64,000 bases of DNA. Source: Erythrobasidium yunnanense (Eukaryota > Basidiomycota > Cystobasidiomycetes > Erythrobasidiales > Erythrobasidiaceae). Every line of letters starts with the position of its first letter. The first letter of the stretch is position 1. This document shows positions 1 to 64,000 of this stretch, piece by piece. The notes below the pieces were generated by a model. It saw only the letters and a program-made list of their open reading frames with translations. It made no database searches and was not told the origin of the DNA. Location: the NCBI GenBank assembly GCA_001600175.1, contig BCJC01000005.1, forward strand, positions 1,220,471 through 1,284,470. Direction: 5' to 3'. A program made the position numbers and the translations under genes.

Positions 1-3000
1 AATCATAGTCATGACTCTGATAGTCTGGTTTGCCGTCTTCGCCGCATTCGGACTATCTACGACCGCCAAACATCTATTCGTAAGTATCTTTAGACCAAGT
101 ATACAAGCTTGATGTTCCGGTAAGAAGTCTTCGTCTTCGCACCAGTCTGCAAATTCAGGTTGTTGATGGCCATCGATGTCCATTTGTAACGAAGAATCTC
201 CGTTTTGCGACAGGGAAGAACGCTTCAAGCTTGCTATCACGAAGGGAGTGATCTCGTCCCCGTTGTTTTGATAGGCGGAAGGAGCATATTTCGCAAGCCG
301 CTTCAGGGCAGTCAAGTAGGAAACCAGACGGGTGCCAGAAGCAGCTGGGAGAGCCGTAGCGATTTCCTAGGGACCCGAAAAGAAAGTTTCAATGCCAGGT
401 GGATGAATCTGGGACGACTGTAGCATTACCTGTACCAGCTCACCAGCCTGATCCTCGTTGTCTGGCACCTTGGCTACGAAGGTAGCTGCATACTTGGCTT
501 GCGTAGGTGTTCCGTTGATTGCCAGCTGGTTAGCTCGTTCAAGCACTCGGCTGTAATACCTTTTATCAGCAACTTGCCTCCCTTTCCTAGAGGTGAGCCA
601 GCTTACTGATCCCTTTCGAACGCGTCCGGTTGAACTAGGACGACCTGACTGAGCGCATAGAGCGTGATTTCCACAAGCTGTTCCTCCTGTTCCTCCAACA
701 AGCTTTTCGATAGCTCCAATAGATGCGGAATAAACAGTTCCGGCCTGTTCTTCGCTATCATATCCAACAGCATCCTGCATATACTTGAATTCTTCGCGGT
801 TCTTTCTCGTGAGAGAAGCGCTTCATCTTCATCCATAGACACATCAGCTCCGCCATTGTCCATACTGCCTGCCTCTTGTATCTTCCTAAAGAAATGCGGA
901 ATCGACGATCGATTAATGATGAGTAATGCCGAGCGCCGGATAAAGATAGTGAATGTTTCAAGTATGCTGGATGAAGAAGCCTCGATACGCTTCAGAGCTT
1001 CGGCGTGCGTTTTTATGATGGTCTTCAAATCGGATTGCGTGTCCATCAACACGCGGAGTAACTTGTATAACCGATTGTCGTTCATCTTGGCGAATTTGAG
1101 AAGATGCTCTTCGGCTTTTGCAGGTTCCGGGAAGGAGGCTGAGGATTTAATATCAGCTCAGAATGACCTCTAGAGAGAGAATGGAGTGGCATACAGGCCA
1201 GAACGCGGCATACTGTCTTCAGTCTCTGCGTTGTGCTGTCTTTATCTTCTGCTTGCATGACGCCGCCCTAGTGTACGAGACCCGTCGATTTCACGTCAGC
1301 GCTGCCTTCTCCATTTCTACCGCTTCTCAAAAGACCCACATTGTAAGCCTCGACAGTATCCAAATACGTCAGATAAACAGCCGGTTTCTTCTCCTGGAGT
1401 CTTGCAAATCTGAAGAGGCCTTTCTGATGCGGCACGTCTAAGTACTGCATGACTGTCAACAAACGGTCGACCCATTGTTGTTCGTCTTCTTGTGAGGAAG
1501 AGGAGGGTAGAGGAAGGATGAAGTCTTGCAGAACCCGCTCGGCGTTGGCTCTGTAACACAAGGAGGTGAGAGCACGTCAGCTGGCTGTGTGTGGTGAGAG
1601 AGGAGGAGGAGGAGAGGACGAACATGAGCTCCCGATCTGGCACCGCTACTGCTTTGAGGATATCTTGCGGGATCCACGCAAAGCGTTTAATAGCTACATC
1701 CGTACCATTCGATCTATCACACCTCTTATCAATCAGCCCTCTCCTTTCCCCCCTCTTCTCTTCTCTTCTCCCTGAATCAAAACTCACATCTCGCCAAAAG
1801 CATTATTATACATCCTGCCTAGACTCTGGAGCGCTTCCCTCTGAACAGCGGCTTTTTTATCCTTGATGCGCTCAGAGAGAGAATGCAGGAGTGTCTTGTC
1901 GAATGAATGTAGACACGTCTCATAGTCTACAAGACTGAAACATGAACATGCAGCAGAGCGGATCTTCTCGTCTGGGTCCGTCAACTTGTGATGCAGGATT
2001 TCTGCGGAAATTATACGTAGGTGAGAATGTCAGTTCGTCAACAGAGAGAGAATAGAGGAGAGAAAGAAGAGAAGGAGAAAGGACGCACCGTATACATCCT
2101 TCCCCAATTCAGGATGCATCCCTATGATATCCTTGAACGCCTCAATGACCGTCAATCTGACAGTTGTCGATCTATCTTTTGCTCTCCCTAACCACGCGAT
2201 CCACGTGCTCGGGTATTTCCTCGCCAAATCACTCCTCACCACCGCTCCATTCGCATTATTCAGTACCAGATTGACAATACTGCCGTTCTTCTCTAGCGGT
2301 TTGTCTGAAAACATGTCGCCTAGCGTCTTTGTGGACAATATACGCACACCAACATCTTCGGCCGTCAATTCTTCTTGTAATTGAGGAATGACATTTGTGA
2401 GTAGCGAAGGACACGTCCGGTTTATAGATTTTATGAGCTCGTGTGCAGTCATGAAATCTTGTGAGTCCGCGATAGATGGTGGCTCGTTCTTTCCTGATGC
2501 TTTTCCTTTCCCTTTCCTACCACCACGCGCTGTATTGGAGTCTGAGTCGTCCGAAGCGTCTTCGTAGTCTTCTGGCGTAGCATGTAGTATAGTTTCCGTG
2601 AAGTACTGCGCTACGTAGCGTTGTAATTTATCGCTCGTAGCGTTGCATGTCTCCACAGCTAGGCTGGTAGAAGTAGGGTTTGATCGGACGTTCTTGGGTA
2701 GGAATTGGACGAGGATAAGGTCAATGACGCTGCTTGGGATAGAGCGCGCTTCGTCTAGTAGCTGAGTGAGGATGTCCGCTAAACATACGAGTACGTTCTT
2801 CGGTATGTCATGTCTGAGGAACCGATAACGCGACTTTCGTTAGCTTTGGCTCGAACTGAAGGAAGAGGGGGGGAATAAGCTTGCTTTGCCAAGTCGAAGA
2901 AGGCCTTGAATGTCTTTGTGATGAGCTTGTCTGCATCGGGTACTTCGCAGATCAGGACTGCCGATTTGACGTTCGCCAGTGATTCTACGAGGTAGTAGTA

Positions 3001-3470
3001 TTCGTGGAAGTTTGGACACTGTGGGCCAGTGAGATTCTTGAGTTGATCAATAAAGAAGTCGAATATGTCCTGGCGTACTCTCTATCAGTATACTCTGAGC
3101 TTTTGATCGTGGTTTTGGGTATCACCTTCAGCTCTGCCCCCGTGTATGGAGCGTCCGGCGCGTATAGGCGTAATAGATCTGCCAATGCACACGCTACGAA
3201 TGCTCTTACTCCTTTATCTTTATTGAAGAGCAAGTTCTTGCCCATGAGTTCCCTCGATACTTTGTCGAGCGAGGATGTATCGACTGCTTCTTGTTCCAAT
3301 GCACCCAGTTCTTTGTGGAGTACATTTAAGCGTCGTAGTAGTTCGCTGCTACTCCCTACTTTGGTCAATGCCTCGTTGAATTGCAGCTTTTGTAGCTTCG
3401 TTGATGCTGCTGCAGGATCATCGCGAGCTGCAGACGTCGAGGCTGAGGCAGAGGCAGCTCCTCGACCCAT
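1..3470 (-). CDS. PDS5: PDS5-like sister chromatid cohesion protein, 3' end outside the window
   Basis: The product is a HEAT-repeat regulator that binds cohesin on chromosomes and controls its release and maintenance. The N-terminus after the ATG at 3470 has the family hallmark: KVSRELMGKNLLFNKDKGVRA, then an alanine-rich stretch ending in LRLYAPDAPYT, which matches the conserved KDKGVRA...LRLCAPDAPYT block of Pds5. Further blocks follow on the minus strand, including an acidic Ser/Asp linker near 2.5 kb and helical repeats near 0.4-1.1 kb. The frame is broken by several short introns, for example just after the APDAPYT exon near 3.09 kb. The reading frame is still open at position 1, so the C-terminus is missing. 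The gene is divergent from the ABCG gene. I am sure of the family; internal exon borders were not all resolved. Confidence 0.88.
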
Positions 3471-3971
3471 CGTAGCTGCTTCTCGTGAGATACTACTGTA
3501 ACCTTCTTGTCCTTGTTGCCGTCTTACTTTCTTCAAGCGCAATGTACGCGTCGGTCAATGACAAAAGAATAAACAAGCAAAGGCAAAGATTGATGGATAC
3601 GCTGAACTGATTGAATTACTCTACAACATTATGCATAACAAACACAGTTGTAGCGCACAAGATCCTCAAGCTCCCTCTACCATCTCTAAAGAAAGTCACG
3701 TCCTGCAGCTCCAGGAAAGCGAGACGTCCTTTTCCAGAGACAGCTGGGAGCTTGATAGCAGAGACAGCCTACAGTGCATCCGTAGTATCCAGCAAACTAT
3801 GCATCCAGTCTAGCTTTCCAACCCAAGTCCATGTGATCCGGTCGACATCGGCTGAGAATCATCGTAGGGACATGCTCTCTGTTTCAGCCCAAATCGCAGA
3901 GCTTTCCTTCTCAAGGATGCAACTTGCTTCTGTATCTGTATCAACATCTGCAACATACCTTTGAGACAACC
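3471..3971. promoter_or_regulatory. Divergent promoter between PDS5 and the ABCG transporter
   Basis: This 501-bp gap separates two head-to-head start codons (PDS5 at 3470 on the minus strand, ABCG at 3972 on the plus strand). It must hold both promoters. Short open frames inside it look like chance. I saw no convincing conserved motif. Confidence 0.6.
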
Positions 3972-6900
3972 ATGAACTCTCATCAGCCTCAGCAGCCGGC
4001 TGCTCTCCGGGATCTCGATGATGCGCATGCACCGTCAGCAATCATGTCGCCCGAGTCTGCAAACTTGGGGAAAGAAGCATCTTCCCAGAATTCCAGCACT
4101 ACCAACCCATCAGTAGTAGTCGCTACTCCTCCAGAAGGAACCTCCATCCTATCGTCACTTCCGCCTCCCGATCCATACGCTTTACGCGTTCGCAACCTAT
4201 CCATTCAAGCACCTCCCGCAGCCGTTCAGATCCCCTTCACAGTTCCTATAAGTCTACCACACGGCGTGGCCAAGAAGCTAGGGCTAGCAAAGGGAGAAGC
4301 GGACGATCATGCTCGTTTATTACTCAATAAAATCAGCTTTGAATGCCTACCTGGTGAACTACTGGCTATCATTGGAGGGAGTGGAAGTGGGAAGACAACT
4401 GCGCTCAATGCTGCCGCACTGCGATTGGCGAATCTGAGGAAGATATCAGGAGATGTCTCGCTCCTTCCTGCGGGAACCAACCATCGAGCAAGTATCAACC
4501 TCAGCAGTAGAAATATAGGCAGTGTGATGGGCTATGTGAGACAAGATGATTTCCTCATGCCCTACTTGAGCGTTAAGGAGACGTTGGAGTTTTCAGCTGC
4601 TCTACGCTTACCCGCGTCGCTCGATAAAGCTACAAAAGCAGCAATAGTCATGCAGACTATGGCAGAGCTGGGACTGGCGGACGTCGCGGATGTGATTGTG
4701 GGTGGACCAGGGTATAGGAAGGGCATCTCGAGAGGAGAGAGGCGGAGATTGAGCATAGGCTGCATACTGGTTACGCTTCCCTCTGTCCTGCTTCTGGATG
4801 AACCGTGAGCTGCTCTAATACATCGATTCTTCTAGAGCACGCACGGCTGACCTGAATACTTTTGATTCCAGGACGACCGGTCTTGACGCAACTACGTCTT
4901 TCCACCTCCTTCAACTTCTCTCCAAACTCGCTAAGCGGAACCGCACTATAATACTCACGATCCACCAACCTCGCTCCGATGCATTTCCCCTTTTCGATCG
5001 TCTCTGCCTTCTCTCCTCAGGGTCCGTAGCATACAGCGGTCCTCGATCAGACGTTCTACCTTATTTTGCAAAACTGGGATACGAAACACCTCTACATACC
5101 AACCCGCTGGACTTCTTGCTGAATATATCGAGCGTGGATAGGAGGTCGGACGAAGCTGAGATAATCACTGGGAAAGGAGTTGAGGCGTTGTTAGATGCTT
5201 GGAAGAGCAGAAGTGATGCAGAGATGGTGGATGAAAAGGATGTCAAGATGAGCAAAGGAGAAAAGAGGCAGAGTCGTGCAGCATCCTTGAAAGCCGCATG
5301 GTCAAGCGCCGCCTTGAACAACAACAACAAAGAAGGTATCCAGCGCGCCGGACTTTTTCAACAGTGTCTCCTTCTCAGTCAGCGCGCAAGCAAGAACCTC
5401 CTGCGCGACCATTCCCTTTTATTCGGGTTCTTTCTGCAAGCCGTGATCATCGGCCTAGCGACTGGCGTAACGTTCTACCTAGGTGATGGAGGTCCGAAAA
5501 ACCCAAGTGAGATACAGACGTTCAAAACGGTCATTTTCCAGTCCCATTCAGCGTATTTTTACCTCTTTATCGTATTGTATATCTATTTGAGCTGCCAGGG
5601 ATTGGTCATTTTCGATAGGGAGAGGGATGTGAGTGCAGCATCGACTGATCGATGCTAACGAAAGAGGAGAACTGATGATGGTGTAACATATGCAGGATGG
5701 TCTGTATGGCGCTATCCCGTACGTAGTCTCAACCGTCTTTTCATACCTTCCAGTCAACATCGTTGGGCCGACTATCTACGCGGTCATCAGTAAGCTCTTC
5801 TAATGCCCGTGTAAGTCAGCTCTAAATGGCTCATTTCGTTGTTACAGTCTACTTCCTCTGCGGCTTCAGGCGCGACAACCTAGCTCGGAATCTCTTCATC
5901 TGGCTCGGCGACTACTGGATGCAAGCCCAAGCCGTTCTCGGCTATGCCTTACTCATGGCATCCTTCATCCGGAACTTCGCTGAAGCAAGTACGCTGGGCA
6001 ATGCATTATCCATCATCTTTGTAGTCTGCGCAGGCTACTTGATCGTCACCCTTCCTGGATATATGGCGTGGACGAGATTCTTCGCGCCATACTATTATGG
6101 TTTTCACTGGACTGCTATAGAACAGCTCCAGGGACGTACATTCGCTTGTGAAGGCGTGAGTGGGGCGGCGAGCAATCAGTGTTCAGGAGAACAAGTCTTA
6201 GCGGGCCTAAGATTCGAAGGACATCCGACGAGGGTCTATCCCCTAGGTCTGCTAGGCTTCATCCTCGTAGTCTTCTTCCTCGCGACACTCACACTGCACT
6301 TCCACAAGCCTGGAGGAGTACGCTTCGCGCAGCAACAATTGGCAGCAAGGCCAAAAGAGCTCAAGCAAGAAGATGCAGCAGAGAAATTGATAGCACAGAC
6401 GCGCTTGGCTCGCAACCCAGTAATGCTCCAACTACGCTCCGTCAAGCTCAAAGTCAGTCCGAGACGCTATGGAATCTTGAAAGCGAAGGGGTCTGCTGAG
6501 AAGGTCATTCTGGAGGGCATCACGGCCGAGTTTGGAAGTGGGAAAGTTACAGCCATCCTTGGACCTTCTGGAAGTGGAAAGACTTCGCTTTTGCAGCTCC
6601 TAGCGGGCCGTCTTACGAAAGCTTCGCTGTTCAGGAGCGAAGGTGCAATTCTGTTTAAAGGCCAGCCTGCATCGAATTCGACACGATCTCTAGTTGGCTT
6701 CGTCGAGCAGCATGACGATCATCATCTACCGGCTCTTACAGTCCGCGAAACGCTACACTACGCTGCTTCCCTTCGACTTCGGAACATGAGCAAGTCAGCT
6801 AAACGAGAGAGAGCAGAAGACATACTCCGCTCGCTAGGCTTGAAGTCATGCGCCGATAATCTAGTCGGTGGCGCACTTGTCAAAGGTATATCAGGAGGAG

Positions 6901-8305
6901 AGAAGAGGCGCTTGTCACTAGCTGTAGAGCTACTCAGCGATCCATCCGTCCTGCTCGTCGATGAGCCTACTTCTGGTCTCGATGCATACAATGCGAAAAG
7001 CGTGATGGAAGTCCTCCGAGATATCGCAGATAGTGGAAGGACAGTCATCGTGTCTATCCATCAGCCAAGCAGCGAGATCTGGTCTTCATTCGATGATGTC
7101 CTACTCCTAGCAAAAGGTGGAAGGACAGTCGCTTATGCTCGACGAGAAGATGCACTGCCTGTCTTTGCGGCTGCAGGATACGAATGCCCGGCATTCTATA
7201 ACCCCGCAGACTTCTTGCTCGATACTATCGCTATTGATGCGAGAAGCGCGCAAGCGAAAGAAACGACTTCGGATCGACTCAATAATATCATAGCCAATAT
7301 AAAGGCTGCTGATCAAGCTAAGCAGTTGGAGGAGGGATCTGCTGCTGCCAGCGACAATTCTACCGATCATCGAGCAGATACGAAGACTTCCAGTGTGGGC
7401 GACTATCCCTCGCAGGCTTTTCGTGTCGCTTTCCCAGTGGTACTTCAGCGTGCTTTCAAGAACTTGCGAAGACAGAAGGACGTCTTTGTGGTCAGGCTCT
7501 TCAATCCACCATTCTTGGCTTTGCTGTTCTGGCTCTTCTTCCTGAGACTTTCGAAAGGTCCATCTGGGGCACAGAATAGAGTTGGTCTGCTACAGGAGAA
7601 CAGCGCATTGCCATTCGTGGGCATGCTCACCTCCGTTGCCATCTTCCCGAAGGTAAGTTATTTAGTTGAACCTCGAGGTGCAGTGCTGATGATCGTGAGT
7701 AACAGGAACGCGATGCCTTCTACCATGAACGCATCAGCGCAGCTCGATATTCCACCTTCACTTTCCTACTGTCCTACACGGTCCAAGAATTGCCTATGCA
7801 GATCATCGCAGCCCTCCTCTACTCTGTCATCATGGTCTACGGCATGGCTCTTCAAGGCAGTCCTCGCATATTCTTCGAGTTTGCAGTCTGCATCTGGGGT
7901 GCCCTGAACTTTGGAGAAAGCGTCGGCATTATCTTCTCAAGCTGGATCCGAAGCGGTGGTCTATCGATATCCGTAGTTTCAGTCGCACTGACGATTCAAG
8001 CTCAGCTAAGCGGAATCATGTCTGTGTCTATCCCTTATTGGCTGCAAGTCATAGCCTGGTGCGCTCCGCTCAAGTATCTAAGCCGGATCCAAATCATCAA
8101 CGAGATGCGCGGCTTGAGTTTCAACTGCGATGCGGCTAGTATACAGAGCGGGATATGCATAGCTGAGACGGGAGATCAGCTACTCGACACTTTCGGGATC
8201 GACGACAGGGACACATCTAAATTTTTGGGCATCTTTATCGCCGTCATCTTCATCTACAGAGCTCTAGCGTATCTCGCGCTATCTCTGCGCGTTTCGTTGT
8301 TGTAG
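3972..8305 (+). CDS. Full-length ABCG transporter (NBD-TMD-NBD-TMD), White/EPP-like half units in tandem
   Basis: This is an ATP-driven membrane exporter of unknown substrate. Five exons (3972-4804, 4872-5628, 5696-5789, 5848-7652, 7706-8305) give 1,362 residues. NBD1 has Walker A GGSGSGKTT near residue 135, Q-loop VRQDDFLMPYLS, a signature reading ISRGERRR instead of ISGGE near 253, and Walker B LLLDEP. NBD2 has GPSGSGKTS near 800, GISGGEKRRLS near 908 and LLVDEPTSGLD. Each NBD precedes a hydrophobic six-helix block, so the order is that of the G subfamily. The Q-loop and H-loop sequences (IHQPRSD, IHQPSSE) are closer to White/ADP1-type half transporters than to the degenerate NBD1 of PDR pumps, so this may be a tandem fusion. 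The start is the first ATG giving the Gln/Pro-rich N-terminus; an upstream in-frame CTG was ignored. Confidence 0.88.
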
Positions 8306-8334
8306 CAGTACGACCTTATGATGCACGTGAAAGT

Positions 8335-11300
8335 ATGCTGTCCGGCTATCTGAAAGTGTCTGTTGCTTTCCCTTCGACTTCTTCGATGGCAGCAGCTATC
8401 GATGCAGGTCGACGTCGGCCTGGCAAGCTGGCGACAGCGAGCTCAATCAGCGCTTTGCTGTTTGTCCTGGTCATCCTTCGGCGTAGGCTCTTGCGCGATG
8501 ATTTCGCAAAGAAGCGGAAATCTGCAAAACATGGCAATACACCGCTCAATACACCTCAGATGGAGGCAGCACAACGACAGCTCTATGTTCCCCTCGAGAA
8601 TGGCGCCCGAGAACTGCTTGTTCCCGATGGAACGTCAGGCCGCGTAAAGCATATCCTCATCAAACCTACAAAGGACTCCACATTCCAAGCGCATAGACAG
8701 TTCTTTACTGCTTCTACCACTTCGACCCAGCTCTATACCCCTACGACGCCTGCTGCTCCGGGTCGAGGTATGAATAGGGGACTCGGTATCGATGGAAAGC
8801 CTACCGCAGCTGGCCAGTCGGCCGCACAAGCTACAAAGAAGGTCGCAGTCAACAAAGAATTCGTGCGGCAGCTGCGCGCGATCTTCAAGATACTCATACC
8901 CAGGTGCGCTTGGCGGAATATACACAAAAGCATTAGCTAATCGCGCTCGCTATCTAGGTCTACTTCTAAAGAGATGTTCCTCTTCGCCCTTCACACCTTC
9001 TTCCTCCTGCTGCGAACGTATCTGAGTTTGCTCGTCGCCAAGCTGGATGGTATGATCGTCAGAGACCTAGTCTCAGCAAACGCGAAAGGCTTCTTAAGAG
9101 GCCTGACATACTGGTGGATACTTGCAATACCTTCAACCTACACCAACTCTATGATTCGGTATCTACAGCAGAAGCTGTCGATATCCTTCAGGACGCGACT
9201 GACCAGATGTAAGCGCTGCTCCCGTCGTCATCACGAGCACAGTCTTGACGAGATCTACCAGACGTACACGACCTGTACCTGTCCAAGACCCGCAACTACT
9301 ACAAGATCCTCAATCTCGATACCCGAATCGACTCCGCAGACCAATTCATAACGACCGACATCGCACGTTTCTGCGACTCCCTAGCAGCCTTATACAGCAA
9401 CGTCAGCAAGCCCACGCTCGATCTCCTACTCTTCAACTTCCAGCTCTATCGCTCCATCGGAAAATGGGGCAGCATTGGCCTTTCTCTCAACTACATAGCA
9501 ACAGCATGGATACTAAGGAGGATTACGCCGGCATTCGGTAAACTTGCCGCTATCGAAGCCAAACTGGAAGGTGATTTCAGAGGAGCGCACAGCCGGCTCA
9601 TCACAAACGCCGAAGAGGTCGCGTATGTACTCCTTCGAGGCCTAACACGTGAGACGAATGCTGAACATCGGTCATTTGCAGCTTTTACAATGGCGCGCCT
9701 TTAGAGCAAAGTATCCTGGCTAAAGCATACCTCAAGCTGGTCAGGCATGTCAATTCGATCTTCAAGGTATGTCGGCGCCGTACCGTCGGCGAAACATGAC
9801 TGATGAGCGTCACAACTTGCACAGATTCGTATAGCATACTCGATGAGCGAAGACTTCGTCATCAAGTGAGGCTGCTTTCGCTGATCTCTCGAGGCGAAGA
9901 TTGCTGAATCAAATTTGGCAGATATGCCTGGTCAGCGGCTGGCTATCTCCTAATATCAATACCCGTCTTCTTCGGTGACTCCCTCCCCACCGCCGTCATA
10001 GGCGCTGGGAATGTAGAAAAGGCAGTCGACCTCGAAGTGGATCCGACCATCGAGCAAGAGTCGAGCAAAGTAGCTACACGGACGGAGAGTACGTACTAAC
10101 CAAAGCAATGCCATGCAATCGCATGCTAAAGTTAGTTTCTGTCTCACCAGACTACATCTCGAATAGACGGCTGTTGCTAGCGTTGGCAGATGCAGGCGGC
10201 CGACTTATGTCATCCTACAAGGACATGGCAGAGCTCGCTGGCTACACATCTCGTGTCTACACCCTCTTGTCCACCTTGCACGAGCTGGATATCTCACACT
10301 ACCAGTCTCTGCCACGACCAGCAGATCTGCCGCTCGAGCAAGATTTCTACGATCTTGGGCACATCAACGGCGTAGTTGTGGACAATGATGGAGAAGAAGT
10401 AGAGTTCGACAAGGTGCCGATTGTTGCACCCGCTCCAGGAATAGCTCGAGGCGGCGAAGAACTGGTGAAAAGCCTGTCTGTCACGATCAAAGCTGGCGAG
10501 CATCTACTCATCACGGGAGCCAACGTAGGCATTGTTACAGTCTTGTAAGTCCGTTCGCTGATTGGGTATTCAGGGTACGGGCAAGACGAGCTTCGCGAGG
10601 ATCCTAGCCAGATTGTGGCCTGCTTTCGAAGGAGTCGTGCGGCGGCCTGAGAAGGGAGACATCATGTTTCTGCCTCAGCGTCCGTATCTGAGTCTTGGCA
10701 GTTTGCGGGATCAGTAAGTCTATCTTTCAAAAAAAGCCATGTGTCTTTTCGCTGACTTCGACGACAGGATTATCTACCCGCACAGTTGGCCAGAAATGCA
10801 GTCTTCTGGTTGGACCGATGATGATCTGTTGGATGTCCTCAAACATGTTCATCTGGCGTACTTGCCAGATCGTGAGGGTGGTCTCGACACTCGGAAAGAA
10901 TGGAAAGATGTTCTTTCAGGAGGCGAGAAACAGAGGGTGAGGAATGACCGAGGCGATCGGCTAGGGAAGTGTACTGACCGCATCACCTCCAGATGGGTCT
11001 TGCCCGGCTCTTCTACCACAAGCCGCAGTTTGGTGTGCTGGACGAGTGTACGAGTGCAGTGTCAACAGATGTGGAAGGCCAGATGTATCAGCATGCGAAA
11101 GATCTGGGCATAAGTGCGTAGCTCCCAAACCCGTTCAAGACGATCTTCGGCTGATAGTCTTCTTCGCGACAGCGCTTATCACCATTTCGCATCGTCCCTC
11201 CTTGACCAAGTACCATACCAGGCTTCTGCGCTTGACTGGCGAGCACGGTGGCTGGGAGGTCAGCACCATCGGTACTGGACAAGAGCGACTGACTTTCGAA

Positions 11301-11414
11301 AAAGAGATTGAAGATCTACGCTCACGCCTGAAGGATGTCGACAGCTGGAAAGCGCGCCTCAAGGAAATTGAAGCCGAACTGGCCTTCAAGAAACCAGAAG
11401 AGCAGGAAGTGTGA
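8335..11414 (+). CDS. PXA1: Peroxisomal ABC transporter of the ALDP/PXA1 family (ABCD)
   Basis: Members import very-long-chain acyl-CoA into peroxisomes for beta-oxidation. Eleven exons (8335-8903, 8958-9208, 9262-9622, 9682-9766, 9825-9865, 9922-10088, 10151-10524, 10574-10713, 10768-10936, 10993-11113, 11173-11414) give 839 residues, or 822 from the ATG at 8386. Visible marks: a membrane segment near the N-terminus, the ABCD motif [11 protein letters not shown], the EAA-like [33 protein letters not shown], Walker A GANGTGKTS, signature LSGGEKQR, Walker [13 protein letters not shown] and H-loop TISHRPSL, then a coiled-coil tail. It is a half transporter, so it should act as a dimer. The first in-frame ATG lies only 29 bp after the ABCG stop, which leaves the choice between 8335 and 8386 open. 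Family assignment is secure. Confidence 0.92.
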
Positions 11415-14400
11415 CCGACTGAAGATGTAGCCTGACAATTGCCATGATAGTACTGCAGCAGAACCAATACCTCTATCTTTCAATTCAGTAGTACAGTGCT
11501 TTATGTAACTAAGGGAGGTTGTGGGGAATGGCTTCAGATCGTATAGTAGGGCAATGCCTATGCAGCTTGCTGAACAGCCCTTCATATCTGTGTGAAGCGA
11601 GTCCTCCACCGCCTCAGTCCTTCCAGCCTTCCTGTTCATGCAGCAAATACAGCATCACCACATTGCTTACACTCCAGCGTATCCGTATCAGACCATCTGC
11701 CTGTGCACAGGCTGTCCAAAGCCTGTTCGCAGATGACGCTTCGTCCTTTCCCCTTTGCAGGTACAGCAGATCATCCAGTCTGTCGCGCCCTCCAGATACA
11801 CACCTTCCATGCTCCCCTCATATTGCCAGCCTTTTCATGCACCCTCTCTGCTTGTGATAAAGTGACAATCACCAACCTCCGTCAAGCGACAGCTCTCTCA
11901 GGCTTTCTGCTGCAGATCCGACATCTGTATACAGCAACGCAACATCTCACCCAGAGTATACACAAGGCCTCGACCACCTCTGTCCGTCCATTCGCCCATG
12001 TCCGGTTGCCATCTCTCGACTGCTTCAAGCAGCCATCTGGCCAGAGTGCGCCTCCGATGCATCTAGCAAGCGAGAACGTATCTCTGAAATATGCCGCCCG
12101 CCTTCACAGTTCTTGGATCCTGTTCGGATGCAAGAAGTCTACTCCTATCGGACCGAACAGCGGTTCATATGTCTATCTCCGAGGCAGCTTGCTCTATCTT
12201 CTGACGAAGATGAGACGGAGCTATGCGAAGAAAGGAAGTGCGCCATTGCGGCAGCACGTTCCTGGACAAGCTAAGAGTTAGGCTACCGCCATACACATAG
12301 CCGAAGCGTCCGTAGTCTAGATTCGCTGGCTCCGCCTGCCTCTGGGAATTGCCCACGACCGCCCAGCAAACGGAATGACCCCCACGAGGAAGGTCATTCT
12401 GCTTGCCGAGCTTCGTTAAAGCGCGACGACAAAGCTCTATTCGGTCCGCGCTGCTTTCGACATATGTAAATGCCAATCAAGGCGTTGTACATAAGCGAAA
12501 GCAGCAGAGAAGTTGATCGCTGTGAAGGCGGATAGCTACCCGAAGGTGCATATTTGTGCTGAACGATGGAAGTGCACTGTATTGCGAAGTGGCTGTCCTG
12601 AAGCAGGAAACGATGGAAAGCGAACATGGTTGGAATGATTGAAGAAGGCAGGAGTCCCTGAGAACAGCTTGAATGAGGAAATGACCGTATGCCGCTATCG
12701 GACCGTGCAGGAAGTAGGAGGCTGTGCTTATGACGACGAAGGTATCGCGATTGACTGTGTGGTGACAAGCGGATAAAGAGGCAGGCCGGCCAAAGAGAAG
12801 CTGGAAGGTGTGAATCGAAGGATATGAAAAACTGATTGTGCTTAGAAACGGATAAGCGTGGCGAAAGGGTATGCCGAGTCAACTCAGCATCCACTAAGCG
12901 TAGACAGAGCGGTTGTGATGCAGATAGCCAAGAGTGTGCAGCACTGCGAGTTGTGTATATACCTGATCGGAAAGGCAGGTCATGAGAGCGATGTCGTCGC
13001 CACATGGAAGAAGATAGAGCGGGACTGCCGAATATGCCGCTAGTAAAAAGTGATCATCCTGTGCCATGGAAATTGAAATGCCGGAGTCGGAGCCATCAAG
13101 GACCCACTTCTCCAGCTAGGATCCCAATGCTGCTACGATCTATATAGCCTAGCCGTTCCTCCGTGTATGAAGACCTCGCATTTGCTTTGCCTAATCTCCT
13201 TTGACCACTCAGCACAGACTGTGTAGTCGCGCAGCAGCCCTTCCGTGTGTTGCGCGCAGACGAAAACCGAGATCGAAAATAGAAGAGTCTTGACTGCCTC
13301 TGTATTGCGGAGATCTCCCTTCCAGCACCTCCTTCGAATACTGACTATCTACCACTCGATGGGACTTGTACTCTTTCCATGCCTAGATAGGCTTACTTCC
13401 GCGTCACCAGTCAAGGAGACGGGAAGAACGGTCTGGATAGAGCAGTAAACTCGACCGTTTGCGACTCCATCATACGATGAAGAAGGATTTACAAGAGGCT
13501 CGCGCAGTTGGAGATGCCGGAATCGATATGAAGAAGCCTAAGCTTCATCACGTAATCCTGTGTGTGTTGGGCAAGATATGGTACGGCCAGATGCTGGCGC
13601 AATGCTCGAAGGTCCGGTGGGACATAGGGCACGAACAGTCTTGCTAGAAGATTATTCTGTGTGTAGCATGTACCATGCTTGCGAAGAAGGGCATCGCCAG
13701 ACTGATTGAGCGTTCTCGACCTTCGAAAGCCGTCTTATCGAAAGTGACCACCGCTTCTCTACTTGCTAAGCGAGCAAAAGAAGTCGGACAGCCTAGAGAG
13801 GATGATGTTGTACTGTTTCAGGTATCGTCGTGAGCGAGAACTATCGATGGCAGATGAGCGGATTGGCGGAATGACTTGACGAATGGAGCAAGCACCGAGC
13901 GTCTGCATATTGCCTTTTGGTAGATTGCAGCAATCCAGATGTAGGTATGTGCCAATTCGAAAATCACAAGAGAAGACGGGAAAGACTGCATGAATGCAGA
14001 AGCCATTGGCCAACCTGAAGGAGGGAGGATAGGCTCCAGGCCCTCAGGCAGGTTGTAGAGGAGACGTCCATGATAGCTTTAGGTGCAGCTAAGCAGCCTT
14101 GCCATGCGGACTGCAGGGACCCTCAACGAGCTTGCCCTGCCCCGAACAATTGCCATTCGGCAAGGCATAGCTCGTGCTGCCCGACTGTCCCTGTGTGCAT
14201 GATCTTGTGACTTTCTTGCTGACAGACCCATGTCTTGATGCAATACGCCCGCTCGAGGTGAACTTGCAAGACTCCGTTCCCGCATCACGCCCTTGCCTTA
14301 TAGTCGAAATCCTCCAGCTCGATTGGCGATACCTTAGTCCGCGTCCAACATACATCGCTGATCTTTTGTGGGTTACAGAGGGTTACAGGTTCCCAGAGAC

Positions 14401-15521
14401 CGCCTCCTCTGCCGTCCAATGCAACCGCAGCGAGCTATCTCCAGAAGTACTGACCGCCATCGACCTGCTGTGCATGCTGACTAGAGCATCAACAGCAGGC
14501 TAACGCTCAGGAGGCTCCCAGAAACCGCTCTCTGCGACCACACCAAAACAACAGCGAAGACAGCCCGAGGGAATGTCAATCGCCCATCTTGTGGTAGACC
14601 AGCCAGCTCGACAGAATGCTAGAAGTGAAGAAGACCGCCAGAGGTGCCGTCTTGGGCCTGCCGCTGAAAGCAGCGAGCCCAAAACAACGCGTCGAGGACT
14701 CTGTTTGAAGGGCGAATCTCGGTGTTCCGGCTGTTCAGTCGCGGTTACTCTAGCATGATATATATGAGCAGATGAAGGAGCTGCTGCTTGTGCTGCGACT
14801 GGGACATGGCTGGAGATTTGGGGAACGCGTCGACGAGGAGAAGACGAGGAGCTGGCTGAAGCCTCCAGTCACATTTTGGTGTCGATGTGGAGCATGGCAT
14901 GTCTAGCTGGATGTAGAGGTGTCGGTGTAGAATGTTTGCCGACTCTCCGAAAACGCATCAAGTATGAAGGAGGGCAAGCTGCAATCGTATCGCATCATCG
15001 TATTTCACAAGATAAGGACGACGATGGTGTTTCACAACGATACGCGCGCTACAACTACAGAAATAATAGCACCAACTCGTGTACACCAACCTGCAGTACT
15101 GGCGGAATTCGGTCGAACCTGAGAGCAAAGGCTTAGCGTATTGGCAATCGTACGAAAACTAATACCTGACCTCAGAACGATGGATAGATGAGGCATTCGA
15201 TGGTGTGACCCTATCTCAAGGGGCGATTTGGAAATTCAGCAGCTTGTCTGCCAGCAAAGAACGGCCCTTCAGCAGGCGAGAAGGTTTGGCCTCTCGTCAA
15301 ACCAGGTGCATACTGTCAAGATGGACTGTCAGCTTCGATAGGCAGGATGTGCTGAAGATGGACTCACGCGCGACCAGCGCGATTGATGGCACCGAGAGTC
15401 TGCCCCAGCCTTCATCGTTGGGAAGCAGGAAAGGCTCGGACTCAAAGGGTCTCTGCAGCAGGCCTGGGAAGGGCGGCATTGTGGACTCTTAAGCAATCAA
15501 TATCGTTGGTGCCGGGCATTC
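11415..15521. other. About 4.1 kb with no securely identifiable gene
   Basis: No known family is visible here. Open stretches occur on both strands: a plus frame at 11861-12274 (138 codons, no early ATG, ending in an acidic SSDEDETELCEE segment); an overlapping plus frame at 11592-12281; a minus frame at 12165-12476; a minus frame at 14089-14355 ending in a Gly/Ser/Asn-rich tail; and a minus ATG at 14807 after a pyrimidine-rich stretch, whose first intron (about 14.7 kb) has good splice signals. A pyrimidine-rich minus-strand tract at 12.63-12.85 kb resembles a fungal promoter or 5' leader. One or two lineage-specific, many-exon genes or non-coding transcripts are possible, but I could not build a closed model. 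Confidence 0.35.
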
Positions 15522-17233
15522 TCACGAGCTCAACGCGCTCGCCTTGCTGCCGAAGGCGGCGTTACACGAAGACGCCGAGGATGGAAGAAGCCATCGGAAG
15601 CACTGGAATGGTCAGAATGAGGCGAGAATGTCGTCAGTCGGCGCACGAAAGACGAGCAAGCGCAAGGACAGAACGTGCACCATCATGCTCCTGCTCAGGA
15701 TCTGGCGATCAGCCGCTACGGCGGTAGCCTGGAATATGGGGAGAGAACTTACTAGCCTGTGCAGCAAAATCGGTCACCTCACCGGTTGAGCTGCTACTCT
15801 CGATGACATCCGCTTACTAAACATATGGGCGCCCGGGCACACATAGCCAACTGTCATGCATCTCGCGCGCGTCGAGACTATCGGCAATAATGATCGATCG
15901 GAGGGATGGGGTGTCCAAGGACCAGCTACAGAAAGCTTTGCGTACATGAACACCATGGCTTAGGTCGTGCAGCATAGTCGCTTCTTCATCCCGCGTCAAC
16001 TGGTATGGATCGATCAGCATGGCGACAGGTCTTCGACAGTCATGCAGTCCGCTTACCGCGCCAGCGAAAATTGCGTGAGCCTGCACAATGGCATATGCGC
16101 CTACCCGACGACGTAGAATATCCACATATCCAGTGGTAGTTACGCCTAGTGTCTTGAGAAGCGGGGATGACATGCCTCCGAAGATCTCACCCAGGAATTG
16201 GCTTTCAAACCCAGTAATTAGGCTCATTGCACAAGAACGCCCGTGAAACATTCCAAGTGAACGAGATGCCCATCATCTTCAGCGGCATGGTTACCAGTCT
16301 GATGATGTAGGTGATAACCGGATGACAAATCCAGATTACGATGCCGAGAGATCCTGAAGCCGGAACGGAAAGTGCCCGTAATGGCAGTTCTCAAGGTCGT
16401 CGAGGTGCCCGAATAACTTCCAGACTCGCGAGGATGCATTGTACTCTCAGTGAGGTTGAACAAGACCGGCGCAGGACCTGCCTCTTCAAACTTATCGGCA
16501 GGGCATATTTCGTCTTCAACTACGCGGAAGGAGAGGTTGATCGGGCGGTAGGAAATCGCTTTCGAAGCAGCATCCAGCAAGTCTTCATCGATTGGCTGGT
16601 ATAGATGGATGCCAAAGACTGCCGATTGAGAAAACTCAGCAGGGCCATAGCTCTCTTCGTCATCTTCCTCCTGCTTGACGTGCATGGGCAGCTCCCAGCC
16701 ATCGTCACCGAATGCCCAGTCAGGATCACTTTCCTTGACTACGTATGATTGAAATACACGACCAGCACTGTTCGCACGTTCAGTCCCGCCTTTTCTGTAC
16801 CGGACACGGTGACCCCCATCAAGATGCACACTACAGTCTGCAAGATGCGTATTCCCAGCTTTTGTGCCCTCCAAGAGATGCCTGAGGCATTAGCTGGCTC
16901 GAGTATGTCGAGAGGGTGGAGTGCTTCAAAGGCCAGAAAGCGTCGTCGGTCTATTTGCATGGCGAATGATTGAGCCAGCTTCAACTGAGACAAAGGTTTG
17001 AGCGTGAGTGGTGCTATGTTGAGATTCTCGCTGAGCGCTTACAAGTTTTGGAGTCGCAATACGGCCTGAAATATGTGACGGGGACACCTTGAAGGCGGAC
17101 CAGCCAGCAATGAGCAATGATGTTGCAATACTGGCACCCCACTCAACTTTCCTCGCCGTAGAGGAGCTAGCTTTCCAGACGTCAAAGCCTTCGCCAATGC
17201 GGGGGCGAGCGTAGCTTCGTCATGGTCAGACAT
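15522..17233 (-). CDS. Uncharacterised multi-exon gene (boundaries tentative)
   Basis: I do not recognise this family. The likely start is the ATG at 17233 (MSDHDEATLAPALAKALTSG). A good 60-nt intron (GTAAGC...TCTCAG, near 16.99-17.05 kb) joins a short exon to LKLAQSFAMQIDRRRFLAFEAL. A long open exon near 16.25-16.78 kb encodes an acidic stretch (KESDPDWAFGDDGWELP, KQEEDDEES, YQPIDEDLLDAASK). Downstream exons (RRRVGAYAIVQAHAIFAG, then LTRDEEATMLHDLSHG) are separated by a 56-nt intron with a CTGAT branch, and a 54-nt intron lies near 15.73-15.78 kb. A possible stop is at 15522. Between about 16.2 and 16.4 kb all three minus frames are open, so the join there is unsettled. The gene lies just downstream of frataxin in the same direction. 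Confidence 0.4.
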
Positions 17234-17596
17234 AGATGAGCTGCGAAGTAAGTCATGTAGGTAGGTGTTAGATGGTTAACTAAACATAAAGGGATGTGAA
17301 TAGTAGGAGTGGAGATGTGAGATGTGGAAACGACGAGAAGGAAAGCAAGAAGCATCCTGGCTTTTTTGACCCGCTTTTATAGTGCAGAGAGTCAGCGAGA
17401 CTTGGAAGATTGTGCGTCATCACGACTGCCACTTCCGCGAAACTGGAGTTTGACATGGTTTTAGCGCGGCTTCGTAAGCATATCTTCCACTTCCATAACA
17501 CTGGAAGCCAATCTTCGGGCATGACGCAGATTGTTGTACATCGCCAGCTCTCGCATCCTCCATCTCGTCTTCACGCTTTGGTCTTGGGATTACATG
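17234..17596. other. Gap between frataxin and the uncharacterised minus-strand gene
   Basis: This 363-bp stretch has no supported gene. It should hold the frataxin terminator and the promoter of the downstream minus-strand gene. A pyrimidine-rich minus-strand tract lies at about 17.29-17.36 kb. Confidence 0.4.
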
Positions 17597-18372
17597 CTAG
17601 CTTCGGAGGCCGACTTCGGTTTCCAGCTTTTCCGTCAGTTCTTCTTGCAGTAGATCAAGTAGCTTGCTCCCATCTCTCAAATATACCCAATCGCTCTCTT
17701 CAGCAGACCAGTCAAAGCGTTTCGGCCCGCTGCGAAGATGGAAGAAGAAGGAATCGTGAACCCGTCAGCACCCACAGCGACTAGCTTTGAAGGTACTACT
17801 GCAGCTTACGACTTAGGACTGCTTAGCCATATTTGCTTATTCGGAGGCTGCTTGTTGATGACATAGATGCCTTTATCTTGCGGAAGCTTGACCGTGAGCA
17901 CGCCCGACTGACGTTGCAGAAGCAGAGGATTACATCAGTCTATGGCTCATTCTTTCATCGGTCGCAAGTACGTACGGAATACTCTACGTCAAAGTCAGGA
18001 TGCGCGAGCTCTTCTTGTACAGCTTCGAGCTTTTCCGTCAATGTATCCATTGTTTCATCGCTGATTTCGTGGTATTCTCTGTCGCTGAAGTCGCTGCACA
18101 ATGAACCACTACGTCAGGTTGTGCCCAGTCTTGCGCTGTATAGAAGCCGGAATCCACCTTGGGCTCGACATCCTGCTCGCAGATGTAGCGAAAGAGCGCG
18201 AGGGCAGCGTGGACGGCCTCATACGGTAAGGGGCTGAACAGAAGCATGGTCCAGAGGTACTAGAGCTAGCTGTCGCTGCAGTCGCGGTCGCAAAAGACCG
18301 TCTTGTCGCAGGACAGCTCCGCATGGCCTGCTTTCCCAGCGCTTTGAGCGATAGAGGTACGGTTTGTCGCAT
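17597..18372 (-). CDS. YFH1: Frataxin, mitochondrial iron-sulfur cluster assembly factor
   Basis: Frataxin stimulates the cysteine desulfurase complex and handles iron in the mitochondrial matrix. Four exons (18158-18372, 17976-18093, 17810-17907, 17597-17729) give 187 residues. Diagnostic stretches are [50 protein letters not shown] and GPKRFDW, the whole conserved fold with the acidic first helix. The first exon is an Arg/Ser/Ala-rich presequence with two copies of RSFAT. The first intron is 64 nt with a CTGAC branch site 20 nt from the acceptor. No single open frame exceeds a few dozen codons of the conserved domain, so the gene is easy to miss. Its start lies 189 bp downstream of the PAR32-like stop. 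Confidence 0.93.
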
Positions 18373-18561
18373 TGTGTGTGTGAAGTAACTGGGAGATGTT
18401 GAAGGGCAACTGTTCAGAAGTGTCAAGCAAGCGATTGGGCAATAGGCAAGGGAAATGGTGCAAGAAATGGGTTCACTAAAATATGAGATGTGAGGTAGCA
18501 TTTACAAAGACACAATTATGGACACTATACGAGCAGATCATGGCTCTTCAGAGGAGATGTG

Positions 18562-19609
18562 TCACTTTATATTACCACTGGAAGTTAGGATAGAGTAGAT
18601 TCAGCGAGTAGTTCAAGACAGGGAGGATAAGTCAGCTTACGCTCCACCGCGACCATGACTATGAGCATGCTTGGCCTCGAGCTCGTGTCGCTTTTCATGG
18701 GCAGTGCGCTGGGAAGAAGCTGGGATCAGAACAATGACTGCTTCGGCGTTCTCCGGATAGCTGCCTACCTCTTCGATCTGAGCCAGTCTGTTCTGCTCAT
18801 CGTCTCGAGCCCTAGCAGCCGGGTCCTTCGAGGCGGATCTGAAGTTTCCAGCACCACCTCGGCCTCCGACCAGGCCTCTCTCGCGAGATCGCTCTCGAGA
18901 GTGCTCCCTAGCTTCGGCTTCGTCGTGCTCGAGCTTCTCAACTTCTCTTGTACGGGACTGTGCTCGAATGTTGCCTGCTCCGCCTCTGCCGGTTGACATG
19001 ACTTGATTGACAGAAACCGTCAGTTCATTTGCGCCAAACAGGCCGTAGGAGTAGCCGAGCTCACTCATTTCTCCATCGCGAGACTGTCTGCCTCTCTCGC
19101 CGCCGTCGTCTGTCGAGACATGCAATGTATCAGTGCTGGCCTTGGCATCTCGGGACAGAGAGGGTTTCGTCAAAAGAAAGTAGGAAAGCGCAGAATGAGG
19201 AAGAAAGAGCATCAGAGATAGGTGTATACGTACAAGCTGGCTCGCCATGGACACGGTCAGCGTCTCTTCCTCCTGCAGTGCCGTTGCGGTCCCTGCTGGA
19301 TGGTCTTCCCGAATAGATCTGCTTGACCTTGTCAAGCACCGAGGTATGGGTATGTGTGCTGCTTGTATCGGCGTGCGATCCAGTGCCCGAAGTCATCCTT
19401 GTGAATATTCCTCTTCTTCCTTCCCGACTAGGTGACCTGCTGTCGTTTCGCGTTCTGCTTGTGACCGTAGAAAGGTCTGAAAGAGTATCTGAATTCTCTG
19501 CTGTTCCTGCAGTACTGATACTAGTCACTCTCTGCGCTGAAGGGGAGCGAGCTGTTGTCGGTTGAGAAGTCGAAGCCGCTGTCTGATGCCCAGGCTGAGA
19601 AGACGCCAT
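18562..19609 (-). CDS. PAR32: PAR32-like protein with RGGAGN repeats (DUF3602)
   Basis: The family is fungal and poorly understood; yeast Par32 is phosphorylated after TORC1 inhibition and affects ammonium transport. The model has exons 19234-19609, 18769-19109, 18641-18708 and 18562-18577, giving 266 residues. Three family motifs are visible: GRGGAGNIR, GRGGAGNFR and a C-terminal GRGGAGNIK whose codons are split by the last intron. The N-terminal half is Ser/Thr-rich and probably disordered, fitting a phospho-regulated protein. A Glu/Arg-rich helix (EVEKLEHDEAEAREHSRERSRER) separates the first two motifs. A second intron inside exon 2 (around MSELGYSYGLF, ending before the MSTGRGG start) cannot be excluded. 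It is head to head with TFIIF beta. Confidence 0.82.
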
Positions 19610-20502
19610 GATAAGCACTTTCCCCAGCGGATGATAAGGAATCTGAGTGCCCGATTTGTCAGCAGAAACCTCTCAGAGTGACAAGATGTCAATCGTGTAC
19701 AAACATACGCGACAGATTTCGAGCAGATGTATCGTCAAAAGGGCAAGAAAGCGGAGATCTGAGATTCAGTCTGCTGATGCGATGTCTTGGCTGGTGCCTG
19801 GGTGTGTACAACTTACATGTCTTTGTTCAAGAAGCGCAATCATTGAAGATTGTGCAATTTACTGAACGCGCTTTACAACGGTACCGAAAACAAATGACAG
19901 CATTTACGCGCTCTCTCAAACGCTTTCTCGCGCAAGCTGCGCAGATGGAGAGGCAGCAGAGTTCGCATATGCTATGTATGCTGTAGTGACCTGCCAATCG
20001 TGTACTTCGAAGCAGATTCTCCTGCCATGGAAAAAAAGTATTTCTGAGGCCTCCCAGCGCAGTGATTGCAGTAAAGTCGCTGGATCTCGCGTACATAGTT
20101 GTGCACTACTTACACGCATCTGAAGCACAATCATCGTTTTGTGCAAGGCGTTCTATGTCCTAATGCACCGAGGTGGTAGACGTGCAGAGCTCGTAGGAAA
20201 GTCAAAGATGTATATGGGCTCGCTTACAAAGGACGCGAATGTGGTATCTACAGGGTCGTCCAGATGTATGTGGTGCGCGATAACGGATTGAGCCTGATGA
20301 GACATGCCTATCATCTGCAGTCACAGGCAGAATAATGGAGAAGGGAGTTCGTGACAGTAAGACGAGACGGTTGGTGAACGTGAGCAACATGAGATGGCTG
20401 TGTTGCTTGTATTGAACGAGAGCTGTTGCGTTTGTACATACGTCCGCACGTTTCCAGGCCAGACAGCTTGGGTCTGCTCAATCCGTGCCAACGACTTATA
20501 TC
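19610..20502. other. Divergent intergenic region between PAR32-like gene and TFIIF beta
   Basis: These 893 bp separate two start codons pointing away from each other. Short open frames on both strands (up to about 100 codons) show no known domain. It probably holds both promoters and leaders. Confidence 0.45.
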
Positions 20503-21842
20503 ATGGACTTCGACGACGATGACAGAGGTGTGGGACCATCCAGCGGAGCAGATGCAGGGTTTGGGCCATCGGAAGAGCCAGTCGTGTCAGTGCTGGATCG
20601 CCGTCTTCGCGAGCCAGAGCATCGAGATTGACGAATGATGCAGCGATTTGGCTCTGGACAATGACGAGTCTTTGGATAAGCAAGGTTTAGACAGGCCTAT
20701 CTGGCTCGTCAAGGTGAGCTCTTCACATCGGCAGAAGCAGATCCACGGAGCCGACATCCCTACACAGGTTCCCAAATTCCTCCTGGAGCGCTGGCAAAAT
20801 GTCAAAGAAGATGGAGTAGAGCTTGGACGTCTGCGCGTCTATCACAAGCCCATGCCTGATGGCGAACAACGTATCTCCGTGATGGTCAACCCAGCCAAAC
20901 CGGGCGAAGAAGAGATCCCTACAGAGTACTTCCTCACTATGCAGAATAAAGCTACGAAGAATACATTCATATTCGGCGAAAGAGAGGACGTCAGTATTGG
21001 CGAAGCTGGTTGGGAACCTGGAAGAGGTCGAATAAGACCTGAACAGACTGCTGATGGCAAACAAGTCAATAAAGCCCCTGCAAAGAAGCGCATGCCTCGC
21101 TTCACGGGGACTGTGAACGTAGGTGCCGACCGTCTTGTCAATATAGCCTGGACTAACCACAGTCTGAACAGCACGAGTGCAATCTCACGCCGCGTCTGGA
21201 CAGCGAGTCATACAGGAGCATTATGCGCAGCAGGAATGCTAAAGCAGCAGAACCCAAGCGAAGGTGAGAATTGTCAATATCGGGAGGCAGATCGCGTGCT
21301 AATGTGCATTTGATAGGCTTGTCAAGCTGGAGGGGCATGGACAAGAGCACAATCGACTAGGTATCTCGGGGATGTCTACGAGGAAGTTCGACACGTTTAT
21401 CGTAAGCTGTCTGCTTAATCTAAACTAATATCGGCTGAGCAGTTTGTTGAATACCCAGAAAGGAAAGGCAAAGCCGAAAGGCGAAGGCAATGTCCGGCTC
21501 ATTCGTATACCACGCAACGAGTTGCTGGATCTACTCTTCAGTGCATTCGAGCAGTATGACTACTGGTCAATCAAGAACCTGAAAGCGCATACGCAGCAGC
21601 CCGAAGTGTATCTGAAGGAGGTCCTACCGGATATTGGCTTGTTCAACCAGCGAGGTCCCTATGTGGGCATGTGGTGTCTTCAAGAGCAGTTCAGGAAGAA
21701 TAGGGCGAAGAAGGAGGAAGTTAAGGATGCTAGCGAACCCGTTGCGAGCACAAGCGGTGTCAAGCAGGAGGAGCAAGTTGACACCAAGCCGACAGCTTCG
21801 GACTTGGAAGACGATGATGATGAGGATATGGAGGAGGTGTAG
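20503..21842 (+). CDS. TFG2: TFIIF beta subunit (RAP30/Tfg2)
   Basis: This general transcription factor escorts RNA polymerase II to the pre-initiation complex. Six exons (20503-20585, 20644-20713, 20768-21118, 21172-21263, 21317-21401, 21459-21842) give 354 residues. An acidic N-terminus is followed by the dimerisation beta-barrel beginning WLVKVPKFLLERW, with GRLRVYH and ISVMVNP, then the hallmark TVNHECNLTP, a basic linker, and the C-terminal winged helix (RIPRNELLDLLFSAFEQYDYWSIKNLK, ending YLKEVLPDIGLFNQRGPYVGMW). An acidic tail EDDDDEDMEEV closes the protein. Intron 5 uses the acceptor at 21458 rather than the nearer AG at 21442, because only that keeps the frame. Confidence 0.93.
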
Positions 21843-22053
21843 ACAAGCAGGTATAGTTGGTAGTGTTTGCGAATGCATCGCATGTAGCAATATCTTCATG
21901 ACGCGCTGTGGCAAAGCAGCTCTTATGTCTTTCGCATAACTTCAGGTTCTCTTCTTCTTCCGCTCATCCAATACTTGCAGCACATCTACCGTGGCTACCT
22001 TGAAGCGCCTACGCAGCGTGTCGGCGCACTTGCAATATCCGAAACGATCCATA

Positions 22054-24418
22054 ATGAACGGCTCAAACGCTGAAAAGCAGTCTATCCTCAATCTACCTCT
22101 GGCTCCTTCACTGCCAGAGTTCTTGAATCCTGACCCAGCTGTACCCTCTGTCGACTCGTTGTTCTCGCTCTCTTCGTACTCTTCTGAACAAGCGACTCCG
22201 GAGAACAGCGATCCCACCAAGCCGGACGCTTACAAACCAAGACCATCTGTCCTGCGTCGCTCTCGTCAAGTGAAAGCGCACTTCTCATATACGACACCTC
22301 TGCCTTTGTCTTTCCCGTATGCTGTCGACCCGTCAAAGATCAAGCCTAGGAAAGTTACCGGAGAAGCTGTAGGAGATGGGACGGCCGTCAGAGAGGGTGC
22401 ACCTCAAGAAGCGAAGGCAGAAGCAAGTAATAGTACGCCTGGACCGAGCAACAGCAAAACAAGCCTTGACATCGAGGACTTTCTGGGAAGCGTGGAACCA
22501 GACTGGCAGGAGCCAGTGCTAGCTGCTGGTACAGGAGCTAAGACAGCATACACTTCAGAGACAAGACGAGCAATCGTGGGGGAGCCGCAGCTGGCGGGAG
22601 TTTCGCAGACCTTCTTGAACCAGATTCTGCCAAATCTGGATGTTGGAGATGCTGTCGGATACCTGCAGACGGGCAAGGAAGGAAGCGAAGCTGAGGTAGA
22701 GAGGAGGAAGGAACTGGCCTCCTTCCTGGCCGGTCACATCGTGCGCGCAGAGAAGCCTAGCAGTGACAGAGCCAGGGGCTTTGCACCATGGTCGCTATGC
22801 TATGGAGGCCATCAATTCGGAAGCTGGGCTTCACAGCTCGGAGACGGACGCGCTGTCTCCATCCTCACTACGCCTGCCAAATGGCCTGCGTACCATGAAG
22901 GCACCTACTATCCTCCGATCGCCGAGCTTCAGCTAAAGGGAGCTGGTCGAACACCATACTCTCGGTTTGCAGACGGTCTAGCAGTCCTTCGAAGCTCAGT
23001 CAGAGAATATTTAGGCAGTGAGGCGATGGCAGCCCTTGGCGTTCCAACTTCCAGAGCTCTAAGTCTGGTCCATCTCCCTGAGGTTCATGTTCAGCGGGAG
23101 CGCATGGAGACGGGTGCTATCGTCTGCCGTGTAGCGCCATCTTGGTTGCGAATAGGCTCTTTCGAGCTTCCATGGAGTAGAGATGACTGGGAAGGTTTGA
23201 GGAAGCTGGTCGCCTACGCTGGCAAGGAGGTTTTCGCATTCGGAAAGGACAACGTACAGAAAGGAGATGAGCCGCAAGATAAGAGCTTGGCTGCGAAAGT
23301 CCTCCGCGAGACTAGCAGGAGGAACGCGCGTACATTCGCCGCCTGGCAATCCGTAGGATTCATGCATGGCGTGCTGAACACCGATAATATCAACATTTCT
23401 GGCCTGACAATCGATTATGGGCCGTGAGTCAATAGCAGTACAACATACTTTAGTGGACATGGGCTGATCAAGTCTTCAGATACGCTTGGATGGATGTCTA
23501 CTCGGCCAACCATATCTGCAATCATTCCGATGGCGAAGGTAGATATTCATACCGCAACCAGCCGCCTATCGGTGCCGAAGCTGTACAAAGAATGGGAGCT
23601 GCTCTGGGCGAGCTCATCGGATGCGAACTCGAAATGGCCGAAAAAGCTGGAGATGGCAAGGTTGCTATTGCTCAGGAGGGTTGGGCGTCGGATGTCAGCA
23701 AGCATACTGGCTGGACCGAGAAGGCAGCAGCGGTGATCGAAGATATTTCGAGCGAGTTTATGGGAGTATTCATAGCAGAGTATCGGAGAATGATGGGCAA
23801 GGTGAGGCGGCACCAAGTATTGCATATCTAAATCTCTAGACTGACATCGTCCTGTAGCGCCTTGGCATCTCGGATCCCCAGCAAGCAGACTTTTCAAACA
23901 TCGTCAATCCGCTCCTCGACCTTATGTCACAACATCATCTTGACTTTTCCCGCACTTTCCGCCTTCTTACTCAGTTCACTTCGGTTGATTCACCTCACAT
24001 TGATCGATTCCTGGATATGATCTGTCCTCAGTCTTCGGTACCGGAATACCTTCGGCCCTCGTCTCACAAGGTGTGGAAGGAATGGCTCCAGAAGTATCAA
24101 GCGAGATTGGAGGAGTCAGAGAAGACAGCAGGATTGGATAGCAGTGCTCGGCGGAAGCGAATGCAAGCTGCCAATCCGAGATTTATCCTTCGCCAATGGA
24201 TTCTGGAAGAAGCGATAGCTCGCCTTGAGAAGGACAACGATGTCATCTTCCTGCAGAGGGTATTGGACATGGCAACGAACCCATATGAAGAGTATGGTGA
24301 AGATTTGGTAGATCCGGCATCTTGTGCGAGACCTACTCCGGAAGTCGAAGAGCAGCGTCGTCTGTGTGGTGTTGGCGACGATTCTATGCTTGGCTTCCAA
24401 TGCTCATGTAGCTCTTAG
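22054..24418 (+). CDS. FMP40: SelO/Fmp40-type protein AMPylase (pseudokinase), Cys form
   Basis: SelO proteins transfer AMP to protein side chains and act in mitochondrial redox control. Three exons (22054-23423, 23480-23801, 23858-24418) give 750 residues. Visible marks are the FAPWSLCYGGHQFGSWASQLGDGRA entry, ELQLKGAGRTPYSRFADG, the catalytic-loop equivalent GVLNTDNINISG followed by DYGPYAWMD, and the C-terminal redox tail LGFQCSCSS. Vertebrate SelO carries selenocysteine in that tail; here the codons are ordinary TGC and TGT, so it is a Cys homologue. An in-frame GTG at 21991 is not a start; upstream non-ATG codons could extend a mitochondrial presequence, which I could not confirm. It follows TFG2 by 211 bp on the same strand. 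Confidence 0.93.
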
Positions 24419-24514
24419 TATTCAAAACAGATAAGAAACCCAATGTAGCAATGTAAGAAGACATCACATCGGTTGCGTGTCGTCACTCCGCTCGTCTCGA
24501 CTACACCAATTCGC

Positions 24515-26067
24515 ATGCAGAATGGCAGTCCCTCGAGCTTCAATGGCACCTTCTCTGTACTTCCTCTGGAGCTCTTGGAACATCTCCTAAGCTTCTTCGA
24601 TGTCCGGACAGTAAGGAAGCCATCAGCCAGCGCAACCTCGAAAAGCATCTGAATCGCTACCTTCAACAGCTCGGCAGACTATCTCGCTGCTCTCGTTCAT
24701 TACACAATGTCGTTGAGAACCATGGCTGGGCCATTTATGCTCGAGAAAACCTCTTCTTACACTCGGTAATCTGGCCTGGCAAGTATGCAGCGCTTTCCTG
24801 GAGCGAAACCGTCCGCATAGCTACGCGAATCGACAATAGCTGGAGAGCTTTTCGAGATGTCTCTGCGCACGACATCGCCTTCTTTCCTGACAAGAACATG
24901 TCGGTCATCAGATTTCAAGAAGATAGCGGTCGGATGCTTGTTGGAGGTGGCACAGCAATGAGTTCGTTGAAGTTCAGACATACTGGACACCTTCCTGAAA
25001 CCGAGTTCTATCTCGAATCTGGTCGGTACCGCCGTGGACAACCTCGAATGCCTCAAACCGGATGGATTGGCCGCACACCTACGGATGCGATCACTGGGCT
25101 AGCTCCGCTGGAAGGAACTGGTACCTTCATTGTGTCGCATCTTTCGGGACTGTTGCAGAAATGCAGAATCGAACAAGTGGGAGGGAAAGCTAATATACGC
25201 TCGCTCTCGCGCTATTCGCACCCAAAGCAGATCATACAGGCTATCGATGCTTCCCCTTCTGGCATCTTTGTCAGCATAACATCGCAGCGAGACAGCTCGA
25301 TCTCGCTATATCACCATGCTAGACCATGGCAAGAGCCGTTCACCTGGGATATCAAGTCGAAAGCATGGACAGTCAAGTTAGATCAATCGAGATCTCCTTC
25401 ATGGCTCGCGGTAGGACATTCTGGGCAGACACCGTTATCGCTGTACGACCTCGATCAGAACGGATTGGCTGTGGAGGCATGGAAACCAATGCATTTGCTC
25501 GGCAACGAATCAGCAAGGTCCGTCTATGGTATCACTACACCTCCTCCCACATCTCCCATAGGCGGCTCTTCAAGCACCGTAGTATCAGCTTGGTACGACG
25601 GCACCGTGCGGATACACGACCTTCGACGAGCGAGCAAGCAGCCAATCTTGGAGCTAGTTGATCGTCTCGGTGACGCTCCTCTGTATAGCGTTGCGTGTGG
25701 TGGAGGCGCAGGCTGTACAGTCGCGGCTGGAACAGCTCGTCACAGCCTGGTGCGCTTGTGGGATATTCGCTTCGCTAAAGAGGACAAGTCATCTGGTCTC
25801 AGCGTCTTCGATCCAGGCAAAGACAACTCGCCAGTCTACTCTCTGTTCATGGAGCACGACAGGCTATTTGCTGCTACAGACAGGCGGGTTTTCATGCTGG
25901 AATTTGGACGACTTGGAGATACTTACGACCGGGAAGAAGGCTCTGCAGGATGTGGGAGACAAACAACACAGCGGAACATGTATCACCCGTCGCAAAGACT
26001 GCCACCTCCAAAGCCAGAGTTGTGGTATTACAGGCACTCAGATATGCAGTTGAGGCAGGCTAGCTAG
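24515..26067 (+). CDS. F-box protein with WD-like beta-propeller
   Basis: The product is probably a substrate receptor of an SCF ubiquitin ligase. Exon 1 (24515-24610) encodes a short F-box (VLPLELLEHLLSFFDVRT); exon 2 (24670-26067) gives the rest, 497 residues in all. After an alpha-helical linker the chain has degenerate propeller repeats: ISLYHHARPW, LSLYDLDQNG, VVSAWYDGTVRIHDLRRA, HSLVRLWDIRFA and a final ATDRRVFMLEF. The layout recalls FBXW4-like proteins, but the blades are weak and I give no symbol. The stop codon overlaps that of the convergent neighbour within a CTAG. Confidence 0.75.
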
Positions 26068-26915
26068 ACTTTACTGCAGCAGCACAGCGTCGTAGCCCAG
26101 CGGGCTTTCATCCCCTCCACTCCCTCTTCCCGGGGAGCTAGCTCTTTACCATCTATCAGAGGTGTCTTCTCGTCTACAATAGGTATCGTCATCGCGGAAG
26201 TTGGCGGTGGAGGCGGTCTTCTAATCACTCTTTCTAGCTTAGGGTTGAAGACTGTCCCGGAGCATTTGAACGTAGCTGTTCTGAATGACGATTCGTTGTA
26301 GGTGTAGACCTCCTCGGCCATCCGCATAGGCTTGCTCGCAGCTATGAGTTCGATAACAAGCTGGACTGTGATAGTCATACCCATTCAGCGCTGAAGCTCT
26401 CAACAGAGCTAGCTTGTTCGTTTACCTTGCGATCCGTCGGGTATTCCAGCATCCTTCAAGCTTCTGACTTCGGTATCTCCCAGATTCAGGTGGTTCCCTA
26501 CGACATCGCATCAGTTTGAGTCCACGACCATACTACTACAGCGCATTCACCCAGCCTGTCCGTCAAGACGATCTTGGTAGCACCGGCTTTGTCCTTTGAG
26601 CAATAGGCGGCTCGCAAGTAGCAGCTGTATCCAGCGCGGTCCTGCAGCGTGAATGAAGAGATGCTGCCCAGCGACATGATAGGACTGCCTCTTGTGCCAA
26701 TCTGTTCGAAGCGAAACAAAGGAGCGGCGTCATCGAAGCCTACAGTGAAATCTGGTTCACTTTCGACAATGTCAAATGCAGAGGGCAAGCGTCCTGAATG
26801 AGCTCTCTCAACCCTACTCTGGAACCCTCATGCCTGATGAACGACCTGTCTCATCAAAGAATCGCATTGTCCCGACAACACTGATATCAAGCTTTCCGTT
26901 ATTTCCTGTTGACAT
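26064..26915 (-). CDS. Uncharacterised protein, 228 residues
   Basis: I do not recognise a family. Four exons (26846-26915, 26551-26793, 26426-26497, 26064-26365) join in frame, with introns of 52, 53 and 60 nt carrying normal splice signals. The start is ATG 26915 (MSTGNNGKLDISVVGTMRFF). The N-terminal two thirds look like a beta-rich domain (SSFTLQDRAGYSCYLRAAYC, TKIVLTDRLGNHLNL, VQLVIELIAASKP). The tail has a proline run (RRPPPPPTS), an acidic-dileucine-like DEKTPLI and ends TTLCCCSKV, where the Cys cluster might be lipid-modified. No membrane helix is obvious. Only 74 bp separate it from the stop of the next gene upstream, so the two may be co-regulated. Confidence 0.72.
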
Positions 26916-26989
26916 GATACTATTCCTATGGACATGATGGAAGAAGATACAGTCATGATAGCCGCCCAGCGGCCATAGTTGTTTCTGTC

Positions 26990-27984
26990 CTACGCGAAAT
27001 CATCTGCAGACTTCTCGGACAGCAGAGGCTCGTTCTCAGCCATTGGCAGAGCTACTGCTCGCGAAGAAGCTCTCTGAACAACCGCAAGATGATGCATCAG
27101 GCCGAAAGCAGCTCCCTAAAGGCAGACGTGGTAAAATATCAGCTACTGAAACCAGAATGGCGTTCGCAAAATTGCACTCACGATTAAGAGAATGCAGATG
27201 AGCTTAGAAGCCACTGTATACAGAAGAGTATGATCGGCTCCGGCAATGTTCTCGAGCAAGTTGGCGACAGGAGCGAAAAGGAAGCAGTACTGGGGAGCAA
27301 GCGCGCGTTAGCCGACACTTCGCCTACAGCCTCGATCAGGGGCAGCTCACTAGAAGAAGGCAGTGTGCGGCACCGGACGCGACTAGGTAGTCGAACGGCT
27401 TGATGTATTTGCCAGCAAATTTCAAGACCGAAAAGCCGAAGAGGGCTTTGAGCACGACCGCCAGGATGACAAGGTGATGAGACACGAAGGTAGGTACTAC
27501 TGATTCTTGCAGTGCTTGGTGGTGTGCTACCGCGTGAGCGCATACGCTCATCATGGAAGGGTTACTGCTGTCTGGTGCGAATGAGCCGCAGACAGTCTGC
27601 AGGATATCCAGCGAGGCCTGCTGCTGGAGTGCCATGCGTGTCTGAAGCGAGGTCTGTATCAAGTCCGCGGTCAGTATACCTTTCTCGATGACACGTGCTT
27701 TCGGGACTCACGGAGTAGAGATACGCGCAAAGTGTGGTGGACGCGTCGACGAGCAGCGCTTGTGGGATCATGGAAGCATTCTCCAACGAGAGGAATCGTG
27801 CAACTTCCCAAGAAGCTACGCTCGAGCCGGTGCCAAGCTCCTCTTCTTCGTCGACTTCTACGATAGTCGTAAGGACCTTGGAACGTCCGGCATGGTTGCT
27901 GGACTTCGAAGAGGCAGGTTGCTGCACGGTAGCAGCGGGTGGTGTAGAGGCAGCGATGAGCCAGGAGTGAGCGCGTGCGGGCAT
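26990..27984 (-). CDS. Uncharacterised multi-pass membrane protein, 269 residues
   Basis: No family recognised. Four exons (27712-27984, 27351-27653, 27182-27289, 26990-27115) give a clean frame; introns are 58, 61 and 66 nt. A cytosolic-looking N-terminus with an acidic patch (EVDEEEELG) is followed by about three or four hydrophobic segments: HHLVILAVVLKALFGFSVL, ASGAAHCLLLYCFLFAPVANLL and LLYTVASKLICILLIGAAFGL, perhaps preceded by a weaker one ending LCAYLYS. The C-tail contains ENEPLLSEK, a typical acidic dileucine sorting signal, which suggests an endosome, vacuole or Golgi location. The start is ATG 27984; the promoter holds three ACGCGT boxes. Confidence 0.72.
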
Positions 27985-28511
27985 CTTTGAAAGGCGGTAA
28001 AGTGGTAAAGCGTGGAAAGAAAGTGGGATAAGTACGTCTGAGCTGGATCAACCAGTGGTCAAAGAGTGTGCAGTAAGAGTAGTGTAGTAGCAGTTGGATG
28101 GAAGAGAAGAGAGGAAACGCAGGCTGCCTCTTTTTGTCACGCTCACACCTCCTAAAGAATGCGCAGGGATCGACGCGTCTGATCGGGCAGAATGACAGCT
28201 CAATCATCGTGCAATTTGGCCCCGGCAGACGCAGCGTACCGCTCAGACCAGTCGTAGCATGCACATATATCGCCCTTCAACTTTAGGCCGGGCGTCACGA
28301 ACATCGAGCTTCACGCGTAAAGTGGTGCTCCGACGCGTCAAGAGCGCTGTTCCGCGTACATAAGTTGAAGTTGGAGGACATGTTGGTACAGCACTACACT
28401 GATATACTACCGCATGCGAAAGTATGCTTACAACGACGACACTGCGAAAAATACTGCATCTGCACAGAATCGACTAAGCTTATCTAGACTGACAATAACT
28501 CGTGCATGATC
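27985..28511. promoter_or_regulatory. Intergenic region with three ACGCGT (MCB-like) boxes
   Basis: ACGCGT occurs at 28173-28178, 28313-28318 and 28333-28338, 189 to 354 bp upstream of the membrane-protein start at 27984. ACGCGT is the MluI cell-cycle box bound by Mbp1-type factors in yeasts. No gene is supported in these 527 bp. Confidence 0.45.
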
Positions 28512-31500
28512 TCACGCATCAACGAGTACTTCCTCTCCTGAAAAGTCGAAGCCTAACTCTTCGAGCTCAGCCAGCCTTGTTTCCCGCTCAAGGACAGCCG
28601 CTTCGCGTACAGCTAGCATAGCTTCCCTTTCTTCCGTTGTTATAGGTCGACCAAGTGTTATGAGTGTGTCTTGAGCCTTCTTTACTGTAGGTACAGCTCG
28701 CGGGCACAGAAGTTCGCTAGCATCGTAGCGGTATATCACCTCTGGGATGTCTTCCTCATCTGTGCCATTCTCATCATAGACTCGGTTGACTGCTGGTGCG
28801 GGACATAAAGCAAGCTCTTCCAGTGTGATGCTTGCTCGTTGCATTGCCTCGCCGTGCGTGACGAGGCCGCCCCAGAAGTCCAGCAATGGCAGGCCATCCC
28901 AGCTCGGCAGATGATCGTCCAGCAGACCTTCGAGCACAGTATCTTCTAGTTGTAGAAGAGGTACTTCGAAAGACGCCTTCCGCTTCTGTGCAGCCAGAAA
29001 ATCTATGACGTGCGTACCGAGTTCCAGATGATTCGTAGACAATGACCGAAACCCTTCGTAGTTCGGATACAGCATACTGTAGCCACGCAGATACATGAGC
29101 TCTATCATATATCTCTTCCACGACTTGTGCCAGCGATTCGAGCGGATGTCCGGTACGATGGGCTCGCTTAGATCCAGCGCAACTTCGCCAAGGCGGAGGA
29201 CGAGGTACTGATGAAACTCTTTCCAGTGCTCAGGGAAGTAGACTGCGCCCCATGAGCAGGGGATTTGCGAAAGATACGGTGTTGTCGCTGAGATACCAAT
29301 GTCCGCAAGGATGCGATGCGCATCGAATTTCCTCCTTCCTTCCATGCGGAGCTCGATATTCTTGGGCTGATAGAGCGATATGCCAGCCATTGATCTAGAG
29401 GAGGCTCGGGTAGATCGAGGTCCGTATCTATACTGAAGGATAGCGAACTTGATCCACGCGTAGAAGTGCGGCGACACTTCGACATCATCTTCGAGTAGGA
29501 CTCCGTATGAATCATTGTTGGCAGGATACCAGCTCTCGACGATCGCAGGCATAAGCTCGCCTAAGATGATCCGCCGCCGCAATGAAAGGTTGCCATGCGG
29601 CCAGGAAGCATCGTAAACAAGCTGCGAAGTGCTTAAGTCTGCTGTTTGCTCGAGGTTGATGTTCAAGTTGACGGTGTCGTTGAAATAGATTGCTGAAGAG
29701 AGCGAAGTGAGAAGTCGATGTAGCGAATGAGGGCGATTGTTCGTGATCACAACCAGCTCGATACGCGACGTGTGCCAGTCTGAGAAGTGAGAGGTATCAG
29801 CGTGATTTGTTCGCTGGAAATTCGATAAATTAAGCTCACTTTGCAGACTCTCCAGCGGCAGCGAGGCCAGCCAATCCGCATAGGCCAGATCAGCCCCACC
29901 TATCATAATTCTAGTACATCGAAGAAAAGTGGGGATCGCTTCGGCTGTACTCGAAAAGCATATATCTGTTTTCCATTGTTCCGTGACTTCGGTGATAGCA
30001 CTTTCGATTTCTACCTCGGGACAGCTCGTAAGGCTCGCATCGACGAGCTCAGATTCAGGAGGTGAAAAGACCCGTACTTCGTGTCCGTAGGTCTGCTCAG
30101 ACGAGAACTTGCAGATGATGTCTTGCAAGCTTTCGTCGACCTTCGTTAATGATGCGGAGAGAAAGACAGCGACTTTCGCAGGGTTCCCTAGCTGCTCAGC
30201 ATCGGTACCCGAAGCCGGACTGCCTGGCTTCAACCATCCAGCATAGGCTGCCAGACGATGTATGTCTTGCGGTAGATAACCGAACGGGGCGAAACTTGCA
30301 TGATCGCCGAGACCTGTATTGCCAGAATTGATAGGTAGAGTATAGCTACCTATTCGAAGCTCTTTGTGAAGCGCTACGGCTATCTGAGTACCGAAACTAA
30401 AGCGAGAGTGATTGTCATCTGCTTCCACATCTAGACCTGCAGACATCCTTTGGGCAGGTATAGCCTCTAGCCAAGCTCGCCGCAGAAAGAAGGGTCCCGT
30501 CGGTATATGTATCCTCGCCGACTCTTCAAGATCATTCCGCACTGAACTGCTGCTAGCTTGAGCGGGCACGGGGAAAACTCGTAGTCTGCCATTATTGCTT
30601 GAGGAAATACGCATCCCGGAGGTGGACAGAATGTGATCTTGGTACTCTGCAGTACCTGCTGCGTGCAGAAACTGCTGTAATAACTGGCTGTTGTCGTCTG
30701 TAGCCGAGGCGTACTCCGCAACCGGACAAGGCAGGAAGAGAAGGAAGTCGGCATTGATCTTGCTGAGTTTCAAAATGGCAGATCTCGAGTCGACGGCGAC
30801 ACGTGAGGACAGCCACCCTTCTTGATGGCCAAAGAGAAGCTGGGCGGTTTCGCTGAATTCCAGGGATGGGAATACGACATGTACTGATTGCGGACGAACT
30901 AATTGCTGGGACAAGGACTGTAATATGCTGTTTGCATGTTGAACGAAGTCTTTGCTGCCGAATGTGTCATCGAAGGCCAAGGAGGAACAGTCGAGGACTG
31001 CTGCAACTGCGGGGAGGGATTGCTTTGTGCTTTCGTGATTGGTGTCGTAAATAGTTTGGCCACTGTCAGTAGACGGGTAGCGGGAAGGAAGTCGTAGCAG
31101 CTCTTCCAGAGTGTGCCGAGGTGTGACGAAAGAGGTTCTTCTGGCTGGTTATCAAATAGACGATCAGCGTCTGCAGCTAGCCAAACCTGATTCGTCTCAC
31201 TGACTAGATCGCTTGCGTACGGAGGTCGAGCTTGATCGTATCGGCGGCTCCCACCATTTCCGCTCAAATAGAGCTACAGTGTCTCGAGTGGGATCTTGTG
31301 CTGTACGCAGCATTGCGCTAGGCTGAGTAGGCTCGCTCCGCCGACATACGCAGTATAAAGCAAGGGCAGCTAAGCATAGAATGCCTAAAGCTTGTCGCCG
31401 AGATAGCTGGCGTATGAAGGATGATGAGGAGAAGCGTGTAGCACGCTCATATGCGGTAGACTCGGCAGATATCGACCTCTTTCTGCGGACTCTGAAAGCT

Positions 31501-31961
31501 GGCTGAAGCCACCAGCTTTTCTGCAATGCTGATGATAGCCGGGAGGTGAAAGTATATTCCTGTGTAGGTGACCTTGGTCTAGCATGCGTAGCGAGAGAAG
31601 CGGGGCCACTATCTTGCTCCTCTTGCTCGACAGCTCTATCGTCGGAGTAGTCTGCCAAGATACTGTTGAATCGCTTCGTTGCGCCTCTGTTGACACCTCC
31701 AGTGTAGAATGTAGGACTCCCAACAGCAGCTGATGTACTGCTGGCTTGCGGCATTCGCGTATCATCCAAGGGGTCATTATCGCGACCGCTCGAAGACTTG
31801 ATGCTACCGTTCGCAGCGTAGCCAAAAGCAGGGATTCCAGAGGTTAGATTGGGTGATGCATAACCTTTGCGAAGACCGCGGGATCCATTGCTGAGGATAT
31901 CTCTTCGCGGATTCAGCTGCGACAAAGTAGTCTGGCGTTCCGGTACGCCATTGTGATCCAT
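28512..31961 (-). CDS. Type II membrane glycosyltransferase (GT2-like)
   Basis: Probably a Golgi enzyme that adds sugar in the lumen. The model has exons 31221-31961, 31075-31186 and 28512-31006, giving 1,115 residues. The N-terminal 190 residues are Ser/Arg-rich and cytosolic, then comes one membrane anchor (ALGILCLAALALYCV). The catalytic part has two donor-site-like regions: VAAVLDCSSLAFDDTFG near the stem and VVITNNRPHSLHRLLTSL followed by YGVLLEDDVEVSPHFYAW, where the acidic EDD triad fits a nucleotide-sugar metal site. CSWGAVYFPEHWKEFHQYL fits the acceptor side. The C-terminus is acidic and coiled. Intron 1 is only 34 nt in this model; a longer alternative would remove about 19 more residues. 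Substrate unknown. Confidence 0.75.
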
Positions 31962-32085
31962 GAGCCAGAGCCATCAGACAGAATATATCAGATCTGGATT
32001 GGTCAAATCTGAGGAATCATCTTGAAGCAAACCCAGACTTTCCGGCTTGCCTCTGCTCCATTCATCAGCAAATTATCAAGTCAAA
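31962..32085. promoter_or_regulatory. 124-bp divergent promoter, glycosyltransferase / KIN17
   Basis: The two start codons (31961 on minus, 32086 on plus) are 124 bp apart and point away from each other, so one short region must serve both genes. Confidence 0.6.
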
Positions 32086-33341
32086 ATGGGCAAGAAAGCT
32101 GAAGCTGGCACGCCAAAGGTGAGCGAAGAAATAGCGACAAGAACGACGACAGTTTGTGCTGATAGTTTGACCATGTTGGCCAGGCCATCGCCAACGCCAT
32201 GAAGGCGAAAGGCCTGCAGAGGCTCAGATGGTACTGCCAGGTCTGCGAGAAGCAGTGCAGGTGAGTTGCGACGATATGGAATACAACGCTACAAGCTGGC
32301 TGACGGGCTCGCCGTTCTGTCAGAGACGAGAACGCCTTCAAGCAGCACTCACTTTCCGAAGGCCATGTTCGCCAGATGCTGGTCGTCGGAGAGCACGCTT
32401 CTTCATACATCAACAACTACTCAAGCGAGTTCCAGCGCAACTTCCTGGCCCTTCTCTCCAGGCGCTGGGGAACCAAACGAGTTCGAGCCAACCAGGTCTA
32501 CCAAGAATTCATCCAAGACAAGTCGCATACACATATGAACTCCACACGCTGGGTCACTCTCTCTGCCTTTATCCAGTATCTGGGCAGATCCGGTATCTGC
32601 CATGTAGACGAAACCGAGAAAGGCTGGTTCATAGCTTGGATCGACAACTCGCCTAAAGCTCTGGCAAGGTCTGATGCAGCAAAGAAGAAGGAGAGGCAGG
32701 ATATGAACGATGAAGAGCGACAGAGACGCATGCTTGCTGAACAGATGGAAAGGGCAAAAGCTATTGAGCAAGGCGGCGAGGATTCAGAAGCTGGACCAAG
32801 CACACAAGCGGGCGCAGAGCAGGTGCCAGAAGGGCCAGAGCCAGAGCAATATGTCGATATCTCGGCCATGCAGCCAATCAAGCTTTCTATCGGTGGCACC
32901 AGTCTCGACAAGGGCAAAGGCAAGGAGCTTGAAACCAGTACAGATGTGCCTGCACCTGCTTCGGTAGAAGGAGCAGCTCCTGGAGAGTCATCGGAAGTTG
33001 CGCCAGAAGGCACGACAGAGTCTGCTGATGCAGTACCGCCTCCGCAAAGCACCTCAACAGCTGCGCCAGCAATCTCAGCCGCAAAGCCCAAAGTCAATGC
33101 ATTCAAGCTAGCCAGCAAGCCGAATCCATCGAAAGCGAATCCGCTGAAAGCTGCCAAAGCATCTTCGGCTGAGGTTTCTTCTCAAGCTGGGTCCTCGACT
33201 AATGGAGGTGCCAAAAGGCCAATATCAGCGGTCGAGGCTATCATTATGGAAGATATGGAGAAGAAGAAGCGTCGAGAGAACTCTACTTGGTCCGGTGCGC
33301 GTGGACATGGCAAGGAGGGTTTGCAGAGACGTCGAGATTAG
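32086..33341 (+). CDS. KIN17: KIN17-like DNA/RNA-binding protein
   Basis: KIN17 proteins are nuclear zinc-finger factors linked to replication, repair and pre-mRNA processing. Three exons (32086-32118, 32184-32260, 32324-33341) give 375 residues. The N-terminus has the family entry MGKKAEAGTPK, KGLQRLRWYCQVCEKQCRDENAF and a C2H2 finger completed by KQHSLSEGH, then the winged-helix region RRWGTKRVRANQVYQEFIQDK ... HMNSTRWVTLSAFIQYLGR ... GWFIAWID. After a coiled KKKERQDMNDEERQRRMLAEQ the rest is low-complexity Ala/Pro/Ser. The C-terminal KOW/SH3-like domains of animal KIN17 are not visible; the protein ends SGARGHGKEGLQRRRD. Confidence 0.92.
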
Positions 33342-33563
33342 TGCTTCGATACTGCCCTTATTTCTGTTATTAGTGCTTCAGTCAGTGATGTTGTGCTTAC
33401 CACAAGTCTCGTTCCAGCAATGCTACACTATGTTTGGAAAGTATGTACACGCAAGCTTCTGCAGTAATCCCCGAGTCGTATTATTGGTACCTGAACAGCT
33501 GACATCGTGCGGAATACTTAGTAATAACAGAATCAACCACTACTTTGTACATTCAACGGCTCT

Positions 33564-36500
33564 TCATACTGCAATTTGCCGACAGATAGGGCATGTGTCG
33601 ACCCGCTTGAGCCAGGTCTGCACAAGACACTTTAGTATGATGTAGCAGAGAGACAAAAGTGGAGACTCACCTCGAAGCAGACTGAGTGCAAGGCATGACC
33701 GCACTTCTTGCTCTTGGCCAGAAGATCACCCTCGCCATAGTCTTCAAGGCAGATGCCACAGCGAACTTCCCGGTCCGCCGCTGTCACTACTGATGCCGCC
33801 AAAGACGCGAAGGTCGAGCGCTCTAGACCTTCCTTCAGAGCTGTTTCGGTCGCTCCACGCGGCCGACCGCTGCCTATGCGGTCCGAGAGCGCCAAAAGGC
33901 CTTCATACGATGTATCAAGCTCGCTATCGCTAACGTAGTTGGCAGCTTCAGAGGCGATTCCTCCTACAGTCGTCGATGTCCGCAAAGATCGCCACATGAA
34001 CGCTGGCAGCGGAACTCTCTCCTCGTCTGCCTCGGCCTCTGCTAGAAGTAAGTCCCACCGGCGCGCAAACGACGGGCGCTCGCTGGAGCCTTCTTCGAGC
34101 CCTGATACAGCACCAGACGGATGCGGCTGCAGTGGCCGCGGGTTGCGTGAAAAGGTGGATAGACTATGTAGAAGGCGATCTCTTCTCTCTCTTCGATGTT
34201 GCAGATTCGCCGTACCAGTTCTAAGCTCGCTCTGGAGGTGAGAATTATCTAAGGGTGGTAGATTCAGGCCACGGGCGACCCGCGGTTCTGGATGACTGGC
34301 TTGAGCGGAGGGCGCAGAGCGGCGCTGTTCGAGCTCAGCTAGAATGTCTTGCATGAATGCACTCCGTCTTCGCGGTAATCTTTCGCGTACTCGATCTCGG
34401 CCAGCAAATTCCGCTTCGACTTCCGCATAGATTTCGTCGAAGGGCTGTAGCATCGGCCTTTGCGGTCGAGCATCTGTGGCAGACGACGGACTATTGCTGT
34501 CTAAGGCCGGTAAATCAGGCAATGGGGGTATGGGCTGATAGCGACTCCCAGGTCGCCAGCCGCTTCTAGCGTTGGTGGCTGCCGAGGTACGCAAGGGCCT
34601 TGCTGCGGAGATATCATCTGGCACGGTGAATCTAGATGTCGTAGTCCGATCAGGGAATGACATCAGAGTCGAAGTATTTGAGCTAGACGGATCTTCTGAT
34701 CCGTTCGGCCTATTACGAGATGAGCCAGTCTCGAGCTGTATGTGAACTGTCAGTAAAGCGTCGCATGAGAAGACAGTTGTGGTCTTACATCGTCAAGTAT
34801 TCGCCGAATGTTGTCTAGACTCTCTCTTACTTGTCCTAAATTGCCTGGCGGTTGTACTTCCTCGCTTGTGCTGTTGTTATCATGCGCCGGCTCGAGCGGT
34901 GAAGCTGGCTCCGAGAGCTCCAGGTGCTCACGGGATAATGTTGGCCCCTCGAAAATATCGGGTCGAGCTTGCCTCAACGAAGCGAAGCGATCGTGCGACG
35001 AAAGACTTTGCACGCCAACCCGGGAGGTCTGGTTGCGCAACCTCTCTAACAATCTCCCGCGACTATCGGGCGTTTGTAAAGAGGGTGGTGATGGTGGCCT
35101 CGGCATGGATGACCCGCTTGCGAGATTTGCAGGACCCAACGATCGGAAGCGACCTGGAATACGGAGTGAATCATCGTCGATTCCCGGCAGATTCGGCCAG
35201 GAGGTTCTGAGATTATATGAAGAATCACTAAGGAATGCTGAGGCAGGGTCGCTACCGCTGTGCGCAGGAGTAGGGGTTTGTGTGGTGGCAGGATTGAGCG
35301 GTGGGAGGCTAAGTAGACTGGAGAAAGGTGAAGTCGAGGGAATGTCGAGATGCCATTGCGGACCAGCTTCTTCCTGCGTCGGAGCAGTCGAAGTCTGCAA
35401 TCGATCGGAAGCGGATGCTCGCTGATAGCGGAGCGGCGGTAGACTACGAGACGCTTCATCGCTGTGTGTACCTTCGAATTGCCGGAGAAGATCAGCAGCT
35501 GTAACATTGCTACTTTGCCGCTCTTCGTTCGCTGCCGCGTCTGCAGGCAGCCTTGCAGCAATGCGCCTGAGAGCTCGAGCGGCTGAAGAGCTGCCACGAC
35601 TCCAATTGTTGGATGCACCTGCTCGGCCCATGAGGCTATTTGCATCGTCGTCTTGCTCGTCCAAGGCAGCTTGGCCTGAGCTGCTTGATAAGGGTGGCAA
35701 GCTGAGAGACTCATGCAGGTCGATGCCTTGATTTCTTAGCCAGGCCTCGTTGCTTGACCTTGTAGGCCCTCGCATGCTGCCTAATCCGAGTGATCCCGGC
35801 CGACGACGAAGTGCTGCTTGACCAGAGCTCCGGAGCCCCGAAGTAGTTGCGGTAGATACGCTTAGACTTGGTCTAGGAAGGCCAACGGGAGAGGTGAGGA
35901 GATTGCGTGATATTGGCGGATCGCTCTGAATTTCGCCCCATAGGCGCGCCCGTGAGCGAGCTCCAGCAGACACATTGGCTTGTCTGCTGGTGGCAGAAGT
36001 CACCTCGTCGTCATCGCTCGTCAACTGCCATTCGAAAGGCTCAAGGAACGCTTCACGGTCCCTGTTTATCTGGGCTCGCAGGCTTCGAAGACGTGCACGT
36101 GTGTCTTCGGAATACCTGTCGATGCGTTCTAACGACTCTTGCGTCGTCGTCTCGCTTCTTGCCTGATGACTCTCGACTTCGGTCGCGATGCTGCGGCGTC
36201 GCTCGATGAGCTGGGAAAGCCTCTCTGCACGCTGGAATTCGCTAGCGAGGTTCCATGGTGCAGTCTCATTCGATCCTGCGTCTTGTTGCAAGGAGGCAGA
36301 AGCTGCTATATTGCTGTCGACTGCATTGCTTGAAGCAGCGGTATCTTCCAGTCTCGGTATGTGGAACTGATGCTGAGATTCTCCCAACGTCGGAGAGACG
36401 CTGGCCCAATCATTGGTAGTCGAAGCCAGTTCGCTTTCGCCTACGATGGTGCGAAGCCATGACGACGATGAGGCTACCGATTCACTTTCAGAGAAGCCAT

Positions 36501-38422
36501 CGTAGTCATTATCATCCAGCATCTCGTTGTCATCTTGCGATGCAGTTTCTCCGGCAGAAACGTCTGAGGGAGAACCTGCAAGCATGATGTCATCCTCATT
36601 ATCTTGTTCTTCCATGATAATATCGCCGTCGCGATCGCTTTGGAAGAACGTCCGATAGGTTTCGGCTGGTCGCAAAGTAGATAGATCGCCATCTGGAGTA
36701 GTCAGAGGAGATTCCTCAGGTGGCGATACTGCTGTAGCGTTTCGATGCAGGTTTGGCCGTTGTGGATGACTACTACTGCGTTCACTAGAGGATCGTGAAG
36801 TGAATCTAGCTCCTTCCCCAAATCGGGTCTGATCCCAGTCGATATCGAAGCTCGGCAGTTCACCCAGCTCCAAAGGTAATGCATTTCCTCTTCTTCTTCG
36901 TACGGACAGGGGTGGACTGGGTGGTATAGTAAGATTGTCCAAGGAAGGAGTGCGTAAGGCCGGAAGCGGAGGCATCGGCGGCAGAGCCTGCCATTGTGAT
37001 TGCTGGTGCGTATGTGACAGCAGAGGTGGCAGAGGGGCCTCTTGCGGAGGTGACAGTAGTGAAGGCAAGGGAGGCTGCTGGTAGGTGGCCAATCTTCGCG
37101 GTCGTCGATGGATAAGTCCGGTCTGACCCAAGCGAACAGTACTGGTATTGGAAGTCGAGGAGGTGTTTGACCCTTGTCGGGATAAGTCTAGGCCTACCTC
37201 AGTCAGCGGCGGAGGTTCGATATAGCTACTACCGCGTCCGGTTCCAGGGAGTATCGAAGGGTGAGTAGTGCTAGTCCTTGCACTCGTTGTTGGTCCTGGT
37301 AATGACAGTTCCGGAGTCGGAGTATCCAGGAAGCGAGCATCCTCGCCTAATCGCTGCGACATATCTGCCTGAGCATTTCTTTCCAGAATTTCAGGTGCAC
37401 TGGTGACGTTGCTTCGCCTGCTTCTCCCGATAAGACAAGGTAAGGAAGAAGCCGCTGTAGGTAGTAACCCCGATGAGTCAGACCTCCGTCTCTTCACCCT
37501 CGTATGCGCACTGGGTGTCGGTGGAGAATGCCGAGGAATACTGGAAGATTCTCCATGCAGGATGCCATCAAATGAAAGGTCGCTGGGCTGTGTACCGAGT
37601 GAAGGGAGCGACCGCGAGGACGAAGTCGTAGGGTTGTCGGCTTCCAATGAGGTCGCCGAAGGTGATTCGGCCATATCTGAAGATACTGAAGCATCCAGAA
37701 AAGCGAAGTCGATAAGAGAGTTTGATGGCGATGTGGCACTGTCTGTTGGAGAGGAGGACAACCGCAGAGTACTTGTAGAAGCTACGGGAGCAGAGCTGTC
37801 GACTGCTAGTCCACCATTTCCTCGGAAAGACCGCTTGAAGCTCGCTAGAGATTGCGGCGAGAGCTCCAACCGTGGTACTGACTCTCGAACTGAAGGTTGA
37901 GACGCCGTCCGCACTCTAGTCGGCGTAGCTATTGAAGCTGCAGTCGAAAATGATGCTGGAGTCGTATGGTTCCGCCGCCTTGGTACCGGCATACTCGCTA
38001 AGGGGCGCGGTATACTGCTTGTAGCTGCAACTGTCGAGGATGAAGTAGATGCGTGTAGTGATGCGAACGCATTCCGGCCACCCTCCGCAACTCTGGCAGG
38101 CGCCACTTGAGGTAATCGAGAAGCTCCAGTCGAAGAGGTGAAGCTCGACGAGGAGGTCTGAGGTGTGTGTGATGTCGTAGATGAGCCGCTGGCGAATTGT
38201 GACTGGCTTCCAGAACTCGCATCATATGAAGGGTCCAGAAAGAATGGCACTCCCAGTTCTACGTCGAGGCCGAATGCTGATGAAAATCATATAGATATGT
38301 AAGTCTTGCTATGATGGTCTTGGGCGTTATCGAGGTGACCTACCTTCTTGCGGCTGAGTTGCCGAGCCCACCGAGATCGCTAAAGCGGTGCGACCATTGC
38401 GCCTTCGCAGCGTCGACTCCAT
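33564..38422 (-). CDS. Very large RING-H2 protein, 1,561 residues
   Basis: Probably a RING-type E3 ubiquitin ligase. Four exons (38344-38422, 34789-38276, 33671-34735, 33564-33617) join in frame. The RING-H2 finger is at the extreme C-terminus: CGICLEDYGEGDLLAKSKKCGHALHSVCFE, spliced to TWLKRVDTCPICRQIAV and the stop. Nearly everything before it is low-complexity Ser/Thr/Pro/Arg, with acidic patches (EEQDNEDDIMLAGSPSDVSAGE) and one short coiled coil near ERIDRYSEDTRARLRSLRAQINRDRE. Start ATG 38422 was chosen because it gives MESTLRRRNGRTALAI and a clean 67-nt intron into the long exon; an in-frame GTG at 38250 is internal. It is convergent with KIN17, 222 bp apart. Substrates unknown. Confidence 0.83.
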
Positions 38423-39123
38423 CAGAAGTGGTAGCCAATCTTGACGCTTGTAAAACTCCAGTCGCTGGCCAATTTGCGACAAATAGGCTTATCGCTCTGC
38501 CCGAACGAGGCAACTGGATGATCGGGCGTTGTCGACGTCGTGTCACAGGCCAGATGGCAGTCTGATATTATGTCTCGATAGCGATGTCAGTGCTGTAGCT
38601 TTGCAGTCTTTGTACGCGGATTCGAGCTGAATTCTCGAGGCGGATATGACGGATTGAGCCTTCGCGACGCCGGATCTTTGACCTCAGATGGTCTGTATCG
38701 CCGAGCCTTGCGCTTCGATTCTACCTTGAAGTCGGATACGGCGAGTCGCTTCACCCAGAATTGGTGCAAATCCGCAAAGAGTAGGCGCAAGAGCAACAGT
38801 CATCATAGCTATCTTTGCGCCAAGACCCAGATTCTGACCCAATGAGCATATCAGACAGTCACTAGAAGTATATACAAGCCATATCAACTCTCAAAGCGTA
38901 TATCGCAGCTGCTCTTGCAGACTTTTTCCTAATTGCCGGTAAGATCACGTGTATCAAGCTCAAGCAGTGCTTCTCCATATCGACTGCAGAGCAGAGACTC
39001 CTGCAATAGACATGAAGACCGAGCTCCAGATCTCCGATGAGAAGAGTCCGCCGACTAGAGACCTGTGGAAAGCGGTTTCGTCAGCTCTCCGCAACCGTGT
39101 CTTGCCCAGAGATACCAGTAATC
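38423..39123. other. 701-bp gap between the RING gene start and the PEX11 stop
   Basis: No secure gene. A minus frame at 38587-38796 encodes a basic stretch (VESKRKARRYRPSEVKDPASRR) and a plus frame at 38654-38845 overlaps it; neither has a recognisable domain. It holds the RING-gene promoter. Confidence 0.35.
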
Positions 39124-40045
39124 TTACCAATGTACAGTCATCGGAGCATACGCCAGGTTTGTCATCATGGCACTAGCCAATCTCTTGCTCTCTTGTAAGC
39201 ACTCCCGCTCATTCATGACGAGTGCAGCATCTGAAACTGCATTCTCCGCATCGTGAACGATGAGATCGGTATCCACCTTCTCTTGGTTCGCAACAGGTGT
39301 CTTGTCGAGATGATGCTTGAGTTGGCTGCGCTTGGATTCGATAGTAGCCATCTTGCTCGTGAGGATGCGTGCATCTTCGCTTAGGTGCCATAGCTGCAGA
39401 ATGACATACGCTCCCCAGGCTCGACATGCCCAGAGAATAGCAAGGAATCTCTTCTGTGGATCCAGAGTGATGAGGTTCTGTGCGGAAAGCCAGTCTGTCC
39501 AGGTAGTGCCTCAGCATGTGACCTTGTCTCCGCTTATGCACAAAGCGGCTCACAGATGTGTTCAAGAGGGTAGTAAGCTATCATACTCCAAGCTTGAGCC
39601 TTCTCGATGCGCCTCAGCTTCGTGTTCTGCGTAGCCGTCGCTGGGTTGTTCAGTCTGAGAAGCCAGCTGATAATAGCCGGTAAGCCTGCGAAGCGGAAGA
39701 GCATTCTTGCACTCGAGATGAGAGGAGATAGAGCAGTCAGAGAAGCAGCCAGAGCGAGCCGGCGACCTTTGGGAGACAGCCGGTGCAGAGACGCCGAGCG
39801 CTGCAGGAGGAACGCAAGGATAGGCGACATGTACTGATGGATTGCTGTCAGACTTGTATTGCATCGGAAGCTGTCAGTTCCGCTACCTGGACCAGCATAA
39901 AGATTCTGTCGAGGCCGGCTGCAGTACCAAGGATTGCATTGATTCTTCGCAGGAAGTCGGCTGTTGAAGCTTTCGTAGGGACATTGACGAGCTTGTTGAG
40001 CGCATCTTTCGGGGTATGCGTAGTGCTGGCTTCTTTTCCAGACAT
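39124..40045 (-). CDS. PEX11: Peroxin-11 family protein
   Basis: PEX11 proteins remodel the peroxisomal membrane and drive peroxisome division. Three exons (39887-40045, 39554-39833, 39124-39494) give 269 residues. Family marks are FLRRINAILGTAAGLDRIFMLVQY, SPLISSARMLFRFAGLPAIISWLLRL, the block KAQAWSMIAYYPLEHIYWLS, and LDPQKRFLAILWACRAWGAYVILQLW, all typical of Pex11 with its amphipathic helix and membrane-hugging hairpin. A charged loop follows before the last helix near NLAYAPM. The start is ATG 40045; in-frame non-ATG codons upstream were not used. The promoter must fit in the 192 bp left by the RRP12 stop. Confidence 0.9.
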
Positions 40046-40237
40046 CTTAGAAGCGTTAAGGCAGAGTAAGATAAGTCGGCAAGACGAGAGCCCGGTCCCG
40101 CACAAAGTAGCGAGGTTCTTTGCAGACTTGAGTCGCCGTGGACTCCTCTATTCTGATTCTTAACGACTGTGTTCAGGATGACGGGACCTGCTACAACAAC
40201 GAGGAACAGCTGCGCCAAGACGGAATATCTAGCAAGA

Positions 40238-43200
40238 TTACTTCTTTTTTCCCTTTCCAACGATACTCAAGCCTTTTCCTTTACCCAAAGGCACATATGC
40301 ATACGGACTAGGTCCTCCAGCCCGCTTGACATCTCCGCCAGCTTTGCGAGCTTTGAACTCTGATCCAATGCTTTCCTTGCTCTTCTTCTGCTTCTTTTGT
40401 CGTTGTTGACTAGCTTGTGCTACCCCTAGGCCTGCAAGCTGGTCCTTGACATCCTCAAGCAGCTCATCTTCCTCAAGCTGTGCTCGAGCACGCTTGGTAG
40501 ACTTGTTGAACTTGACTTTGCCTTTAGCATCTCTTCGGAATCCGTCTTCGCCTCTGATAGCTTCGAGATAAGCGTTCGTGCTATCCTCATCGACTGCCAT
40601 GCCGTTTCCTCCCTCTGCATCGCCGCCATCCTCCCCGTCATCTGCATTGAACACGAGCTTGCCAGACTTGAAGTCTGTCTTGTAACCCTTAGCATCGGAG
40701 CCGTTGGCGTCTCGAGCATCTCGCTTCTGCCTTCGAGCATCTGCGAGCTTCGGATCATTGCGAGATATACGCCCAAGCATCTTCTCGTCCAGAAGATCGA
40801 GAGGATCGTCGCCTTCTCTGATGTACTGCGCGTTCTCATCGCCCTTCCTACGACCGATGGCATTTTTCCGCAATGGCACAGCTTGGTGTTGTTGCTGTTG
40901 CTGCTGACCTCGACCCTTTGCGTTAGGTTTTTGAGCGGATTCATCATCGCTGGCCGCATCATCCTCTTCCTCACTGCCGTACAATGCTTCTTCGTACGCG
41001 TTTCTCTCAGCTTTAGGCCGCAAAGCTTGGTCTTCATCGCTATTCTCCCCATTGCCAGCTTCATCTGCCTGATCCTTCTTTCTCTTGGCTCGCTGCTGAC
41101 GCTTCCTGATATTCGCAAGTAGTTTCTTGTCGCTTTCTCCAGTGAGCTTGTCGATCTCACCGTATCCGAATTTGCGGATAAGGCGCTCGAAGATGTGACG
41201 GATGTTGAGCTTGAAGTGATTCTTGTGCTCGTGGGACCAGTCTAGAAGCGCAGGAACGAGTTTGGCAAGATGTGGGCGGATGTCGACGGGCGACAAGGCG
41301 ACAATGGCGACTTTGACAAGACCGACGGCAGACTTGACGATCTCACGGTTTGCAGAACCGAGGAAGACGAGAATAGTTGAAATAAGCTCATTCTTCGTGT
41401 CGGCACTGAGTTGAGCTAGAGAGAGGTCAGCTTCTCTAAGAAGACAACGTGCCGAAAGTTGGAGGTGACGTACTATGATACTCGAATAGGAGTCGAGACA
41501 GTGCTGTGATGGTCGCGCTGATCATGTGAGGTGAGTTGCCGGCAAGACCGGCAGCAACCATTGTGATGTATTCTTGTATGCTTGCATCGGCTGACCCGAC
41601 TGTTAGCTTTTGCAACAGACGCTCTGATCGATGCTTGAACTCACCATCATCGGCCATACTCTCGTCGCCCTCATCTGAGCCCTTGATCAGATTCCGCTTG
41701 ATGACTCCTCCCTTGTTCATCTTCTCTGCCATTCCAACAAGCAGGTCATACGCAGCTCCTCGAGCAGCCTCATTCGCTTCTTTCGTCGCTAGTACAGCTT
41801 CCGGTATGATGCTCGGAATGACGTGCAGCTTGTCTTCCGGTAGAAGCGGTACAATAGTCGCAAGTAGCACTGTCCTGTCTTTCTTGGCGCTAGCAGCCAC
41901 GTTTGTGCTCTTCTCAATCAGTTCTTCAACGATGCTCTCCACGTTCTGCTTAAGGACAGCTTGACCGACCGAGCCGCCATTCTCACAGAATCGGACAAGG
42001 ATGCGATAAGCTTTCTTCTGCACTGCAGTATCTTTGTGTTGGAGGATTTGCTCGGAAAGAGCGAGTTTCAGGAGGGAAGAGGCTGTTTCGGTGTCGGGCA
42101 AGAATGGAACGAGCTGCACAAGGAAGTCCAGCATGGTTTGCGGGACAGTCGCGTCTTGTGAGCTACCTTTGTGCTCTTGAGCGGAAGACGCGAGTGCTTG
42201 AAGCAGCAGTGTCTGGATCTTGCTATATGTGCTGACCAAATCCTGATAGAACACCCATAACATCAGTGGATTTCCCTGTAAACAGCATGTAAAGACAGCG
42301 CACCTTCTTGCTCAGGATGCTGAGATAAGCGCTGATACAATCAAGCACGTAGCCTCTGCCTTCTTTACCAGCCTTTGAAAAGACGTTGAACATGACAGCC
42401 AGCAGGTTCGGCGCCAATGTGCCCAAGAGAGCGATGTTCTTCTTTCCGCTATCAGCGTCTACGCCAAATGACTCGAGGAGCATCTCAGAAGTGGAAGAGG
42501 AGTTCATGACTGTCTTGTTGCGCTCTACTAGAAGCTGCAGACCTCTAAAGATGGGTGGGCGGAGATGCGCTTGCGAGTAAAGGATGTTGGACAAGATCTC
42601 GCAAAATTGCTTGTCGAATGCCTGTGAAGGGTCGCATCAGCACCTTCCAAATCTCTTGAACACCGAGAGAGAAAGCTTACCTCCGTCAGATCTACTGGAA
42701 GATCGCAGTACCCAGGGAAGAGTGCCCATATTTGCTGCACAATAGCTTCATACACCTTTGCTTCTATTCCCGCGCGCTTCTTCTCTCCCTCAGTCTCGCC
42801 CGTCTCGCCCCTCATTTCCGCATCTCTGTACTTCATGAACATCTGTTCCGACAGCGGCACAAAGTGACTTGTGAAGTGCTTCAATCGAGTATTTGTGATT
42901 GAATTCCTGAAGACGGGTAATAGCCATGCTCGGCCTGGCTCGTCCGCAGAGATTTGCGTATCCAAGTTGAGGGGAAGTAAGGATAGAATGAAGGAGGGAC
43001 CGCAGACTTCTGTGGCCGTTCCAAGAACGAGCTCAGCTGCGTCTCGGTATTCGAAATCTTCGAGGCCGCGAAGATGGCCTGCTAGCTTGATATGCTCGGA
43101 AAGGAGGATACTGGCTACTGACATCCGCTCGCTTCCCTTGACAATGATACGAGGTCGAAGGCGCGATATAAGAGAGCTTATAACGGCGAGAAGATGTGGC

Positions 43201-44529
43201 ATTGCGACGGCTTGGAACTTTATGTTCTTCAAAGCGCCAAGCAGGGTATCGCAGATACCCTTGAGAGGGTGAGATGCATCATCTTGTCCTTTGCTGTTGG
43301 CAGTGAAGATGATCTCCTCGTTCGTGATGCAGTATCTTGTGAGCGCGTTGAGGGTGCTCGTAGCAGCAGCTCTGACGGGCTGCGCAGTACTGGCCAAGTA
43401 GTTCAAGACTCCGACGAATGTAGAGAGCAAAGCTTTGCTGCATCCTTCCGGGTTTGTTCTTGCATAGGCTACGAAACCATGTTCCACCGTCCCTAACCAG
43501 CCAGGCAGGACTCGTTCGTCTACGCTACCTGAACCTGCCGGGCGAGCTGCGAGAACAGCTTCTAGTACTTCTTCGACTTTGCCCTCTTCGAATGAATCGC
43601 TGGATTTGGAGAAGAGTGTCTCGAGGATGTCGTAGGAGGCGCCGGTAAGGAAGGGACTGCTTAGGCGGGGAAGGGAGAGAAGAAGGGAACATAGAGGTGC
43701 GATGGCCTAAAGAGTGCATCAGCTTAGTTTCAGACATGTTGAGTGAGGACAAGCCAGCACTCACATCGGCAGGCCAGTCTTTTCCGATACTTTTGATGAA
43801 GGCGCAGAGCGCGATCGCTCTCGAAGCTTCCTCACTAGCATTTCCACCACCTCCAGCTCCCGCACCTTGCTTCTGCTGTTCCTGCATTCTCTTCTTTCCA
43901 CCTTTTTTACCTTCTTTGAGCGCATCCTTCAAGCTTTCTATGACGAATTCTGCCGTTCTGTTCGCGTATGGATGCTTCACACTCGGTGCAGGTGGGTTCG
44001 CCAATAGAGCAGCTATTGACTCTTGCGCCTTCCTGCGGACTTTAGGTCGTGCATCCACTATAAACGCCAGGAGCGAGTTAAATGCTTGTTTCGCCTGTAA
44101 CGTGGATAGAGTCGTTCCGTCCATGCTTAGGAAGATAGCTTGCATGATTGTAAGCAGTGACTTGAGTGTTCCAGCTTGGTCGCCGTGCGCAAGTAGGAGG
44201 GGTGCGCAGGAATCCAGCAGTGACCCAATCTTGCTGCGCAAAACAGGTTGCGGTACGCATGGTAGTACGATAGCGAACAGATACAGCGCTGCAGGCAGAG
44301 TTTCCTCATCTTGCGACGAAGATGATTCTTTTTCGAGCAGTTGCTGGATTGTCGAAAGCAGAGCCGCGAAGTACGCTACGGGAGTCAGAGCTGTTCCCTG
44401 TTCTGTCAAAGTCCCTTCGATAGCCAGTAAGAGCGTCGCTGGCCGTTTCTGGTGGACCAGCGTCGACGTCGTTTGATGGCGGACTCTGTCCAAAGAGCTG
44501 AGCAGCGTGTCGTCCAGCGTAGAGGCCAT
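40238..44529 (-). CDS. RRP12: RRP12-like ribosome biogenesis and export factor
   Basis: Rrp12 is a HEAT-repeat protein needed for maturation and export of both ribosomal subunits. Five exons (43765-44529, 42681-43706, 42304-42621, 41474-42242, 40238-41415) give 1,351 residues; introns are 58-61 nt. The body is all-helical HEAT repeats including the NUC173 region (SRLRPRIIVKGSERMSVASI, SLLPLNLDTQISADEPGRAWLLPVFRN). The C-terminal part has HFKLNIRHIFERLIRKFGYGEIDKL, then a long Lys/Asp/Glu-rich nucleolar tail with a QQQQQQ run, ending KGKGLSIVGKGKKK. Start ATG 44529 (MASTLDDTLLSSLDRVRH); 164 bp separate it from the carnitine acetyltransferase stop. Confidence 0.93.
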
Positions 44530-44693
44530 CGTCGTAGACTTCGCAACCGTCAGAAACCGGCAAGAAAACCTTCGAGATGTCGTTGCAAGCTGAAGCCGAA
44601 TGCAAAATTTGAGGAAGACTGCAAAAGTCACGTTTTCTTTACAACATCTTGATTGTCTAGCAGGACTATGCTTCTATGCCTCTGTATGCTGCT

Positions 44694-47098
44694 TTACAAC
44701 TTGGCCTTCTGGTTCTGACCTTCCTGCGACTGTTCATGGAGAGCATGTTCCGACATGTCCATCAACATATCTGCCGCCTTCTTCAAGTTTGCTATATATT
44801 CAGCCGTCTTTTGTGACTTCTTGGACGTCACTGTCCATACTAGATGATTATCGTGGATCGAGTATGGAAGGCCTGTTCCGGACAGCGACCAAAGTCAGCT
44901 AGACTCCATATACTGGACTATCACATCAAGCGAGTACTCACCGAATCCATCTGGAACGACCTGTCCCCATCCATATCCTCTGAAGTGTTTCGAGTAGATC
45001 AAGCTCGTACTCAATTTCCAAGTCCCGCTCCGCTTGAACAGGTCATCTTCGAACAGCTCTACCTTTCCCTTCCCTTCCAAGACCTCCGGATATTCCGCAT
45101 TGATCATCTTTAGACCAAAGATATGTCTATCTATGCCTTGTGCGTTTGATGCATCTTTCATGTCTTTGCCATGCTGCGCCAGCGCATCCATGAACAGCTT
45201 CCTCTTGTCCTGATCTGTGACTTTCCCACTCTTGTCCAACATAGCCAGCACGAAAGCTTTACTTGCGCTCGAGCAGACTCGTACAGTCTCCGTACGCCCT
45301 AAAGCGAATTTGCGCGTCATGGCAGCTTCGTATGTACCCGTCACCGGCGCTTCCGGGAACGTGAGACCATAAGCCAGTTGCATGACCATCTGGACCCAGC
45401 CGTCGGGCGAGCACTTTTGCGCTTTGATACCTTCTTTCCCATAGCGGGCGTAGTGGAGATAGTCGAGTGCTTGCTCGGAGACGGCTTTGGAATAGGAGGA
45501 AGTGGCGTCCGAAATTGCTTTACGAGATTTGTCGTCCAACTTGAAGGGGAGATAAGTGGACTTTAAGTGCTTGTCGCTGCCGCCTGTAGGGAACTCGCGC
45601 CTGGACAGTCTGTGTCCGATATAATCGTTGACTTTGGCTAGTATGGATGAAAGCTCACATTAGCTAATCTACTTCACCGCATCACGTGATGTGCACTCAC
45701 CAGTCGGCGTTCCATCCATGCAAGAATGCTCGCCAATGAAAGCCGCTTCTCCCGAATCGAACACGATCCACTGCAGCGGTTTATCATACCATCTATTCTG
45801 TCCATTCCCGTGGAAGGCGTCTCTCGAGAACTGTATCACGTCTTCTGTACCGGTCTTGCTGTTTATGTTCGAGGAGGGCTTGGATGGGTCGAGACAGACT
45901 ACGAAGGAGGCAGACTCAATTGCGGAAAGAGTTGTGCTGTTTTGTGATGAAGAAGAGGAGGAAAGGAGATGCGAGCGAGCATCGGTCCAGACGTCCCGAT
46001 TGACGCCTGTAAGGATCCCGACTGGCTCGTCTACGGCTTTCTCGTTATAAATGTCTTTGAAGGCCCTAACAAGCACAAGCTGATCAGCCTTCATCACGAG
46101 CTTCATTTATATGGCACTCGCTTCTGTAGTGACTCCATGCTCCATTTCTCGTTGCTTTCACTCCACAGCGGTAGCTTGTATATCCTGTTGTTCCTGATGA
46201 CGATGAAGTGTGCTCCGGCCGGATCATCTTCTCGGAGCTTTATTGCATAGTCTGCTGGCTTGGCTGGTATACGACATGCATTGAACATCCTGAGGGTACC
46301 GGGTACGCAGCTTAGTACGACCTCGGGGCCATAGCAACAGCGCTTAATGAGAGGTACTTACCACTTGTAACTCTCCATATCCAGCTTCTGGCCACCAGCT
46401 ACATCCGGCTCTATCTTTCCTTGCAATAGCAGAGCTCTGAAGTCCAGGATTGTGGATACCAAGCTTGAAGCGACGAATGCTGGGTTTGCTTCTTCAGTAT
46501 ATGGATCGGCGCTCGAGGTTGACTGAGGCAGTCTATTGAACGTGTAGTAGTAGCTGACATTGAGAACGACCGGGTCGCGGTAGGCCATCTATCAGACGTA
46601 CATCAGCTTGAGGTTCGTGCACAGGCTGATAGACGAGATGTGCGTACGTAGCCTTGAGTGTCCCACCATTCTGCTAGCCAGCTTGGCAGTTTCCTGTCCG
46701 CACAAAGGGCATGTACGCTCAGCTCGAGCACAATACGGTCAGCATGACTTCACCCACTCGTTCTGTGCCCTCTCTTTGAGTTTATTCTGCAACTTCTCAG
46801 CCTGTCCCGACTTCACAAACTCGTCCAATTTCCGCTTGACCTCGTTCAATTCGTTCTGGTCTTCCGCAAGGGGAGTCACAGAAGCGATAATCTTGCTAAC
46901 GGTCTGATCCAGATTGGGCACGGGCAGTCTAGGGAGGTCAGGATGATGGGATAATGTCGCGCTTTCTTTTGGAATCGCAGAAGGGGGATCCAGTCGCCAG
47001 TCTGCCCATGATGGCGCGCTGGATGAGGCCATGGATGTATAGAGGCGACGCTGTGATTGGGTGATCAGTCGGACTGGCCTTCCTCGCAGCACCAGCAT
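44694..47098 (-). CDS. CAT2: Carnitine O-acetyltransferase, mitochondrial and peroxisomal
   Basis: The enzyme moves acetyl groups between CoA and carnitine so they can leave peroxisomes and enter mitochondria. Seven exons (46749-47098, 46648-46693, 46362-46588, 46118-46289, 45701-46079, 44942-45637, 44694-44872) give 682 residues. Marks: LPRLPVPNLDQT, WLAEWWDTQGYMAYRDPVVLNVSYYY, the catalytic His in GEHSCMDGTP, and GRTETVRVCSSASKAF. The first Met gives an Arg-rich mitochondrial presequence (MLVLRGRPVRLITQSQRRLYTS); the second, at 47032, starts MASSSAPSW and would skip it. The protein ends QNQKAKL, a peroxisomal PTS1. This matches the dual targeting known for yeast Cat2. One intron (46080-46117) is only 38 nt. 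Confidence 0.93.
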
Positions 47099-47257
47099 CG
47101 CTTGGAGGCGAAACAAGAAGAGGCACTTCACTCCGGCTATCAGACTATGCCGGAAACAAACACGTGACCGGAGTCAAGACTGCAAGTTTGATAAACGTCT
47201 AGACAGGCTTCAACGCTTGTTATATATGTACAATGAGAGATGAATCTGAGGTATATG

Positions 47258-47650
47258 CTACTGTTGCTGGCCGTCCGGCTGACCACCTATATACTTCCTC
47301 CTCCCTCGCTGCATGCCGTTATTGCGCAGTCTGCACCCGCATCCACAATATGGAGATTCTGAAAAGCATAAACACCAGAAGCATGTATACAGGAGCCAGA
47401 TCGGGATTGCAAAGAAGGCGATTAAGAGAAGAATCGCTAGCCCGAAAGAAAGAGCGGACAGGCCAATGAAGGCGAACCAGCCAACTGTGCTCACTTCTTC
47501 ATCCTTACATGGCCGACCATTGTTGAAGCAATGGTGCTGATCCGCTCGCGTAATCAGGTCGGAAGAGACTGGAGCTGCCAGGCAGGATAGCACGATCGTC
47601 GGGCTTGCGAGAAGTATGACAAGCAACACTCGTCTGGGTAATTTCTTCAT
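47258..47650 (-). CDS. Small Cys-rich membrane protein with signal peptide, 130 residues
   Basis: No family recognised. The single-exon frame starts at ATG 47650 with a signal peptide (KKLPRRVLLVILLASPTIVLSCLA), followed by a short exposed segment with two Cys (HHCFNNGRPCKDEE), one strong membrane helix (FIGLSALSFGLAILLLIAFFAIPIWLLYTC), then a cluster CFWCLCFSESPYCGCGCR and a Gly/Gln-rich tail. The juxtamembrane Cys cluster could be palmitoylated or bind metal. In-frame codons before 47650 begin with GTG and are not used. The promoter side is unusually long (625 bp). Confidence 0.6.
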   Translation of the reverse strand: MKKLPRRVLLVILLASPTIVLSCLAAPVSSDLITRADQHHCFNNGRPCKDEEVSTVGWFAFIGLSALSFGLAILLLIAFFAIPIWLLYTCFWCLCFSESPYCGCGCRLRNNGMQRGRRKYIGGQPDGQQQ

Positions 47651-48275
47651 TGTTTGGTATGCTATAGCCTGGAGGCTATTACGAAGTTCGCCTGCAGACC
47701 AGATCACCAGTAGCTGCTGCAGGAGGCGGTGAAATCGTAACGCATGATTGCTGATTCTGCAGGGTGGAGAGACGGAAAGTGGAAGATGATAAGGTGCAGC
47801 AGGGATGGATGTCAGCCGAGCATCTCTGGCCTCGTACCTTCGGGAATTGCGTCTCTGTCAGATTGCGGTATGGAAGCAACGATGTAAGCATGTGTTTTTC
47901 ACAACAATAGGTACAGCGGAGAGACTATCTTATCCATACTACCATGTATATGAAGGTGAAGCAGGAGAGCGATAAAGAACGGGACTATATGTCTATGCTG
48001 ACAGAAAAGAAAGAGATCGGAGAGATGGAGGGAACAGCTGAAAGTTCGACGAAGAAGGGAGAAGTCCAAAATATGGAGGGAGAAAGCTTGGATACAGAGT
48101 AGAGGGAGGGCAGAAGGCTGAAGTGGAGGAAAGTTGCTGGACAAATGTACTTCTGGAAAAGATTACTATGATTCGTTATGCGGTCGTAAAATAAGGTCGT
48201 AACGATGTTGCTGAGTGACGAGATGCTTCGTGTATTGACGTGATGGTGCGGAGGGCGAAGATTGCGGCAGACGGC
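47651..48275. other. Long upstream region of the small membrane-protein gene
   Basis: 625 bp without a supported gene. The minus strand is strongly pyrimidine-rich around 47.97-48.15 kb, as in many fungal promoters and leaders. An open minus frame at 47899-48144 is low-complexity and has no early ATG context. Confidence 0.4.
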
Positions 48276-49751
48276 TTATAGTGCCTCAATCTGGGTCAGG
48301 AGGAATTGCTTTTCGTCCTGTGGTTAACGAATTTAGGTCAGCACGGGCGGTGTATCATGAGAAATGTTGCAATTCACGTTGAACTGCTCGTCTGGAGAAT
48401 TACATTGATAAGTCAGCCAGTGTCAGATCTAGTGTGACAAGCTGCTTACCATCTCGGTCATTATGGAAGCCTTGCAGGAAAGGTATCAACTTGACCTTGT
48501 TCCTCCTTAGGATCGTCTCGATATTGGCCGGTTTCCTCGGATTCGCAACAAACACCTACACAAGCCAGCAGGTTCAGTGGCGATCTTTGTCACATTGCAA
48601 TACGAACACTTACCTTGAAGACGTGGAAAGCTTCAAATTGGATATTCTTGCTCTTGCTTTTGAGCAGATTCATCATGATCTTCAGGTTCTCTTCCGAAGA
48701 GATGTAGCGCGTCATGATGCTGAAGTTCGTTCGGTCCAGCAAGATTTCGCCTAAGAGCTTGAGTGATTGTCGCTTCGTAACATAGTTCTCGGAAGCGATC
48801 AGGATAGCGTAATTTGTGAAGAACTACGCGCAGATACAGTCAGACGTCGAGCATGTTCTGATGCAGTAAGCAAGCTCACTTCGTCATAATTCTTGTCAAG
48901 GAATTCAGCTACCATAGGCTTATGCCGTGTAAGCAGTTCCTACATTGCAAGGTCAGCATCTTCCGCTAGTTGTGTGAAGGTTGCGGAGAGAGCGCACCTT
49001 GAAGTTGGCTTGCGCATCACACGCTATCCCGAATGTCGTTCTGTCTATGTAACCGATGAAGTCGTATAGTCGATCTGAGTATAGCAGTTTCTTCGCTAGT
49101 ATCTCGTCCTTGAGCATTTCATGCAGTATCATCCCGGTGTTCAGGGCAATATCGGGATTATCGTAGCTAGAGCGCGAAGAGTCAGTTTGATAACCAACAG
49201 AATGCATGTAAGTATGGTTCTCACCCGCTGAGAGCTGTGAACACGACATCCGGCTTGGACGCCAGGTACTCGATAGTGGGTTGGCGAGAGCCTATTTGCC
49301 GGCGTAAGAGGTGATTGAATATGCTTGCAACGTCTTTGCGGGCCTGTTTAAGCGGTTCTCTATGTCAGATGCGCTCGAAATCTGACACGACCGGCTCGTG
49401 GGACCTCACCTCGAACTCGAATCTATACATATTCGACACCATGAGCTGAAACAGGTCGTTCGAGTATGCTTCTTGCGCCAGTTGAGCTACCAGCTCGGAC
49501 TGCGGCTCGTTTTCTACCATTCATATCAGACCATCCAGAATCAGGACAAACATGGTCCAAATTGCCTTTCGATATTCACCTCCATCGCCATAGAGGACAC
49601 CCTTGATCTGTGTCAGGGTCTTGGATATCTCTTCTGCAGCTTTGCGCCTGCTCTCGCTCCCTGCATACCCGGCGTCGAGCTTTCCGATATTGTCGCGCAA
49701 CGCCTTGACGAGTTCAGGCGGAGTGCGCGTCTTGGAGCGCCAAAAGGCCAT
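48276..49751 (-). CDS. HYM1: Mo25/HYM1 scaffold protein
   Basis: Mo25 proteins bind and activate germinal-centre kinases in the RAM/MOR pathway for polarity and cell separation. Nine exons (49580-49751, 49410-49513, 49225-49343, 48998-49166, 48880-48939, 48614-48823, 48450-48555, 48378-48391, 48276-48317) give 331 residues, the usual size. Marks: [110 protein letters not shown] and the terminal DEQFNDEKQFL. Exon 8 is only 14 nt and encodes most of DEQFN; without it the conserved tail is lost. Introns are 56-66 nt. Confidence 0.94.
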
Positions 49752-50308
49752 GGAAGGTGTATAGGTGTGGTATCAAGCTGGTTTTAAGGTGTTTTGCGTG
49801 TAATTTGATGCTTCGAGAACCGGCTGGCTTGATGATCCCTGACCCTGAACGATGTCGAGCAGTAATTGCTGGCTGACTCTGCCCGTTCAGCACTTCTTGA
49901 TGTTACTAGCAAGTACCCTCAAGGCGTTCGAAATGAGTCGGGCAATTGCGTAGGAGTTGGCAGCTCTAAAGGGCCATGATGGGCGTGCAAGTTGCGCTTG
50001 AACGAGGAAAATCGCAGTAACTCCACCCCGGACTGATCACTTAGACACACAATACATACTCATGACGCCCTATGTCTGGCTGAGAGCACTTGGATAGCTT
50101 TGCGCCCTTCGGAACGGGTGGAGCGCATCGCAACAGACAGACAAGCAAGCGGAGCTTCTTGAGGCACAAAGTCTCGGTGTCTTAGTGAAACAGACAGCGA
50201 AGCGTTCTGCACGAAGAAGCTGAAGAATTCACATCAGGCTGAAACCCACGTGTTTCTGTCTCAGCCTTATCAGATTAAGATTGCAAAGTTGTCTATCGAC
50301 GTCCTGCA
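49752..50308. other. Mo25 promoter and SKT5 3' flank
   Basis: 557 bp without a supported gene. A CACGTG hexamer lies at 50247-50252. Nothing else stands out. Confidence 0.35.
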
Positions 50309-52851
50309 CTAGCATATGATACATTCGTCCTTCGCTTGTTGTCGAGTAGGACGTGCGCCTGCGCCGACCTTCTTGTTTCCCAGCTTCTTCAGCTCACTTA
50401 GCCTCTGCATCGCCCTTCGGTTCCCAGATGCTGCGTCATGTATCTCAGTTTGCATTCTCATAGGTCTAATAATGAAGTCATGGCTCACCCGCTGCCCGGA
50501 GATACCACATCTTCGCTTCGTCCAGATCAGCCTTCACGCCGATGCCGATCTCAGAGTAGTAGCCCACGGCGTATTCTGCTTTGCTCAACCCCTTGTTGGC
50601 AGCTCGCCGCGCCCACAGGTATGCTTCAGAGTCGGACTGTTTCAGCACGCCTTCGCTTCCAGCTGGAAATCAAGCAAGCATGGTCAGCTGAGTCTTCGAC
50701 ACTGAACTCTTCCGACGCACTCAGATACCAGCCACTGAGAGCCAGCTCAGACTCTGCGTGACCTTTCTCGGCAGCACGCTAAGAGAAGAACTGATCAGGG
50801 CAAGTTCGCTAACTGAAGTGCTCAGCTCACCGTATACCACGCTATACTCCTCCGCGGATCGACAGGACATGTCAAGCTTCCGTATTCGTAGCAGCTCGCC
50901 AGTTTATACTGACTCGGTGCATGTCCGAGCTGCGCTCCTTGCGTAAAGAGTTCCCTCGCTTGTGCTTCGTCCCTCACTACCGGCGATGGTATCGGCTGCC
51001 CATTCTGCGCCTGCGCGAACTCTTGCTGCTTCTCATACAATATACCCAGCTCATGTAGTGCATGAGGATTCTCTTCGTCCGCTTGTGCAGCTGCCTTCTT
51101 CAACCAAGTTGCCGCTTCTCGTGGGTTTTTCGGCTGACCCAACAAGCCATTCAGCAGTATCATGCCTAGCTTGTACATTCCCGCCGTGTCTCCTAATGCA
51201 GATGCTTTTCGATAAAACAGGATAGCGCGAGAAGGGTCTCTCCGTGTTCCTGCTCCGACTTCATTACACACCGCTGTCCGATACGTCGCTGCTGCGTGGT
51301 TCTGCTTCGATGCTTGTACGTAGAGATTGTATGCCTTCTCGTGATCTACAGCCAGCCCAAGCGCACCGTGCCCTAAGCAATTGGCCAAGAAGAACTGTGC
51401 GTCCGCGTATGCAGGTTTGCCCAACCCTGATCCCTGCGTAGCTAGACGTTTGATGAGCTTCAATGCTTCTTGTAACAGCGCATCTCGGTACTTCTTGACG
51501 CTCTTAGCATCATCTACCGAGCCTTGCTGAGTCGCGACCGCTAATCTCCTCGCCGCTTCTATCAAGAATCGAGCAAAGTTGAACTGTGTCTCTGGGTCTG
51601 GATCTGATTTTATCCGGTTCCGGTACTCGTCAACAGCTTGTTTCGTGATGGGTTGCGAACGGTCTTTGTCGGATGCAGAGGCGCCAGACTTCGTGCTTGC
51701 TGTGGTCCGATGACGATGTAGAGGAGGTTGAGATGGTCCTGCGCCGTAACTGCTCGGGGGAAGTGCATATTGAGGATCGATGGCGATATGCTGACTTCCT
51801 CCTGCGTATTCTGCAGGATAGCCTGCAGGCGGTATTCCATACTCTGCAGGTTGAGCGTAGCCATCTTGGTAGTAATGGCCTGACTGCGATCCAGGAGGAG
51901 GCGCATAGTAGCCCTGCTGATGATGACTCTGGCTAGACTGATCATACTGTTGTTGTGGTGGACCCTGGTAGTACTGTCCAGTCGCTGGGTCGTAGAAAGT
52001 TGAAGCATTAGGGTCTGCATATCCTTGCTGGGGATATTGATGCCCTTGATACTGTTGCTGCTGCTGGTAGTAGCCGTCTTGCGGATGCGGACCGGCTGGG
52101 TAACCTTGCTCGTCCTGGTGATACTGCTGTTGTTGGTGATGCCGAGGTTCTACGTATGGCTGAGCTGATGTGGATGCATAGGCAGACTGATCGAAGTCTC
52201 CGTGCCCGGTATACGAGCCAGGTTCTTGCGCATACTCGAGCCCTTCGTATACTGGTTGGCCTTGAAGGGGCGTCTCGTAGGAACCCCTCTGACCATTCGC
52301 AGACTGTGTAGAATATGTGGAAGCGCCTCTGGAAGGTACAGCTCGCTGCTGTCCGCTCGAAGAAGCGTCATTTCGAGAGTAGCCGTATTCGTTCACTTGG
52401 CCAGGATGTTGGCTATCGTTCAGGTTGAGGTCGGACATATTGATAGAATCGACACTGGCTTGACGCTGGGACGTTGCTCGCGGTTGCTGCTGCTGCTGAT
52501 ATGCCTGCTGTTGCTGGTACTGCCGATTTGCGGCCTGGTCCGTCCGCGTATCTGCTACATACGGCCAGTCAGTGTCCATAGATATAGTCTACCATCGTAC
52601 ATATGCTACTCGCTACCTTTCTGGGGCTCGTAGAAGTACGGGGATTCGCCCATGTTTGCAGGCAAGCTATTATGTTGCGCGTTGTGCGAGTAGTCGGCGG
52701 TACCCTTTCTTAATGCATTCAAAGAGCGTGTGCTTCCAGCTGTCGACATCCCAGCCCGCTGCGAAGTTGTAGCATCCGATGCACGGCTCGTCCTCCCGTT
52801 CGCATCCTCAGGAGAGCCAGCTGGCATTCGTCCACCGCCGTTCGCAGTCAT
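50309..52851 (-). CDS. SKT5: Chitin synthase activator with SEL1 repeats (SKT5/CHS4)
   Basis: Skt5/Chs4 recruits and activates a chitin synthase at growth sites. Five exons (52617-52851, 50831-52554, 50721-50778, 50489-50662, 50309-50430) give 770 residues. The N-terminal half is disordered and Gln/Tyr/Pro-rich with many short Q runs (YQQQQAYQQQQQPR and others). The C-terminal half has SEL1 repeats, for example KPAYADAQFFLANCLGHGALGL, AATYRTAVCNEVGAGTRRDPSRAILFYRKAS, GMYKLGMILLNGLLGQ, APSQYKLASCYEYG, AEYAVGYYSEIGIGV. It ends KDECIIC, a possible CaaX prenylation box, as expected from farnesylated yeast Skt5. Start ATG 52851. Confidence 0.9.
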
Positions 52852-53399
52852 GTTCGCAACGTCTTGAAGTAGCTATTGTAAGCTTTCTCGAGTTGCGTCA
52901 AAGAGCTCAAAGTTTTGATAGTGTCGGATATCTTCAGACCACTCGCGGACTTGTACGTGTTGTAGGCACTGATCTTCTAAATACAACAAGAAGCGTCGAG
53001 ACATTTCTCCACCATCCATTCTATCCAATATGCCATCCCAATCCAGTCCTTCGAAGAGCAAAGCACGCGTACCTTCAGAAACTGCAGCGACTTTGATCAC
53101 GGCTGCGGGATCAGCTTACACGGAAGAGTTCGAATATGTACTTGAGAAGGCGTATCAAGAAGTCGATTGTTCCGCCATCTTGCTCTTTCCCTGGGCTAAT
53201 CGCGAATTCTCAGATGAGAAACGGCTGGGCATTATAAGTGCTGACCTGCCGGTAAACGGGTCGACCCTATGTTCAGAGTCATTCGCGAATGACAGATGGC
53301 GCATGCGCGACGGTGTAGTCCATCGATGTCTATTCGGTTGCATCTGAAGCTTTGGGCATTTGGCTAAGAACCCAGACCGCCTGGCCCGCTGAAGCCAGG
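52852..53399. other. Gap between SKT5 start and BTB stop with overlapping open frames
   Basis: 548 bp with a plus frame from a real ATG at 53030 (MPSQSSPSKSKARVP..., 105 codons) and a minus frame at 52873-53100 (ending YQNFELFDATRESLQ, no ATG early). Both look moderately protein-like, but neither matches a known domain and they overlap. A small spliced gene on one strand is possible. The region also holds the SKT5 promoter. Confidence 0.3.
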
Positions 53400-55215
53400 T
53401 CACTCGACACGCCTCCTCTTGTTTTCTTTGTCTCCTTTGAGCGAGCCCAAAGCAGTCGTGACAGCCTCGATAAGCTGTACGTTTCCACTCGCAAAGACTG
53501 CTGCCAGATCTGCACCAAAGGTCGGTGATGCCGATATTTCCTCCTAACAAGCTATCAGCGGATGTCAAACGCTGAAAAGGCGACCTACCCAATTATCCAC
53601 CAGAAACTCCTTTGCCTTTGGCAGAAAGACCGATGCATATACCCGATAGAAGCGCAGTGACAGCTCTTCCAGCACAGCTTCCGGACACCAACCCGCAACG
53701 ACCGCTTCGAAGCATTTCTGTGTGAAAAGGGGCGCATGATGCACCCGTGCTATCCGATACATACTTTCTGCAGCGACGTCAGATTGGCAGCACAGCGTGT
53801 ACAAGTGAACCTACTAGGAGAAGCGGATATGGCTTTCAGCGGGCCGAAAGTCGATGAAGCATGCTCGATGGCTGCTGCATTCAAGCGGGTGATACGAATG
53901 CGACCTTTGCCGTCCGTCTCGCTTTTGACGAGCTTCTGCAGCCGAGGCAGCGTGGCTTTGCGAAAAGTCGAAGACAGCGGTGCGAATGTGAGCATTCCGC
54001 TATGCCCATACTGCAAGAGTGCCCTAAAGGTAATGTAGCTGAAGTCTTTCACTTCAATCTGCTTCATGAAAGGCTTCAGAGCCTCGAACTAGGATATCTC
54101 AGCGAATATAACTCCCAAATGTCAAAGAGACATACTGCTGGGTTATTCAGCGGCTCGTCGTCCAAGTCAGCCTCGTCCTCTCTATCGGAGTCTTCCGATT
54201 GCAGGTCTTCCAAGGTGACATTGCTAGTGGATGCTGGCGACTCGATGGCCTGCAGGGGATGGTCGAGTTCCCCTTCTGGAAACATCCTGAGACCTTCATA
54301 AAGCGGGAACTCTGCGAAGGGCGAGTCGAGCACTGAAGATATCTGCGTCAGCGTTCGCCTACGTGCTTGTAATAAGACATACGCTTTGTAAGATACGGCG
54401 AGTAGCGGAGATGACCAGAAAAGGCGATCAAGCTGCGTCCGCGGATGCTAAAATGAACATCTGGCAGCGCTCTGGGATCGCAACAGTCGATGACGACAGC
54501 AGCTACTCTTTGAGGCTTGATGTTGATGTCCATCTGACTGTCTTCTTGCGCTTTGGAGAGGATGGAGGGCTCTCGGATTAAGAGCTTGAAGATCACCGTG
54601 TGCTGTGTAGACACCTGCATAAACGACCTTCCAAGAGTAACGAAGCTGTTTCTTACGATTTGCGAGCTCCAGTCAAGGTCACTCCGCTCGACGCAGTCTG
54701 GCCATCCATACTGTTCGCTTTTCTCATCAATACGCGGGCTCAGGCTTCTCGTACGCAGCGGACGATCCAGATTGTTGATCCAAACATTGAGAATCGCATC
54801 GATATGTCTTCGGCAGCCTATTGTATGTTCTGCTGGCGTAAGGAGCGGGTCGAGGTAGAAGCCGATTCTGGATGGGCCTTGTGCTTTGAACGCGCTATAG
54901 AGATGTAACTTGATTACAGCATCAGTACAGCTCCCTGCGGGTGCACTTTCCTTGCTCACAGCCCATCTCTGGCCGAACTCGGGTCCCTGCAGCCGCTGCC
55001 CGTCTTGGGGCAGGTCTTTCACCGGCACTGACCATTCGTAGGTAATCTTTCAGGAAGTATTAGTAGCTGGACGTCGCAAATTCTCCTATGCGCACTTGGC
55101 GACCGCCGTTGTGGATTTGCGTGACATCTCGGACGATGCGACCGCCGGATAAAGCTTGCTCAGGTCGTGCAGATGAGGTAGAGGTGGTCGCAGAAGAGTC
55201 GCCGTAGGTTATCAT
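53400..55215 (-). CDS. BTB/POZ-domain protein with MATH-like N-terminus
   Basis: Likely an adaptor, perhaps for a cullin-3 ubiquitin ligase. Six exons (55096-55215, 54383-55046, 54136-54332, 53815-54058, 53589-53767, 53400-53543) give 515 residues; intron 1 has a perfect TACTAAT branch site. The N-terminus contains ITYEWSVPVKDL...GPEFGQRW, resembling a MATH strand pattern. The BTB fold is split by an acidic insert: DVHFSIRGRSLIAFSGHLRYSPYL, then EDLQSEDSDREDEADLDDE, then IEVKDFSYITFRALLQYGHSGMLTFAPL and the Cul3-side helices SPKSMYRIARVHHAPLFTQKCFEAV. The tail ends KGDKENKRRRVE, a basic NLS-like patch. It is head to head with the first array gene. Confidence 0.82.
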
Positions 55216-55307
55216 TGTGCGCAACTGATTGCAAGCCTTGAATAATCAGTACTTTTGCGGCTTTGCGCGTCTGAACGCTTCTTGGCCAAGCGTCAATTCG
55301 TGAAAGA
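55216..55307. promoter_or_regulatory. 92-bp divergent promoter, BTB gene / F-box array copy 1
   Basis: The BTB start (55215, minus) and the copy 1 start (55308, plus) are only 92 bp apart. The conserved block found before copies 2-4 is absent here. Confidence 0.6.
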
Positions 55308-57673
55308 ATGGTGACTACGCGAGCGCGGTCAGGCGCAACCAAAAAGCCAGAAGATACAGATGTCGCACTTCAGAAGACTTTTGGGAATCAGTCGCTGCTG
55401 GCCTGGGCGAGTGGATCCGCCAGAACGAAGACGTCCGGGACCGTGCGCAAATCTCAAAACTCTGCACCCATCTTGAACCTTCCTCTTGACATCCTATCTG
55501 TCGTGCGACTGCCCACCTGAATGTCTCTTCTCGGTGCGACTGCTGATCAATTTCTCTAGATCTTCTCCAAACTCCATCCACTGGATCTACTGAAATTAGG
55601 CAGAACATGCTATGATCTCAAGGCCTTCTTTCACTCGGAAGCCTCGAAATCAACTTGGAAAGCCAGCAGAAAGGCTCTTGGCTTTATCGTCACCGCCGAA
55701 GATGTCAATTTTGTGCGCGCCGCAAAAGAAGGGACATTCTGCCTTCCGGACTGTCCTACTTATCTATCCGAGCCTGCCTATGCTACTTTCTTGTTTATCC
55801 CTGTGTGCAGTGTGGGTGATCTGCCTCCTTGCGCAATAGGAAAACGCTAACGACCATCATGCCTCAGTACTGCTATACTGCGGGTTATCGTATGGTGGAT
55901 CTCTCGGCCTTCGGGACGAGAGCCTGTCGAACTTGTCAGTTGAAGGATTTAGTCTCGCTCAAAGCCCTCCAACTGGAGTGGAAGAAGGATGCAGACCCAC
56001 GTCTCTATGACATTCTGCCTCGAATGAAGGATCGAAACTCCAACAAAAAACCTAAACCTAGCGACAAGATATATCACAAGCCTACATGCCAAGTACTATT
56101 CGATAAATGTATGCAGTACGAGCTGGAAGTAAACTTCGACTCTAGAAAAGTCAGAGCCTTCTTTGCTAAAGGCGAGCAGGAAGTTGAGGAAAGGGAAGCC
56201 TTTGTGGAGAGCTATGCGGAGTACAAGACCGCAAAATCAAACCAGGATCACATCCTGTATCGTCGATATGAACGAGAGAGAGCGGACCGGATCGCACGAA
56301 ACAAGGCCTTGTGAGTTTTGGTGGTAACCAATATATAGCGCATCTCTATCACCTGCGTCTGATACGATGTCCAGTATTGCCATGAGGCTCGAACAGGAAG
56401 GTATTGAGACGTTTGTCACAGACTTAGAGGATTCAGGACGAGTTTCAAACTTGATAGTAAGCAATCGGAGTACTCATTCGATCAGTGCGAACTAACCTGG
56501 CGTCCACCTATAGAATGCCCTTAGAGAGGACTTAACCGAGCCAAACTTTGCCGAAATCAAGACTGAAGTGCTGAATTCATTGCAGCCTGTTCAAGAGCAG
56601 CGCCGCTATTTGACGGAGTTCTGGGACCCCGAAAATGCTCGGATTAGACATCTCTTGGACGAGTGCCGCACAACGCTTCCGCCTACGAGCGCCCTAGCCG
56701 AGTGCATGCGCCTGCCAGAATTTGTCAGACTCCCTACATGCAAGGCATTGGCGAATATGCCAGCATTCATCAATGGAGAGGAAGAGCAAAGGCTTGCTGT
56801 ATGGAATCAACACATTGACAGTGTTAAGCAGGACATCGCGTCTTGGATTTCAGCACAAGAGCAGTATATTCTTGGTCTGCTGGAAGAAGAGAAGGCAATA
56901 GCTTCACAAGATCCAAGTCAGCACGATCTCCTCGACCTGGACCTCGACCTGGACATGCTACGTATGCCGTTCATTAGGCTTGAATGTCACGAATGCGAAT
57001 CATTCCTGACCCTGGCAGAACTTCTCGTCCACGACTGCCCAGAGGCGTTTTCTCACCTCGGTCTCATGCACACACGGCGAAGATTGGCCGAAATGGGCAT
57101 TTCTACGGCGGAAGACTATAAAGCTCCCTTAAGCCTGAAAATTCTGAAGCACGATAATGTGGGATTGGACTGGCATGCAACCATGGTTGGCAAAGCAGTA
57201 TATGAAGCAGTAGTAGCAGTAGGCGGCGAGCCGCCACGGACAGCTCGTGAACTCAGACACAAAAAGGGCACTATCAATTGCGGCGCATGTCCTGAAGACA
57301 GTGGGGAGTATCAAGGAACCACCATACGCCTATGTGTAAGCTGCGCCTGCCTTCCTAGCATGGTCATCGCTGATATATATACGGCGACCAGCTCATGGCT
57401 CACGACAGACCTCCAATTCGCTCGGCGCGGCCGCACAAGAGCTTCGTCTACGAACTGCCCGAGGGGGGTTTGGATGCAGACGTCAACGACGACGCTGAAA
57501 CACCTCTGTTTCCATGGGCCGGTGCCTTCGGGGGCTACGACTCAGACGAGATTTCCGAGTCGTACTTGGACTATATGCATGGCGGGATGATGGCCGACAT
57601 TAATGCGGACATGATGATGGACATGATGATGGCAGGACAACCGTCTGATGATGATGAGGACTACAACTGGTAG
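55308..57673 (+). CDS. F-box-like Cys-rich protein, array copy 1 (intact)
   Basis: Probably a substrate adaptor of an SCF-type ligase. Six exons (55308-55502, 55560-55811, 55868-56310, 56375-56456, 56514-57335, 57392-57673) give 691 residues. After MVTTRARSGATKKPED comes an F-box-like helix set across intron 1 (LNLPLDILSVV, IFSKLHPLDLLKLGRTCYDLKAFF). Conserved Cys pairs follow: CRTCQLKDLVSLKAL, YHKPTC, CHECESFLTLAELLVHDC and CGAC, which look like zinc sites. The C-terminus differs from the other copies: it is acidic and Met-rich (MMADINADMMMDMMMAG, then SDDDEDYNW). It also has a short DLDLDLD run. It lacks the promoter block of copies 2-4 and shares a promoter with the BTB gene. The F-box call rests on pattern only. 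Confidence 0.75.
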
Positions 57674-57993
57674 GGCGGGACTTCACCCTCAGATGGGTTG
57701 ATCGAAGGCGCTAAAGAAGGGTTTCGTCAAGCGAGCGGATCTTAGATTCATGTAGTATTACATGTCAAGTTGCGTACAGCAGGTTCCTCTAGGTCTCTTA
57801 AAGCTCGGTAGTTCTCGGTTTTGAAGTCGCGAATAGTAACCGCGTCCAAGGCAGACAAGGGTGTGCAAAAGAGCAGTTTGTTGCGACTACAGCCTATATG
57901 TACATACTGTTAGCATGATGTCACACCAGGATTTGCTTTTGAGTGTGCCAATCTCGCTTTGTCCTCCTTACTTTCTGACCAACTCTTTCCAGG
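57674..57993. promoter_or_regulatory. Upstream region of array copy 2 with conserved block at 57826-57847
   Basis: 320 bp. The block reads GTCGCGAATAGTA, then AC, then CGCGTCC, starting 168 bp before the ATG. A TTGCGACTAC element follows at about 57881, an upstream ATGATG at 57915, and CTCTTTCCAGG just before the start codon. Confidence 0.6.
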
Positions 57994-60328
57994 ATGGTCA
58001 TGACAAGAAGCAGATCCGGGGCAGCGCCCAAACTGCCAGACCCAGACATAGCACTGCAGCACTCATTCTCAAATCAGTCTTTGCTCGCATGGGCGCATGG
58101 TACTCGAAAAAATACTAAGGAAGGGGTCGTGCGCAAGACGCAAAATACGACAAAGTCGATACTAAACCTCCCGCTAGATCTGCTCGCCATTGTGGGCTGC
58201 TCAAAAACCATGTCGCTGGCTCTCCATACTGACTCCTCCCCGCCTCGTCCACTGTAGATCTTCGGCTACATGGAGCCAATTTCGCTTGTACAACTGGGTA
58301 GGACATGCATCGACCTTAAACTCTTCCTGCACTCGCAAGCTTCCAAGTCTATCTGGACCTCAAGCCGAAAGGCTCTATCTTTCGACTTCACGGAGGATGA
58401 CGTGAAAATCCTCGGTGGATGGTCTAGTAACCAGCTTGGCACATATTCGCTTCCGAGCTGCCCCGGCTGGCTGACAGAACCTGGCTATGCAGCCTTTCTG
58501 TTCGAACCTACTTGCTCGGTGCGCGTCGAGTCCCGCTCATCGTGCAACGGGTCTGAACTGATTTTATCGCAGTTCTGTCACGAGGGTGGCGCCAACATCA
58601 GTAAAGGCTCACTTACTTCCCGGGTCTGCTACGCCTGTCGCCACAAAGACTTTGTTAGTCTGAAGCAGCTCGAGTCTGAGTGGAAGACAGATGCAGACTC
58701 CCGCCTCTACGACATGCTCCCGCGCCTCGATGATGGACGCAACGGGAAGAAGCCGAGTAAAGCAGCCAAAATCTACCACAAGCCGACGTGTCAATCTATT
58801 TGCGACAAGGCCTTGGAATATGAGGTACAAGTCAAGTTCAACGCCAGGATGATGAATGCATTCTACAACAGGGGAGAAGAGGAGATCAAAGAAAGGATCG
58901 CGTTCATCGCTGCCTTCAGCGCCTACCAGAAAATGAAAGATACTTTGGGACAAGTCGCATATCTAAAGAAAAACCGCGAAGAGGAGGAAAGATACCAGCG
59001 AAACAGAGCTTCGTAAGTCTTTTGGAGTTCTTGCCAACCAATCCGCTAACACTCTTATCAACTCAGTGTCATTACCCGTCTTGAGGCAGAAGGACGCGAG
59101 ACTTTCGGGACCGATCTCGACGATTGCTACCTTGCTTCAGGTGTTATAGTGAGTCGTTACGAGGCAGATCGGACTGTTGTGATGTACCTGATACATTGAC
59201 AACCCAGAGACGAGAAAAGGGCGAAATGAGCGACGCCATTTTTGCTAGGATCAAGGATGATCTTGTCAAGCATTTGGACCCTGTTCAAGAGCAGAGAAGA
59301 TATCTCACCTCCTACTATGATCCTGGAACCGTGGCAATCAGAACTCGCCTAGATGACTTTCGTATGACTCTCCCTTCAGTGTCTGGTATGGACGGACGCA
59401 TTCGACTAGCAGACTTCGTGGAGCTACCCACCTGCAAAGCTCTAGCAGCTAATGCAAACTTCGTCAATGGAGAGGAGGCAGAACGTCAGGCTATCTGGGC
59501 AGAGAATCTGAGCAAAGTGCTGGAGAACATCATCGAGTGGGTGAACGCGCAGGAAGAGATTATTCTCTCTATCCTACAAGAGAAGAAGGACGCCAACTGG
59601 CAGTCATGCATCCAATGCAACGCCATGTCTACGATGTCGAGCTCGACAGGGCTTATCTTCGTATGCCGTACACTGTCTTCATCTGCCCCAGGTGCCAGAT
59701 CACGACACCTCATAGACTCGAAAATGTGCTGGTACACAACTGTTATGCAAAGTTTCTTAAACACAATCTCTCGAGCACCCGCAGACGGCTCAGGGAGGAA
59801 GGCCTCGATCTTACCGGCGTGTTCTCGTCGCCTCTGCTCTTCAAGAACGATAATCTACTGTTGGACTGGGAAAAGACGTCTGTTGGCAAGAATATCTACG
59901 AAGCTGTTGTCGCTGCCGGCGGGGAGGCCCCGACAACGTTCACCGCTCGACACAAAAAGGGACAGCTCAGCTGTGCAGACTGCGCAGAAGGTACCGTTGA
60001 GCGTATCGGAACTAGCGTTGCATTGAGCGTAAGCTGCTAGCATCTGCACTCTATCTCATCGTCGCTGAGAACCTGTACCGTCTAACAGTACGCCAATCAT
60101 GCTGGCGCCTCGTACTACGGCAACTCCAAAACTCATCGTAATTTCACATATGTACTGCCTGAAGGAGGATTGGAAACCGATCTCAACAACGATGCACCCA
60201 CTCCTCCTGCATATCTACAATTTGCCGATGACTTTTCAGACGAGTTCGATTCGGATATGGATCCCGAAGACTACCTGGTGATGATGGAAGATGCCGCAAA
60301 CATGATAGGCGCCGACTTGTTCGACTAG
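57994..60328 (+). pseudogene. F-box-like Cys-rich protein, array copy 2 (one frame break)
   Basis: Same architecture as copies 1 and 3. Exons 57994-58191, 58258-58518, 58573-59012, 59067-59148, 59208-60028 and 60089-60328. The F-box-like part (LNLPLDLLAIV, GYMEPISLVQLGRTCIDLKLFLHS), CYACRHKDFVSLKQL, YHKPTC, CPRCQITTPHRLENVLVHNC and CADC are all present. Exon 5 is 821 nt, not a multiple of three: near 59585-59610 the frame changes just before QRHVYDVELDRAYL, where copy 3 is continuous. No intron fits there, so this is a one-base loss in the gene or a sequence error. The second intron (58519-58572) is 54 nt without a stop, so retention would keep the frame and add 18 residues. The C-terminus is acidic (DSDMDPEDYLVMMED). 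Confidence 0.72.
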
Positions 60329-60747
60329 AATCCGAAGTAGCGGCAGAAGGACTGCGCCTAAGAAGGAATAGATGCGGTGCCACATATCGAATACCACAAT
60401 TCGATACGATCTGCAGTCGTGTAGCGATAGTTGCTTTCGTTTGGCATGCTGAACTGCCTTGCCCCATTGCTATCGGGCTAACTGCCAGACCTCAGACGAG
60501 GCTGCTCGCTGATCAGCTTTACCACTGGCTATCCTTATAGTCTGTCTTTGCTCGCTGATTCGGTAGTTTTCGGTGACAGAGTCGCGAATAGTAGACGCGT
60601 CCAAGCGCCGACAAGGCTGCTACAAGGGCAGTCCGTTGCGACTACAGGCATTATACACGTACTGCTATCATGATGTCACATAAAGATCTGCTTTTGACAT
60701 TGCGAATTTGCTTTGTCCTTCTTGGTTCCCGACCAACTCTTTCCAGG
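60329..60747. promoter_or_regulatory. Upstream region of array copy 3 with conserved block at 60581-60602
   Basis: 419 bp. The block reads GTCGCGAATAGTA, then GA, then CGCGTCC, starting 167 bp before the ATG, followed by TTGCGACTAC and an upstream ATGATG at 60670. In this copy the upstream ATG is in frame with the main start (78 nt). Confidence 0.6.
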
Positions 60748-63078
60748 ATGGTCACAACAAGAAGCAGATCTGGCGCAGCGCCCAAGCTGCCTGACCCAGA
60801 CATAGCGCTACAGCATTCATTCTCCAATCAATCTCTGCTTTCGTGGGCCAATGGATCTCGAAAAAACTCGAAGCCAGGGGTCGTGCGCAAACCGCAAAAC
60901 GCCTCGATCCTGAATCTGCCGCTGGACCTGCTCGCTATTGTGTGTTGCTATTGATTAGCTAGCTCCAGCGTCACTAACTGCCGTATCCCTCCACGCGTCA
61001 CAGATTTTCTCGGAATGTCATCCAAGCTCCCTTCTGCAATTCGGCAGAACGTGCTATGATCTCAAGCTATTCTTCCACTCACCAGCATCAAAACCTATTT
61101 GGATTGCATCTCGAAAGGCTTTATCGTTCACTATTGCCGAAGACGATATCAAGGGTCTTTCCTCCTTCCACCGAACGTTCAACACTGGCACTTTCGCGCT
61201 TCCACCCTGCCCCTCCTTCTTTGTAGAACCTCAGTATGCAGCTTTTTTATTTGATCGCACCTGCTCAGTGAGTGGTCAGCCGGCTCGAATAGAGACTGAT
61301 CACTGACGATCTCTTCGTCCGCCGCAGTTCTGCTCCGAAAAAGACTCGTTCACAGGCAATGGTTCGTTGATCGCCCGAACCTGTCGAAGTTGCTACAGGA
61401 AGGACTTTGTCTCGAAGAAGGAGTTGATGGCCGAATGGAAAGACGATGCAGACCCACGCCTCTACGACATGCTTCCTCAGTTCCAGAGTACAAATTGGCG
61501 AGGGAAGAAGCCAACCAAAGCCGCAAGAGTCTATCACAAGCCTACATGCCAACAAATTTTCGACAAAGCCGAAAAGTATGATATGGAAGTCAAGTTCAAT
61601 GCAAGAATGATGAACGCGTTTTACGCGAAAGGAGATGAGGAGATCAAGGAGAGGACTGCTTTTGCGGCTGCGAACTCTGCCTTTGAGGATGCCACGAGAA
61701 GCTTGGCCCAAATCGAGGCAAGACAGAAGACGCAAAAGATAGAAGAGAGACTGCAGAGAAACAAAGCATCGTATGTCAAAGTCTCTCCGATGCTTACATC
61801 CTGCTGAAACAGCTTACAGTATCGTCCTGAGACTCGAGGCAGACGGTCGCGAAGTGTTTGGAAGTGATATCGACGATTGCTCTACTGCATTGAATCTGAT
61901 TGTGAGCTTTCAGCGGAGCATTGTTCCTATTGCAGCACTGATACTGATCGGTCGTCGTTACAGAAAACGCAAGAAAAGGAGATAGATGACGAGATTTATG
62001 CAAGAATCAAAGACCGCCTGATCGAGTACCTGGAACCCGTACAGCAAGAGAGACGATACCTTGAAACTTACTATGACCCTGAGAACACCCGCATTAGAGG
62101 CATCATGGACGGCTTTCGCCTCACTCTGCCCGTTCAGGATGGTCTCGCAGGACAGCTTCGCCTCGCCGATTTCCTGGAGCTCCCAACATGCAAGGCTCTG
62201 CAGGCTAATTCGAGCTTTATCAATGGTGAGGACGAGGCTAGAAAGACAATCTGGGCAGAAAATTTGGAGAGTATTCGTGGAGATATTGCTGCGTGGATTG
62301 ATCAGAAGGAGACCGCCATACTAGTTCGATTACAAGAAAAGAAGAACTCCAAGCTGGAGAACATGCACAACACACAACGCCATGTCTATGACGTGGCTCT
62401 ATCAAAGGATTACCTCCACAAGCCTTATGCCATGTTCACATGCACAACTTGCCAAGGCCTTGGAACTCTCAAAATGGAACAGGTTCTGACCCACAACTGT
62501 TTCGCTACCTATCTTCCCTATAATCTCCCCAATACGCGACGACGCCTTAGCGACCAGGGTAACAACACACACAGCACATTCTCGGCTCCCTTTCTGGTCT
62601 CTAGTCCTAGGCTCGACCTTCAGTGGGAGAAGACCTCGACCTGCAAGAACATCTACGACGCAGTTGTGGCAGCCGGCGGCTCCCCTCCAGCTACTGTTGC
62701 TGCACTTCAACGCAGAAAAGGAAAGCTTACTTGCGATGACTGTCCCGAAGGCAGTGTCGAGCGAAATGGTACTACCGTGGCAGTCTCTGTGAGTCGAAAG
62801 TAACGATATCTTGCAAGCTTTAGCTAACTAAGCGGTGCCGGTCTCGTGCATAGTATACGAGCCATATCCCACTCGCCTACTACAGCAGCGCCAAGACTCA
62901 TCGAAACTTCACTTACGTCGTCTCTGAAGGTGGAGAAGAGGCGGATGTCGCGAGCGATACACCTAGTCCTCCTCCATATCCGCAATTTGGCGTCGATCTT
63001 TCGGACGAACTCAACTCTGAAGTGGATCCTGACGAATATCTGGACATGATGTTCGGTGGCTTACACGACTTGATGTAG
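60748..63078 (+). CDS. F-box-like Cys-rich protein, array copy 3 (intact)
   Basis: Six exons (60748-60939, 61004-61267, 61328-61770, 61820-61901, 61964-62788, 62854-63078) give 676 residues with no break. The N-terminus MVTTRSRSGAAPKLPDPDIAL is shared with copies 2 and 4. The F-box-like part is LNLPLDLLAI joined to FSECHPSSLLQFGRTCYDLKLFFHSP. Cys pairs: CRSCYRKDFVSKKEL, YHKPTC, CTTCQGLGTLKMEQVLTHNC and CDDC. A shared block VQQERRYLETYYDPENTRIRG and WEKTSTCKNIYDAVVAAGGSPP mark the C-terminal domain. It ends acidic (LSDELNSEVDPDEYLDMM). An in-frame ATG at 60670 would add 26 residues, but the paralogues do not support it as the main start. Confidence 0.78.
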
Positions 63079-63411
63079 GCTATACATCGCGCATCGCCAA
63101 ACAATGTTTTTACCAAAACAAAACAACTTAGACAAAGAGGAGGACTTTCGACATCTCTGTAGCCATAGTTCATGTTTCGTCGTTTCCTGCTAGCTGCTTC
63201 TATCAATGCTATCAATTTACTGCTGAAGCTGCGATGGGACCTAGTCGCGAATAGTAGGCGCGTCCAGCTGATAAGGGAAACGAGCGGAAAGAGCAGTAAT
63301 GTGCGACTGCATTCATTAATGGCATACTATCTCATATGTCACTCCCAGAATTGCGTTTTAGAAACGGCGATCTCGCTTTGTCCCGCTTGCTTCCCGACCG
63401 ACTCTTCCAGC
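63079..63411. promoter_or_regulatory. Upstream region of array copy 4 with conserved block at 63244-63265
   Basis: 333 bp. The block reads GTCGCGAATAGTA, then GG, then CGCGTCC, starting 168 bp before the ATG. The later TTGCGACTAC element is changed to GTGCGACTGC. The sequence between block and ATG is clearly related to copies 2 and 3. Confidence 0.6.
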
Positions 63412-64000
63412 ATGGTGACGACGAGAAGCAAGTCTGGCGCTGCGCCGAAGCTCCCAGAGCCAGACATAGCATTGCAGAATTCATTCTCTAATCAGTCTCT
63501 GCTCTCGTGGGCAAATGGATCTCGAAGAAACTCGAAGCCAGGGGTCGTGCGCCAACCGCAAAACGCTTCGATTCTCAATCTGCCGCTGGACTTGCTTGCT
63601 ATCGTGTGTTGATGTTGTTTGAGTCGCCTTGTTCCAGCTGATGTCGCCTCTGCTTCACGACTTCCAGATCTTTTCTGAATGCCATCCCCTTTCCTTGCTC
63701 AACTTGGGTCGAACATGTTATGACCTCAAGCTATTCTTTCATTCTCCAGCTGCTAGACCTATTTGGCTCGCAAGCAGAAATACTCTCTCCTTCACTATCA
63801 CGGAAGAAGACGTCGAAGGACTGTACGACTGGGACACACTTTCAAAGATAGGCAGCTTCGCTCTGCCTCCCTGTCCCTTGCACTTCTCCGAACCGGCGTA
63901 CGCAGCCTTTCTATTTGATTCCTCATGTTCAGTGAGTGCTCAAGCTTGGCCAACGTGTGCGAGCTGATTCTATCTCCCGCTGTCCAGTTTTGTGCTGAGA
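63412..64000 (+). CDS. F-box-like Cys-rich protein, array copy 4 (cut by window edge)
   Basis: Exons 63412-63603 and 63668-63931 are complete and exon 3 begins at 63988. They encode MVTTRSKSGAAPKLPEPDIAL, the F-box-like segment (LNLPLDLLAI, FSECHPLSLLNLGRTCYDLKLFFHSP) and the first part of the following domain. Exon 1 (192 nt) and exon 2 (264 nt) have exactly the lengths of copy 3, suggesting copies 3 and 4 are the closest pair. No break is seen in the visible part. Confidence 0.75.

Follow-up and report, generated by a model that had tools for sequence, protein, structure and literature searches.

The closest described systems are the F-box proteins of SCF (Skp1-cullin-F-box) ubiquitin ligases, represented in Pfam by PF00646 and PF12937. 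In basidiomycetes, large F-box families carry a LP.CP..LSEP.YA..LF motif, and fungal F-box proteins often have substrate parts that no Pfam family covers. The part of PMC7991009 that deals with such proteins gives 16 of them for Ustilago maydis and 17 for Puccinia graminis, and has no F-box cluster for Macrophomina; a portion of PMC4469406 contains a ten-column table in which PF00646 counts go from 3 to 43, and F-box is found in a section of PMC8893723 among orthogroups specific to complex multicellularity. Searching the literature by theme, not by species, we found no paper on the locus described here.

The locus is a tandem array of six genes, c1 to c6, which resemble SCF F-box proteins in having an F-box near the N-terminus, in a genome that contains clustered F-box matches as well as Skp1 and cullin genes. 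They differ in exon 5, where CxxC and HxC pairs occur and for which neither a substantial Pfam match nor a PDB chain was found. As the large basidiomycete families probably do, they have a CP..SEP.YA-like stretch and CxxC pairs after the F-box. Most likely, the six F-box proteins form an old tandem family of SCF substrate receptors. What is established is the F-box sequence match, the conserved gene structure, the invariant Cys and His residues, purifying selection on average and the fact that the genome has genes for Skp1 and cullin; from what is known of the family in general, a role as degradation adaptors is likely.

The window, i.e. the whole stretch of 64 000 nucleotides that was analysed (C5:1220471-1284470, in a genome of 20.9 Mb and 10 contigs), is eukaryotic, having many short introns, and probably fungal to judge by its genes. 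HET and Mating_C searches gave no match in this genome, but as none of 14 control genomes was matched either, they tell little about the place of the fungus. The genes c1 to c3 together with the 5′ part of c4 lie within the window. In window numbering, the genes begin at 55308, 57994, 60748 and 63412 and, past the window, at 66193 and 68920, with start-to-start spacings from c1 to c6 of 2686, 2754, 2664, 2781 and 2727 bp. Splice models for the first three, all on the + strand, were derived from homology between copies. The gene c1 (55308..57673, 691 aa) has six exons (55308-55502, 55560-55811, 55868-56310, 56375-56456, 56514-57335 and 57392-57673) separated by GT..AG introns of 56-64 nt; c2 (57994..60328) also has six, the fifth being at 59208-60028; and c3 (60748..63078, 676 aa) is made of exons 60748-60939, 61004-61267, 61328-61770, 61820-61901, 61964-62788 and 62854-63078. 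Reading on into the same contig gave c4 (63412..65733, + strand, of which 63412..64000 is in the window), c5 (66193-68451) and c6 (68920-71141), the last two beyond the window. To the right of c6 comes a gene for phosphomannose isomerase (PMI_typeI_hel, E 2.7e-16). On the left, at 53.5-55.05 kb on the - strand, a candidate BTB gene was dropped, as none of its three frames had a Pfam match at E≤0.01. The sequence-only reading had announced at least four head-to-tail paralogues with a unit of about 2.7 kb; this holds, and extension to the right brings the count to six. Matches between copies have E-values from 2.0e-98 to 1.4e-41 for exon 5 and from 1.6e-48 to 4.2e-17 for exons 1-3, the weakest exon match being that of exon 1 between c5 and c2 (E 1.3e-4), and the likeness between copies is not a matter of chance.

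Assignment to the F-box class relies on profile matches. PF12937 and PF00646 match all six copies at E≤1 (best values 9.3e-6 and 1.8e-5), and as spliced N-terminal parts four of the six pass a curated F-box cut-off: c1 with both PF12937 (25.8 bits) and PF00646 (24.9 bits), c2 and c6 with PF00646 (24.7 and 21.7 bits) and c3 with PF13013 (22.4 bits). No F-box cut-off was reached by c4 or by the spliced c5 protein, for which PF00646 scored 19.2 and 17.5 bits, respectively, versus the required 20.5. In the genome scan, c5 passes the PF00646 cut-off with 21.0 bits and falls below that of PF12937 (23.1 versus 24.3). It is the only array copy seen in the scans with these two models; the other five are absent because introns split the domain, intron 1 falling inside the F-box, so that searches by exon see it poorly. 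The Pfam match across copies is thus a modest one. When the PDB was searched with an N-terminal profile, FBXW7 and FBXO31 came up at E 0.84 and 0.91, ranked below ten unrelated matches, and predicted structures were poor, with a mean pLDDT of 44.8 for exon 5 (two sequences) and 61.5 for exon 3 (three sequences). As far as sequence goes, the F-box-like character proposed at the outset is right. The N-terminal segment SGAAPKLPDPDIALQ, pointed out in the sequence-only reading, is exact in two of the six copies (c2 and c3), with one change in c4 and more in c1, c5 and c6. By binding Skp1, the N-terminal F-box would bring each protein into an SCF ubiquitin ligase.

The conservation of cysteines, noted earlier from the letters, is clear: of the alignable columns in which c3 has a Cys, 12 of 16 are invariant across copies, whereas for columns of all kinds the figure is 110 of 661 (Fisher p 2.7e-7). 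Trp is kept as strongly as Cys (5 of 6 columns invariant), and 5 of 12 His columns are invariant. The invariant pairs (c3 numbering) are C151xxC154, C171xxC174 and H222xxxC226 after the F-box, and C487xxC490, H504xC506 and C584xxC587 in exon 5; C81, C133, H89, H606 and H618 are further invariant residues. In the copies scanned, no Pfam zinc family scored over its cut-off. The pattern of residues suggests that the Cys/His-rich segments may hold zinc and thereby brace the fold.

Another conserved part is the 5′ end of c2, c3 and c4. The 200 bp before their ATG codons (57794..57993, 60548..60747 and 63212..63411, all on the + strand), a stretch that the three share, are 54-75% identical per 100 bp; exon 1 is 77-86% identical, against 55-67% for the other exons, and intron 1 46-52%. 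At third positions of codons for the same amino acid, exon 1 of c3 and c4 differs significantly from the other exons (17/55 versus 169/302, p 7e-4), and the same test is not clear in the other two pairs, with p 0.17 for c2/c3 and 0.32 for c2/c4; with fourfold sites, the p-values are 0.008 for c3/c4, 0.03 for c2/c3 and 0.11 for c2/c4. Gene conversion, clearest between c3 and c4, and constraint both fit these data. One may go further and see in the array a class of zinc-braced F-box receptors having a C-terminal domain unlike known ones, i.e. six different specificities kept together at one locus under a common 5′ end, of which the promoter and the first exon would be conserved or homogenised in c2-c4, but we regard this more specific proposal as rather doubtful.

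How old the array is, and how it is selected, bears on a different interpretation. Between copies, proteins are 38-60% identical (20 comparisons for 15 gene pairs, c2 being taken in two pieces) and pS is 0.68-0.83. The dN/dS ratio, a whole-gene measure from Nei-Gojobori counts, is 0.09-0.34 in 11 of the 20 comparisons; in the other 9, dS is infinite, i.e. saturated. Neither a dN/dS above 1, in the 11 comparisons with finite dS, nor a low synonymous divergence was seen, as would point to positive selection or recent expansion. Since synonymous sites are near saturation and dN/dS is low, the array is an old one on which selection has, on average, been purifying, and its description by the sequence-only reading as 'growing' and 'fast-evolving' is not borne out by these values. 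That reading also held that copies differ most in the tail after the last intron. This is correct for 13 of the 15 gene pairs, in which exon 6 has the highest pN; for c5/c6 exons 6 and 4 are equal, and for c2/c3 exon 6 does not rank first. Such a tail, its mostly acidic part being absent from c6, could be that of a fast-diversifying recognition family (for self/non-self, clearance of foreign proteins or host interaction) in which selection keeps the tail variable, and the numerous F-box clusters in the genome would agree with this. However, the near-saturated synonymous sites, the low dN/dS and the lack of recent copies speak against it, and the divergence of the tail could also reflect relaxed constraint on a C-terminus that is acidic and disordered; we therefore consider such a family unlikely. 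If the proteins are, as we prefer to think, SCF substrate receptors, their C-terminal half and variable, mostly acidic tail would select substrates that differ between copies.

Another possibility is that these are F-box proteins acting outside SCF, e.g. Skp1-bound regulators without ubiquitin transfer. What could be taken in its favour is that, in exon 5 of five of the six copies (c2 was not scanned), no WD40 or LRR substrate repeat was found with the corresponding models at E≤1. The best Pfam family for the same five exons had an E-value of 0.071, and exon 5 had no PDB chain at E≤10. We know of nothing specific against such regulators beyond the fact that substrate parts foreign to Pfam are commonplace in fungal F-box proteins, and we find a role outside SCF improbable.

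Single-protein searches of the genome at E≤0.001 found the array family nowhere else. At E≤10 there was one weak match to c5, at C1:1268286-1268723 (E 0.41, 24% identity over residues 23-166); it overlaps a PF12937 match and is a possible distant relative outside the array. F-box domains as such are abundant: at E≤0.01, the genome scan gave at least 109 PF12937 matches, 91 of them over the cut-off of the model, and at least 52 PF00646 matches. As a control, the PF12937 scan gave a match in only one of 14 control genomes, below cut-off. For 58 of the 109 matches, another was present within 4 kb; when the matches were placed at random 1000 times, this number averaged 4.3 and never exceeded 18. 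There are 11 groups of three or more when PF12937 matches are linked up to 6 kb, the c1-c6 array entering as one match. In 20 regions picked for close matches, frames of at least 150 aa form 11 groups of related frames, which, leaving aside one group that is not F-box-like, are 22-61% identical, the F-box not being confirmed frame by frame. The clusters at C1:3272501-3309093, C1:1310364-1322013, C5:980141-986224 and C5:1009216-1014997 are like the array in that related frames lie close together; they are unlike it in sequence, as c1 and c3-c6 (c2 was not queried) matched the frames of these regions with an E-value of 0.20 at best. At C1:523000-531999 and C1:534000-542999, F-box frames stand among three frames of another family, 62-74% alike, which may be cytochrome P450-like. 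With so many F-box matches clustered genome-wide, the array is one such cluster among many and, like the others, may have arisen by old unequal crossing-over. The Skp1 models had 2 matches in the genome, and cullin models had 12 exon matches at 4 loci.

The gene structures depart from each other in two places. Introns measure 48-66 nt across copies and exon 4 is 82 bp in all six. The intron phases, said at first to be identical, are indeed 0,0,2,0,0 in c1, c3, c4 and c6; c2 has the same phases up to exon 5 and c5 has them less intron 1. In c5, this intron is missing precisely at the exon border, which leaves the F-box within one exon (66193-66642). It may have been lost in c5 or gained in the other copies, as no fork is strongly supported in a tree built from c1, c3 to c6 and the first of the two c2 pieces (c2-c4 are grouped at 82/82). 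The other departure is in exon 5 of c2, where the reading frame is off by one base with respect to the five other copies. Compared with c3, the piece 3′ of the frame change still has a pN of 0.29 for a pS of 0.70; being thus constrained, it indicates that the change is recent, is an error or is hidden by an extra intron; c2 may be a pseudogene, contain a sequence error or have one more intron. That the whole array might be an assembly artefact or a set of decaying pseudogenes, as this frame change could suggest, is very hard to believe given the constraint persisting downstream of it, frames that are open over all exons in five of the six copies, and a protein identity too low for assembly duplicates.

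The gap between c5 and c6 appears to have kept a trace of past rearrangement. Beyond the window, at 68651-68780 (C5:1289121-1289250), it is similar to the 5′ end of the phosphomannose isomerase gene (132 aligned columns at 73%, E 3e-12). The alignment score is 86, versus at most 28 in 500 shuffles and 16-19 for the other four gaps. This looks like the remnant of a duplication that extended beyond c6 into the neighbouring gene. Because the two genes flanking the relic, c5 and c6, have diverged more from one another at their synonymous sites (pS 0.75) than the relic has, it may also come from a later exchange.

On present evidence, the array is ordinary in kind. Six F-box copies, among which there is a single intron difference and a single frame change and whose C-terminal domain has no name, would be useful, in a genome with so many F-box clusters, for questions about how substrate receptors diverge.
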